Shown: piece after piece, positions 1-64,000 of the stretch
Layout: every line of letters begins with the position of its first letter
Position numbering within the stretch: position 1 is the first letter of the stretch
Source: Aphrocallistes beatrix
Taxonomy: Eukaryota > Porifera > Hexactinellida > Sceptrulophora > Aphrocallistidae
DNA length: 64,000 nt
Direction: 5' to 3'
Assembly: GCA_963281255.1 (NCBI GenBank)
Contig: OY725493.1
Location: 743,550-807,549, forward strand
The notes under the pieces: generated by a model
What the model saw: only the letters and a program-made list of their open reading frames with translations
Told to the model about the DNA's origin: nothing
Database searches by the model: none
Made by a program: the position numbers and the translations under genes

Positions 1-13
1 ACAATTAGAGTAC

Positions 14-205
14 CTTTACACTTGAAGGCGGGATCTTCTCTCCTAGAGACGTATTCCAGTAGTTGGAATCCCTCACAGCAGGACTCACAGTGGCTCCCAC
101 AGGTACTCTCTTGGCACCTGCACTTATACATACTGGATGCATCGGGGTCCTGATAGCACTCATTAGCGTACCCGTTGCAAGAACAGCCCCCCAGTACTTC
201 CACTT
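14..205 (-). CDS. Laminin alpha-like subunit, exon encoding end of LN and first laminin-EGF (LE) repeat
   Basis: Read on the minus strand, this 192-nt exon follows an AG acceptor (bases 207-206) and ends at a GT donor (13-12). It enters and leaves in phase 1. The peptide begins VEVLGGCSCNGYANEC and continues with the spacing of a laminin EGF repeat, including a TCGSHCESCCEGF stretch. In known laminins the GG-C-x-C-NGxA motif marks the LN-to-LE junction, and the TCGxxCxxCCxGF form is typical of the first LE of alpha chains. Laminins are secreted basement-membrane trimers. The LN exons with a signal peptide lie on the same strand at 15.56-17.75 kb, so I infer one gene running off the left edge of the window. 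At least one short exon between 15556 and 205 was not located. Confidence 0.7.
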
Positions 206-677
206 CTGAAATGGTGTAGAACTAACATAGAGTGGCATTAAGAGGGAGATGTTGTAGGTATGATTGTTACAATCAAAAATTCCAATATTTGACAGAACTC
301 GAACAAATGAGCATACAGGAGATGCCGGATGTAAGAACATTCAACTGAAAAAAGTAGACATATACCACATATAATTTATGCCGGTGATAAGAACAATATA
401 TGCAGTTCTCAACGATGTTCTTATAACCGAAAATCACTCTATTGACTTAATATTATAATTCATCCAAAGTGTTTGTATTTGGTTCAATAAAACCGTTCCA
501 TTCTTAAATTTGCCTTTTTTGCCCTCCCAGCAGATTGTCTGGGGTAAATGAACCTTTCTCACCAGGTCAAGGGGCAAATGTGCTAAAAAGGTTAAAACAG
601 CTTTAGTGTGATGGAACATTTGTTAATAACTTCCTAAGATATAGCAACCACTGATTGAAGCATGATATATTTATTAA
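206..677. other. Non-coding flank downstream of transporter copy 1
   Basis: No gene seen. Bases 420-660 match the 3' flanks at 6420-6640 and 10140-10400. The three similar short minus-strand reading frames there are part of this duplicated flank and are not convincing genes. The stretch would be intronic if the laminin exons belong together. Confidence 0.6.
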
Positions 678-1990
678 TCAAATATTTATGGAGAAATACA
701 CGAAAACAACAGAAGTTAGATTAACTATAGCCAAACACAAAAATGCACTGAAAGCTCCAACTGTATTTAGCAAAAAATAGAACAAATTGATGACAGTGAA
801 CACACAAGCACTAATTGTCAGATTAACAAAGAGCAACGAAATTTCTCGGTAAGAAACTATTAAAATTGTGAGTAAAGAGGAATAAATCACTCCCCAACCA
901 AGAGAAAATGCAAATGCAAAAAGAGCGACGTTAGTTATCGGCCAAAATGAGATTGTACGACAAATTTGGAACTTTCAAGTGTGCAGTGAAAGCATTTATC
1001 TGAAACGAAATAATAGATAGACATGGAGAGAAGAGATAGAGTTTGTAGAACATTTCCTGCGATTAGAAGCCATTTCAATTTACAAAATCTGAAAATAATC
1101 ATTGAAACGATTGCACCTGCTATTAAGAATATTGGATAGAAGAGTGATGCCACTTTAGGATCCATCCCTTGTTGGTTTTCTAGAATGTGTGAAGAGAAGG
1201 ATACCATAGCTTGATGACTACCAAACTCTTTAAAAAATGCAAATGCGGTCATAAGAAGGATGGGCTTCAACACTTTCCAATTCCGTAACGCCTTAATGCT
1301 ATCGATCCAAGTAAACTGCTTATTGGAAACATCAATTCGGATATTAAGTAGCTCAGCATCAGCATCAAAGTCTTTCCCATGTAGGTAGAAGAGAGTCTGT
1401 TTAGCTCGTTCTTCTAATCCTTGACTAACGTACCATTCTGGTGATAGAGGATTGATAGAGATCAGAAAGACGAGAAGAAGGAGAATTAACAAACCTAAAA
1501 CTGCCAACCACCGAAACGAAAGCCAAATTCCTAACGCATAAACAAAGAAAACTGAAATTCTGTAACAGAATCCAGTAATCCCACCCAAAACCTTTCTCTG
1601 ACTACTGAGACTTATCTCTCCGATGTACAATTGTGAGAAAAATTCGGCACATCCTGAACATATGCCAGCCAGAAACATTCCTGATATTATTACAGATGCT
1701 GAGTTAGCACTAATTATCATTAACCATCCGCTTGCACCTACAACAGAGGTTAAGATCACTAGTACGTTGCTATTGATTTGGCATTGCAGGCAGAAAAGCA
1801 TCAAGATTAAGCCTAGAATCATTCCCAACGAAGAAATAGACGCATAAACAGACAAAATTTCCTTACTAATGATTTCTTCTTCAATAAGCTGCTTCCAAGT
1901 AGGAGAGATAAATCCATAAATAAACATTATTTCTAAAATAGCAACATAGCATGTAGATGCTGCGAAATATGTGGGAATCTCCGACTTCAT
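678..1990 (-). pseudogene. MFS sugar-transporter-like copy 1, one-base frameshift
   Basis: This copy aligns over its whole length with the intact 437-aa paralogs, starting at the conserved Met of MKSEIP and ending SINI. A single A is missing near 968: intact copies read caaatttgagaac where this one reads caaatttggaac. The deletion shifts the frame in the extracellular loop after TM9, so the original frame ends after about 351 residues, and the last three membrane segments lie in another frame (678-890). It keeps the family landmarks YIGEIS after TM4 and SPEWYVSQG before the large central loop. An upstream in-frame Met (MINKISLFVTI) also exists, but paralogs on the other strand lack it. It is a recent pseudogene, or a truncated product. 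Confidence 0.8.
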
Positions 1991-2474
1991 AATTGTAACG
2001 AATAAAGAAATTTTATTAATCACTTGTAGTTTTATTTTATCAATTATATAAATAAATAGAGACTTGAATATGTACCTATGATCTTCAATTTATACAATTA
2101 CATGAATCAAAGTGACAACAATAGTACGTACTTTATGTGTATGACTCATGTCTGTGCGTATGCATTCTTCCTTTTATTTTGTGAATAGTATTTATATACG
2201 ATTTCCTTTGATGTTTCAACAATGGTAGTTAGTCACCCACTTTAGCATCATGAGTAAGGCAACTCTAATACGTTAGCTAGTAAGGATCTTCGCCAAGGGG
2301 ATGTCGGCAGACTATTCTTCATCAAACAAGTTCCCAAAATAGTAAAATAATACATGCATTTTCATTATTTACAACTTTTGATATAATATTCTATAGGAGG
2401 ACGTAGGTTAAACTCTGGTATAAAGTCCAGGGAGAGTCAAATACCTACTAACCACCCTTACGATGACTATCGTG
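1991..2474. repeat. 5' flank of transporter unit, duplicated at about 9370-9615
   Basis: This AT-rich non-coding stretch carries the segment gatttcctttgatgtttcaa and the following 130 bases, which recur at 9440-9615 upstream of copy 4. It shows that whole units including flanks were duplicated. No further gene is seen. Confidence 0.6.
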
Positions 2475-3226
2475 TAGAGATGCACCGGATAGGAAAATTA
2501 CCTATCCGGCCTCCAATTATCCGGTTATCCGGCCGGATACCGGATATTATTGGTTACCCACTGAGGACCACAATGTTTTAACTATGAATAATACATAGGT
2601 ATTATAAAGTTCACAATTATTAGCTTCTACACATTGCAATTGATAATAGGTTCACATTAACTTCACAATGAGTGAGATTTGGTCGTTTTTTGTTGTCAAC
2701 AGCTCTGACAATTCAAGAGCTATATGTAAAGAGTGCTCGACGATTATTGTGAAGTAAAACTCCAAAAAACTATAGTACAACTCCGCTATGGAATCATTTG
2801 CAGTACTTTCACAAGCAACTTTATGGGATAATGCTTTGTCATATCCAAACTTAGTTGGGGTTGCGATTAAATATTTAGGGCTCCACCTAGTTCAGTTTAT
2901 AGTAAAATATTATTTAGTAGTGCTGGAATTGTATTTGAAGAAAAGCGTAACAAATTGTTACGAGAAAAGGGAGAATGTCTTCTCTTTATCCAGAAAAATT
3001 TAGGATTATTAGATTTTCATTATTAGTCTCTCGATAAGTTTGTTATAGCGCAGTGTATAATTTGAGTTTGTTACTGTAGTATTTCATCAATTCATGAATT
3101 TTGTCAATATATTAATATCCGGCCGGATACTTATTATTATCCGGCCGGACCGGATATCCGGCAAATCAACGAAAATGGTCGGATACCGGATATAAACCGG
3201 ATATCCGGTGCATCTCTACTATCGTG
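2467..3226 (+). mobile_element. hAT transposon, internally deleted derivative with 8-bp TSD
   Basis: The element (2475-3218, 744 bp) starts TAGAGATGCACCGG and ends CCGGTGCATCTCTA, a typical hAT inverted repeat. It is flanked by the perfect 8-bp duplication CTATCGTG (2467-2474 and 3219-3226). Sub-terminal CCGGATATCCGG motifs repeat many times at both ends. Inside, 2668-2757 encodes the start of a BED-finger-like peptide (MSEIWSFF ... AICKEC) that ends at a stop. Bases 2800-3050 encode a hAT dimerisation remnant (YPNLVGVAIKYLG, then SSAGIVFEEKRNKL in a shifted frame). The middle of the transposase is gone, so the element is non-autonomous. Confidence 0.85.
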
Positions 3227-3334
3227 CATATGAAACGAGATTTAATATTGTTTAATCTCATTGTAGATACTACAATAATTCATCCATAGTCCAAGTATTA
3301 GAAAATTGTCATTGTCTGAGTGCTGTTGCGTGAA

Positions 3335-3354
3335 TATATATATATATATATATG

Positions 3355-3405
<51 letters not shown>
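3335..3405. repeat. (TA)n microsatellite
   Basis: This is a nearly pure AT dinucleotide run with one interruption (gcgtg). It sits between the hAT element and the GIY-YIG remnant. Confidence 0.9.
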
Positions 3406-3408
<3 letters not shown>

Positions 3409-3421
3409 CTTATTCTACTTT

Positions 3422-4048
3422 CCGGCCCACAAGATTAAGAATCCCATCCCCGATACCACGGCCATAGAATATCATTTCAGTAATGAGCGACCCACGATGA
3501 AACAACTCTTACCCCTTGAGAAAGCCCCATTCCACCTCCGCCCAAAGTTACCACTCGCTCCCATGAGATCAATGATCACCTACTCATACCCAGAACACTC
3601 ACTGGACCACAACTATTTCATATGCGCAAAGCGATGTAATATATGTGCGTCTTATAACCAGCTCTTTCATACCAAGATAGCTATCCCGTTTACACCATGT
3701 TCTCACCTCAGAATGGTTTATCTATTACACCACAGGTCGCTTCCCCATACCTACTATGTAGGACAATCAGGTGCCACTCCAATGGTTACCAATCAACCGC
3801 ACTCTAACCACAGGATCAAGGCCCATCTTAGGGCCAACCCGGAAGTCATGTGGCAGATTCTCTGCCTTATTTCTATTGACTTCCGTACCCCAACTCGAAT
3901 GTCCACGGCAATCGAGCTCAAGATGATACGCAGCCTTCGGAAAGGCAACCCAGATGACAAAATTTTGTCTTGTGACCCAGCCCAGTTTTTTCAAGCGCTC
4001 GCTCAAGCTCCTCCTCCCAGTCCCCTTGTGCAAATAGACGAGGCATAA
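3422..4048 (+). pseudogene. Retroelement C-terminal GIY-YIG-like endonuclease remnant (Penelope-like?)
   Basis: The open frame runs upstream of the first ATG (3497) to about 3422. The peptide has the layout of the region after the reverse transcriptase in GIY-YIG retroelements: a FSNERPTMKQLLPLEKA linker, a CAKRCNICA knuckle, a YLL...YYVGQSG core and a later RIKAHL. The YYVG stretch with a downstream Arg and His is what GIY-YIG nucleases show. No reverse transcriptase is recognisable upstream, where a hAT element and a TA run occur, so this is at best a 5'-truncated insertion. The family assignment rests on motif memory and is moderate at best. Confidence 0.45.
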
Positions 4049-4704
4049 AATAATGAAAATTCGTGATGACGCAACTCATGCTCAAACTTATTAGTTACCC
4101 ATCCTTACTATTAAAACTCGATTAATATTTATATATTATATATATCTGTAACGAATTGATTGAAGAAACTGCTAGGCGCAGAAAGCTGATTTTTGGCATG
4201 TGGGAGTCTTTTGGCTATGGCTCCACTAAGTTCTGAGCTCAGACCAAAATGTCGACTCATCATGGAATTATGACGTCATTGTCACATTTTAAAAGGTTAA
4301 GCAATACAGTTATTCGAGCATAACTCAGCCATTATATGAGATAGAAGGCTGAAATTTTAATAGAATCTGTATACTAACATACCTCACATATAATGCAACT
4401 ATCATCAAAAAATGATGACTCATCACTTTGTTATGACGTCATCATTACCCATCAAAAATTGATAAATTTGGTGATTTATGGTGCGATATCGATTATAACA
4501 GTAGGACAGACGTACTTAGAGATGTTATTTCCCTTATAATTAATCAATATTACCCCAGGCGCCCAAAGAGCGCCTCCGGCGGACACAAAGTGTCCGCCAT
4601 TATTATATTGTGATCAGATATAAGTCGAAAGCTATATTCCTATGTATTGCTCAATAAATTTCACTTCTGTTATTTCAATCTCCTTCTTTTTATATATATA
4701 TATA
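4049..4704. repeat. Interspersed repeat cluster (related to 14.74 kb, 36.6 kb and 38.8 kb)
   Basis: No gene seen. Bases 4150-4210 (cgaattgattgaagaaa) match 14757-14820. Bases 4485-4605 are an inverted relative of 38810-38965, sharing a GGACACTTTGTGTCC hairpin and a tail with tgattaattataag. A shorter relative lies at 36624-36726. These look like copies of a short retroelement-like family. Confidence 0.55.
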
Positions 4705-5070
4705 TCATATCTTGAGATATCGTAGCATTCTGAGATTTTGTTTGGCTTACTCAAATGGCCTTGTGGTTCAATCGGTTTCATTGTGGCACTAAAATGTGGC
4801 ACATGACAAAATTTGAGGGCACGCGACACAATTTACTATGGTAAAACCCCATATAGACCATGGATCAATTATATTTTAATAATTTATGGTCCATATGGGT
4901 TCTACCTTAGTAGATTGTGTCGCGTGCCACTAAATTGTGTCGCGTGCCATCAAATTTTGTCATGTGACACAATTTAGTGACACAATGAAACCGATTGAAC
5001 CACAAGGCCATTTTAGTAAGCCAAACAAAATCTCAGAATGCTACGATATCTCAAAATATCACGGTACTAA
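4700..5070. repeat. Foldback (hairpin) repeat, copy 1
   Basis: The arms pair around a centre near 4880. The left arm runs gatatcgtagcattctgaga ... ggccttgtggttcaatcgg, and the right arm carries its reverse complement. The inner section contains mirrored forms of acacaatttactatggtaaaaccccatat and its complement, separated by a short AT-rich loop. Related copies lie at 29690-29945, 33385-33660 and 35990-36215. No coding capacity is evident. Confidence 0.7.
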
Positions 5071-5256
5071 ATCATCCATGGTTACTTTATACTGGGATCT
5101 CAAGATATCACGCAACAGTGCTGTTGCACGCTATCTTAACTCCGTGCTATTTTTAATTCAAATGTATTACTGGAGATGATGCTAGTACACCGAGATTGAC
5201 TCACCGTGATTGACTCAACTTATTGACTCAACTTATCACCGTGATTGACTCAACTT

Positions 5257-5396
5257 AATTTCCTTGTTAATGATTTCCTCTTCAATAAGCTGCTTCCAAG
5301 TAGGAGAGATAAATCCATAAATAAATATTATTTCGAAAATAGCAACATAGCATGTAGTAGTAGATGCTGCAAAATATATAGGAATCTCCGACTTCA
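5257..5396 (-). pseudogene. MFS transporter fragment, N-terminus only
   Basis: The fragment matches the first 45 or so residues of the family (MKSEIPIYFAAS through IEEEIINKEI), with a two-codon insertion (TT) before CYVA. It then stops matching at 5257, where short repeats of ttgactcaactta begin. The rest of the gene is absent. Confidence 0.75.
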
Positions 5397-5699
5397 TAAT
5401 TGTAACGAATAAAGAAATTTTATTAATCACTTGTAATATTTATTTTATCAATTATATAAATAAATAGAGACTTGGATACGTAATCATGATCTTCAATTTA
5501 TCTTTTTTTACAACTAATTTATACAACTTCATGAATTAAAATGAAACAATACATCTTTATATGTATGACGCATGTTTGTGTGTATGAATTCTTCTTTTTA
5601 TTTTTGTGAATAATATCTATATACGATTTCCTTTGATGTTTTATAAAAAAAGCTCTTTATCACTTTTTATTGAAGCATGGGAAATCAAATCATTTGTTT

Positions 5700-5779
5700 A
5701 AGGAGAAATACACGAAGAAAATAGAAGTTAAACTAACTATAGCCAAACACAAAAATGTACTGAAAGCTCCAATTGAAGT
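5700..5779 (-). pseudogene. MFS transporter fragment, C-terminal TM only
   Basis: On the minus strand this matches the last membrane segment of the family (FFVYFSL-type end) up to about 27 codons from the stop. It lies just upstream of the 5' flank of the N-terminal fragment at 5257-5396. The same order, C-terminus of one unit then 5' flank of the next, occurs at 7960-8330. It is therefore the remains of a tandem unit whose body was lost. Confidence 0.65.
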
Positions 5780-6075
5780 TTGCATAAACTGCTATAACCC
5801 GTATTTTTCACAACAATCTTGGTTACCGATTAGATATCCCTATGTTAATATATCGTGAGGCTAACCAATTTTTCTACAAATTGTTCTCTTCCCCTTCCAT
5901 TTGCGGATCATAATTAATATTCCGAAGGAAACAAATTATTACGATTCCTACGTTCAGTTCGGATTTGATTTCACAGTTTGGGATGTTATTGATAGACCAA
6001 AATGCATGTTTTGCTCAATAATTAGATTATTGTTCCGTCAATTGGGTTGAATTTGAAATTTTCAATCACTCTATT

Positions 6076-6417
6076 GACTAAACCAGGGCTGTCCGACTAT
6101 ATTTACTTCGGGCCGCAACTGCTTCATACCATTTAGTGGCGGGCCGCAATACAGGGGCGTGCACTCGGGATGGGTATGGATAGAGGCATTTTGGACAGTT
6201 TGTATCGTGAACAATATAGAAGCTGATATCTATTGAAAATAATTGGTAGGACCATGGACTATCAGCTATGTCCCTACCAACGAGAAAACGAGATGCATGA
6301 TATGGAAAAATTTGGAGAATTTGTCTAAAAGTGGGTAAAAAGGGGGAGATTAAAGCAGGCAACGCGGGCGCATAAAGCAAAGCCGCGGGCCGCCTGTTGG
6401 ACAGCGCTAGACTAAAC
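6076..6417. mobile_element. hAT MITE with 8-bp TSD and paralogous empty site
   Basis: The insert (6084-6409, 326 bp) begins CAGGGCTGTCC and ends GGACAGCGCTA. It is flanked by GACTAAAC on both sides (6076-6083 and 6410-6417). The duplicated flank near 10180 reads straight through ctctattgactaaacattgg, with one GACTAAAC and no insert. This proves the boundaries and shows the insertion came after the units duplicated. It has GC-rich gggccgc motifs inside and no gene. Confidence 0.88.
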
Positions 6418-6645
6418 ATTGGCCTGAATTCATTAATGTTTGTATTTGGTTCAATAAAACCGTTCCATTCTTAAATATGCCCTTTTTGCCCTCCCAGTAG
6501 ATTGTCTGGGGTAAATGAACCTTTCTCACCAGGTCAAGGGGCAAATGTGCTAAAAAGATCAAAACAGCTTTAGTGTGATGGAACATTTGTTAATAACTTT
6601 CCTAAGATATAGTAACCACTTAATGAAGCATGTTATATTTATTAA

Positions 6646-7959
6646 TCAAATATTTATGGAGAAATACACGAAAACAACAGAAGTTAGATTAATTATAGCC
6701 AAACACAAAAATGTACTGAAAGCTCCAACTGTATTTAGCAAAAAATAGAACAAATTGATGAAGGTGAACGCACAAGCACTAACTGTCAGATTAACAATAA
6801 GCAATGAAATTTCGCGGTAAGAAACTATTAAAATCGTGATTAAAGAGGCATAAATCACTCCCCAACCAAGAGAAAATGCAAATGCAAAAAGAGCGACATT
6901 TGTTATCGGCCAAAATGAGATCATTTGACAAATTTGAGAACTTTCATCTGTACAGTGAAAGTACTTATCTGAAACGAAATAATAGATAGACATGGAGAGA
7001 TGAGATAGAGTTTGTAGAACATTTCCTGCTATTATAATCCATTTCAATTTACAAAATTTGAAAATAATCATTGAAACGATAGCACCTACTGTTAAGAATG
7101 TTGGATAGAAGAGAGATGCCACTTTAGGATCCATCCCTTGTTGGTTTTCTAGAATGTGTGAAGAGAAGGACACCATTGCTTCGTGACCACCAAACACTTT
7201 AAAAAATGTCAATGCAGTTATAAGAAGGATGGGCTTCAACACTTTCCAATTCCGTAACGCCTTAATGCTATCGATCCATGTAAACTGCTTATTGAAAAGA
7301 TCATTTTGGATATTAAGTAGCTCAGCATCAGCATCAAAGTCTTTCCCATGTAGGTAGAAGAGAGTCTGTTTTGCTCGTTCTTCTAGTCCTTGACTAACGT
7401 ACCATTCTGGTGATAAAGGATTGATAGAGATCAGAAATACGAGAAGAAGAAGAATTAACAAACCTAAAACTGCCAACCACCGAAATGAAAGCCAAATTCC
7501 TAACGCAAAAACAGTGAAAAGTGCAATTCTGTGACAGAATCCAATAATCCCACCCAAAACCTTTCTCTGACTACTGAGACTTATCTCTCCAATGTACATT
7601 AGGGAGAAAAAAGAGGAAAAACCTGAACTTATGCCTACCAAAAACATTCCTGATATTAGTACAGATGCTGAGTTAGCACTAATTATCATCAACCATCCAC
7701 TTGCACCAACAACAGAGGTTAAGATCACTAGTACGTTGCTATTGATTTGGCATTGCAGACATAAAAGCATCAATATTAAGCCTAGAATCATTCCCACCAA
7801 AGAAATAGACGCATAAACTGACAAAATTTCCTTGCTAATGATTTCTTCTTCAATAAGCTGCTTCCAAGTAGGAGAGATAAACCCCAAAATAAACATTATT
7901 TCTAAAATAGCAACATAGCATGTAGATGCTGCGAAATATGTAGGAATCTCCGACTTCAT
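6646..7959 (-). CDS. MFS sugar-transporter-like protein, intact copy 3
   Basis: An uninterrupted single exon encodes 437 residues from the conserved MKSEIP start; an in-frame Met 11 codons upstream would give 448. I count about 12 hydrophobic segments, with a central loop of about 70 residues after TM6 holding SPEWYVSQGLEERAKQTLFY. That stretch resembles the PESPRWL...A loop of SLC2/Tret1-type sugar porters, and YIGEIS after TM4 matches the usual YxGEI motif. The QQxSG motif of TM7 is replaced (KVFGGHEA) and the GRR loop motifs are missing, so the substrate cannot be assumed to be a hexose. It should act in a membrane as a solute carrier. Its TM4-TM5 stretch differs from the other paralogs (GISSGFSSFFSLM, HRIALFT). 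It is the only intact copy in the left array. Confidence 0.75.
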   Translation of the reverse strand: MKSEIPTYFAASTCYVAILEIMFILGFISPTWKQLIEEEIISKEILSVYASISLVGMILGLILMLLCLQCQINSNVLVILTSVVGASGWLMIISANSASVLISGMFLVGISSGFSSFFSLMYIGEISLSSQRKVLGGIIGFCHRIALFTVFALGIWLSFRWLAVLGLLILLLLVFLISINPLSPEWYVSQGLEERAKQTLFYLHGKDFDADAELLNIQNDLFNKQFTWIDSIKALRNWKVLKPILLITALTFFKVFGGHEAMVSFSSHILENQQGMDPKVASLFYPTFLTVGAIVSMIIFKFCKLKWIIIAGNVLQTLSHLSMSIYYFVSDKYFHCTDESSQICQMISFWPITNVALFAFAFSLGWGVIYASLITILIVSYREISLLIVNLTVSACAFTFINLFYFLLNTVGAFSTFLCLAIINLTSVVFVYFSINI

Positions 7960-8240
7960 AATTGTAACGAATAAAGAAATTCTATTAATCACTTGTAATA
8001 TTTTCTTTTACCAATTATGTAAATAAATACAGACTTGGATATGTAGCTATGACCTTCAATTTATATGACTACATGATTCATAGTGACAACAATAGTACAT
8101 ACTTTATACATATGTATGACTCATGTCTGTGTGTATGAATTCTTCTTTTATTTTTGTGAATAGTATTTATATACGATTTCCTTTGATGCTTTAAAAAACA
8201 AAGCTCTTTAGCATATTTTATTGAAGCATGGGAAATCACA

Positions 8241-8786
8241 TCATATGTTTAAGGAGAAATACACGAAGAAAATAGAAGTTAAGCTAACTATAGCTAAACA
8301 CAAAAATGTACTGAAAGCTCCAATTGAAGTTAGCAAAAAATAGAACAAATTGATGACACAGAAGATACAAACGCAGCATGTAAGATAGGGAATAAGCAAC
8401 GAAATTTCGCGGTAAGAAACTATCAAAATCACTGTTAGAGAAGAATAAGTTAGACCTCAACCAATAGAAAACGAAAATGCATAAAGAGCGATGTTAGTTA
8501 CTGGCCAAAATGAGATTGTTTGACAGATTTGAGAACTTTCATCTGTGTAGTGGAAGTACTTATCTGAAACGAAATAATAGATAGACATGGAGAGATGAGA
8601 TAGAGTTTGTAGAACATTTCCAACTATTATAAGCCATTTCAATTTACAAAATCTGAAAATAATCATTGAAAATGTTAAGAATGTTGGATACAAGAGAGAT
8701 GCCACTTTAGGATTCATCCCTTGTTGTTTTTCTAGAATGTGTGAAGAGAAGGACACTGCAAAATATGTAGGAATATCCGACTTCAC
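8241..8786 (-). pseudogene. MFS transporter copy 4, large internal deletion
   Basis: The N-terminus (KSDIPTYFA) is joined directly to VSFSSHILEKQQGM in the TM7 region, removing about 265 residues. The usual start ATG is GTG here, and a further frame break near 8455 separates the last segments (8241-8432). It cannot make a transporter. Confidence 0.82.
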
Positions 8787-8922
8787 AATTGTAACGAATA
8801 AAGTAATTAAATTAATCACTTGTAATATTTTCTTTTATCAATTATGTAAATAAATACAGACTTGAATACGTACCTATGACCTTCAATTTATACAACTTCA
8901 TGAATCAAAGTGACAACAATAG

Positions 8923-9370
8923 TACAGTGGAACCTCCATCAACATTCAATGGGAAACGAAAAAAATGTCGGATTAACAAATTGTCGGATTATCGAATAAC
9001 CTCCATAATCCGACATTTGTGGAAAATCAGCAAAATGTCGGATTATGGAGGTAAAATAACCTCCACAATCCGACAATATTTGACACACGAATAATTTGTC
9101 AGATTAAAGAGGTAAAATAACCCCTCCATAATCCGACAATATTTGACACACGAATAATTTGTCGGATTATGGAGGTAAAATAACCTCCATAATCCGACAT
9201 CATTTGATAGACGAAAAAATTGTCGGATTATACAGGTCGAATTTGCATTACAGGAAAATCATTAGATTGTCGGATTCCGGAATAGCGAGGTATCGGATTA
9301 TAGAGGTTGTTTTCCATAGAAAAACGATCCGTGAACAGAAATAATGTCGGATTACGGAGGTTCCACTGTA
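8923..9370. mobile_element. pogo/Tigger-like MITE, TA target duplication
   Basis: The element (8925-9368, 444 bp) begins CAGTGGAACCTCC, ends GGAGGTTCCACTG and is flanked by TA. The interior repeats gtcggattatggaggt in both orientations, so it folds on itself. The paralogous flanks at 2120-2130 (caatagtacgtac) and 8090-8100 (caatagtacatac) are empty sites with a single TA. The two short plus-strand open frames inside are by-products of the repeat. Confidence 0.85.
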
Positions 9371-10411
9371 CATACGTACTTTATGTGTATGACTCATGTC
9401 TGTGTGTATGAATTCTTCCTTATATTTTTGTGAATAGTATTTATATACAGTTTCCTTTGATGTTTCAACAATGGTAGTTAGTCACCCACTTTAGCATCAT
9501 GAAGTAAGGCAACTATATACGGTACTAGTAATACGATAGCTAGTAAGGATCTCGCCAAGGGGGCCCAGGGGCTGTCGGCAGATTATTCTCCATCAAACAA
9601 ATTACCAAATAGTAAAAGTAAGCCACATAATCAAACCGAGATATTGTAATACGAAATAACATCATGCTCGCAATCAGTGATCGATAAATCTGGTGGTTTG
9701 GTGGCGATAGCTACTAACTAAGCCACCAGTTTTCAGTGAGTATTGAACTATTCAGATTGAGCATTGAGAAGATGATGGTTCTTAATCTGGGGTAAATTTA
9801 CCAAAAGAAATAGAAATTTCTCAGAACAAGAACACGGGAAGAAATTTATTTATCCAATTGTATATTATTGATATAATTTTTAAAATAGCAACCCAGATTC
9901 CAGGATTTTTCTCAACAATCTTGGTTACCGATTAGATATCCCTATGTTAATATATCGTGAGGCTAACCAATTTTTCTATAAATTGTTCTCTTTCCCTTCC
10001 ATTTGCGGATCATAATTAATATTCCGAAGGAAATAAATTATTACGATTCCTACGTTCAGTTCGGATTTGATTTCACAGTTTGGGATGTCATTGATAGACC
10101 AAAATGCATGTCTTGCTCAATAATTAGATTATTGTTCCGTCAATTGGGTTGAATTTGAAATTTTCAATCACTCTATTGACTAAACATTGGCCTGAATTCA
10201 TTAAAAGTGTTTGAATTTGGTTCAATAAAACCGTTCCATTCTTAAATTTGTCCTTTTTGCCCTCCCAGTAGATTGTCTGGGGTAAATGAACCTTTCTCAC
10301 CAGGTCAAGGGGCAAATGTGCTAAAAAGGTCAAAACAGCTTTAGTGTGATGGAACATTTGTTAATAACTTCCTAAGATATAGCAACCACTTATTGAAGCA
10401 TGATATATTAA
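9371..10411. other. Duplicated transporter flanks, no gene
   Basis: Bases 9400-9615 repeat the flank at 2130-2345. Bases 9900-10400 repeat 5800-6640 without the hAT MITE, and include the gttaccgattagatatccct segment. I see no separate gene. Confidence 0.6.
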
Positions 10412-11660
10412 TCAAATATTTATGGAGAAATACACGAAAACAATAGAAGTTAGATTAACTATAGCCAAACACAAAAATGCACTGAAAGCTCCAACTGTAT
10501 TTAGCAAAAAATAGAACAAATTGATGACAGTGAACACAAAAGCACTAATTGTCAGATTAACAAAGAGCAACGAAATTTCGCGGTAAGAAACTATTATAAT
10601 CGTGAGTAAAGAGAAATAAATCACTCCCCAACCAAGAGAAAACGCAAATGCAAAAAGAGCGATGTTAGTTATTGGCCAAAATGAGATTGTTCGACAAATT
10701 TATGAACTTTCATCTGTACAGTGGAAGTACTTATCTGAAACGAAATAATAGATAGACATGGAGAGATGAGATAGAGTTTGTAGAACATTTCCTGCTATTA
10801 TAAGCCATTTCAATTTGCAAAATCTGAAAATAATCATCGAAACGATAGCCCCTGCTGTTAAGAATATTGGATAGAAGAGAGATGCCACTTTAGGATCCAT
10901 CCCTTGTTGGTTTTCTAGAATGTGTGAAGAGAAGGACACCATTGCTTCGTGACCACCAAACTCTTTAAAAAATGCAAATGCAGTCATAAGAAGGATGGGC
11001 TTCAACACTTTCCAATTCCGTAACGCTTTAATGCTATCGATCCAAGTAAACTGCTTATTGGAAACATCATTTCGGATATTAAGTAGCTCAGCATCAGCAT
11101 CAACGTCTTTCCCATGTAGGTAGAAGAGAGTCTGTTTTGCTCGTTCTTCTAGCCCTTGACTAACGTACCATTCTGGTGATAAAGGATTGATGGAGATCAG
11201 AAAGACGAGAAGAAGAAGAATTGACAAACCTAAAACTGCCAACCACCGAAACGAAAGCCAAATTCCTGACGCATAAACAAATAAAATTGAAATTCTGAAG
11301 CAGAATCCAGTAATCCCACCCAAAACCTTTCTCTGACTACTGAGACTTATCTCTCCAATGTACAATTGGGCGAAAAACCCAGAAAAACCTGAACTTAAGC
11401 CAACCAAAAACACTCCTGATATTAGTACAGATGCTGAGTTAGCACTAATTATCATTAACCATCCGCTTGCACCTACAACAGAGGTTAAGATCACTAGTAC
11501 GTTGCTATTGATTTGGCATTGCAGACAGAAAAGCATCAATATTAAGCCTAGAATCATTCCCAACGAAGAAATGGAGGCATAAACAGACAAAATTTATTTG
11601 CTAATGATTTCCTCTTCAATAAGCTGCTTCCAAGTTGGAAAGATAAATCCATAAATAAAC
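10412..11660 (-). pseudogene. MFS transporter copy 5, 5'-truncated with two nonsense codons
   Basis: Homology begins at about residue 25 (FIYGF) at 11659, where unrelated repeat sequence (cctaagttgac, also at 15078) replaces the N-terminus. A GAA-to-TAA change stops the frame just before ILSVYAS, and CAA-to-TAA interrupts SQIC near 10700. The intervening 296-codon stretch stays open and nearly identical to copy 9, for example GFCFRISILF. It is a recent pseudogene. Confidence 0.82.
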
Positions 11661-11929
11661 CTAAGTTGACTAATTCATTAAAAAATGGCAAAGAATGATT
11701 AGATGTTACAAGTATCCACCTTAAAATTAATCAATGTGAACCACGCAGTGCAAGCAATTGATGCGCGCTCGTTCTAACTGAAAATTCGTATTACAAAAAT
11801 ACAATATTACTATTAAAGAAATACGAATATTCTGAGGCCCCCCCGTCACGAATTCGAGGTTCACTGATGTACCTCGGAACACGGGTTTAGAACCACTGCT
11901 CTATACGAAAGGATGGACAGAGTTGGGAA
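11661..11929. other. Spacer with partial repeats
   Basis: It starts with a repeat shared with 15078-15120 (ttcattaaaaaatggcaaag). It also contains a possible solo hAT-like end (gaaccactg near 11890). No gene. Confidence 0.4.
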
Positions 11930-12296
11930 AAGGGGTCCGAATCCCAGACAAGTCAACAAATTTTAGTAATCCGAAGTAACAAACATAAACATAATTTCAG
12001 AACATATTTGAGACGTTGGACTTGATGGACGAGTGGTTAGCGCACTCATTCAATAACAAAGTGGCGAGGGTTCGAATCCAAGATAAGTCAACAAATTATT
12101 AGTAATCCAAAGTAACAAACATAAATATAATTTCAGAACATAATTAAGACGTTGGACTTGATGGCCGAGTGGTTAGCGCACTCAGACAATAACAAAGTGG
12201 CGCGGGTTCGAATCCAAGATAAGTCAACAAATTATTAGTAATCCAAAGTAACAAACATAAATATAATTTCAGAACATATTTAAGACGTTGGACTTG
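11930..12296 (+). repeat. tRNA-like SINE, tandem 136-bp units
   Basis: Units start at 12012, 12148 and 12284 (the last partial), and part of another lies before them. Each full unit has a box A-like TGGCCGAGTGG (12162-12172; TGGACGAGTGG in the previous unit) and a box B GGTTCGAATCC (12205-12215), about 33 bases apart, followed by an AT-rich tail with acaaacataaatataattt. The surrounding arms do not fold into a convincing acceptor stem, so this is a tRNA-derived SINE and not a tRNA gene. Confidence 0.7.
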
Positions 12297-14130
12297 AATC
12301 TCTCCATTATGCCACAGGACGCCCAGAGGCGGGCTGATGGAAAATATAACCCAAAATGCCCATTCTCTACATAATCCCACGGGACGCCCAGAGGTGGACT
12401 GATCGAAAAGTATAACCCAAAATGCCCGTTGTCTACATAATGCCACAGGACGCCCAGAGGTAGACTGATGGAAAAGTATAACCCAAAATACCCATTCTCT
12501 AAATAATGCCACAGGACACCCAATGGAGGGCTGATCGAAAAGTATAACCCAAAATGCCCATTCTCTACATAATGCCACAGGACGCCCAGAGGTGGACTGA
12601 TCGAAAAGTATACCCAAAATGCCCGTTGTCTACATAATGCCAAAGGACACCCAGTGGAGGACTGATGGAAAAGTATAACCCAAAATGCCCATTCTCTGCA
12701 TAATGCCATAGGACACCCAGTGGAGGACTGATCGAAAAGTATAACCCTAAATACCCATTCTCTAAATAATGCCACAGGACACCCAGTGGAGGGCTGATCG
12801 AAAAGTATAACCCAAAATGCCCGTTCTCAACATAATGCCACAGGACGCCCAGAGGTAGACTGATGGAAAAGTATAACCCAAAATACCCATTCTCTAAATA
12901 ATGCCACAGGACACCCAATGGAGGGCAGACCGAAAAGTATAACCCAAAATGCCCATTCTCTACATAATGCCACAGGACGCCCAGAGGTGGACTGATCGAA
13001 AAGTATACCCAAAATGCCCATTCTCTACATAATGCCACAGGACACCCAGTGGAGGACTGATGGAAACGTATAACCCAAAATGCCCATTCTCTGCATAATG
13101 CCATAGGACACCCAGTGGAGGACTGATCGAAAAGTATAACCCTAAATACCCATTCTCTAAATAATGCCACATGACACCCAGTGGAGGGCTGATCGAAAAG
13201 TATAACCCAAAATGCCCATTCTCTACATAATGCTACAGGACGCCAGAGGCGGTCTGATGGAAAGTATAACCCAAAATGCCCATTCTCTACATAATGCCAC
13301 GGGACGCCCAGAGGTGGACTGATCGAAAAGTACAACCTAAAATACCCACTCTCTCTCCATTAAGCCACAGGACACCCAGAGGTGTACTGATCGAAAAGTA
13401 TAACCCAAAATACCCATTCTCTCCATTATGCCACGGGACACCCAGAGGTGGACTGATGGAAAATATAACCCAAAATACCCATTCTCTCCATTATGCCACG
13501 GGACGCCCAGAGGTGGACTGATTGAAAAGTACAACCCAAAATAACCATTCTCTCCATTATGCCACGGGACGCCCAGAGGCGGACTGATGGAAAATATAAC
13601 CCAAAATGCCCATTCTCTACATAATGCCACGGGACGCCCAGAGGTGGACTGATTGAAAAGTACAACCCAAAATAACCATTCTCTCCATTATGCCACAGGA
13701 CGCCCAGAGGCGGACTGATGGAAAGTATAACCTAAAATGCCCATTCACTGCATAATGCCACGGGACACCAGAGGTGGACTGATCGAAAAGTATACCCAAA
13801 ATGCCTGTTGTCTACATAATGCCAAAGGACACCCAGTGGAGGACTGATCGAAAAGTATAACCCAAAATGCCCGTTCTATACATAATGCCACAGGACGCCC
13901 AGAGGTAGACTGATGGAAAAGTATAACCCAAAATGCCCATTCTCTACATAATGCCACGGGAAGCCCAGAGGTGGACTGATCGAAAAGTACAACCCAAAAT
14001 ACCCATTCTCTCCATTATGCCACGGGACACCCAGAGGTGGACTGATCGAAAAGTATAACCCAAAATACCCATTCTCTAGATAATGCCACAGGACGCCCAG
14101 AGGTGAACTGATCGAAAAGTGTAACCCAAA
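12297..14130. repeat. 66-bp minisatellite, about 27 copies
   Basis: The unit reads atgccacaggacgcccagag, then a gtggactgatcgaaaagtat segment, then cccaaaatgcccattctcta; the period is 66 bp, with small variants. Because 66 is a multiple of three, several minus-strand frames stay open for 60-256 codons and encode a 22-residue repeat. I do not regard these as genes. The array is bracketed by the SINE units on the left and an inverted box A-like fragment (gctaaccactcggcca, 14149-14164) on the right. Confidence 0.9.
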
Positions 14131-15555
14131 ATATAAGATTCAATGCGCTAACCACTCGGCCATGAAGTCCCACATCTTTAAAATCTTTGAAATTATATCA
14201 GCATCAATGCTTCGTGTGGAGTAGTGGGATTAGCCAGTGGTGGGATGACTGATGAATTTGAACAAGTTAATCTGAACACGATAGGGTATGCGTCGTTAAC
14301 ATAGGAAAATTTACTCAATCGAAGGATGTAAAAGCGGGGCGTCCCACCAAGAACAGAACGGGTGTATTGTATGGGATGGTTAATTGTAATAGTGATTCGA
14401 GTATACATAGACTTATCAAGTTGCAGGTATTCTTAGCAAGGTACTACTAGTGTTAATCTAGTCATTATAGATTTTGTTCAGTATATCGAGGTGTTCACTA
14501 ATCAGAGGTTTTCACAATCGGATGTTTGACCGTATACGTATAAATACACATATTTTAAACTAATGGAAATGTATCGTCATGAAAATACGATTCATCCCCT
14601 TGAAAACTGGGTGAACCGCTAAAGACTCGGTATATTTAAGATTTGTCTACCTCGTAAACGTATGATTATTCAGAAGTCTATGCTGTTGTTAACTAATAGA
14701 ATAATAAGCTTATATATTAAAATGCTAGGATTTTTGTTTTGTTTGTTTGTTTGTCCGAATTGATTGAAGAATTGGCAAGTCGTAGAGATACGAAAATTGG
14801 CATGTAGGTGTCAAATAATGAATCTAGGATTAAGTTCGAAAATCTAAGCGAAATTTTCACACCTCTGCAAAAAAAATGGAAAACAATTTTTCACACCTTT
14901 TCTATACAATACTATGTACGGCTTCACTCTCACAATAGAAATTATTATACGACAATATTGTAGGCTGTAATTGTAATTAATACTTCAAAGCAATAACTTA
15001 TATGAATGTCTCAATTATATATTATAGTGTATGGCAGTTAAAAAGGTTATTTGTATATTTTCACACCTTTATATACCTAAGTTGACAAATTCATTAAAAA
15101 ATGGCAAAGAATTATGAATTATTCGAATAATTCATAATTCAAGCATGAATTAGTCAATCATGTGTGATAAAAAGGAAAGTAACAATTACTAACTAATAAA
15201 GATTATAGAAAGTGTTCCAAACATTTTCTATAGCATTGATCTATGTATCAATCCTCGACAACAATGTTTCCACTTCCTGAATAAAAAATTATTCGAATAA
15301 TTTATCCCTACAATTTATGACTTTTTCTTCGCTAAAACTTTATGGTTTTCTTATTTTGTCCCGCATTTTGATTCTCTGTATAATACTTTTCTATTGCGTC
15401 CCGCCATATCCCACAAAATTCAACGCTGTGTCCCACTTGATCATAACTCAAGTTACCATATATGATCCATGGTCCGGGAATAATTTGAGTTAGAATAGCA
15501 TGTGAAGGTCCAACCGTATTAATACTACTACATACATATTATAATACTAACTAAC
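14131..15555. other. Non-coding stretch with interspersed repeats
   Basis: It contains a (TTTG)n run at 14728-14753, then gaattgattgaagaa shared with 4150, then cacacct-rich sequence shared with 38670-38780. At 15078 comes a repeat shared with 11660, and at 15345-15440 a copy of the gcgtcccgc family. The missing laminin exon could lie here but I could not recognise it. Confidence 0.45.
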
Positions 15556-15627
15556 CAGGTCAGACGTGTTCTGTCCTTCAGACTGGAGACTAATGAGAAA
15601 TATCCTCACATACCGAGCTCGAGTATC
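15556..15627 (-). CDS. Laminin-like LN domain exon (ARYVRI segment)
   Basis: This 72-nt phase-0 exon follows a good acceptor (tatattcccacag) and is followed by GTTAGT. It encodes DTRARYVRIFLISLQSEGQ and five more residues. The ARYVRI segment matches the conserved ARYIRL strand near the end of laminin LN domains. It lies on the same strand as, and downstream of, the signal-peptide exon. Confidence 0.6.
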
Positions 15628-15639
15628 CTGTGGGAATAT

Positions 15640-15790
15640 AACATTAATCAGCACCGGCGCCATGGTTTTGGAAATGGTTCGATATTTACCGAACCAACCG
15701 GACCATTTTTCAAAAGTTTTCCGGTTTAACAGGAACAACCTGGGGTCACTTTTGAAAAGTGGTCCGGTTTAAACAGTGCCAACCGCCGGC
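15640..15790. repeat. GC-rich inverted-repeat element
   Basis: It is built of opposed gaaccggaccatttt-like and ccggtttaa motifs between caccggcgcc and accgccggc ends. Similar motifs occur at 26465-26540 and 54410-54525. It is probably a MITE family; no clear TSD was found. Confidence 0.4.
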
Positions 15791-15871
15791 CTGTTAAATA
15801 TACACTAAGCATCAGAATAGCCAATAAGGATTGGTCTTCTGAGTTAATACTTGGCTAATAGGCTTACGAAC

Positions 15872-15898
15872 CAATGATGTGTTGAGAGGTGCTCTGAT
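15872..15898 (-). CDS. Possible 27-nt microexon of the laminin-like gene
   Basis: It lies between a strong acceptor (tgtcttcctcatttctctag) and a GTTCGT donor, in phase 0. It encodes IRAPLNTSL and would join the two neighbouring LN exons in frame. Other laminins have a longer stretch here, containing a PL...SL segment. The evidence is splice signals plus frame only. Confidence 0.3.
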
Positions 15899-16136
15899 CT
15901 AGAGAAATGAGGAAGACATAAGCATAGCAACCGAGTAAGGTGCGTGGTATTTCTTTGAAAAATGGGAATTGATACTTTAACTTAATTGTTTGAACATTAT
16001 TGAATATAATGACAGAAACTATTCAATTATCTCATGGAATGAATTTAAAAGTTTGAAAAAGCGTTTAAATTCCTGACGAAGATTATCATTATCTTAAATG
16101 TTTCACATTTATTTCCTGAAGTCGAACTGTCAGGCC

Positions 16137-16320
16137 AAACTTGGTCCGGGGGACAAGATTTGGTCGCCAAGATTGGTCCGGGGGACCAGATTTGGTCGCC
16201 AAGATTGGTCAGGGGGACCAGATTTGGTCGCCAAAATTGGTCCCCCTTGGCTAAATTTGGTCCCCCCTAGCTAAATTTGGTTTCCGGACCAGTTTTGGCT
16301 GTCAAATCTAGTCCGGGGGA
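16137..16320. repeat. Short tandem repeat, ggtcc-ggggg / tttggtcgccaa
   Basis: About three imperfect 38-bp units of ggtccgggggaccagatttg-type sequence are followed by an inverted, more diverged part (ggtcccccttggctaaa). No coding potential. Confidence 0.7.
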
Positions 16321-16529
16321 CCACTTTTAGTGCAGTTTCTGCAGAGAGATGCCCTTATGGCAAGGACGGTGTACCACATGTATGTATGTATGTGTGTATC
16401 TCCGTACGCTGCGAAATTTGAGTTTTCAAAAATTTAGTAGTCCCAATGTATTACAATATTCATATCTCACGTGCCAAGTCAGCTGCACTATCGGTCTACC
16501 GACAGACATTTTTTTAACATAAATAATGT

Positions 16530-16720
16530 CAACTTGAGCCATGATAAAAGTGGGGCGCAGCGTTGAAGTTTGTGGGACATGGCGGGACGCAATAGTAAAA
16601 CTTCTACATACTTGTAGAATCAAAAAAAGTGGGCAGAATAAAACTTCATATAAAAGCGGGACATTCATAAAATTAGTTCAACAGAAGAATGCAAAGATCG
16701 AGACGTCCCGTAAAAAACGT
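16530..16720. repeat. Interspersed gcgggacgcagcgttgaa repeat
   Basis: It contains ataaaagtggggcgcagcg and a ggacataacgggacgcaata-like core. Related copies are at 15345-15440 (inverted), 17100-17160 and 60605-60735. It lies in an intron of the laminin-like gene. The short frames on both strands here are part of the repeat. Confidence 0.55.
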
Positions 16721-16879
16721 GCAGTTGGCATGTATTGAATATATTCCCTATTCTATTAATAGAGACCTCCTAGAGTGATTGTAATGTCATCACATCCTAT
16801 GAGGAGAGGACTACTTTAGTGTACGTAATTAAATGACACAAAATTTAACCCGGACCATTTTTTTTGTGACAGAACTAAC

Positions 16880-17044
16880 CTTCAGTGGTCCATCAGTACT
16901 TTCTATCTGAGTGCAATTCTCAAATCCAGAGCAGTCAGTAGAGAAGTAGTGGGCTTGACGTTGGGGAGAATTGGAGAGCTCTATAGCCCACTGAGTTGGG
17001 AGGAGGGAAGGAAACGTTACGGCTACTTCAAATATAAGGAATTC
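16880..17044 (-). CDS. Laminin-like LN domain exon (EFLIFEVAVTF segment)
   Basis: This exon is 165 nt, phase 0, flanked by cttttctattttag and GTTAGT. It encodes 55 residues containing FPSLLPTQWAIELSNSP, HYFSTDC and FENC. Joined to the previous exon it gives DLMQEFLIFEVAV, matching the laminin LN pattern DLGQxFxVxYV, then RPxxWxLERS, then the YFAxDC cysteine. This is strong support for the domain and for the exon order. Confidence 0.68.
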
Positions 17045-17295
17045 CTAAAATAGAAAAGAAGAAATAAATTCGGATAATTGCTAGTACATACACAACTTGG
17101 GCAATCATAAAAGCGGGACGAGGCGTTGAATTTCGCGGGACATAATATTCTGTGAAGTAATATTTCAGGACTGATGGTTTGGGGTAATAAGTCTCGTCGT
17201 TCGCGGGAAAACTTAGGAATGTAACCCAACCACGGCGATGGTTCCTGTATGCTACCTCTAGGAATATGTACACAAAACAAACAAACAAACATAAA

Positions 17296-17469
17296 TACAG
17301 TCAGGGTCGCTTAATATGAACATTCGTTTATTATGAACTAACCTCCTGGTCCCAATTTCATTTTTTAGATAGGATTAGTATTAAGTCAAGTTCGCTTAAT
17401 ATGGAGTCTTTCCATTGTGAACAATATTTTTGGTCCCCTGGTGGTTTATAATAAGCGACCCTGACTGTA
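17296..17469. mobile_element. pogo-like MITE in laminin-like intron 1
   Basis: It begins CAGTCAGGGTCGCTTAAT and ends ATAAGCGACCCTGACTG (17298-17467, 170 bp), with TA on both sides. No coding capacity. Confidence 0.85.
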
Positions 17470-17505
17470 TAATAAGCTTTAGTAGTTAGGTAAAGCATAT
17501 GCCAC

Positions 17506-17748
17506 CTGCATGAGGTCAATGATGATTTGAGGTTGCGTTATCTCAGAGAGAGGAGGCGAGCGCCAAAAAGTCTCGTTATCTCCGTCAGAGACCAGAGAGG
17601 GGATCTGATTCTGATACCAGCAGGGTTCGGTCCCACACTCGGCGGATACTGGACGGCCCTGGGCAAGGTTGGGTTGGAAGGGGTGAGGGACGGTGTGGCA
17701 TAGCGAGACGACACATGCGAATATGAGAATGAAAAGTGGTTTATTCAT
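17506..17748 (-). CDS. Laminin alpha-like subunit, first coding exon (signal peptide and start of LN domain)
   Basis: From ATG at 17748 this exon encodes MNKPLFILIFACVVSLCHT, a clear signal peptide. It continues with NLAQGRPVSAECGTEPCW, a variable stretch containing DGDNETFWRSP, and IIIDLMQ, followed by a CAG|GTGGCA donor. NLAxGxPxxA with the early cysteines, N-x-TFW(W)xSP and the I-x-LDL strand are the order seen at the start of laminin LN domains. An in-frame Met ten codons upstream (17778) would spoil the signal peptide, so I prefer 17748. The LE exon at 14-205 suggests an alpha chain. Confidence 0.7.
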
Positions 17749-18170
17749 ATCGCTAAATCTCAAAATAATCCACATCAAAGTTAGAGAAAAATAATGAAAA
17801 ACGAAGAAATTTTGGGGAAATAACTAATAATTTCTGATAATTCCTCAATTACGGAAAGAGAATTCATAATTTGGGGATAAACCTAAAATAAGCATTGTTA
17901 AGCCTACATAAGTATAGCACAAGATCTAATAAATACTTATCACTGCTTATGATGGACAAGTAATACACTGAGATTTACCTAAATCTGGGGGCGGGAGGAT
18001 GGTAACGGATCGGGATGCAAGGAATTTCCAACTCGTTTACTTTCTCAGATAGCCCAAATCTCTTATTTATGCTATGATTCAGCCTACTGCTACGAATATA
18101 CCACTCAACAACCACACACCATACTGTTGAATAGGAAGAGTGAACTTCAATTGAGCGGTAAGAAGACAAT
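17749..18170. other. Presumed upstream region of the laminin-like gene
   Basis: No gene recognised. Bases 18000-18170 are the left host flank of the foldback transposon. No convincing TATA box was seen. Confidence 0.4.
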
Positions 18171-18179
18171 GAACTCAAC

Positions 18180-19846
18180 ATGGGTGTGAAGTTAGCAGCA
18201 CGTTCAGCAGCGAAAAGTGAGCAGGGTATAATTAGTCCCAGTTTCACAGTGCCTAGTAGGATCTTGATCAAATTTGAAACAGAACATTATAAGCGAGGTA
18301 GCTTTGTGTCATTTTAATATCTAACGGCTACTGATTAAAACCACTTGACAATGACGATGCAAATTTGATGAAATTTCTATAGGATTTCAGTATAGCTCAA
18401 AGTGAGCAGGGTATAACTAGTTCTAGTTTCGCAGTGCCTTGTGGGATCTTGGTCAAATTTGAGACAGGACATTATGAGCGAGGTAGCTTTGTGTCATTTT
18501 AATATCTAACGACTACTGATTAAAACCACTTGACAATGACGATGCAAATTTGATGAAATTTCTATAGGATTTCAGTATAGCTCAAAGTGAGCAGGGTATA
18601 ACTAGTTCTAGTTTCGCAGTGCCTTGTGGGATCTTGGCCAAATTTGAGACAGGACATTATGAGCGAGGTAGCTTTGTGTCATTTTAATATCTAACGGCTA
18701 CTGATTAAAACCACTTGACAATGACGATGCAAATTTGATGAAATTTCTATAGGATTTCAGTATAGCTCAAAGTGAGCAGGGTCTAACTAGTTCTAGTTTC
18801 GCAGTGCCTTGTGGGATCTTGGCCAAATTTGAGACAGGACATTATGAGCGAGGTAGCTTTGTGTCATTTTAATATCTAACGGCTACTGATTAAAACCACT
18901 TGACAATGACGATGCAAATTTGATGAAATTTCTATAGGATTTCAGTATAGCGCAAAGTGAGCAGGGTATAACTAGTTCTAGTTTCGCAGTGCCTTGTGGG
19001 ATCTTGGCCAAATTTGAGACAGGACATTATGAGCGAGGTAGCTTTGTGTCATTTTAATATCTAACGGCTACTGATTAAAACCACTTGACAATGACGATGC
19101 AAATTTGATGAAATTTCTATAGGATTTCAGTATAGCTCAAAGTGAGCAGGGTATAACTAGTTCTAGTTTCGCAGTGCCTTGTGGGATCTTGGCCAAATTT
19201 GAGACAGGACATTATGAGCGAGGTAGCTTTGTGTCATTTTAATATCTAACACCTCCCGATTAAAACCACTTGGCAATGACGATGCAAATTTGATGAAATT
19301 TCTATAGGATTTCAGTATAGCTCAAAGTGAGCAGGGTATAACTAGTTCTAGTTTCGCAGTGCCTTGTGGGATCTTGGTCAAATTTGAGACAGGACATTAT
19401 GAGCGAGGTAGCTTTGTGTCATTTTAATACCTAACACTTCCTGATTAAAACCACATGACAATGACGGTGCAAATTTGATGATATTTCTATAGGATTTCAG
19501 TATAGCTCAAAAGTGAGCAGGGTATAACTAGTTCTAGTTTCGCAGTGCCTTGTGGGATCTTGGTCAAATTTGAGACAGGACATTATGAGCGAGGTAGCTT
19601 TGTGTCATTTTAATACCTAACACCTCCTGATTAAAACCACATGACAATGACGGTGCAAATTTGATGATATTTCTATAGGATTTCAGTATAGCTCAAAAGT
19701 GAGCAGGGTATAACTAGTTCTAGTTTCGCAGTGCCTTGTGGGATCTTGGTCAAATTTGAGACAGGACATTATGAGCGAGGTAGCTTTGTGTCATTTTAAT
19801 ATCTAACACCTCCCGATTAAAACCACATGACAATGACGATGCAAAA
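18180..19846 (+). repeat. Left inverted arm: nine 185-bp tandem units
   Basis: The agtgagcagg word recurs at 18216, 18401, 18586, 18771, 18956, 19141, 19326, 19512 and 19698, a period of 185-186 bp. Each unit contains ctagttctagtttcgcagtg and aggtagctttgtgtcatttt. Inner units are nearly identical. The outermost one, next to the transposon end, is more diverged and instead matches the outermost unit of the other arm. Confidence 0.95.
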
Positions 19847-20036
19847 ATTGGACATTTCTATTTAACTCACTATAGTTAGTTTGCAATGTGAAATTATTGA
19901 ATTGATTACTGACTAACAATATAACACATTTAGATGATTCTATAGCTTCTAATTTCACAATTCGCTATCCTAATGTATGTCAAGGCTAATCCTTGTACAT
20001 GTAAATATCGTTAACTAACATTTTCATCCTAAATGA

Positions 20037-23000
20037 TCAAATTAGTTTGGTTTGTGATCCAATTTGTATGCTTCCAACTTCTTTCACCTGTATTACCGGT
20101 TGAAAATGATCTCTAAACAATCTCAGGTAAATCCTAGTCTCTGTCAGGTTATGAGAAGAATGTTTATCATTGAACCCATACCCTGAAAATTTCATCCAAC
20201 ATTTGCTTTCATCTTTGTAGACAAAAATGTCAGTACCTAGGATCTGTGCTGCTAAGAATATTTCTAAGTCAGTACCCCAAGATCCTAATCGGTCCATCAA
20301 GCTTATTTTGAGATATTCTTCTATTGTGTTGCAACGCGCTTCGGGTAGCAAATCATTTCGAGCTTTACAATACTTGGAGCATGTTTCTCTATATTCTCCT
20401 TTCATTTTTTGTATTAAGAGCCCTCTTATTTGTTGGTGGTAGCTATCTGTCCCTGCAATTACGTAAGAGAGTGATCTAAATAGGCAATTGCCATCTGGTG
20501 AGATTCTTTTCTCTCTAGAAGGTATTAGCTGTCGAATTTCCAGGGATTTTTCAATAGCTTCGTTCTTATACAAAACACCCTTTGTATACGTCATTTGCAG
20601 AAATTTGCATTTTTCTTTCTGCCAGCTTTGTGTTACTGGCTTGAAATTTCCGTGATAAAAGAATGTAATCCCTTCAACGGAGATAGGTTCGTCATCAAGG
20701 CTATCATCATAATGCATTGCTCCACTTTTTCCGATTGGTTTAAGTTCAGCTGAAGGATTGCGATCACTTGTAGATAGGCATTCAGAACAAGGAGGGATGA
20801 CAGGGATTCGATTGGATAGTGGTTGAGAAGTTGAAACCTTTCCAGGTTCAAAATAACTTCGCTTCTTTTTTTTTTTCGCCCAAATTTCTTCTATTTGATC
20901 ATCGCTTCTGAATTTTATTTTTCTTCTTTTTATAATTTTATCACTTAATGGTTCGAATGCAAACCGAAATGCTCTGATTCTACCGACAATGCCTTCGCGT
21001 ATTTTACGAATAAAATCTCCCGGCCTTAGTTTGGATTCGTTTTGTAATATTGTAATTTTGACAATTCTCATCCAGTTCTCAGCGACCGCATTTGTAAATG
21101 TAATTCTTGCACTATTTGGAAATAAATTCGGACCTAATATGATTCCTGACCAGAGGGAACATATGGGCATGTAATGTGTTACTAAGAATGTGGGTAGACT
21201 CGGTAGAAAGTGTATGTTTTCCTTGCAATGGTCGGTCCGTTTTTTCTTCTCTAATTCAGTAATAAATTGTGTGCATTTGTTTAGTTCGCTCTGAAAATAG
21301 ATACCAAATGGTGATCTTGTTTTATAGGTATTGCTATCTCCCAAATTATTGTCTAGTTCTTCATCAAGGTCTTCCAAATATTCCAGATCAATATTATATT
21401 CGTCATTACTTAGGCTAATGGCATTGTCAAGCTTATGAAAAAAATCCTCAATTTCTGGGTAATACTTTTTAGCTAGACTTGTGATACATAATGCAACAAA
21501 AAGTTGCTTCAGTTCGTCTAACGCTGTACAGCTAACAAATCGTGCCATTATAAACATGACTTTTCTTTTTCGTAGTTGATCGATTCTAAATTTACGGCTG
21601 AGTTTGTAGCTTAAGCGGTTCATGATGTGTGCTGAACATATGTGAATGATCGTTTTCGGGGGTTTGGTCGATTTTGGAGTATGAATAACTTGCCAAGATG
21701 TAGCCAGATAATCTTCTAGAGTTTGTTTATTGAAACTATTGCAAACGCTGTGCAACATTGCCCAGCTATAATCAACTTCTACTTGACTTGGTGTAACTTC
21801 ACTGTTTGTAACTTTCTTGACATCATATAGCCACTGCTTAAGAAAATGTGATATTTCCACATTTGTTTGTTTGCTTGATATCATTTCTGCAAGTGGAATT
21901 GGGCTTACACGGGATTCAGGATGTTGAACAGATAGCGCATAGTAGAGTATTCTATCTTGAGACTTCTCTAACTTTCTAACGACCGAGCCAGTTGCATCAA
22001 GATGAAATGTCAAACTTTTCTTCTCCAAGTATTTCAATAAAGAGATTTGTTCTTCGCTATACAAGTGAATTACGAATGGAGTATGGGATATTGTTTGAAT
22101 ATAACCATTCATTTTGTCACCTATGATAGTGCTTTTAAAAGATAGTTGGGTACTGACTATGTCTTGCCACATGTCATTGTTAAACCTGGATTTTGACATG
22201 TGTTGGGATTTTACTTTTCTGAGTACATCAGTTGAATGCAAAGAATTAAAGTTACCATGTTTCGCAGCAGTAAAAATGTCAGGTTTAGTGAACAGAGAAT
22301 AATGGAAATTTGAAACACTTCTATTCTCGAGTTGTTCAGATATAGTTTCCCTTCTCTCGCCTGCTAAATGACGGCTTTGTGATACATGATTCGCGAAATG
22401 ATCTTTTGAAATTGATCCAGTGACAAAATATGTAATTACGAAAACATTATTTGCATTCGTTTCAGGTTCTTCCATTATAAACTTGAACTTAAAACAATCG
22501 CTAAATTTGCAAATTGCGGCAGCTACAAGAAAAGAGCATTTATTGCTATTTGTACTATTCTTATTAATCCTATGATATAAGAACTTTAGTACACAAAATG
22601 GATATTTCATTGACATCTTTTCATTCAATATGTTTGTCCATTCTGGTTCTAATTTGTTCTTAATTTCCAAAAACTTTGAGATTATTAACCATTCATGCAT
22701 TGTTAAATGAATTTCGCCTTGTTCAATCTCATGGGTTGCATCATTCCTATTTGATAAGATTGCATCATCACGAAAATTATTTTCTGCTAATGGCGAACTT
22801 GGACACGATATACTTACAAAATCTGAAGAAATTTCACACGGTAGATCAGAAAATTTAATACTTATAGGTAAGGATGTAGTGATAAAATTTGTTTGAACCT
22901 GTGATTGAATGTTGTATCTGTTGTTGCGCCATATATTCATAAGCTTTGCTCGTAGTTCTAGACGATTTCGACCATATACCATCTTTGCGAGCTTTCCCCA

Positions 23001-23231
23001 GAAACCAAACGGATTACGCCAATTTCTAGTCAGGCTAAGATTTTCCAGTACAGTGAATTCACACAATTCAAATTTCGATAAAGCATTTAGTATCTTCGAC
23101 GGTAGATTCTGACAAATGATAAATTTGTTATCATCATCTTCTAAAATTAAAAAAAAAGAATTTTAAAATCTATTTAGCTATGATGGAAATCCTAAGAATA
23201 AAAACTGACCATTCGAGTAATCTGCAGACAT
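20037..23231 (-). CDS. MULE-like transposase fused to an OTU cysteine protease
   Basis: Two exons: 23210-23231 (22 nt, MSADYSN) and 20037-23140, joined across a 69-bp intron (GTCAGT ... ttttttttaattttag), give 1041 residues with no stop. The central part has HLDATG (Asp about 389), EVDYSW (Asp about 464) and a CSAH motif (about 509-512). This order of acidic residues then C-x-x-H suggests a Mutator-type DDE transposase; I did not fix the final Glu. The C-terminus has SPDGNCLFRSL (Cys about 893), WGTDLEIFLAA and RDHF (His about 1019), which are the catalytic Cys box and His of OTU deubiquitinases. A basic KKKKKR run at about 770 may be a nuclear signal. Without the tiny first exon the long frame has no good ATG. 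Confidence 0.82.
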
Positions 23232-23764
23232 CAAATGAACCAAATCGATTTGTTGACAGTGAATTGTATAAGTATCAAATTTTATTGATTTTAGATAGTT
23301 TTATCATTTAAATATGACTATATTTTGGAAATATGCTATTTTCATTTGAAACCATATTACATTTATTTTCGCATTGGCTAATCATAAGTGATATCAATTA
23401 ATTAGTTATATTATATTAGTACATATTCATCATCATCCGCGGAAAACTAAGTTTTGGTTTCACTGGATGTTAATCTCAGCTCTGTGGTGAATTCATAAAT
23501 TTGTTGGACAATAATCATAAACAGGTTTGACCAAGACTCGAAATCATCGCATTAAACTGTATGGATTCCAGGTTTCCTCTGCACATTGAAATTCCAGAAG
23601 ATCGGAAGCACTATTAGTAATTTGTAGAATTTAATATCATGAATTAACACTTATATTATACTCGTATGTATTCAATTCTAATGACGTCATGACCCAACGG
23701 TTGGTCATGGTCACATTTGGCTTTGAAATATCAGGTGACTGTTGTCGCAATATTTTTCAATAGA
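23232..23764. other. 5' non-coding part of the foldback transposon
   Basis: This AT-rich sequence lies between the transposase start and the right arm, where its promoter would be expected. No coding exon or obvious TATA box at a fixed distance was identified. Confidence 0.4.
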
Positions 23765-24840
23765 GAGGTGTTAGATATTAAAATGACACAAAGCTACCTC
23801 ACTCATAATGTCTTGTCTCAAATTTGGCCAAGATCCTACAAGGTACTGCGAAACTAGAACTAGTTATACCCTGCTCACTTTGAGCTATACTGAAATCCTA
23901 TAGAAATTTCATCAAATTTGCATCGTCATTGTCAAGTGGTTTTAATCAGGAGGTGTTAGATATTAAAATGACACAAAGCTACCTCGCTCATAATGTTCTA
24001 TTTCAAATTTGATCAAGATCCCACAAGGTACTGTGAAACTAGAACTAGTTATACCCTGCTCACTTTGAGCTATACTGAAATCTTATAGAAATTTCATCAA
24101 ATTTGCATCGTCATTGTCAAGTGGTTTTAATCAGTAGCCGTTAGATATTAAAATGACACAAAGCTACCTCGCTCATAATGTCCTGTCTCAAATTTGACCA
24201 AGATCCTACAAGGCACTGCGAAACTAGAACTAGTTATACCCTGCTCACTTTGAGCTATACTGAAATCCTATAGAAATTTCATCAAATTTGCATCGTCATT
24301 GTCAAGTGGTTTTAATCGGGAGGTGTTAGATATTAAAATGACACAAAGCTACCTCGCTCATAATGTCCTGTCTCAAATTTGGCCAAGATCCTACAAGGTA
24401 CTGCGAAACTAGAACTAGTTATACCCTGCTCACTTTGAGCTATACTGAAATCCTATAGAAATTTCATCAAATTTGCATCGTCATTGCCAAGTGGTTTTAA
24501 TCGGGAGGTGTTAGATATTAAAATGACACAAAGCTACCTCGCTCATAATGTCCTGTCTCAAATTTGGCCAAGATCCTACAAGGTACTGCGAAACTAGAAC
24601 TAGTTATACCCTGCTCACTTTGCGCTATACTGAAATCCTATAGAAATTTCATCAAATTTGCATCGTCATTGTCAAGTGGTTTTAATCAGTAGCCGTTAGA
24701 TATTAAAATAACACAAAGCTACCTCGCTTATAATGTTCTGTTTCAAATTTGATCAAGATCCTACAAGGCACTGTGAAACTGGGACTAATTATATCTTGCT
24801 CACTTTTCGCTGCTGAACGTGCTGCTAACTTCACACCCAT
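23765..24840 (-). repeat. Right inverted arm: six 185-bp tandem units
   Basis: The ctgctcact word recurs at 23871, 24056, 24241, 24426, 24611 and 24796 (ttgct in the last), exactly 185 bp apart, in reverse orientation to the left arm. The arms differ in length by three units. Confidence 0.95.
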
Positions 24841-24849
24841 GAACTCAAC

Positions 24850-25849
24850 TGATTATTCATATAACATGCAATACATTAGTGGTGCAGGCATATCGAGCAA
24901 TTTGATAACTCTGTTCATATCAAGGGGCGAAAGCAGATTTGTTCAACAATCTGTCCCCATCCAGGGGTTTAGCACAGGGGGAGCAGCACTCCCTTACTAA
25001 TTTCTAAGGGGGAGCGGTTCTTCCAGCGGTGTTTTGGCAAAAATAGAAGTGGGGGGCGTTCCTTCCCGTAAAAAAGTTATGTTTTTTCGTGAAACTTTAA
25101 TCCCCTGATGGTATAGAAATGGTGATAATAAGAAAGAGAAAAAGAATATGGTTAGTTTAAAATGGCAACAATTGATTTGAATTTGTTATGCTACGTAATA
25201 CATTATAAGGCTAAAATTAAAATGGTAGTCAGCATGAGGTAAGGAGCGACCCCCGGACCCCAGCCACCCCTGATTGGATGGGTGAAACTCTGGACTATCA
25301 CACCCAGTTAAACCAGGCCTCTCAACTGTCATGATCTTGTCGTGTCTCACGGTTTTGCTGTCATATGAGACCATTACTCACTACTATCTCACCATTGGGA
25401 ACCACTGTCAGTGTTCGTAATACTATTTTCCATATCTCACGATTTGGCTAGATTACAGGTTAAGAGGCCAGCGGCTAATGGTCTCCATCTGCTACAGCGC
25501 AAGAACAAATTTTCAAAATTTATAATTCTAAGTATTATAAGACAGTTTAATATTAGCCGATGGTCCTTTGAATCACCATAAGTCACTTTTTAATGCGGAT
25601 TTATGACATAATTCTGAGAAAATTCGCTTAATTTACACCTTAAATTTTGAAAATATAAAATCCTACACCCAAGCAGAAGTCATATGAGTGATCAAAAGTG
25701 ATATATTTAGTATCCAAAAAAAATTCTATTAAATCACATAGTAGAGAGTCGTTATTAGTTAAGTAATTAATTAAAACCCTAATTTGCATCTGGGATTTTT
25801 CTATTTATACTAACTACCCCAAACTTGTACGGCTTCCCTCCTGAAAATA
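24850..25849. other. No gene; low-complexity and repeat fragments
   Basis: It contains a ccaggggtttagcacaggggg stretch near 24960, a cggaccccagccacccctg stretch near 25253 and a possible solo hAT end (ttgggaaccactg, 25393-25405). Nothing coding recognised. Confidence 0.45.
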
Positions 25850-26195
25850 CACTCGAACCTCTCTTATCCGGGCAGTGCCGGACCGGAGGGTGCCCGGATA
25901 ACAGAGGGTGCCCGGATAACAGAATTTGCCCGGATAATTCGAAAACATGTCTATGCACATGAGGTTATTCTATAATATTTACGTACCAAGACAATATACG
26001 AGTACGCAAAACCCACAGTTTTACTAATTACATATTAATGTCAAAAAATAATATTACATGATAATGATTGCTGGAATTGTGGTTAATAATTGACTTGAAA
26101 ATAGGACAATGCATATTGCCTAAATGTCGAAAGGGCTGCCCGGTTGAGAGAGGTGCCCGGATATCGGAGGTCCGGATAAGAGAGGTTCGAGTGTA
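25848..26195. mobile_element. pogo-like MITE, TA-flanked
   Basis: It begins CACTCGAACCTCTCTTATCC and ends with the near-exact complement (GGATAAGAGAGGTTCGAGTG), 25850-26193, 344 bp, with TA on both sides. The interior repeats gtgcccggata several times. No coding capacity. Confidence 0.85.
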
Positions 26196-26757
26196 GCTCA
26201 AACTGGAAATGACGCAGCAAAATTCCTAGGCAACGAAAGTTTTAAGTATATATCCTATAAAAGAATATATATTATTCGTGTATAACTTGAAATATATTGG
26301 CGCTTTTTTCAGGGAAATTCATATAAATTAGAAATATAGGCGGATTGAATAAAGTCATTTATCTGTGTACAATAATGAAATCAATAGCAACTTACTGGCG
26401 ATCTTAAGCTCTGTTGTAGGTGCAAGCAGATGGTGATGATAATTATATTTCAGATTTTATTTTCCTGGGCCGGCGCCACTGATCCGGTTGGTCTGGTTTT
26501 AACCGGACCTCTTTAAACCGTAGCGCCGGCGCTGTTTTAAGTTGTTATTTTCTATATAATCCAAATTTTACAAAATGATAAATTTTGCAAAAGATAGAGA
26601 TGTATATAATTGTATATAATTTCCCGATTGTAAATATTACAATAATTATTGCACTAACCGAATACAAATCAATGTAGTATTTCATTATATATTTGGTATG
26701 AATCATTATGGTTTATCAGATAGGAGGAAAGATCCGTTATTGGAGCTAAGTACAGAC
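26194..26757. other. Spacer, no gene
   Basis: The GC-rich inverted motif at 26465-26540 (gccggcgcc ... gcgccggc) is related to 15640-15790. The rest is AT-rich and unassigned. Confidence 0.4.
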
Positions 26758-27295
26758 ATAGCAATCTATTACATAATGCACTGCCGCGTTCAAATGGAAC
26801 TGGACCAAGGATAGACTAGTGTAGTTAGAAGATTTCACAAAATGAACCAAAGTTTTTCCAACTGCTGCACAAATCATACTATCTCAATTGATTCCTGACC
26901 CAAAAGGCACCATTTATCCCTGGTTATTCACTGTCACTCCTTTAAAAGGCCACTCAACCACCTATCCATTCAGAAATGCCTCTTTCACAGTCTTTAGCTA
27001 ATATTCTCAACTCAAAATGCTGCTCTTTGCTTTCTTCTTACAGATATCTCATCCGAAATGCTGGACAATTGTGGGAGTAGAACTAACTTCTACAAATTGA
27101 AATTAGAACTAACGTCTACATAGGGAGTAGAACGAATGCTGCGGCCCTTGGTAATACATTTTAAAGGTCTATCATGCCAAGGAAAAAATCTTTGGTTCAT
27201 GTTGTGAAATTTCCTAACTATACTAGTCCATCCTTGGTCCAAGTCCATTTGAGCGCGGCAGTGCCTTGTGTATAGATTGCTATGGTACATTTTAA
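26758..27295. repeat. Inverted-repeat element, arms of about 100 bp
   Basis: The left arm (26758-26860: catagcaatctatta ... gaaccaaag) is mirrored by the right arm (27190-27285: ctttggttcatg ... agattgctatgg). The 66-codon minus-strand frame here is part of the arm. It is probably a MITE; no TSD was determined. Confidence 0.6.
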
Positions 27296-27780
27296 CCGAT
27301 GAATTTACGTCTTAAGCGTTTTCGCATCCTTGGTTCGTAATAGAAATATAACTAAGATTTTTCATCCCTTAAGTTGCGGGGCTGTAGGAAGCGGTGCGGC
27401 AGGTATGGCCTTACCACTTTCAAAAAGTTGTATTAATCCTATGGACGAGAAGGAAGATGAGCCTTTCCACTCTTGATTAACATAACAACAACGGCCTTAC
27501 CACGTTTTGTGAGCTTCCGACGGCAATGAATAACAGCAACCTTGCTAGTAGAGTTGCATTACTTTAAGATACCATAGCGAGCATTTTCATAATTCTACAA
27601 TAAATCCACACAAAAACCAAAAATGTACACCACCAAAATATCTTTGAGAATAAGAAATGAGGCATCCATAAAGGTGTACCAATAATATTTCTCATCGTAT
27701 CTTTGATGAATACAAAAATTATATGATTCCAATAAAACGAGCACGTTTTCAAGTTTGTGAAGATAGTCATCCTTTGATGT

Positions 27781-27790
27781 TATAAAAGGG
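27781..27790 (+). promoter_or_regulatory. TATA-like box of transporter copy 6
   Basis: TATAAAAGGG begins 38 nt before the ATG. The same motif lies 38 nt before copy 7 (30627), 37 nt before copy 8 (34235) and 38 nt before copy 9 (38178-38170, minus strand). The conserved position in duplicated flanks supports a core promoter, although shared descent alone would also preserve it. Confidence 0.45.
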
Positions 27791-27818
27791 TTAATACATC
27801 TATTAATTCATTACAATC

Positions 27819-29132
27819 ATGAAGTCGGAGATTCCTACTTATTTTGCAGCATCTACTTGCTATGTTGCTATTTTAGAAATAGTATTTATTCTGGGGTTTA
27901 TCTCTCCTACTTGGAAGCAGCTTATTGAAGAGGAAATCATTAACAAAGAAATTTTGTCTGTTTATGCGTCTATTTCTTCGTTAGGAATAATTCTAGGTTT
28001 CATCCTGATGCTTTTCTGCCTGCAATGCCAAATCAATAGCAACGTACTAGTGATCTCAACCTCTGTTGTAGGTGCAAGCGGATGGTTAATGATAATTAGT
28101 GCTAACTCAGCATCTGTAATAATATCAGGAATGTTTTTGGTTGGTTTAAGTTTAGGATTTGTCGAATTTTTTGCTCAATTGTACATTGGAGAGATAAGTC
28201 TCAGTAGTCAGAGAAAGGTTTTGGGTGGGATTTTTGGATTTTGTTACAAAATTTCAATTTTCTTTGTTTATGCGTTAGGAATTTGGCTTTCGTTTCGGTG
28301 GTTGGCAGTTTTAGGTTTGTTAATTCTTCTTCTTCTCGTCTTTCTGATCTCTATCAATCCTCTATCACCAGAATGGTACGTTAGTCAAGGACTAGAAGAA
28401 CGAGCTAAACAGACTCTCTTCTACCTACATGGGAAAGACTTTGATGCTGATGCTGAGCTACTTAATATCCAAAATGATGTTTCCAATAAGCAGTTTACTT
28501 GGATCGATAGCATTAAGGCGTTACGGAATTGGAAAGTGTTGAAGCCCATCCTTCTTATGACTGCATTTGCATTTTTTAACGAATTTGGCGGTCACGAAGC
28601 TATGGTATCCTTCTCTTCACACATTCTAGAAAACCAACAAGGGATGGATCCTAAAGTGGCATCTCTCTTCTATCCAACATTCTTAATAGCAGGCGCAATC
28701 GTTTCAATGATTATTTTCAAATTTTGTAAATTGAAATGGCTTATAATAGTAGGAAATGTTCTACAAACTCTATCTCATCTCTCCATGTCTATCTATTATT
28801 TCGTTTCAGATAAGTACTTCCACTGCACAAATGAAAGTTCACAAATTTGTCGAACAATCTCATTTTGGCCAATAACTAACATTGCTCTTTTTGCATTTGC
28901 ATTTTCTCTTGGTTGGGGAGTGATTTTTTCCTCTTTACTCACGATTTTAATAGTTTCTTACCGCGAAATTTCATTGCCTATTGTGAATCTGACAACCAAT
29001 GCTTCTGTGTTTTGTGTCATCAATTTGTTCTATTTTTTTCTAAATACAATTGGAGCTTATAGCACATTTTTGTGTTTTGCAACGATTAATCTAACTTCAA
29101 TCTTTTTTGTGTATTTTTCTTTAAATATATAA
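27819..29132 (+). CDS. MFS sugar-transporter-like protein, intact copy 6
   Basis: A single exon encodes 437 residues starting MKSEIPTYFAAS, with no upstream in-frame Met nearby, which supports MKSEIP as the family start. About 12 membrane segments are visible. The hydrophilic centre after TM6 holds NPLSPEWYVSQG and a K/E-rich helix, as in SLC2-type porters, followed by TM7 with FFNEFGGHEAMVSFSS where hexose carriers have QQxSG. The loop after TM4 begins YIGEIS. The TM4-TM5 signature is GLSLGFVEFFAQ and CYKISIFF. A TATAAAAGGG box sits 38 nt upstream. It is the first gene of the right cluster and is probably a plasma-membrane or vesicular solute carrier. Confidence 0.75.
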   Translation: MKSEIPTYFAASTCYVAILEIVFILGFISPTWKQLIEEEIINKEILSVYASISSLGIILGFILMLFCLQCQINSNVLVISTSVVGASGWLMIISANSASVIISGMFLVGLSLGFVEFFAQLYIGEISLSSQRKVLGGIFGFCYKISIFFVYALGIWLSFRWLAVLGLLILLLLVFLISINPLSPEWYVSQGLEERAKQTLFYLHGKDFDADAELLNIQNDVSNKQFTWIDSIKALRNWKVLKPILLMTAFAFFNEFGGHEAMVSFSSHILENQQGMDPKVASLFYPTFLIAGAIVSMIIFKFCKLKWLIIVGNVLQTLSHLSMSIYYFVSDKYFHCTNESSQICRTISFWPITNIALFAFAFSLGWGVIFSSLLTILIVSYREISLPIVNLTTNASVFCVINLFYFFLNTIGAYSTFLCFATINLTSIFFVYFSLNI

Positions 29133-30664
29133 TTCCAATCCAATGAGCTCAATTAAATATCCTAGACTTGACTAATATTGAAGTTTATATTCAGGGTATT
29201 ATTATTTTCTAGGAATTCTCGTATTTCATCATGATAGATTTGGCTAGGATATCAAGGCACATCCTTTTTGGATATGATTGAGTGGGCATGTTATAGAATT
29301 TGGTCGGGCTAAGGCTAAAATAATACGTATACTGCTGCATATTAATTACACGTTTATTATGGCAGTCCAGGAACAAAGTATCTATGTAGCAGTGCACGAC
29401 AAAATTAAAATTTGGTAGTGATTATTTAGGCATCATTTTACCTTTTTTGGTGGCTAAGAACTACCAAATTCTAAATGCAGTATACAAATAGACCAATTTA
29501 ATCAAATTCGGTGACATAGTTAGCCTTCGTGGTTTATCGCTACATCTTGATGGCTATCACCACTAAACCACCTAACTTGTCGAGCGCTGCTAGGTAGGCT
29601 CATCAAAAATATTTTCTACACCCAGATTCAGCTCCTATAATTTCCAAAGTGTCTGTTACTGGTTTTGTACTGTAGAATTCTGAGATTATCTTTGGAAATT
29701 GTGAGATTTTGTTTCGCTTACTCAAATGGCCTTATGGCTTAATCGGTTTCATCCTAACTTGATAACCATCGCCACCAAATTGTGGCACGCGACAGAATTT
29801 ACTGTGGCAAAACCCCATATAGACCATGGATTAATTTTATTTTGCATTTGTGGTCCATATGTGGTTTTACAATAATAAATTGTGTCACAATTTGGTGGCG
29901 ATGGTCATCAAGTACGATTAAACAGATTGAACTACACGCAGGGTATTATCTAAGAGCGCGAAAGGCTCCTTTATTCGTATGATTTTATTCCTCAAAGTGT
30001 TAGGAGCGTGAAAATCCAGAATAATACCCAATTTACCCTACTGTATTATAATGTTAGTTATAGATTTAAGCTTATGAAAATTTAGGGATTTTAGATTAGA
30101 ACCGTATCTCTTGAGGTCTGTATAATATCCTGACTACAGAGTAATTTGAGTTGATGAATAGAATCTCACGATTATATGGATAATCTCAGAATTCTATGCT
30201 CCATGGATAAGTAGCGTGAGAATCTGCGCAACAGTTTTATGAACAACAAGGATGATGAGCATTACCACTCTTGATTAACATAACGACAGTAACCTTACCA
30301 CTTTTATGAGCATCCCACAGCAATGATTGAAAATTTATTGATAATTGATTAACTTAATTAAGAGAGTTTGCAGATGCTAACTGCAACCTTAGTAATAGAG
30401 TTGCCTTAGTTTATGATACTTTAGTGAGCATGTTCATAATTCATCAATAAATCCACACAAAATCCAAAGATTATGCCTCCAAAATATCTTTGAGAATAAG
30501 AAATGAGACATTCAGACACGTGTATCAAAAATATTTCTTATTGTATCTTTGATGAACACAAAAGACATATGATTCCAATTACACGAGCACGTATTCAAGT
30601 TTGTGAAGATAGATATTCTTTGATACTATAAAATATTCAATACATCAATCAATTCATTAAAATT
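29133..30664. repeat. Intergenic, includes foldback repeat copy 2 (about 29690-29945)
   Basis: The foldback part shares ggccttatggcttaatcggt, tgtggcacgcgaca and the mirrored gtaaaaccccatat core with 4700-5070. Bases 30370-30660 are the duplicated 5' flank of copy 7, related to 27540-27818. No gene. Confidence 0.65.
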
Positions 30665-31976
30665 ATGAAGTCGGAGATTCCTACTTATTTCGCAGCATCT
30701 ACATGCTATGTTGCTATTTTAGAAATAGTGTTTATTTTTGGGTTTATCTCTCCTACTTGGAAGCAGCTTATTGAAGAGGAAATCATTGACAAGGAAATTT
30801 TGTCTGTTTATGCGTCTATTTCTTCGTTGGGAATGATTCTAGGCTTCATCTTGATGCTTTTCTGCCTGCAATGCCAAATCAATAGCAACGTACTAGTGAT
30901 CTTAACCTCTGTTGTTGGTGCAAGTGGATGGTTAATGATAATTAGTGCTAACTCAGCATCTGTACTAATATCAGGAGTGTTTTTGGCAGGCTTAGGTTCA
31001 GGATGTGCCGAATTTTTCGCCCAATTGTACATTAGAGAGATAAGTCTCAGTAGTAAGAGAAAGGTTTTGGGTGGGATTTCTGGATTCTGTTACAGAATTT
31101 CACTTTTCTTTGTTTATGCGTTAGGAATTTGGCTTTCGTTTCGGTGGTTGGCAGTTTTTGGTTTGTCCATTCTTCTTCTTCTCGTCTTTCTGATCTCTAT
31201 CAATCCTCTATCACCAGAATGGTACGTTAGTCAAGGACTAGAAGAACGAGCTAAACAGACTCTCTTCTACCTACATGGGAAAGACTTTGATGCTGATGCT
31301 GAGCTACTTAATATCCAAAATGATCTTTCCAATAAACAATTTACGTGGATCGATAGCATTAAGGCGTTACGGAATTGGAAAGTGTTGAAGCCCATCCTTC
31401 TTATAACTGCATTTGCATTTTTTAAGGAGTTTGGTGGTCACGAAGCTATGGTGTCCTTCTCTTCACACATTCTAGAAAACCAACAAGGAATGGATCCTAA
31501 AGTGGCATCTCTCTTCTATCCAATATTCTTAATAGCAGGTGCAATCGTTTCAATGATTATTTTCAAATTTTGCAAATTGAAATGGATTATAATGGTAGGA
31601 AATGTTCTACAAACTCTATCTCTTCTCTCCATGTCTATCTATTATTTCGTTTCAGATAAGTACTTCCACTGCACAGATGAAAGTTCACAAATTTGTCGAA
31701 CAGTCTCATTTTGGCCAATAACTAACGTTGCTCTTTATGCTTTTGCGTTTTCTCTTGGTTGGGGAGTGATTTATTTCGCTTTATTCACGATTTTAATAGT
31801 TTCATACCGCGAAATTTCATTGCTTATTGTTAATCTGACAATTAATGCATGTATGTTTTGTGTCATCAATTTGTTCTATTTTTTGCTAAATACAATTGGA
31901 GCATTCAGCACATTTTGTGTTTTGCTATGTTTAATCTAGCTTCTATTTTTTTCGTGTATTTCTCTTTAAATATATA
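30665..31976 (+). pseudogene. MFS transporter copy 7, frameshift in the last membrane segment
   Basis: The first 418 or so residues are intact and match the family. A T is missing from the run at 31911-31914 (acattttgtg against acatttttgtg in copy 6). The product then ends AFSTFCVLLCLI at 424 residues in place of the final TM12; the lost end (FFVYFSLNI) is still readable in the next frame up to 31976. It may be a very young pseudogene, or a protein lacking most of TM12. Its TM4-TM5 signature is GLGSGCAEFFAQ and CYRISLFF. Confidence 0.72.
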
Positions 31977-32475
31977 ATTCCAATCTAATGAGTTCAATTA
32001 AATATGCTAGATAAGTTTGTCCCTAACAAATATTACGTAGAGTTTAAGTATATTCAGAGTATTATTAATTTCTTGGAATTCTCGTATTACATCATGAAGA
32101 TTTGGTGAGGATATCAGCGGAGTGTAACCGCGTTTTGGGTCCCTCAAAATGCGCTTACAGGGACACATCCTTTCGGAATGTGATATAGTGCATTTAGAAT
32201 TGGGGGTTCTAAGCCCCCAGTAAAGGTAAAATGGTGGCTAAAATAACAACTACAAGATTGCACTGCTACTTAGATACCTTGTTCCTTCACTGCTGTAATA
32301 AAACTGCAATTAATATGAAGCAGTATCAATGTTGCAGTCAAAAATGCGGTTCCAGACAAAACGCGTATCAACTGATATTCTAGTCGAAACGCGTTTCGGC
32401 TGGAAACGCATTCTTACTGCAACATCGATATTATTTAAAACCCTTAGTCCGACTAAATTATATAAAATTATCATT
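31977..32475. other. 3' flank of copy 7, no gene
   Basis: It shares ctaatgagttcaattaaatat with the 3' flanks of copies 6, 8 and 9. A short internal mirror of gaaacgcg motifs lies at 32357-32412. No gene seen. Confidence 0.5.
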
Positions 32476-33081
32476 CTATAAATCAGTGCTTCCCATCCTT
32501 TATCTTTGTAACGCCCCCCAAAGTGCTTGAAACTTTCAGAAAGCCCCCCATACTATATAATAAAATGATGAATTGATGATGCTATACCATATGTTCATCT
32601 AAAATTCTAAACATTTGTCTAAACATTTGTCTAAGTGAAACTGTTAACTGTGTAAGGATCAACTGTTAAGTGCTTGGCGATCAAAAGTTGACGATGTACG
32701 GCACGGAGCTCGTTGTTATTGGGCTATAGACACTAAGATATATGCAAGCAGCCTTAATTTAAACGTGTCTACTATTCAGGGTATTATTATTGAAATGACA
32801 TTGTATAATCCATTTTTATAATTCCTTGCTAAGAAGCCATCTGTAACTGTTGATCCAAAACTGAGACATAATACATTGGATATATTCTGATTGATGAATA
32901 AATTTCCTGTGGGCAGCTTGTAATTGAGCAACACAACAATGTTACAATATTATTTACTCATGTGTAACAATATATTCTCATTCAGTGCCCCCTTCTCAAC
33001 GCTCCCCACAACGCCCACCTGGGGCAAGCAAATGCCCCCTGGGTGGCGGTAGAGCCCCCGTTGGGAACCACTGCTATAAAT
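32476..33081. mobile_element. hAT-type non-autonomous element with 8-bp TSD
   Basis: The element (32484-33073, 590 bp) begins CAGTGCTTCCCA and ends TTGGGAACCACTG, flanked by CTATAAAT on both sides (32476-32483, 33074-33081). The ends match the common CAGTGxTTCCCAA hAT type. No transposase remnant recognised. Confidence 0.85.
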
Positions 33082-33384
33082 GGATCAATACTTCTCTCAT
33101 CCTATAAATAGATCAATACTTGATCAAATTTGGCGACTGAGTTAGCCAATGTAGTTTATCGCCACCAAACCACCTAATTTGTCAACACTGCTAGGTAGGC
33201 TCATCAAAGATATTTAAGACATCCAGGCACAGCGCCTCCTATAATTTCAAGGTGTCTGCTACTGGTACATGGTGGTTATCAAATACATTGATGTGGTACA
33301 ACCATACCAACGTGCTTAGTAATTTTGAGTAAATTCGTGAGATCGTCATCTGTGAGAATTTTATACTACACAACCATGGATGAT

Positions 33385-33665
33385 TTTGTACTGTAGAAGT
33401 CTGAGATTTCTGAAATTTTGTTTCGCTTACTCAAATGGCCTTGTTGTCTAATCGGTTTGATCGTAACCTGATAATCATCGCCAACAAATTGTGGCACGCG
33501 ACATAATTCACTATGTTGGAACCCCATTTGGACCATGGATGAAGTTTTTGTGCTTTTGTGGTTCATATGGGGCTTTACTATAATAAATTGTGTCACAATT
33601 TGCTGGCGATGGCTATCAAGGTACGATGAAACAGATTGGACACAAGGTAATTTGAGTAAATGAAA
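33385..33665. repeat. Foldback repeat, copy 3
   Basis: It has the same arms as 29690-29945: tttcgcttactcaaatggcc and gtggcacgcgaca on the left, tgtcacaatttg and a degraded complement on the right. The 76-codon minus-strand frame is a by-product. Confidence 0.65.
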
Positions 33666-34271
33666 CAGAATCTCACGATTGTATGGATAATCTCAGAATT
33701 CTACGCTACAAAACCATCCATGGTTATGTAGCATAAGAATCTCACGGGATACGCAACAGTTCTACGGACGATAAGGATGATGAGCATTACTACCTCGAAT
33801 AATTAAACAGTTGCCTCTGGGATTTTTCTATTTAAACCCCCCTTAGTTAATACCCCAAATTTGTATGGCATCCCCGTCCAAAATGGATTAAACTTGATAT
33901 GACGCGACAAATTCTTGTTGCAACCGGGGTCAATTTACATATCGACAATGGTATTATCACTTTTCATGATCTTCCGAAGGCAATGATTTAAGAGAGTTTC
34001 GGTGCCTATATTCCCATAGGAATTAAGCTAACAACTCTTTCTAGTAGAGTTGCCTTGCTTCATGATACCATAGCGAGCATGTACGTAATTCAATAAATCC
34101 ACTTAAATTGGAGATAATAAATGATGCAATCATCCACATGTACCAATAATATTTATTATTGTTTCCTTAATGAATGCATACATTCTATAATCTCAATAGC
34201 ATATACACATGGTAAAATTGATATCATTTGAAATTATAAAAAGGCCAATAAATCTATTAAAAAGCAAAATT

Positions 34272-35585
34272 ATGAAATCAGAGATTCCTACATATTTCGC
34301 AGCATCTACATGCTATGTTGCTATTTTAGAAATAGTGTTTATTTTTGGGTTTATCTCTCCTACTTGGAAGCAGCTTATTGAAGAGGAAATCATTGACAAG
34401 GAAATTTTGTCAGTTTATGCGTCTATTTCTTCGTTGGGAATAAATCTAGGCTTCATCTTGATGTTTTTCTGTCTGCAATGCCAAATCAATAGCAACGTAC
34501 TAGTGATCTTAACCTCTGTTGTAGGTGCAAGTGGATGGTTGATGATAATTAGTGCTAACTCAGCATCTGTGTTAATATCAGGAATGTTTTTGGTAGGTTT
34601 AAGTTCAGGTTATACCGGGGTTTTCTCACAATTGTACATTGGAGAGATAAGTCTCAGTAGTCAGAGAAAGGTTTTGGGTGGGATTACTGGATTCTGTCTT
34701 AGAATTTCAGTTTTCTTTGTTTATGCGTTAGGAATTTGGCTTTCATTTCGGTGGTTAGCAGTTTTAGGTTTGTTAATTCTTCTTCTTCTCATCTTTCTGA
34801 TCTCTATCAATCCTTTATCACCAGAATGGTACGTTAGTCAAGGACTAGAAGAACGAGCTAAACAGACTCTCTTCTACCTACATGGGAAAGACTTTGATGC
34901 TGATGCTGAGCTACTTAATATCCGAAATGATCTTTCCAATAAGCAGTTTACATGGATCGATAGCATTAAGGCGTTACGGAATTGGAAAGTGTTGAAGCCC
35001 ATCCTTCTTATGACTGCATTTGCATTTTTTAAAGAGTTTGGCGGTCACGAAGCTATGGTGTCCTTCTCTTCACACATTCTAGAAAACCAACAAGGGATGG
35101 ATCCTAAAGTGGCATCTCTCTTCTATCCAACATTCTTAACTGCAGGGGCTATCGTTTCGATGATTATTTTCAGATTTTGCAAATTGAAATGGCTTATAAT
35201 AGTAGGAAATGTTCTACAAACTCTATCTCATCTCTCCATGTCTATCTATTATTTCGTTTCAGATAAGTACTTCCACTGCACAGATGAAAGTTCTCAAATT
35301 TGTCGAACAATCTCATTTTGGCCAATAATGAACATTTCACTTTATGCATTTGCATTTTCTCTTGGTTGGGGAGTGATTTATTTCTCTTTAACCACGATTT
35401 TAATAGTTTCTTACCGCGAAATTTCGTTGCCTATTGTTAATCTGACATGTAATACTTGCATGTTTTGTGTCATCAATTTGTTCTATTTTCTGCTTAACAC
35501 GATTGGAGCATTCAGCACATTCTTATGTTTGGCTATGGTAAATCTAACTTCAATTTTCTTCGTGTATTTCTCTTTAAATATATGA
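34272..35585 (+). CDS. MFS sugar-transporter-like protein, intact copy 8
   Basis: A single exon encodes 437 residues from MKSEIP (ATG 34272). An in-frame ATG at 34209 would add 21 residues that include the TATA region and is unlikely. The layout matches copy 6: six TMs, a central loop with SPEWYVSQG and GKDFDADAELLNI, then six TMs. The TM4-TM5 signature is GLSSGYTGVFSQ and CLRISVFF. The last 100 or so residues equal those of copy 9, its inverted partner, which points to gene conversion or recent inverted duplication. Confidence 0.75.
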   Translation: MKSEIPTYFAASTCYVAILEIVFIFGFISPTWKQLIEEEIIDKEILSVYASISSLGINLGFILMFFCLQCQINSNVLVILTSVVGASGWLMIISANSASVLISGMFLVGLSSGYTGVFSQLYIGEISLSSQRKVLGGITGFCLRISVFFVYALGIWLSFRWLAVLGLLILLLLIFLISINPLSPEWYVSQGLEERAKQTLFYLHGKDFDADAELLNIRNDLSNKQFTWIDSIKALRNWKVLKPILLMTAFAFFKEFGGHEAMVSFSSHILENQQGMDPKVASLFYPTFLTAGAIVSMIIFRFCKLKWLIIVGNVLQTLSHLSMSIYYFVSDKYFHCTDESSQICRTISFWPIMNISLYAFAFSLGWGVIYFSLTTILIVSYREISLPIVNLTCNTCMFCVINLFYFLLNTIGAFSTFLCLAMVNLTSIFFVYFSLNI

Positions 35586-35989
35586 TGTAATTCCGATCTA
35601 ATGAGCTCAATTAAATATATGCTTGATACATGTGTCTCTAACAAATATTGAAGTTTATATTCAGAATATTATTATTTTCTAGGAATTCTTCTATTGCATT
35701 CTAAAGATTTTGCAAGGATATCAACCGAGGCACATCCTTTTTGAATATGATAAGATGGGAATATTATATAATTTGGTCGGGCTAAGGCTTAAATAATACG
35801 TATACTGCTGCATATTAATTACACTTTTATTACAGAAGGAACAAGGTATCTAGGTAGCAGTGCTCGATGAAATCAAAATTTGGTTGTTGTTTTTTTGTTT
35901 TTGTTTTTTTCATTTTACCTTTTCTGTTGGCTGAGAAGTACCAAATTATAAATGCACTGTACAAATAGACCAATACTTGATCAAATTCG

Positions 35990-36215
35990 GTGACTTAGCT
36001 GAGTAGTTTATCGCTACATTTGGTGGCTATCACCACCAAATTGTGACACAATTTATTATGGTAAAACTCCATATGGCCCACAAATACAAAATAAAATTCA
36101 TCGATGGTTCATATGCGGTTTTACCATAGTAAATTATGTCGCGTGCCACAATTTGGTGGCGGTGGGGATCAAGTTACGATGAAACCGATTGAACCATAAG
36201 ACCATAAGGCCATCA
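35990..36215. repeat. Foldback repeat, copy 4, at the palindrome centre
   Basis: Mirrored tttattatggtaaaactccatatgg and catatgcggttttaccatagtaa parts are followed by gtcgcgtgccacaatttggtgg. It belongs to the family at 4700, 29690 and 33385. Confidence 0.65.
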
Positions 36216-36607
36216 CGGATTACGATCTCACGAATCTACTTAAAAGTACCAAGCACGTTGGTAAATGTAGTGATAAACAATAAGATGGCTAACTGAGTCA
36301 CCGAATTTGATCAAGTATTGGTCTATTTGCATAGTGCATTTAGAATTTGGTGGTTCTTAGCCACCAGAAAAGATAAAATGATGACTAAAATAATCACTAC
36401 CAATTTTTTTGTTTTATTGAGCACTGCTACCTACATACTTTGTTCCTACACTGCTGTAATAGAAGTGTTATTAATATGCAGCAGTAACGTATTATTTAAG
36501 TCTTAGCCCGACCAAATTCAACAATATTCCCATCTTATCAAATTCTAAAAGGATGTGCCCTTGTTGATGTCCTTGCAAAATCTTCATGATACAATACAAG
36601 AATTCCT

Positions 36608-36742
36608 AGAAATTAATAATCACAAGCGCGCTTAGCTTGCTTGTGCTGCGCGACTGGAGGACACTTTGTTTCCATCCAAAGCGCCCTTTGGGCACCTAGG
36701 CTCTCATTGATTAATTATAAGGTATATAGAAATTAATAATCA
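36608..36742. mobile_element. Short SINE-like insertion with 16-bp TSD
   Basis: TAGAAATTAATAATCA occurs at 36608-36623 and 36727-36742. The 103 bases between are absent from the other palindrome arm (empty site near 35670). The insert has ggacactttgtttccatcc and ctcattgattaattataagg, relating it to the repeats at 4485-4605 and 38810-38965. A long TSD suggests target-primed retrotransposition. Confidence 0.75.
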
Positions 36743-36826
36743 TGAGTCTGGATATAAACTTCAATATTTGTTAGAGACATAAGTATCAAGCATATATTTA
36801 ATTGAGCTCATTGGATCGGAATTATA

Positions 36827-38140
36827 TCATATATTCAAAGAGAAATACACGAAGAAAATTGAAGTTAGATTTACCATTGCTAAACATAAGAATGTGCTGA
36901 ATGCTCCAATCGTGTTAAGCAGAAAATAGAACAAATTGATGACACAAAACATGCAAGTATTACATGTCAGATTAACAATAGGCAACGAAATTTCGCGGTA
37001 AGAAACTATTAAAATCGTGGTTAAAGAGAAATAAATCACTCCCCAACCAAGAGAAAATGCAAATGCATAAAGTGAAATGTTCATTATTGGCCAAAATGAG
37101 ATTGTTCGACAAATTTGAGAACTTTCATCTGTGCAGTGGAAGTACTTATCTGAAACGAAATAATAGATAGACATGGAGAGATGAGATAGAGTTTGTAGAA
37201 CATTTCCTGCTATTATAATCCATTTCAATTTGCAAAATTTGAAAATAATCATTGAAACGATTGCACCTGCTGTTAAGAATGTTGGATAGAAGAGAGATGC
37301 CACTTTAGGATCCATCCCTTGTTGGTTTTCTAGAATGTGTGAAGAGAAAGACACCATAGCTTCGTGACCACCAAACTCTTTAAAAAATGCAAATGCAGTC
37401 ATAAGAAGGATGGGCTTCAACACTTTCCAATTCCGTAACGCCTTAATGATATCGATCCAAGTAAACTGCTTATTGGAAACATCATTTCGGATATTAAGTA
37501 GCTCAGCATCAGCATCAACGTCTTTCCCATGTAGGTAGAAGAGAGTCTGTTTTGCTCGTTCTTCTAGTCCTTGACTAACGTACCATTCTGGTGATAAAGG
37601 ATTGATAAAGATCAGAAAGACGAGAAGAAGAAGAATTAACAAACCTAAAACTGCCAACCACCGAAACGAAAGCCAAATTCCTGACGCATAAACAAATAAA
37701 ATTGAAATTCTGAAGCAGAATCCAGTAATCCCACCCAAAACCTTTCTCTGACTACTGAGACTTATCTCTCCGATGTACAATTGGGCGAAAAAGCCGACAT
37801 AACCTGAACCTATGCCAACCAGAAACATTCCTGATATTATTACAGACGCTGAGTTAGCACTAATTATCATTAACCATCCGGTTGCACCTACAACAGAGGT
37901 TAAGATCACTAGTACGTTGCTATTGATTTGGCATTGAAGGCAGAAAAGCATCAAGATGAAGCCTAGATTTATTCCCAATGAAGAAATAGACGCATAAACA
38001 GACAAAATTTCGTTACTAATAATTTCCTCTTCAATAAGCTGCTTCCAAGTAGGAGAAATAAATCCCAAAATAAATACCGCTTCAAAAATAGCAACATAGC
38101 ATGTAGATGCTGCGAAATATGTAGGAATCTCCGACTTCAT
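36827..38140 (-). CDS. MFS sugar-transporter-like protein, intact copy 9
   Basis: A single exon encodes 437 residues starting MKSEIPTYFAAS, with TATAAAAAG 38 nt upstream. Domain layout is as in the other intact copies. The TM4-TM5 signature is GIGSGYVGFFAQ and CFRISILF, the second also found in pseudogene copy 5, whereas the C-terminal third equals copy 8. This mosaic suggests exchange between paralogs. It converges tail to tail with copy 8. Confidence 0.75.
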   Translation of the reverse strand: MKSEIPTYFAASTCYVAIFEAVFILGFISPTWKQLIEEEIISNEILSVYASISSLGINLGFILMLFCLQCQINSNVLVILTSVVGATGWLMIISANSASVIISGMFLVGIGSGYVGFFAQLYIGEISLSSQRKVLGGITGFCFRISILFVYASGIWLSFRWLAVLGLLILLLLVFLIFINPLSPEWYVSQGLEERAKQTLFYLHGKDVDADAELLNIRNDVSNKQFTWIDIIKALRNWKVLKPILLMTAFAFFKEFGGHEAMVSFSSHILENQQGMDPKVASLFYPTFLTAGAIVSMIIFKFCKLKWIIIAGNVLQTLSHLSMSIYYFVSDKYFHCTDESSQICRTISFWPIMNISLYAFAFSLGWGVIYFSLTTILIVSYREISLPIVNLTCNTCMFCVINLFYFLLNTIGAFSTFLCLAMVNLTSIFFVYFSLNI

Positions 38141-38430
38141 AATTTTGATTAATTAATAGATTTATTGAGCTTTTTATAATTTAAATAATATCAATTTTAC
38201 CATGTGTCCATGCTATTGAGATTATATAATTTATGCATTCATTAAAGAAACAATAATAAATATTATTGGTGCACGTGGATGATTGCATCATTTATTATCT
38301 CCAATTCAAGTGGATTTATTGAATTACGTTCATGCTCGCTATGGTATCTTGGAGTAAGGCAACTCTACTAGAAAGAGCTGTAGCTTAATTCCTATGAGAA
38401 TATATGCCGAAACTCTCTCAATAATATCCC

Positions 38431-40345
38431 TACTTTGGCTAGGAATGTTGAATTGAAAGTGAATTCAAAGTGAATTCAAATTGAAAATGAAAGTGGGTTT
38501 TTTTCTATTTATACCTTTGACCCCAAGTCATCTTAAGTAAGTAATCTCAATAGCATGGTCAATGTTATATCATTTGATATTATGAAAACGTCAATAAGTC
38601 TAGTAATTATTAATTCATTATAAGTTTCATTTTACAGTAAGTTTCAATTTTACAGTATCTCTCCTACCATTACTAAAATTGTCACACCTTTGCAAAAAAA
38701 CAGAACAAAATTTCACACCTTCTTGATAAATTCAATTAATATATATAGTTTCACTTTCGCAATATAAATCATTATAACTGCACTACAATTGACTGACATT
38801 GTTATTATACATAGCAACAAACTTCGCCGCGGCTGGTGGACACTTTGTGTCCACCAGAGGCGTATTTTGGGCATCTAGACTCACATTGATTAATTATAAG
38901 GTAGATAACATCTCTAAATACGTCTGTCTTACTGTTATAATCGATACCACTCGAAAAATTACCTAATTTTTTAAAATTAGTGAGACTCCCCTACACTCCA
39001 CCCCTGATCAGAAATAGACCCGCCACAAGGTTACTCGGAAAGTTTAGTTCGAATAAGTTACTGTATTCAACATCATGCATGATTAGATCTTAAAGCTTAG
39101 TTGATGGTACGTGTATAAGTTCATAGGGGCGTAGCGGCAAGGTAAAAGTGGTTTGTCCTTAGCATAGCTAGCTATATAGAGCTAGAAAGTGACCGGGTGC
39201 TATGTCTGTGTTCCATCAAGCAAGCAAGCCAGCAATTTGGTATATATATTGACCATATTTGGATAATCTTTTGGATGTCCGTGCATAGCAACGGCGAGGA
39301 ATTTTTTCACATTCCTGGCCGTTGCTAGAAACCCGCAGCCAAATAATTTCTCCAAATGTGTCCAATATATATATCAAATTGCTGGAAATTTAGTACTGAG
39401 GACGAATTTAGCATTGAAATGATGATCTGACATGGTTCAAAGAAGTTATGGATATGAGACATTTCGGTTCAAAAATGTGTCCTTTTTGGGGCGACACCAG
39501 GTGGTACAAGTGGCTCTAAGTGGCGAAATATTAGCATTGAAATTCTAAAAATCGAAATTAATGTTTAGAACCCCTTTAGGGATCTAAAAATTATTAAAAA
39601 GGTCTTTTGGCAAATTTTTGATAAAAAACAAAATGCCCATAGGAAAGGCCAACCTTAAGTGGGCCCCAAATCTGTCAGTTCTTGTTACGGTCGTTTCACC
39701 ATGGCCGTAGCAAGAACTGACATTAGAAACCTATATGGAAGCAATGTAACTAAAATTATACTGATAATGCAAAAATAAGTAAATTAAATTGTATCATCAC
39801 ATGTAATGATTATAGAAAATATATTGATATTCAGCATCAATTCCATACCAAAATTAGGCGGACCCATTTTTTATTACAATCGCTAACACGCGGGCCCCAT
39901 AAGAGTGTTTCGAAAGAGTCGCTGGCCATCAAATTTAGTCTCGTGGGCCCCAAATGGCCCGCGGGCTCCAGGTTGCCCACCGCTGCATTAGACTATTTGT
40001 AAATATAAATCTCAGTTTTTCGGGGACATACCTAATTTACGGAATGATTCCGTTCCATTTCCCATAAATTATGTATGTCCGTTTTTCGTGCATAGCTTGG
40101 CCATTATAAGGATATTATCATGGACGGTTGATATTTGAATAAATGAAATTGGGGTCAAAAGGGAGCATTAGGGCATTAATGCATGTAAATAATTCCGGTT
40201 AATACGAACAAATTTCTATCGTCCCCTGATGTTCATATTAACGAGGTTCTACTGTAAGTAACTAGCTTTGTTTACTCGTTGACAGTGTTTAATTACATCC
40301 AAACAATCAGTTTGACACTGATACAATTTGATACTATTTATAGAT
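38431..40345. other. Intergenic, repeats and hairpins
   Basis: Bases 38670-38780 share cacacctttgcaaaaaa sequence with 14850-15070, and 38810-38965 is the ggacactttgtgtcc repeat. A hairpin lies at 39671-39721 (gtcagttcttgttacgg with its complement). Bases 39900-39985 end like a hAT element (caggttgcccaccgctg), and 40195-40254 like a pogo MITE end (gaggttctactg). The stretch tatttatag before 40344 could be a splice acceptor for an upstream untranslated exon. No gene. Confidence 0.5.
39229..39385. mobile_element. Small MITE with 35-bp inverted ends
   Basis: The left end ccagcaatttggtatatata is mirrored by tatatatatcaaattgctgg on the right, with accatatttgga and tccaaatgtgt inside. It is 157 bp; no target duplication was resolved. 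Confidence 0.7.
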
Positions 40346-41917
40346 ATGGAGAAGCTCAAACGTCATTTTAGTTTCACTTTCAAAGGAAAGTCCCAGCACA
40401 ATTCAGCTTCTTCAGATGGAAGTTCCAGATCTTCCTCCCCCTACTCATCCCCCTCCCCCTACATCCGCCCCTTCCTGGACAGCGAGACAGACGTAGACGA
40501 GTGCACCCCTACCCCCACAAGGTCCATGAGCAATGGGGTGGACCATAGAGACATCGAGAAGCAGAAGGAACGCAGGTTTCTCAGTAAGAGCGCCTCCCAC
40601 ACAGCAATGCACAGCAAAGAGCGCCAATCCATCGCCGAGTCCTTCTACGGCGACTCCGTGACCCCCATCCACCAGCTGAGCGGCTCTCCGACCCGTCCCG
40701 GGCACGCACACAGACTCATATTCACTCACTCCGTGCCCGCCTCGCCGTACGGAGGGTTTGAATCCGCGCCCGTGAGTCCCATTTCTGTCTCCTCTTTCGC
40801 GCCCTGGAATGACTACTCATTCCGGCGCCTTTCCCGCCGGCAGAGACGGACCTCCATGACTGAGCTGGGGTTCGGGAAGATTGAGAGCTACAGTAAGCTA
40901 GAGAAACTGGGCGAAGGGACGTACGCCTCCGTCTACAAAGGGAAGAGCAACCTCACACAGGGATTGGTGGCTCTGAAGGAGATACGGCTGGAGTACGAAG
41001 AGGGAGCTCCTTGTACGGCCATCAGGGAAATAGCTCTCCTCAAAAACCTCAAACACGCAAACATCGTGACACTCCACGACATAATCCACACAGAGCACTC
41101 GCTCACACTCGTCTTCGAGTTCGTAGAGCGGGACCTGAAGCAGTACCTGGAGGAGTGCGGGAACTTCATGCACATGCGGAATGTGCAGCTGCTCTTGTTC
41201 CAGCTGTTGCGCGGGCTCAAGTACTGCCACGCCAGGAAGATCCTGCACCGAGACCTGAAACCGCAGAACCTGCTCATCAGCCGGGACGGGGATCTGAAGC
41301 TGGCGGATTTCGGGCTAGCGCGGGCCAAATCCGTTCCCACGAAGACCTACAGCTCAGAGGTGGTCACCCTCTGGTACCGACCCCCGGATGTCCTGCTGGG
41401 ATCCATCACCTACGACGCCAGCATTGACATGTGGGGCGTAGGCTGCATCTTCTGCGAAATGACTTCCGGGCGTCCGCTTTTCCCCGGATCCAGCGTGGAT
41501 GAGGAGTTGGTGCTCATCTGGCGGGTTCTCGGGACCCCCACGGACGATAACTGGCCCGGGATTTCGCGGAACAAAGAGTTCATAAAGGGGAAATTCCAGA
41601 AACACTCTCCAGAGCCTCTGAAGCACCTGGCGCCGCGTCTTGACCACAACGGGATCAATCTCCTGTCCGGATTCCTCCTCTACGACGCGTCTTCTCGCAC
41701 ACGTGCCGCTGACGCAATGACTCATCCGTACTTCCACTCCCTCGACCCCAGCGTCCACCTCCTCCCAGACACTGCCTCCATCTTCCAGACGCAGGACTGT
41801 GAACTCCAGAGAAACCCGGGACAGCGACCCCAGAGTTCAGATCAGGCCGAACTTAGTTCGCGCCGGCGACCCAACCACTTCTACTCCCACTCCCTCTCAA
41901 TGGAGGAGCGCTACTGA
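40346..41917 (+). CDS. CDK16/17/18-like: PCTAIRE-class cyclin-dependent kinase (CDK16/17/18 type)
   Basis: One uninterrupted exon encodes 523 residues from [15 protein letters not shown], which resembles the start of CDK16 (KKIKRQLS). A Ser-rich N-terminal third is followed by [16 protein letters not shown], the segment that precedes the kinase in this subfamily. The kinase has GEGTYASV (189-196), ALKE with the catalytic Lys (211), the diagnostic PCTAIRE helix (222-228), HRDLKPQN (301-308) and DFG (321-323). A C-terminal tail of about 60 residues ends LSMEERY. Known members are cyclin Y-activated and act in membrane traffic and neurite growth. An ATG 18 nt upstream is possible, but tatttatag there looks like a splice acceptor. 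The coding region is much richer in GC than its surroundings and has no intron, unlike RPL4 and FAF1 nearby. Confidence 0.93.
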
Positions 41918-42936
41918 GCACTTTAATGACTTTACTAAGATGAGTCGTGTTTTTTGATTCACTAATTTTTCATGAGTTTGTGTTTTGCAATAATCTTACT
42001 TTATAATATTATTACAGTATATTAATTTTAATACTGCAATTTACTGTTTGATGTGAAGATAGGACTTCCTATCCTTATCTTCTGTTGAATTAGGATCGTA
42101 CGCTTGTATCTAAAAGAGAGCAGTACGATTCTTGAAAAAAGTTTCTTGGTTCCGGATATTTAGTAGCTCGTATAGTCATTAAGGTTACGTACTAACTAAT
42201 CGGAAATGTGTGATTCTACTATGTCAAGTTCTGATTATCATCCAATCAGAACTCAGGCTTCTGGCTGTTGGTTATCTGGTAACTATAAATCTACTTCAAA
42301 ACTTTTTAATATTCACATGACTTCTATTATTTTGCAGTTCACTGAACAGTTTTAATTATTGCTTAAATTCGTACTACTCCGATCTCGTCTATTATACAGC
42401 TGATAGCAATTTAGTACTTTACATGGTAAGTTTATTTAGAAGATTTCATTTTATTCTCAATCTTTTGTAATGTCGTCTTAATTTTATTTTAGGCCAGGGT
42501 TTTTTAAGGTTGAGACCTTGGTGTAACTCAGCTTAATCACGGTGTAACCACCGAAAAAATATTAACCTAGCAATGTGTTGAAAAACCGTGTGTCCAAAAA
42601 TCGTGGTGTAACTCCCAAATTCGTGGTGTAATTTTTACACCACTATCGCCCTTAAAAAACCCTGTTTTAGGCAATTGTATTCAATCATTCAAACTTTCAA
42701 TTAGTGACCAAAAACAAGCAATAGGATTTGAATTTTTATTCAATCTTGATACAAAAGCAATAAATGTACCATACACACACACTATAAGATCTACCACACT
42801 ATGTACTAGTCTCTAACAGACTAACTGCTACAAGCTAGAACTAATGAACTAACAGAGTCCTAATGACCTAAACCTAACTAGAGTCTCTAATAGACTGGCT
42901 ACTGTACTGAGACTAAACAAGGAAGACAGGACAGAG
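41918..42936. other. Convergent 3' flanks of the kinase and AIG1-Hint gene 1
   Basis: The two genes converge here. Apart from the 170-bp MITE at 42495 I see no other feature. The last 150 bases (agtctctaatagac and related) recur in the 3' flanks of the other two AIG1-Hint genes. Confidence 0.55.
42487..42672. mobile_element. Short MITE with 8-bp TSD
   Basis: The element (42495-42664, 170 bp) begins CAGGGTTTTTTAAGG and ends CCTTAAAAAACCCTG, flanked by TTTTAGGC on both sides. An 8-bp TSD and CAG...CTG ends fit hAT. The interior repeats gtggtgtaa. Confidence 0.85.
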
Positions 42937-45285
42937 TTAAGCCTGCACTTTCTCCACTAAACAGTCAACAATCTTTGAAGCGAACTCCTCTGCATAATCA
43001 ATCTCCAGTTCTTGATTCCACTCCTGTTTAGCTCTCATCTCCCTCTCCATCTGTTCATCTGACACCATTCGAATGTCCATGTTAACTCTCACCTCTGAAA
43101 TGCTAGCGTTATCATGTGCGAATAGTTTCAACAATCTGTAATCGTAATCCAAGTCTGCTTGAAGTCTGATGCATTTCCTCGCGATCATTTTCCCGCTCTT
43201 CTTCTCCTTCACGATTAGGTGCAGTTTGCTATCATTGACTTGGTTGAGCGGGATATAGACAGAGTCGTGGATGGCTCTCACTCGTGGATTGGAAGTGTTT
43301 CCCTTTTCTTGCATTAAGTACGGTGCTTGATCGGTGCTCGTCATCAACAGTACTTCTATATTTTCATTGAAACATTCCTGAGTGACGAATGCGATGTCAG
43401 CGATACCTACTGCCAGTTTATCTTTCTCCTCTGCTCGTGCGTATGACCTCCATCCCATCTTGATCATGGTGTGAAGTGGTCCGATGAGTGTCTGCAGGTA
43501 CTCGTAGATGAGGGACAAGGTCGTGACGGCTATGGGCTTTGGTTGTGAGAAGAAATGAAGAGTCTGTTTGATCCGTTTTTCTATCTCGTTGATGGTTATC
43601 GGTGTCTGTTTGAGATGGAGTGATTGGAACTGTGACATTTCGAGTGCTGCATTCGATAAGAGTTCCACTCCGTTTTGAACAACCTCGTTTTCAAAGAAAT
43701 CGATGACGTCATTTTCAGTGTTGAGCACATACACAATCTGTTGTTGTTGTGATGTTTTGTTGATGATGGAAAGAATTGTGATGTAAGCAGGGATGTACTG
43801 ACGCTCAGATTCGAGAGTGTATGTTGAGATCCCAGAAGACACGAGGAACATCTGATCTCCATCTCCAGCGTAGTATTCATTCATCCCTGTTCCATTCGGT
43901 TCCAGCATGACGTCATAGAGCACATCATATTCAGGAGGTAGTTCATCTGAACTTTCAGAAATGTTCTCTACTGAGATGGGAGTTAATCCTCCACCATTCA
44001 CGTATCCAGATAAGTTCGTATCTTGGTCGTATAAGCTCTTGATCCTTCTTGAAGCCATGGTTGGCATTAAATTAATGAAAGCATTCGAATCGATGACTGC
44101 AAAGGATGTTGTTTCTGTATTGGTTTGATCGTAGACCACAAATGGATGGTATTTGTTGAATCTGAATTGTAGGTTGTTGATTGTGTAGAGATGATCTCGA
44201 TTCCTTTTGATGGTTAAAACGAGTGCAACTTCTCTCGGCCCATTCGGAGTATCAACCATTTCACCCTTCTTGATTACAGAAATATCTTTTAATTCTTTAT
44301 TCGCTAACATAATTTTTGTTTGATAAGAAAAACAGCTACTCTTTTTGCTTTTTTTTACAAATTCCTCCGACTTGGCTTTAAGGTCTGCTATTTCTCTATC
44401 TTTTTCCTCCTGGATCTTTCGGAGTTGAGCTTCCAATTCTTTGTGTTTTTTGTGTGCTTCTTCTATTTCTTTCTTATCGCTTAGATGTTGCTCTTTCAAT
44501 TGCATAGCTATCTTCTCCATTCCTTGCTGATTCTCTTTTGCTCTTGCAAGTTGTCTGAAAAACCTTGCTCCATGATTCATTATTGAATTGCTGTATCTGA
44601 CATTTCCAGTGTCTTCACGGATCTGATCAATAATACTGAATATCTGAGTACATTTTTCTTCTCTATACGGAACATTCTGGAATTTCTTTTTGCTGTCAAC
44701 ACAGATGTAACGCCTGTTCGTATTTTCAAGCCATTCTTTTAGGACTGGGGGACAATCCTTTTCCGCACTAACCGTTTCGATATATTCATTGCCGTTGTTT
44801 ACTTTGAATTCTTTCATTACTTTTGATTCTCTGGTGAAAACGAGGAATGCATGTTTCCATAAGTCACCTCCTAAATATTCAAGCTGAGCGAGTGCATTTC
44901 GATGGTTGTCACTAAATCTTTCCAAAGAACTAACAACTATTGCCACAGCATCAGTTCCATCTTTAGCCATCACGCCTACTTTGCAAATTTCATCCTGAAT
45001 ATCCTCAGCAGGACGCTTAGAGTCACAGAATCCTGGACAGTCAATAAGCAGGACATCTTCGTTGTTGAAATTGAACTTGCAAGCTCCTACTACCTGTGTT
45101 TTAGACTTGAAACCAAAGGCTTCTTCGAATATTTTATCATTTGCTAAGAAGTTACCAAATGTGCTCTTTCCTGCACCAGTAATTCCCACCATAAATATGG
45201 ACCTCTTATAGCCAGTGAATTCTTTGAAATTATCATAAAATTCTATATTACTGTCACTCATAATACCAGGATTCTTTTGAGCCAT
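42937..45285 (-). CDS. AIG1/GIMAP-like GTPase fused to a Hint domain, gene 1
   Basis: A single exon encodes 782 residues. I start at MAQKN because gene 3 has the matching MAEKN; five extra codons lie upstream. The GTPase has a P-loop GITGAGKST (34-42), DCPGFCDS (82-89) and LERFSDNHRNAL plus FLVFTRE further on, as in AIG1/IMAP proteins. A charged coiled coil covers about 245-315. A Hint domain begins SSCFSYQTKIMLAN (Cys 318), with KGEMVDTPNG and KYHPFVV (His 380); Cys-Phe at the start and the block-B His are the autoprocessing residues of Hedgehog and inteins. The usual Thr of TxxH is Asn, and no terminal His-Asn is seen, so N-terminal cleavage without splicing is the likely chemistry. The last 285 or so residues match nothing I know. 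No signal peptide is seen, suggesting a cytosolic protein. Confidence 0.85.
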   Translation of the reverse strand: MAQKNPGIMSDSNIEFYDNFKEFTGYKRSIFMVGITGAGKSTFGNFLANDKIFEEAFGFKSKTQVVGACKFNFNNEDVLLIDCPGFCDSKRPAEDIQDEICKVGVMAKDGTDAVAIVVSSLERFSDNHRNALAQLEYLGGDLWKHAFLVFTRESKVMKEFKVNNGNEYIETVSAEKDCPPVLKEWLENTNRRYICVDSKKKFQNVPYREEKCTQIFSIIDQIREDTGNVRYSNSIMNHGARFFRQLARAKENQQGMEKIAMQLKEQHLSDKKEIEEAHKKHKELEAQLRKIQEEKDREIADLKAKSEEFVKKSKKSSCFSYQTKIMLANKELKDISVIKKGEMVDTPNGPREVALVLTIKRNRDHLYTINNLQFRFNKYHPFVVYDQTNTETTSFAVIDSNAFINLMPTMASRRIKSLYDQDTNLSGYVNGGGLTPISVENISESSDELPPEYDVLYDVMLEPNGTGMNEYYAGDGDQMFLVSSGISTYTLESERQYIPAYITILSIINKTSQQQQIVYVLNTENDVIDFFENEVVQNGVELLSNAALEMSQFQSLHLKQTPITINEIEKRIKQTLHFFSQPKPIAVTTLSLIYEYLQTLIGPLHTMIKMGWRSYARAEEKDKLAVGIADIAFVTQECFNENIEVLLMTSTDQAPYLMQEKGNTSNPRVRAIHDSVYIPLNQVNDSKLHLIVKEKKSGKMIARKCIRLQADLDYDYRLLKLFAHDNASISEVRVNMDIRMVSDEQMEREMRAKQEWNQELEIDYAEEFASKIVDCLVEKVQA

Positions 45286-46140
45286 TTTAATCTCTTTCAT
45301 TTCCTTACTTTACTTAAGTCTATTTATACATTTATAAAGTCTTGGAATATACTCTCACGAACTGCTTAAATTTAGAATATGTTCTTAAATATTGTAATTA
45401 CCATTATTTGATTCCTCAACATAGTACCTCAAACTTTCTACTATAGATACTTGTTGTTGTAAATATACTTTCCATAAACATCATGATGTAGATTGTTTAG
45501 CCTCTTTTACCATTAATGACATAAGATTGTGATGATGGCAAACAAGATTAATACTAGTTGTTTTCAGGGTTGAAGCTACAGTTCTCCTTGAGGAGGTAGT
45601 AGGTGCAGCTTCAGTTTGACAACCTTAGTTTTGACCTCAAAAAGACATGTGATAAGTAATAGAATGCAATAACAGGATGTTTATTGAGGTCATTTATCTG
45701 GGATTACTTGTATTTGATAGTTCTGATTACAAACAATTGCGCATACGGAAAAATATCTCTATACACTTACAGTTGTCCCAGGCGGAAGGATAGTTATTTA
45801 TGTTTAAGATTTTTAGTTAGTAATACTTGTAGTTTCATTTTACCGTTAAACAACAATTAAGTCACCTTTCATAAGCGCTACGGCAGTGGTACTAACTTGT
45901 TCATAGTTGAAATCTAGCCTCTAGCAACCAATGAGACCAAAAACAATCAAGGACTATATTGATACAAAAACAGGTAATGTTCCATATTAAGATATCATAT
46001 ACACAACCATTCTAGTCTCTACAGACTAACTCCTACAAGCTAGAACTTATGAACTAACAGAGTCCTAATGACTAAACCTAACTACAGTCTCTAATAGACC
46101 GTCTACTGTACTGAGACTAAACAAGGAAGACAGGACAGAG
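45286..46140. other. Intergenic between AIG1-Hint genes 1 and 2
   Basis: It holds the upstream region of gene 1 and the 3' flank of gene 2, which repeats the gagactaaacaaggaagaca trailer. No other gene. Confidence 0.5.
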
Positions 46141-48531
46141 TTAAGCCTGCACTTTCTTCACTAAACAGTCAACAATCTTTGAAGCGAGCTCCTCTGCATA
46201 ATCAATCTCCAGTTCTTGATTCCACTCCTGTTTAGCTCTCATCTCCCTCTCCATCTGTTCATCTGACACCATTCGAATGTCCATGTTAACTCTCACCTCT
46301 GAGATGCTAGCGTTATCATGTGCGAATAGTTTCAACAATCTGTAATCGTAATCCAAGTCTGCTTGAAGTCTGATGCATTTCCTCGCGATCATTTTCCCGC
46401 TCTTCTTCTCCTTCACGATTAGGTGCAGTTTGCTATCATTGACTTGGTTGAGCGGGATATAGACAGAGTCGTGGATGGGTCTCACTCGTGGATTGGAAGT
46501 GTTTCCCTTTTCTTGCATTAAGTACGGTGCTTGATCGGTGCTCGTCATCAACAGTACTTCTATGGTTTCATTGAAACATTCCTGAGTGATGAATGCGATG
46601 TCAGCGATACCTACTGCCAGTTTATCTTTCTCCTCTGCTCGTGCGTATGACCTCCATCCCCTCTTGATCATGGTGTGAAGTGGTCCGATGAGTGTCTGCA
46701 GGTACTCGTAGATGAGGGACAAGGTCGTGACGGCTATGGGCTTTGGTTGTGAGAAGAAATGAAGAGTCTGTTTGATCCGTTTTTCTATCTCGTTGATGGT
46801 TATCGGTGTCTGTTTGAGATGGAGTGATTGGAACTGTGACATTTCGAGTGCTGCATTCGATAAGAGTTCCACTCCGTTTTGAACAACCTCGTTTTCGAAG
46901 AAATTGATGACGTCATTTTCAGTGTTGAGCACATACACAATCTGTTGTTGTTGTGATGTTTTGTTGATGATGGAAAGAATTGTGATGTAAGCAGGGATGT
47001 ACTGACGCTCAGATTCGAGAGTGTATGTTGAGATCTCAGAAGAGACGAGGAACATCTGATCTCCATCTCCAGCGTAGTATTCATTCATCCCTGTTCCATT
47101 CGGTTCCAGTATGACGTCATAGAGCACATCATATTCAGGAGGTAGTTCATCTGAACTTTCAGAAATGTTCTCTACTGAGATGGGAGTTAATCCTCCACCA
47201 TTCACGTATCCAGATAAGTTCGTATCTTGGTCGTATAAGCTCTTGATCCTTCTTGAAGCCATGGTTGGCATGAAATCAATGAAGGCATTCGTGTCGATGA
47301 CTGCAAAGGATGTTGTTTCTGTATTGGTTTGATCGTAGACCACAAATGGATGGTACTTGTTGAATCTGAATTGTAGGTTGTTGATTGTGTAGAGATGATC
47401 TCGATACCTTTTGATGGTTGAAACGAGAGCTACCTCTCTCGGACCATTCGGAGTATCGACCATTTCACCTTTCTTGATTTGAGAAATATCTTTTAATTTT
47501 TTATTCGCTAACAGAATCTTTGTTTGGTGAGAAAAACAACTACTACTTTCTGTGGCTATTTTTTCTGCTTTATCTTTCAAATCTGCTATTTCCTTTTCCT
47601 TTTCTTCCTTTAAAATTGCCATCTCTTTCTCTAATTCTTTTTGTTTCTTGATGGCCTCTTTAATTGCTTTCTTATCTTCCAAATTTTGCTGTTCCATTAA
47701 TTTCCTAAATTCTTTTGCCGCATTTTCCGCTTGTTTTACTTTCGCAATTTGTCTCCATAGTTTAGCCCCTTGGTTCATCATCATATTTGTGTATTTGACA
47801 TTCCCTGTGTCTATACGTATCTGATCAATAATCCTAAATATTTCTCTACATTTCTCTACTCTATACTTCTCATTGTTAAAATGTCTTTTACAATCGACAC
47901 AAACATGACGTTCCCTTGTATTCTTCATCCATTCCGTTAGAACGGGTGGGCAATTTGGATTCCTTCTTACCATTTCAATATAATCAGCCCCACTTTTCAC
48001 TTTATAATCTTCGATTATTTGTGCCTCTCTAGTGAATACGAGAAAAGCGTGATCCCACAATGCACCACCCAAAGCGTTCAGTTGTTCTAAAACGTTGCGA
48101 TGATTGTCACTGAATCGCTCTATAGAGTTAACAACTATCGCCACAGCGTCAGTTCCATCTTTAGCCATCACACCGACTTTACATATTTCCTCTTGGATCT
48201 CCTCAGTGGGGCGCTTAGAATCACAAAATCCCGGACTATCTATGATGAGGACTTCTTCGTTTTTAAATTGAAATTGATGGGCTTGTGTAATGACCGTTTT
48301 GGAAATCATTCCGAAACCTTCGCTAAAGAAGAGATTATTTGCCAAAAAGTTTCCGAATGAACTTTTTCCAGAACCTGTGATTCCAACCATCAGTATAGAT
48401 CGATCATACCCACTGTATACTTGGGGATTATCATAAAACTCTGCTTCACTTCTGCTCAATTCAGTATGTATCCCTCTGATGCAATATCCCCCTATCCCTT
48501 GTAACAAATATCCTTTACCTTTGAAGTACAA
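46141..48531 (-). CDS. AIG1/GIMAP-like GTPase fused to a Hint domain, gene 2
   Basis: A single exon encodes 796 residues. Its N-terminal extension (MYFKGKGYLLQG) differs from genes 1 and 3; the GTPase core starts near residue 33. The P-loop is GITGSGKSS (50-58), the G3 motif DSPGFCDS (98-105), with IERFSDNHRN and FLVFTRE following. The coiled coil at about 265-328 is Lys/Glu-rich and differs strongly from its neighbours. The Hint domain starts SSCFSHQTKILLAN with Cys 332 and keeps KYHPFVV. From there to the stop the protein is nearly identical to gene 3, though its GTPase head is clearly the most diverged of the three. It shares most private Hint variants with gene 3 (VIDTNAFIDF, YDVILEP, SSEIST). 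Confidence 0.85.
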   Translation of the reverse strand: MYFKGKGYLLQGIGGYCIRGIHTELSRSEAEFYDNPQVYSGYDRSILMVGITGSGKSSFGNFLANNLFFSEGFGMISKTVITQAHQFQFKNEEVLIIDSPGFCDSKRPTEEIQEEICKVGVMAKDGTDAVAIVVNSIERFSDNHRNVLEQLNALGGALWDHAFLVFTREAQIIEDYKVKSGADYIEMVRRNPNCPPVLTEWMKNTRERHVCVDCKRHFNNEKYRVEKCREIFRIIDQIRIDTGNVKYTNMMMNQGAKLWRQIAKVKQAENAAKEFRKLMEQQNLEDKKAIKEAIKKQKELEKEMAILKEEKEKEIADLKDKAEKIATESSSCFSHQTKILLANKKLKDISQIKKGEMVDTPNGPREVALVSTIKRYRDHLYTINNLQFRFNKYHPFVVYDQTNTETTSFAVIDTNAFIDFMPTMASRRIKSLYDQDTNLSGYVNGGGLTPISVENISESSDELPPEYDVLYDVILEPNGTGMNEYYAGDGDQMFLVSSEISTYTLESERQYIPAYITILSIINKTSQQQQIVYVLNTENDVINFFENEVVQNGVELLSNAALEMSQFQSLHLKQTPITINEIEKRIKQTLHFFSQPKPIAVTTLSLIYEYLQTLIGPLHTMIKRGWRSYARAEEKDKLAVGIADIAFITQECFNETIEVLLMTSTDQAPYLMQEKGNTSNPRVRPIHDSVYIPLNQVNDSKLHLIVKEKKSGKMIARKCIRLQADLDYDYRLLKLFAHDNASISEVRVNMDIRMVSDEQMEREMRAKQEWNQELEIDYAEELASKIVDCLVKKVQA

Positions 48532-49492
48532 TGGTGATTTCTATTTTCTTAAATTATCGTTTCTATTTTTCTATTTTCTTAAATTATCGCAATTTGATTG
48601 TAAATGCAGGATCCAAATGATTTGTTATTTGATGGGATTGATTAAATAGATCTCCACAGCTCTCAAAGTTATGCATAATTATTTAATTTGTAAATACTTG
48701 ATATAATGTTACCTGATCTTCTACATAATCTGACCAAATTTTCCTAATTCAAAACAAACATTTTATGCCGATAAGAATGTACATTTTAATGGAGATTTGA
48801 TATTAAATGAAAATTCTGATTCATTAAAATTTCAAAATACTTACATTTGACTACAATTGACCATAATCAGTGGTGTACTGTAACTGTTTTGATTGGTGAT
48901 GTACCGTCATGTCTCATTGATGCAGGTTACTACCGATTTTCCCAAAGTCTAATTTTTAATTGATCGATTTACTTTCCGAGAGAATCTGGGTTTACTGATC
49001 ACAGTGAAGGGAAAGATATTTTACTCCGCGAAGAAATCTTTCTAAAATATGCAGAAATATGATATGAAAACTATTGAAATGGCTTGGAACTGCGCCTGGG
49101 GAATTACATTCATCTTTTTGCCAAAAACACCATTTGGTACTCAAAATTATTGTTCAATGTGATTTCACAACTGATTTTTAAGTAATACTAGAAAAGTGTA
49201 AGGTCGAAAAAAAGAATGCCCTAATGAAGTGGCATGTGATATACGATATACTTATTTTGGATCTAGATATTAATGCTAAATATTAGGTAGTAGGATATGG
49301 CTGAAGTTCTACAAAGATAGTAAATGTATTATACACACTACAAGTTCTAACACTATTGTATCAGCCTCAAACAGAGTAGCTACTAGCAAGCTAGAACTAA
49401 TGAACTAACAGAATCCTAATGACCTAAACCTAACTACAGTCTCTAATAGACTGTCTACTGTACTGAGACTAAACAAGGAGGACAGGACAGAG
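48532..49492. other. Intergenic between AIG1-Hint genes 2 and 3
   Basis: AT-rich; a short direct repeat ttctattttcttaaattatcg at 48540-48590. The 3' flank of gene 3 (49380-49492) matches those of genes 1 and 2. No gene. Confidence 0.5.
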
Positions 49493-51844
49493 TTAAGCCT
49501 GCACTTTCTCCACTAAACAGTCAACAATCTTTGAAGCGAACTCCTCTGCATAATCAATCTCCAGTTCTTGATTCCACTCCTGTTTAGCTCTCATCTCCCT
49601 CTCCATCTGTTCATCTGACACCATTCGAATGTCCATGTTAACTCTCACCTCTGAAATGCTAGCGTTATCATGTGCGAATAGTTTCAACAATCTGTAATCG
49701 TAATCCAAGTCTGCTTGAAGTCTGATGCATTTCCTCGCGATCATTTTCCCGCTCTTCTTCTCCTTCACGATTAGGTGCAGTTTGCTATCATTGACTTGGT
49801 TGAGCGGGATATAGACAGAGTCGTGGATGGGTCTCACTCGTGGATTGGAAGTGTTTCCCTTTTCTTGCATTAAGTACGGTGCTTGATCGGTGCTCGTCAT
49901 CAATAGTACTTCTATGTTTTCATTGAAACATTCCTGAGTGACGAATGCGATGTCAGCGATACCTACTGCCAGTTTGTCTTTCTCCTCTGCTCGTGCGTAT
50001 GACCTCCATCCCATCTTGATCATGGTGTGAAGTGGTCCGATGAGTGTCTGCAGGTACTCGTAGATGAGGGACAAGGTCGTGACGGCTATGGGCTTTGGTT
50101 GTGAGAAGAAATGAAGAGTCTGTTTGATCCGTTTTTCTATCTCGTTGATGGTTATCGGTGTCTGTTTAAGATGGAGTGATTGGAACTGTGACATTTCGAG
50201 TGCTGCATTCGATAAGAGTTCCACTCCATTTTGAACAACCTCGTTTTCAAAGAAATTGATGACGTCATTTTCAGTGTTGAGCACATATACAATCTGTTGT
50301 TGTTGTGATGTTTTGTTGATGATGGAAAGAATTGTGATGTAAGCAGGAATGTACTGACGCTCAGATTCGAGAGTGTATGTTGAGATCTCAGAAGAGACGA
50401 GGAACATCTGATCTCCATCTCCAGCGTAGTATTCATTCATCCCTGTTCCATTCGGTTCCAGTATGACGTCATAGAGCACATCATATTCAGGAGGTAGTTC
50501 ATCTGAACTTTCAGAAATGTTCTCTACTGAGATGGGAGTCAATCCTCCACCATTCACGTATCCAGATAAGTTCGTATCTTGGTCGTATAAGCTCTTGATC
50601 CTTCTTGAAGCCATGGTTGGCATGAAATCAATGAAGGCATTCGTGTCGATGACTGCAAAGGATGTTGTTTCTGTATTGGTTTGATCGTAGACCACAAATG
50701 GATGGTACTTGTTGAATCTGAATTGTAGGTTGTTGATTGTGTAGAGATGATCTCGATACCTTTTGATGGTTGAAACGAGTGCAACCTCTCTCGGACCATT
50801 CGGAGTATCGACCATTTCACCTTTCTTGATTTGAGAAATATCTTTTAATTCATTATTCGCTAAAAGGATCTTTGTTTGGTGAGAAAAGCAACTACTACTT
50901 CCACCACCACTGCTTTGAACATAGGTAACCGATCGAGCTCTCAATTCTGCTATTTCTCTATCTTTTTCTAGCTGAATCTTTTGGAGTCGAATTTCTAATT
51001 CTCTGTGTTGTTTCTGTGCTTCTTCTATTGCCTTCTTATCGCTTAGATGTTGCTCTTTCAATTGCATAGCTAACTTCTCCATTCCTTGCTGTGTCTCTTT
51101 TGCTCTAGCAATTTGTCTGAAAAACTTTGCTCCTTGATTCATCATTGAATTGCTGTATCTGACATTTCCAGTGTTTTTACGGATCTGATCAATGATACTG
51201 AATATCTGGGAACATTTATCTTCTCTATACGGAACATTCTGGAATTTCTTTTTGCTGTCAACACAGATGTAACGCCTGTTCGTATTTTTAAGCCATTCTC
51301 TTAGAACTGGGGGGCAATCCTTACTCATACTAACCATCTCGATATATTCATTACCGTTGTTTACTCCGAATTCTTTCATTACTTTTGATTCTCTGGTGAA
51401 AACGAGGAATGCATGCTCCCATAAGTCACCTCCTAAATATTCAAGCTGATTGAGAGCATTTCGGTGATTGTCACTGAATCTTTCCATTGAACTAACAACT
51501 ATCGCCACAGCATCAGTTCCATCTTTAGCCATCACGCCTACTTTGCAAATTTCATCCTGAATATCTTCAGCAGGACGCTTAGAGTCACAGAATCCTGGAC
51601 AGTCAACAATCAGGACATCTTCATTGTTGAAGTTGAACTTGCAAGCTCCTGCCACCTGTGTTTTAGACACCAAACCAAAACCCTCTTCGAATATTTTTGC
51701 ATTTGCTAAGAAATTGCAAAATGTGCTCTTTCCTGCACCAGTAATTCCCACCGTAAATATGGACCTTTTATAGCCGGTGAATTCTGTGAAATTATCATAA
51801 AATTTTCTAGCACTCTCACTCATACTGGAATTCTTTTCAGCCAT
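49493..51844 (-). CDS. AIG1/GIMAP-like GTPase fused to a Hint domain, gene 3
   Basis: A single exon encodes 783 residues from MAEKNSSM (seven more codons upstream are possible). The P-loop is GITGAGKST (33-41), followed by Cys-Asn where the others have Gly-Asn. DCPGFCDS, MERFSDNHRNAL and FLVFTRE follow. The GTPase head is close to gene 1. The coiled coil ends in a Gly/Ser-rich linker (SSGGGSSSCF) just before the Hint Cys (319). The Hint and C-terminal parts are close to gene 2. The C-terminal end is acidic then amphipathic (EIDYAEEFASKIVDCLVEKV), as in gene 1. The mixed affinities suggest gene conversion. It is the first of the three in transcription order. Confidence 0.85.
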   Translation of the reverse strand: MAEKNSSMSESARKFYDNFTEFTGYKRSIFTVGITGAGKSTFCNFLANAKIFEEGFGLVSKTQVAGACKFNFNNEDVLIVDCPGFCDSKRPAEDIQDEICKVGVMAKDGTDAVAIVVSSMERFSDNHRNALNQLEYLGGDLWEHAFLVFTRESKVMKEFGVNNGNEYIEMVSMSKDCPPVLREWLKNTNRRYICVDSKKKFQNVPYREDKCSQIFSIIDQIRKNTGNVRYSNSMMNQGAKFFRQIARAKETQQGMEKLAMQLKEQHLSDKKAIEEAQKQHRELEIRLQKIQLEKDREIAELRARSVTYVQSSGGGSSSCFSHQTKILLANNELKDISQIKKGEMVDTPNGPREVALVSTIKRYRDHLYTINNLQFRFNKYHPFVVYDQTNTETTSFAVIDTNAFIDFMPTMASRRIKSLYDQDTNLSGYVNGGGLTPISVENISESSDELPPEYDVLYDVILEPNGTGMNEYYAGDGDQMFLVSSEISTYTLESERQYIPAYITILSIINKTSQQQQIVYVLNTENDVINFFENEVVQNGVELLSNAALEMSQFQSLHLKQTPITINEIEKRIKQTLHFFSQPKPIAVTTLSLIYEYLQTLIGPLHTMIKMGWRSYARAEEKDKLAVGIADIAFVTQECFNENIEVLLMTSTDQAPYLMQEKGNTSNPRVRPIHDSVYIPLNQVNDSKLHLIVKEKKSGKMIARKCIRLQADLDYDYRLLKLFAHDNASISEVRVNMDIRMVSDEQMEREMRAKQEWNQELEIDYAEEFASKIVDCLVEKVQA

Positions 51845-53266
51845 TTTGTTTATTAGTATCCTCAATGTTACTGATTATATTTGTGACTATTTATATTTCT
51901 GGAGATAGGTAGTAAGTACCACTCACGGTAGAGTTGATAAAACCCGTGATAATCTACAGATATGCTATATGTGACATTAAATATGATACCTTTACTCTTT
52001 CCATTAACATCATCTTAACGTATTTCCGTTAGCATCTTAACGTAGTTGTGTTTGTACCTTCTTTGCTACTAATATGACATCATATTAGATTTTGCGACTA
52101 CGATGAGTTAATTAAGAATTCTATGGAATTATGAAATAACATCATCATCTCCCAACTTCATTCCATGCATGATCTAGTCTGTTAGCCTGGTGTCTGTTTA
52201 GTTTGCATTCGAATTAATCAACGAAAAGTAAATCGAATAAATGTAAAGATTTGTGAGTGGTCGTCCTATGTTCTATGAATAGAATCATTATAGACAAATA
52301 GTGAAATACATCAGGAAAAGAATTTAAGGGAATTTTAACGCTCAGAAAGTATCCATCAAGAGATATGTACATGTGTCCTATTTCGAACCTAAATTAGTTT
52401 TGTTAGGCTCGAGAGTTTGTTGACACTAGAGACACATGCGCTGCATCTACCATACTGATAGCTCTTGCTAATGCTACGTGCTTGAGATACATTATTTCTA
52501 AATTACTCTTGCACAGACTTGGGAGGAGTCATTATCAATTTGAGGAGTGAACTAGGTTAGGAGGAGCTCGATCCCACACCACATTCCTAGAGTTGGCGCC
52601 TATATCCATGGTGATTCTATATCACCGGTACCATTATCGACCAATCTTGTGTCCTATCTAACATTCCAATTTTCATTGAATGAATTAATACGTATTTTCA
52701 AGAATCCTTAGCTAAGTGAATGCTAGATCTGTCACGAAATAACTTTCCCTGAGGGACACTTTGGGGAGCAAGCTACTGATCTTTGTTTAGTTATAGTATC
52801 CGTTAATATTACAGTAGAACTCGGTTAGTACGTACCCCTCCGGGAAGCGGAAAAAAGTACGTACTATCCGTAAGTACGTACTAACCGAGTTGATATTACA
52901 TAGGAATCTATATAATAAATGAATTTTGGTTCAGAAAAATGAGTACATACTAAGCCGAAGTACGTCTTATACCGAGTACGTACTAACCGAGTTCTACTGT
53001 ATTTTCATTTCTGAAACTAAATTCTCTAATTCGTTTTCTCACCGGTAGAACCATGGAACTTTAGTGCCCTACCACACTTTTTTTCATAGGCGTAGAAACA
53101 TATTCTGACCATGGGGTGGGTGAGTATGTAGATAGGATTTTTATGGGGGCGTTTTAATGGAGCCCAGAGGACTTTGCCCCTGGAAGTTGACAACATTTGA
53201 ACACGCATCAACCAATCATTCACTCAAGTACAATTATATATTTCTATAAATAGCAACTAAGGTAGC
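51845..53266. other. Divergent region between AIG1-Hint gene 3 and RPL4
   Basis: Apart from the pogo-like MITE at 52812-52999 I see no gene. Both promoters must lie here. A ttctataaatag stretch just before the RPL4 start may be a splice acceptor for a 5' untranslated exon. Confidence 0.45.
52810..53001. mobile_element. pogo-like MITE, TA-flanked
   Basis: It begins CAGTAGAACTCGGTTAGTAC and ends GTACTAACCGAGTTCTACTG (52812-52999, 188 bp), with TA on both sides. It is largely self-complementary around repeated gtacgtac motifs. Confidence 0.88.
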
Positions 53267-56247
53267 ATGACTTCCAGACCGATGGTAGGTGTGTACGGGG
53301 TGTCTGGGGACGCCCAGCAGAGAACGGGGCAGACCAGACTCCCGGGGGTGTTCTCTGCTCCAATCAGGAATGACATAATCTCGTTCGTCCACACGAATAT
53401 CTCCAAAAACCACAGACAACCGTACGCCGTGTCCAGGAAGGCCGGACACCAGACCAGCGCCGAGAGCTGGGGGACCGGTAGGGCTGTGGCCAGGATCCCC
53501 AGGGTGCGAGGAGGAGGAACGCACAGGTGAGGCATTCTATTTATATCACACTGGTTCTATAATTAGAATGGCGGATGTTTCTTTGAATGAAATTATTGAA
53601 TCCTCACTTCCTTGAACATCTACTCCAAGTTGTTATCTAGGAACGCGAAACGCTCTAGGATGGTTTTAAGCCCGAAAGTATGGAACTGAAAATTCAGAAT
53701 ATTACCCCATTTATATTTTTAGGATTTATTTATCGATTTAAGCGTATATAATTTATGGGTTTGAGACTTGGAGCCTATCTCTGGAATGGTGTATCCTACC
53801 CCGATACTCTTTTTCACTAATTTAAATCTGTTTTAATATAAATCTTATTGGCACAACTTCTTCAGATTCGCATAACTTTCCCATGAACCTGTATCTAGGT
53901 CCGGACAGGGCGCGTTCGGGAACATGTGTCGCGGAGGGAGGATGTTCGCCCCCACGCGTGTGTGGCGCAGGTGGAACAGGAAGGTGGCAGTGAACCAGAG
54001 GAGGTACGCCATCACCTCCGCCCTGGCCGCCTCTGGCCTCCCCGCCCTCGTGATGTCCCGCGGACACCGGATTCAGAAGATCCCGGAAGTTCCTCTCGTC
54101 GTCAGTGATGACGTAAGCGATTCTTCGTTGAAGATTTCATATCAGTCAATTACTACTATTATGTACTCTGTTTCCATTATGCTGTATAGTACAAGGCCGT
54201 AGTAACTAGCATTGGTTTATCTAGGATTTTCCAATCCTGCACTTTTTTGGAGGTGATAAAAGCTACATGGCACCCAAACAGTGGTTTATCTTGTAATTCC
54301 AATCGAATCACACTGCAAGCACCTTGGCTCCTCGGACGATACCAGGCTGGCACCTATAAGTGCCGACCGAGCACCTAGATAAACCCCTGGTCACTAGGTG
54401 TGAAGTGGTCCGGTTGAGACTAAGAAGTGTTCAGACTGGAACCACTCCGAACGTACAGAATGGTCCCTTTTGAGGCTAATTGGTCAAAAGTGGTCAGGTT
54501 GAAACCGGACCGGTGGCTACGGCCCTGTAGAAGGTCGAAGTTTTTGTCCAATATAATTCATAGGCTAGGCGACTAAGAACACGACTATTTTGTAATGGAG
54601 ATACTCTACTAATAAATCAATGTTTACAAAGCGACAAAAAAAGATGCACAAAAAACGATTTAGAATGTATCAGTATTTTAAAAAGCAGTTGTTCAAAGCG
54701 CAAAATATTTGCTCCAGCTCCTGCCTCAGTAAATTCTCGCGCTAGTGTGTACTTCAATGAGACTCTAATTCTGTCTATTTTACTACGAGTTAGTACAGTA
54801 GACATCTGGGTTTTTTGACACCCCATTTGCATGGAAAAATGTCAGAAAAACCCGATGTCGACTGTATTCAATTATCTGGAAATTTTGTCCAGTCTTTAAA
54901 CTGCTATTACTCATCCTATACGCATATTATCAATTTTTGAAGGTGCGAATGAGTCATACTCGAAGGTGGGATCCCAAGTTACCATTAACAATAACTAGCA
55001 ACAGCCCCATACTTCCATATGAGGAGCGAGCGAAATGCTCCCCTCTTGGTCATCACTGATAAAGGAGATTTAACCATGGATAACTGTGTTAGGTTCAGAA
55101 TATGGAGAAGACGAAGGAAGCAGTGAAACTGCTGAAAGGCCTGGGAGCTTACAGCGACGTGAACAAAGTTAAAGTCACCAAGACGATCCGTCCCGGGAAG
55201 GGAAAGGCGCGTAACAGACGGCACAGACAGAAGAAGGGACCCCTCATCATCTACCACAAGAACAAGGGAATCAGCCGTGCGTTCAGGAATCTTCCCGGAG
55301 TGGATATTCAGTCCGTGGACAGACTCAACCTGCTAGATCTAGCTCCAGGTGCTCTATTCTAATCACACGTCTGAGTATAATACGGACATCCTAGAATAGA
55401 AGCGGAGTTTTAGCCCATTTCCTGAAAAAATATTTAATAGTTTTCTACGAAATTAATCCTGTAAGTGATTTGGGAATGAATTTGATAATTTGAGATTAAT
55501 ACTCATTCTAAGCGCAAAAAAGTTTTAGCACATTTCAGAGGTGATTTTTTGGGAGGACACTCTTCGAGTATATATATATACAGTCGACTCCGCTTAATAG
55601 AGTCACATCGGTCAAGGAACATTTTTCCCCGATTAAGCGGATAACCCTATGAACCGAAAATATTTTGTATTAGCTTCTATGTGTGAGAGCTATTCCGGTC
55701 CTGCCAAAAGTGTCCCGATTAAGCGGTTGACCCGATTAACCAGTGGCCCTATTAAGCGGAGTCAATTATATATAGATACATTATATTCTGCTCGATTTGA
55801 AATTTCAAAGTATTTTTCAGATAATCTAAGACGCATCTTATTCTATGACTGAAGTTTAATGGAATTATGGCAGGTGCTCATGTCGGACGTTTCTGCATCT
55901 GGACTAAGTCAGCGTTCGAGAGGCTGGACAAGCTGTACGGGAATGGGAAGAAGAGAGCAGTGCTGAAGAAGGGATACCGACTCCCGCGTCCTATGATGAC
56001 GAACGCAGATCTGGGACGAATCATAAACTCGGACGAAATCCAGCGAGTCCTGAGACCCAAACGAATTCCTGTTAAGAGTCCCCGACTCAAGAAAAACCCT
56101 CTCAAGAACGACCTGACCATGTTCCGTCTGAATCCCTACGCGAAGACTCTGAAACGGAAATCTCTTCTCGCGAAGGAAAAGCAGAAAAAGTCGAAGGTAG
56201 CCGCCAAGAAGAAGCAGGTAGAGGAGAAGAAAGAGAAGAAAGATTAG
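53267..56247 (+). CDS. RPL4: Large ribosomal subunit protein L4 (uL4)
   Basis: Four exons join in frame: 53267-53526, 53899-54112, 55099-55348 and 55874-56247, giving 365 residues. All introns are GT-AG. Exon 1 has [16 protein letters not shown] and [20 protein letters not shown]; exon 2 [16 protein letters not shown] and [10 protein letters not shown]; exon 3 [21 protein letters not shown] and [14 protein letters not shown]; exon 4 [24 protein letters not shown] and RLNPYAKT. All are conserved in eukaryotic L4. The protein lines the exit tunnel of the 60S subunit. The C-terminal tail is Lys-rich and shorter than the vertebrate one. The ATG at 53267 begins [11 protein letters not shown], equivalent to the usual start. 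Intron 3 holds a MITE. I looked for the snoRNAs that vertebrates keep in RPL4 introns and found no convincing C/D box pair. Confidence 0.96.
55581..55768 (+). mobile_element. pogo-like MITE in RPL4 intron 3
   Basis: It starts CAGTCGACTCCGCTTAATAG and ends with a decayed complement (attaagcggagtcaatta). Its interior (gaaaatattttgtattagct, tgtgtgagagctattccggt) matches the element at 63876, so the two are one family. Confidence 0.8.
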
Positions 56248-58177
56248 TTAGAGAACTTAGAGTCATTAGTTTGTATGTTAGGCCGTAGCAATGTTAGGTA
56301 ATTGTTAGATCTGTGATGGATTTAAATGGTTAGATAATTCGGGATACTTTATTCGTTGAGAGTTCCGCTAGGAAGATATAACATCTGTCTGATCTGAACT
56401 CTAAACATGGTAGATTAGTTGATTGTTAATCTGATGAGCTTGATATTCGAGTATTAACTAAGACTACCGAAATGTACCACAGTGGTACGACTTTATGGCT
56501 TCTTTCCTATTGAAAATGGCTGGAGACATCCGCGATATCGCGACTTTTCGGTAATCTAAGGTTAAACCTCCGGATGGCTTGGGGGTTTTTTTCTATTTCT
56601 AGTAAATACCCCGAGTTTTTATGGCTTCCCCGCCCAAAATGGCTTAAACCGGAAATGACGCGACACATTCCAGGGGCAACGGAGGATAACTATCATATCA
56701 TATATATAAATCTTAAAACCCAATTTGGACTAGGGATTTGGCTAACTCATTTCCGGTTAAGTCATTTTAACTGGGGAAACCCTAAAAGTGTATATTCTAT
56801 AAATAGATTTGACCCCTAGGCAAAATCAAGTATTTAACTGCTACGTCACACTTCTGAAATTAATTTGTTAAATGTTTCCAGTAAGAAAGGAATTCAATTC
56901 ACATTTTCACATTCCTAGATTCCCACAAGTGGGAATTCATATCAACTGAACTTTTAGTATTGTAAAATGAATATTCGAGAGTTTTACCGAGTAGCATACA
57001 TCTCTACTCTCTACTGAACTCTCCGTTTCTAGCAAGGTAGTTGGAAGAGTGAGACAATTATTCTGTCAAAACCCCTCGGATGCTTGCATACACCTCCAGA
57101 CACGACTCTCTATTTTAAGTTCAGACCAGTTTGTACATTATGGGAACATTATATTTAAGTTGATTCCCGTTGGTCCTGTCAACCAGAGGACTAGAAACTT
57201 GTCCTTCTTATCCAAAATTCGTATTAACTGGAATTATTTGTGTTGTTTTCCTAAGAGTTTCTCTCTCTCCATCCATCGTTTCTGACTATTCGCGTATCTA
57301 ATTTGTCATATGTTGAACTTCTGTTGTTGTTGCCTAATATGTCTCATTAACTGTACATCGTGATGAGTTTACTCGCAATGATTCTATGCAAGGTTGTGTC
57401 AAACTCAATGATTTGAATTATTTTTTTGTAATATTGCATCTGATCATTTACATAAAACACACCAGATCAATCAATTCAATCATTTGTGCTTATTCAAATC
57501 GTTCAGCTCATTCATTTTAATCATTCAATTAAATTCAAATCAATCAATTCAACTCAATTCAATTCAATTCAAATCAATTCAATTCAAATCAAATCAATTC
57601 AAATCAATTCAATTCAAATCAAATCAAATCAATTCAATTCAATTCAATTAATTTAAATGAAATTAAAGATCATTCAGATCATTTTATTTCATCCAATGAC
57701 AACATTCAGATCAATCAACTCAATCATTTCTTATTAACCAACTCAATCAAATCAAATCAAAAAATGAAGTTTTTTTCAAATCAAATTGATTTGACTCAAC
57801 CTTGATTCTATGCCAAAATGAGGCTTGAGATTTCTAATTGGAATTCTATATTGTCCTTCGAATGCTAGGATCTAATAAAAAATCATTTAAACCTTTAGTA
57901 ATTTGTGTTGAGGGATGGCTGCATATTGTAGTGCTGTAAGGAATAGAATCAATTCCATTCTTGTCTGACACTACGGCATTGTAGCAAGCTACGACTTATC
58001 GTACTGTGTATCAGCAGTACAGAAGTGTGCTTGCTACTCTGGACTCTCCGCACAACACAAAGTCAACCTCATAACAATATACCCGATATGGGCAGTTTAT
58101 AATACGGTACAAAGTTAAGTCTACACATGTTGGTTGGTACAAATTGGTAGATATTAACTATTGGATCAAGTTTATTT
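56248..58177. other. Intergenic RPL4-USB1, with AATTC/AAATC microsatellite
   Basis: Bases 57530-57660 are pentanucleotide repeats of aattc and aaatc, with more diffuse versions on either side. The open frame at 57049-57285 has no recognisable features and I do not call it. No gene. Confidence 0.55.
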
Positions 58178-58963
58178 ATGAAATCTAAATTTAGTAACGA
58201 TAAACAGAAACGGTCCAAGAGGATCGTTGGATACTCAAGTGAGTCCAGCGATGACGAACCCAAGCCGGATAAAAAGCTAAAAATAGACACACCCCAGCTG
58301 TCCCTCCCACTTTCCATTACTAAAATGTTCGAGGAGCGAGAAACGAAAGATGATTCGTCACTGCACGAGGGACGCAGGCGCTTGTTCCCACACGTGAGGG
58401 GGAACTGGGTCAGCTACGTCCACGTACGTCCAGATTCCACAGAGCAGCTAGAACTAGCAGCCAAAGCTGTGGTGAAGGAGTTCAGTCTCTGTGGAATAGA
58501 ATTGAAACCTCAAAATGAGTTCCATATAAGCCTATCTCGTACCCTCCCCATTCCTCACCACTGGATTAACCCTATACTCAACTCCCTGAGTAAACTAGCG
58601 GACAGCTGTCCTTCTTTCTCTGTCAGCTTCGGGGCTCTCAAACTGCTGTCCAATGAGGACAGAAGCAGGAGCTTCGTAGTTCTAGAAATAGACCTGGGAC
58701 AGCTAAAATTAGAATCACTCGTGTCAGGCATTGATAGCATCCTGGCAGGTTATAAGCTCCCTCAGTTCTATAGGCCTATTTCCCTCCACGCCAGCATCGC
58801 ATGGGGAGTGGGGGACCTGTCGAAGGAGAAAACTGTGTCTGCTCTAGACAAGGTTTGGACTAGGGATGTGTCTCAGATATTTGATGGTTTATGTTTCGAT
58901 ATAGATTGCTTGTGTTTTAAAACTGGTCACAAATTGTATAATTATCCTTTCAAAAGAAAATAA
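58178..58963 (+). CDS. USB1: U6 snRNA phosphodiesterase USB1
   Basis: A single exon encodes 261 residues, the usual length for USB1. After a charged, low-complexity N-terminus, FPHVRGNWVSYVHV (70-83) matches the conserved FPHxRGNWxxHVY start of the domain. The two catalytic HxS motifs of the 2H phosphoesterase fold are present as HIS (116-118, EFHISLSRT) and HAS (204-206, LHASIAWGVG). The C-terminus KTGHKLYNYPFK matches the KTGNKxxxxPL end of the family. The enzyme trims the 3' end of U6 snRNA and leaves a blocked end, in the nucleus. It stands alone between RPL4 and FAF1 on the same strand. Confidence 0.92.
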   Translation: MKSKFSNDKQKRSKRIVGYSSESSDDEPKPDKKLKIDTPQLSLPLSITKMFEERETKDDSSLHEGRRRLFPHVRGNWVSYVHVRPDSTEQLELAAKAVVKEFSLCGIELKPQNEFHISLSRTLPIPHHWINPILNSLSKLADSCPSFSVSFGALKLLSNEDRSRSFVVLEIDLGQLKLESLVSGIDSILAGYKLPQFYRPISLHASIAWGVGDLSKEKTVSALDKVWTRDVSQIFDGLCFDIDCLCFKTGHKLYNYPFKRK

Positions 58964-59488
58964 TGGATTATATTTTGATTTCGTTTGTTTGTTTGTTTGT
59001 TTGTTTGTTTGTTTGTTGCATTTGACTAGGTTTATAGTACAAATTTGCATTTCAATGAAATCTCATATAAACACCAGTATACGTAATTTCGAATATTTTC
59101 ACACCTTAATTAACATCACGTAATTATATTGGAGTAGTTACTCGAATGTGGAATTCTATTTCGCATTTAGTATAATGCAATATACTTATTCGAATTGACT
59201 GTGTGGCTATCATATTAACGTTTTATTTCACTTCTGTATGATATTCTTAAAATAGAACAATAGTCCATCAGCAGATCTTTCTAGAAAAAAGTTGATCACA
59301 TTCTAAATATAGGTATAATTAACACGTATAGGAATATGTGGAGTATTATTCCTATACATATAAAATTATACACAAATAGATAGGTTGATAAAATGCGAAT
59401 AATAACTCGATTCCGGTTAGTGCGGTCATCATAAGGATTACTATTTATACCAAATCTTAGCTTGGTGGATTCTGCTAAGGCTGATAGA
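58964..59488. other. Intergenic USB1-FAF1
   Basis: (GTTT)n at 58983-59016, then AT-rich sequence. The aaatcttag at 59451-59459 may be a splice acceptor of a 5' untranslated exon for FAF1. No gene. Confidence 0.45.
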
Positions 59489-62400
59489 ATGGCAGTAGAG
59501 GACAGGGACACCATGCTCGCTCTCTTCCAGGCAGCCACTGGGATTGAGAAGATTGAGGATGCATTCTCGACGCTGGAAGAAGTGAATTGGGACCTGGAAA
59601 AGGCTCTGGAAGTATTTTCTCCCAGCACTCCCGCTTATAACCCTCCCTCCAACTCATCTCCTCCCCCACTACCCCAGAGGGTTATCCGCAGTGAGGATGA
59701 GATAGGCGCTACGCCCATCCATTCCAACTACTTCTCAACTTCCTATCCGATCGAGGTGACTCAACTGTTTATTTCTCTCCATAATAATAATAATAATAAG
59801 TCCTCTTAGATAACTATGATAGTGAGGTTGCGGTGTTCAACCAATCATATGCTAACCTCTGAGAATTCATTGTGGAACTGAAACTGTTCTATTTATAGAA
59901 TCGAGTTATTCTAAGTATAATTCTAGGTTACTGTGAGCTATGAGGGGAACCTACAGAACTTGAGTGTGTACTCGTCTAAGAAGATATCAGATTTAAAGAC
60001 AGAAGTCTGTGTGAGGTTCAACATTCCTTCGACACATCTTCAACTCAGCAACTGGGGCATGACAGTCAATGATGAGATGACACTGGGGGATGTATGTTCT
60101 GGCAGTTTCCCCGCTCTCTCGCTCATCGCTGAGAGGAAGCAGGATGAGAACAGAGTCGTCTGTCTGCTCATCACCAGTCCCAAAGGTGCAGAGGAGATCA
60201 GCTTCTCTGTCAAGAAGACTATCACTGAACTGAAGCAGGTAATGACATCTCCGTCATAATACACTGCTAACATCAACCAATAGCATCAGCTGATGTAACG
60301 TTGCATCATGATTATGTCAAATACAAACTAGCATATGCATAGGCGGTAAAAGTAAGTTTTTTTGACCATCGTTTTTGTCTCCTAGGCTGTGAAATTTATT
60401 GGACAAAAAAATGCCTCCACCAGCAAATGTTTGCATAGAAAACCCCTAACTTTAAAGTAATAACATGTGAACTACACAGTACCCAGTTGAGAACTTCTCA
60501 ACTCAAATAGCCATTCTCATCTAAACATGTATAACCTCGACCACTTTGTGCCATAAATCACCATCAAATATAATGGCAGCGATTCTGTGGCGTAACATCA
60601 AACTGAGATATGATAAAAGCGGGACGCAGCGTTGAATTTCGCGGGACATAACGGGACGCAATAGAAAAGTATTATACATATAATTTAAAAAACTCGAGAC
60701 ATAATGGAGAAATTTCATGTAAAAGCGGGAGAGTTGCTCAAGTATTCTTTGTAAGGGAGAGAACACGTTATCACCTCAGTACGCTATTATCCATGGTTAC
60801 AGGCTAGAACACGTTATCACCTCATTACGCTATTATCCCTTGTTACAGGCTAGAACACGTTATCACCTCAGTACGCTATTATCCCTTGTTACAGGCTAGA
60901 ACACGTTATCACCTCAGTACGCTATTATCCATGGTTACAGGCTAGAACACGTTATCACCTCAGTACGCTATTATCCCTTGTTACAGGCTAGAACACGTTA
61001 TCACCTCAGTACGCTATTATCCCTTGTTACAGGCTAGAACACGTTATCACCTCATTACGCTATTATCCCTTGTTACAGGCTAGAACACGTTATCACCTCA
61101 GTACGCTATTATCCCTTGTTACAGGCTAGAACACGTTATCACCTCAGTACGCTATTATCCCTTGTTACAGGCTAGAACACGTCATCACCTCAGTACGCTA
61201 TTATCCCTTGTTACAGGCTAGAACACGTTATCACCTCAGTACGCTATTATCCCTTGTTACAGGCTAGAACACGTTATCACCTCAGTACGCTATTATCCCT
61301 TGTTACAGGCTAGAACACGTTATCACCTCAGTACGCTATTATCCCTTGTTACAGGCTAGAACACGTTATCACCTCAGTACGCTATTATCCCTTGTTACAG
61401 GCTAGAACACGTTATCACCTCAGTACGCTATTATCCCTTGTTACAGGCTAGAACACGTTATCACCTCAGTACGCTATTATCCCTTGTTACAGGCTAGAAC
61501 ACGTTATCACCTCAGTACGCTATTATCCCTTGTTACAGGCTAGAACACGTTATCACCTCAGTACGCTATTATCCCTTGTTACAGGCTAGAACACGTTATC
61601 ACCTCAGTACGCTATTATCCCTTGTTACAGGCTAGAACACGTCATCACCTCAGTACGCTATTATCCCTGGTTACAGGTTAGAACACGTCATCACCTCAGC
61701 ACGCTATTATCCCTGGTTACAGGTTAGAACACGTCATCACCTCAGCACGCTATTATCCATGGTTACAACTCGTCTTGTAGCATGTCGCGGAGATGACTGG
61801 GATAGCCATGAAGGATCAAGCCTGGAGCGGACTTCCCGTGGGTGCAACGGACCTCACGGTGATCAGGAACGCCGGGTTCATGAACCCCGTGCACTCCCTC
61901 TCCGTCATCTCCAAGAAGCAGGCCAAACCAGACAATCCCGTCCCCACTTCCAACCAGGATTCAGATCTGTGCACCGACTCGATGGACACTCAGGTATGCA
62001 TTAGACTGAACGGACAAACTCTCAGTATTTATACTGGACGCTGCCAATCAGCTGGTACTTGATCGCTCTGAATCCACTCGTACCACCCTGACAACCGACT
62101 AGTGTATAGGAATTTGGAATAGTATCGAGTTCATTTAATTAACCTGAGTTCGCTGAGATCCATTCCCCGCCTAAAATGACTAAATCGGGAAGAGTTAACA
62201 AATCCGTAGTCCATTTTCATAAAATATTCGCACCATTTGAGACCTAAATATGATATAAAATGTGTCCCCTGTGTGCCAATGGTGGTTACTGTACCCAATC
62301 TCTCTCCAGATGTCTGTGCAGGAGTCCACGGACGCTTACTCTGACTATTCTGACTCAGAGCCTGAGATAGACCTGATAGACGATTTGGACGATGTCCCTA

Positions 62401-63416
62401 GGGACAACTTCCGAGACCCCATGATCCCTGAGCACTGCATCGACCAATCAGAAGCTCTGGCTCTGTTCAGTGAGAACTTCGAGCGTCGCTATGGGCCTAC
62501 ACATCCGATCTTCTTCTGCGGATCCATGCAGGAAGTGATCAACCAATCGACTAAAGGGGAATTTAACGATAGGAGGCCTGTGGCTGTATACCTCCATCAC
62601 GATAGGAGTATTTCTTCGAACATTTTCTGTCAGCGCACACTGTGCAACGGAGACATAGCCAACTATCTATCTGCCAACTACCTCACCTGGGCGTGGGACA
62701 TGACCATGCCGACCAACACCACACGGTTCCTGGACAACATCTCCCTCAACTTCGGAGAGGAGGTGAGAAATCAGCTGAGCGCGATCGGCCCCTCCAACTT
62801 CCCTCTCCTCCTCATCTTCCAGAAGAAGCCCGGCGCTCAGCTGGAGATCGCCACCATGATAACCATCGACACCGCCACGGGCGAGGCCATGAGCATCCTG
62901 GCCGCCGGGTTCGAGCAGCACCTGGCCCTGATCGACGAGCTGAGGAGCGCCGAGGAAGCGCGCTTGGACCGAGAGCGGATCAAGGAGGAACAAGACACGG
63001 CGTACCTGGCTTCCAAGGAGAGGGACAGAGAGATTATGAAGGAGAAGGAGAAGGAGCATCTGCAGAGGATTCACTCTGCGGAGTTCAAACTCCGCGAAAA
63101 AGCGATGGCGCAAGATTCTCAGGACAAAGCCGCGCGGGATTTACCTGACGAACCGGTAAAGGGTCCCGGCACCACGACGATTCGATTCCGGTTTCCTTCC
63201 GGTGAGATAGTGAACCGGAGGTTCCTGCACTCAGACATGGTGGGGATTCTCTTCACGTTTGCTCACGCGAAGGGTTTCCCGCCCAACCGACACAGAATCA
63301 TTCTTAACTTCCCTAAAAAGGATCTGAGAGATGTCCCTAGCAACACCAGTCTTAAGGAATGTGGTCTTGTTCCACAGGCACTGGTGTATGTGGAGGAGGA
63401 CTTTGATGAGAGTTAG
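59489..63416 (+). CDS. FAF1: FAS-associated factor 1 (UBA-UBL-UAS-UBX protein)
   Basis: Four exons, all phase 0: 59489-59755, 59927-60238, 61781-61993 and 62310-63416, total 632 residues (human about 650). The order is a UBA domain (MLALFQAATGIEKIEDAF, NWDLEKAL), a Pro-rich linker, a first ubiquitin-like domain from about 90 and a second across the exon 2/3 junction (KKTITELKQ|HVAEMTGI). Then comes an acidic stretch (YSDYSDSEPEIDLIDD), the UAS thioredoxin-like domain (FSENFERRYGPTHPIFF, VYLHHD, NYLTWAWDMT), a long charged coiled coil with RIKEEQDTAYLASKERDRE, and a C-terminal UBX domain (TTIRFRFPSGEIVNRRF). FAF1 is an adaptor that brings ubiquitinated substrates to p97/VCP. I chose ATG 59489 because the UBA begins there. 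Intron 3 holds a minisatellite. Confidence 0.93.
60605..60740. repeat. Interspersed gcgggacgcagcgttgaa repeat in FAF1 intron 3
   Basis: tgataaaagcgggacgcagc and gggacataacgggacgcaat are shared with 16530-16720, 17100-17160 and 15345-15440 (inverted). Confidence 0.6.
60757..61768. repeat. 46-bp minisatellite in FAF1 intron 3, about 22 copies
   Basis: The unit is gctagaacacgttatcacct, then cagtacgctattatcccttg, then ttacag, 46 bp, nearly perfect. The last units (cacgtcatc, tcagcacgc) diverge. It ends 12 bases before the exon 3 acceptor, and each unit carries an acceptor-like ttgttacag|gc. Confidence 0.95.
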
Positions 63417-63875
63417 CATTGTTTGTTTATCAATGTGTTGTTGACAGATGTGTTTATTGTGTTTGTTTAATACTATCATGCTGTATACTAGGAATATGGT
63501 CTACTTTACTTCTGTACAGAATCAGTCTCACTAACCTCTCTCATTCACCTAACGAATTGGTTGGAGAATAGGAATTCATTTAATTTTTGTTCCTACCCTA
63601 TACACGTGAAAACGTTCATTTCGATATCACAACTCTAGATAATGTGTATTCTCACATTCTTAGGATAACGCGATATTTTATGTTGTGTCAACAGTCTGAG
63701 AATGTGAGAGTACACTCGTCTCGTTTGTGTGGGCTTTTGCACTAATTTGTTATGATGGATCTAGTTACGAAGTTTAATATTGCTCATGATGAAGTCATCA
63801 TGATAACGTCAGCTTATTATTGTAGAATCATCAGGGTCTAAAGAGAAAAATAGACGTATTTCACTTTATTTAGTA
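63417..63875. other. 3' flank of FAF1
   Basis: No gene recognised in this AT-rich stretch. Confidence 0.5.
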
Positions 63876-64000
63876 CAGTCGGCTCCCCTTAATAGGGTCG
63901 CATTCTTCAGAGGACATTTTGCCCCGATTAAGCAGAGAACGCTATTAACCGAAAATATTTTGTATTAACTTCTATGTGTGAGAGCTATTCCGGTTCTGCC
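63876..64000 (+). mobile_element. pogo-like MITE, cut by the window end
   Basis: It starts after TA with CAGTCGGCTCCCCTTAATAG. From about 63945 on it matches the RPL4-intron element (aaccgaaaatattttgtatt). Confidence 0.8.

Follow-up and report, generated by a model that had tools for sequence, protein, structure and literature searches.

The window analysed here, a stretch of 64,000 nucleotides from the glass sponge Aphrocallistes beatrix (contig OY725493.1; source genome assembly of 100.5 Mb), carries three open reading frames arranged in tandem on its minus strand. These are g1 (42937..45300, 787 codons), g2 (46141..48531, 796 codons) and g3 (49493..51865, 790 codons), where the first ATG lies at 51844; they correspond to the tandem triplet of minus-strand genes that the initial annotation had placed at 42937..51844. 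No in-frame ATG was found in the g2 open frame ahead of MVGITG. Each gene consists of a single uninterrupted frame, with zero stops between the AIG1 and Hint parts and a spacing of ~80 residues from AIG1 to the Hint start, in agreement with the earlier description of the genes as intronless, as judged from frames and not from transcripts. All three were scanned with Pfam profiles, and g1 was also subjected to structure modelling and fold search. The order of parts is the same in each gene: an AIG1 GTPase, a long helix, a Vint-like Hint domain, a helical region and a domain predicted to be C2-like.

Other features were observed around the locus. Several look-alike sugar-transporter-type gene copies occupy 935-38140 of the window on both strands; two were scanned and both matched PF00083. 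At 18214-24806, a 1009-aa frame that ends in an OTU protease domain lies between two 185-base repeat arrays, judged by eye to run in opposite directions, and the segment resembles a mobile element. Immediately to the right of the window (locus L024, 2384-6257), an SNTX-type MACPF frame adjoins a Thioredoxin_11-fn3-AIG1 frame.

The AIG1 GTPase domain is encoded at 44575..45204 in g1, at 47770..48402 in g2, where it is divergent, and at 51134..51763 in g3. The AIG1 profile (PF04548) was matched in 3/3 genes with E values of 1e-26 to 5e-26 and 92-94 bits (93.1 in g2 and 91.8 in g3) against a curated cut-off of 27, confirming the type of GTPase first assigned from the sequence. Among solved chains, human GIMAPs come closest. 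In comparisons with g1 and g3, the AIG1 domain of g2 reaches a dS of about 3 or saturation, and g2 lies on a long branch of the GTPase tree, in which 4/14 inner branches are well supported. Following the GTPase, residues 253-312 of g1 (P0001 numbering; 44350..44529, minus strand) were modelled as a single long helix with pLDDT of about 50-75, so that the coiled coil proposed for this region agrees, at moderate confidence, with a helix called from the model.

The Hint domain lies at 43834..44334 in g1 (Cys1 codon 44332-44334; C-terminal limit by eye), at 47038..47538 in g2 and at 50390..50890 in g3, all on the minus strand. It was matched by the Vint profile (PF14623) in 3/3 genes, with E values of 1e-8 to 4e-8 and 34-35 bits (35.2, 34.1 and 33.8, respectively) against a cut-off of 27, the match spanning only the first 65 of the 166 profile positions in each gene; the C-terminal part of the domain went without recognition by Pfam profiles. 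Both CFSxQTK, with the Cys, and NKYHPF, with the block-B His, are present in the window genes, and hhalign aligned these two residues (blocks A and B) with their counterparts in true Vint domains of the source genome (probability 83-85%, 65-66 columns). Two Vint loci of that genome (L022 and L023) have VWA-type fronts, VWA having been scanned in L022 only. The Hint start with its Cys and block-B His, as initially read, is thus borne out, and the Pfam search proposed at the time as a check placed both AIG1 and Vint over their curated cut-offs in all three genes. The description of the domain as Hedgehog/intein-like stands in part: the Hint start with conserved catalytic-type residues is there, but the profile is that of Vint and not of the Hedgehog-type Hint, PF01079, which was not listed for g1, g2 or g3 at E up to 1, and a Hedgehog-type Hint in these genes found no backing in the profile search. 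Among the eight members of the wider set A2, Vint was matched in seven (the one without it appears to be L021, entered without its block A), Hom_end_hint in 5/8 and PF01079 in 1/8, the latter two under cut-off where shown. The PI-SceI intein was matched weakly by a profile (E 0.0088), over the first 55 positions only.

Ten long rows, comprising the three window genes, two Oopsacas proteins and five ENA records, and 56-91% identical to P0001, were compared residue by residue. C318, N377, H380 and D458 (P0001 numbering) are invariant in 10/10, the Asp being that of the LYD stretch, which we take by eye to be block F. In the usual Hint domain block B reads TxxH, and an intein ends in a terminal His-Asn followed by Cys, Ser or Thr. 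Block B is NxxH in all ten rows, with Asn where Thr is usual, and the terminal His-Asn is absent from all ten near the expected end of the Hint, which was placed by eye. A classical intein was ruled out on the missing His-Asn, and protein splicing or Asn cyclisation is not expected because both the terminal His-Asn and the following nucleophile are missing; thioester formation at Cys1 is possible from the residues present. The Asn in block B and the lack of His-Asn would also suit a catalytically dead Hint, a structural joint between GTPase and C2 that leaves the protein an uncut, membrane-tethered GIMAP, and two relatives on contig C13 of the source genome, both of which have Gln at the block-B His position, show that this residue can be lost in Hint copies of the family. 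A dead domain is at odds with the invariance of Cys1, His and Asp across 10/10 rows despite Hint identity down to 59-66% (g1 or g3 against the seven rows from elsewhere), and we regard it as a serious but less probable reading.

Structural models were of limited reach over this domain. The full-length model had a mean pLDDT of 46, with about 20-50 over most of the Hint, and the Hint-plus-tail model a mean of 47.6 (73-79 at residues 11-40 and about 25-55 elsewhere); the fold-search matches listed were GTPases and C2 domains with no Hint structure among them, the models being poor over most of the Hint.

Roughly 140 residues with no domain assignment separate the Hint from the C2-like domain, which is encoded on the minus strand at 43054..43431 in g1, 46258..46635 in g2 and 49610..49987 in g3; from this domain to the end, g2 is 97% and g3 99% identical to g1. 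Fold search with the predicted model indicated a C2 beta-sandwich of about 125 residues close to the C-terminus of g1. Pfam listed no C2 match up to E 1, and inspection by eye of the third loop of the C2 showed no clear Asp cluster of the kind found in Ca2+-binding acidic loops. The initial annotation had proposed that the GTPase could be released from a C-terminal part; that part is present, but its C2-like domain had been missed, and the piece to be parted from the GTPase would be Hint-C2.

A search with the 469-residue tail among 6868 candidates returned 10 proteins, the Oopsacas and ENA tails being 59-65% identical, and the Hint-plus-tail profile among 7304 candidates returned 11 (three from the window, one from Oopsacas and seven from ENA). 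The full-length search recovered the ten long proteins compared above, plus one pike GIMAP; it scored the 7992 candidates sharing most words, a range that stops short of the distant AIG1-Hint proteins of other animals. Among 160 pattern matches in viral contigs, zero relatives were found. Elsewhere, the named family members belong to the glass sponge Oopsacas minuta, the others being ENA records or the window itself. Chance or artefact was ruled out, with two curated profiles over cut-off in three genes and the fusion present also in Oopsacas and other records. The same fusion with diverged tails in Oopsacas and ENA points to an old origin of the AIG1-Hint-C2 arrangement.

Within the source genome, the tail was found in the three window genes and twice on contig C13 (L020, 2081-4107, and L021, 1580-4541), there with 32-34% identity over the first 196 residues. 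These two loci have a different N-terminal part with no Pfam assignment and without AIG1; in the rows seen, the block-B His appears to be kept where the GTPase is present. A Hint-less copy of the AIG1-helix part (L025, 6863-7726, contig C15) has an open frame ending before the Hint, and its DNA is 83-85% identical to g1 and g3 (dN 0.10 and dS 0.61 against g3). Its open frame has been retained, so the tail may be dispensable to the head.

Comparison of the window genes at the DNA level revealed an abrupt recombination boundary where the Hint begins, with heads that diverge and tails that stay alike. Identity in the N-terminal part and in the Hint plus tail is 66% and 97.6% between g1 and g2, 88% and 97.5% between g1 and g3, and 65% and 98.5% between g2 and g3, while dS between g1 and g2 is 3.0 in the AIG1 core and 0.05 in the Hint plus tail. 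The break is located no more than a few tens of bases from the Cys codon; tail similarity stops about 110 bases past the stop codon, and none is clear upstream of the genes. In the tail tree, 6/9 inner branches are well supported. Most likely, the genes have a tail module in common whose copies gene conversion or recombination keeps similar, and the GTPase heads meanwhile diverge. The near-identity of the tails in DNA and the sharp break could instead reflect youth only, recent recombination having joined a tail with no selected role to the GTPases; this is improbable, since Oopsacas and ENA records show this fusion with tails far less alike over the 469 residues, and dN between the window tails (0.006-0.017) lies under dS (0.049-0.073). 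The two Oopsacas copies are 88% identical in the Hint, 80% in the GTPase stretch compared and 76% in the C2 part, and the homogenisation pattern is weak there because the C2 part is not more alike than the GTPase.

We favour a reading in which the protein cleaves itself at Cys1 and the GTPase is released from a membrane-docked Hint-C2 piece; its chance of being right is about even, ahead of both a dead Hint and the transfer of a lipid. Release of this kind fits the anatomy of the protein, for which we infer the cleavage chemistry, the membrane binding and an immune role. The window proteins would be intracellular immunity-type (GIMAP/AIG1) GTPases made as a precursor of GTPase, helical stalk, Hint and C2, and the C2, going by its fold, would hold the precursor at the membrane. 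GIMAP GTPases assemble on nucleotide loading, and the GTPase and stalk would do the same. The Hint would convert the Ser-Cys bond before Cys1 into a thioester with the help of the block-B His and block-F Asp, and water or a small thiol or amine would then break the thioester, with the GTPase-stalk leaving the membrane-bound Hint-C2.

Hedgehog proteins carry a sterol-recognition region C-terminal to the Hint, and the C2 occupies that position in the window genes. A Hedgehog-like transfer may therefore be envisaged, in which a membrane lipid presented by the C2 attacks the Hint thioester and the GTPase becomes lipid-linked inside the cell, and the many Hedgehog-type Hint frames of the source genome, some with a GTPase in front, lend it some weight. 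We consider it unlikely, as nothing homologous to the C-terminal region of Hedgehog was detected and PF01079 was missing from the window genes and matched in a single member of A2. Slightly less likely still is that the Hint-C2 tail acts as an intracellular, membrane-docked lipid-conjugating machine, the C2 replacing the sterol-recognition region and an immune GTPase being covalently fixed to the membrane it senses; if so, glass sponges would use Hint processing for immunity twice, here and in GTPase-MACPF-Hog type proteins.

Such Hedgehog-type frames were surveyed in the source genome, where PF01079 gave 25 matches, 19 of them over 100 bits and in frames of 403-1448 aa. Eight frames were scanned (L026-L033, contigs C7, C16, C12 and C4): Hint was over cut-off in 8/8, MACPF in 6/8 (16.9 and 19.7 bits against 21.5 in the other two) and the P-loop GTPase MMR_HSR1 in 2/8, being under cut-off or not listed in the others. 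Among 14 long Hedgehog-type Hint frames, a P-loop pattern occurs in 10, a hand-made MACPF-like pattern in 9 and a narrow block-B pattern in 5. For one Hedgehog-type frame, the alignment to Drosophila Hedgehog (E 1.9e-9) reaches almost as far as the processing domain's end. No publication on MACPF with Hint was found among the open-access literature matches listed; the lancelet pangenome paper mentions MAC/perforin, not tied to HINT in the passages available (PMC12373286). The novelty of the GTPase-MACPF-Hog set may exceed that of the AIG1-Hint-C2 genes.

The initial statement that no system of this architecture had been described did not hold, since AIG1 with a C-terminal Hint has been published for a coral, a snail, lancelets, a few fungi and the GmGIN1 protein. 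In the coral Acropora millepora, AIG1-like proteins carry a C-terminal Hint from which the authors infer splicing; this Hint is of the Hedgehog type (PF01079), unlike the Vint-like one of the window genes, and C2 is not mentioned in the available part of that text (PMC3723955). Biomphalaria has an AIG1 protein with a C-terminal hint/hedgehog domain among the unusual architectures of the family, again with no C2 mentioned in the portion available, in contrast to the Vint-like Hint and C2 of the window genes (PMC7053062). Lancelets and a few fungi have AIG1 with a C-terminal HINT and a lineage-specific expansion, but the recurrent lancelet form is CARD+AIG1+HINT, with CARD N-terminal and no C2 mentioned in the sections available, whereas the window genes carry a C2-like domain (PMC12373286). 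In the fungal GmGIN1, an AIG1/IMAP-like GTPase is followed by a Hint-type domain and a signal peptide is absent, as in the window genes; its Hint, which contains motifs J and K, is described as a bona fide Hog domain, as against the Vint-like domain here, and the same source, as far as available, expects processing inside the cell for VWA-Vwaint-Vint proteins, whose Hint start, with motifs A and B, is of the Vint type like that of the window genes (PMC2362128). Those proteins have VWA and Vwaint in front and a full Vint C-terminal part, whereas the window genes have AIG1 in front. In the glass sponge Aphrocallistes vastus, an AIG1 expansion includes a tandem block in which 38 of 50 genes are single-exon, but a Hint domain is not mentioned in the part of the paper available (PMC10282587), and a term search through the body of the Oopsacas genome article gave no occurrence of AIG1, GIMAP or Hint (PMC10280926). 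No publication on an AIG1-Hint-C2 architecture was found among the open-access papers listed; for the three domains together the listing gave one paper, on Entamoeba. AIG1-Hint fusions have thus been noted in several animals and fungi, with no cleavage test reported in the passages available, and the invariant catalytic-type residues, the Hint-less natural copy and the Gln-substituted relatives described here provide ready controls on Hint processing of cytosolic immune GTPases. The AIG1-Hint fusion as such was already known; the version with a Vint-like Hint and a C2 tail looks new.
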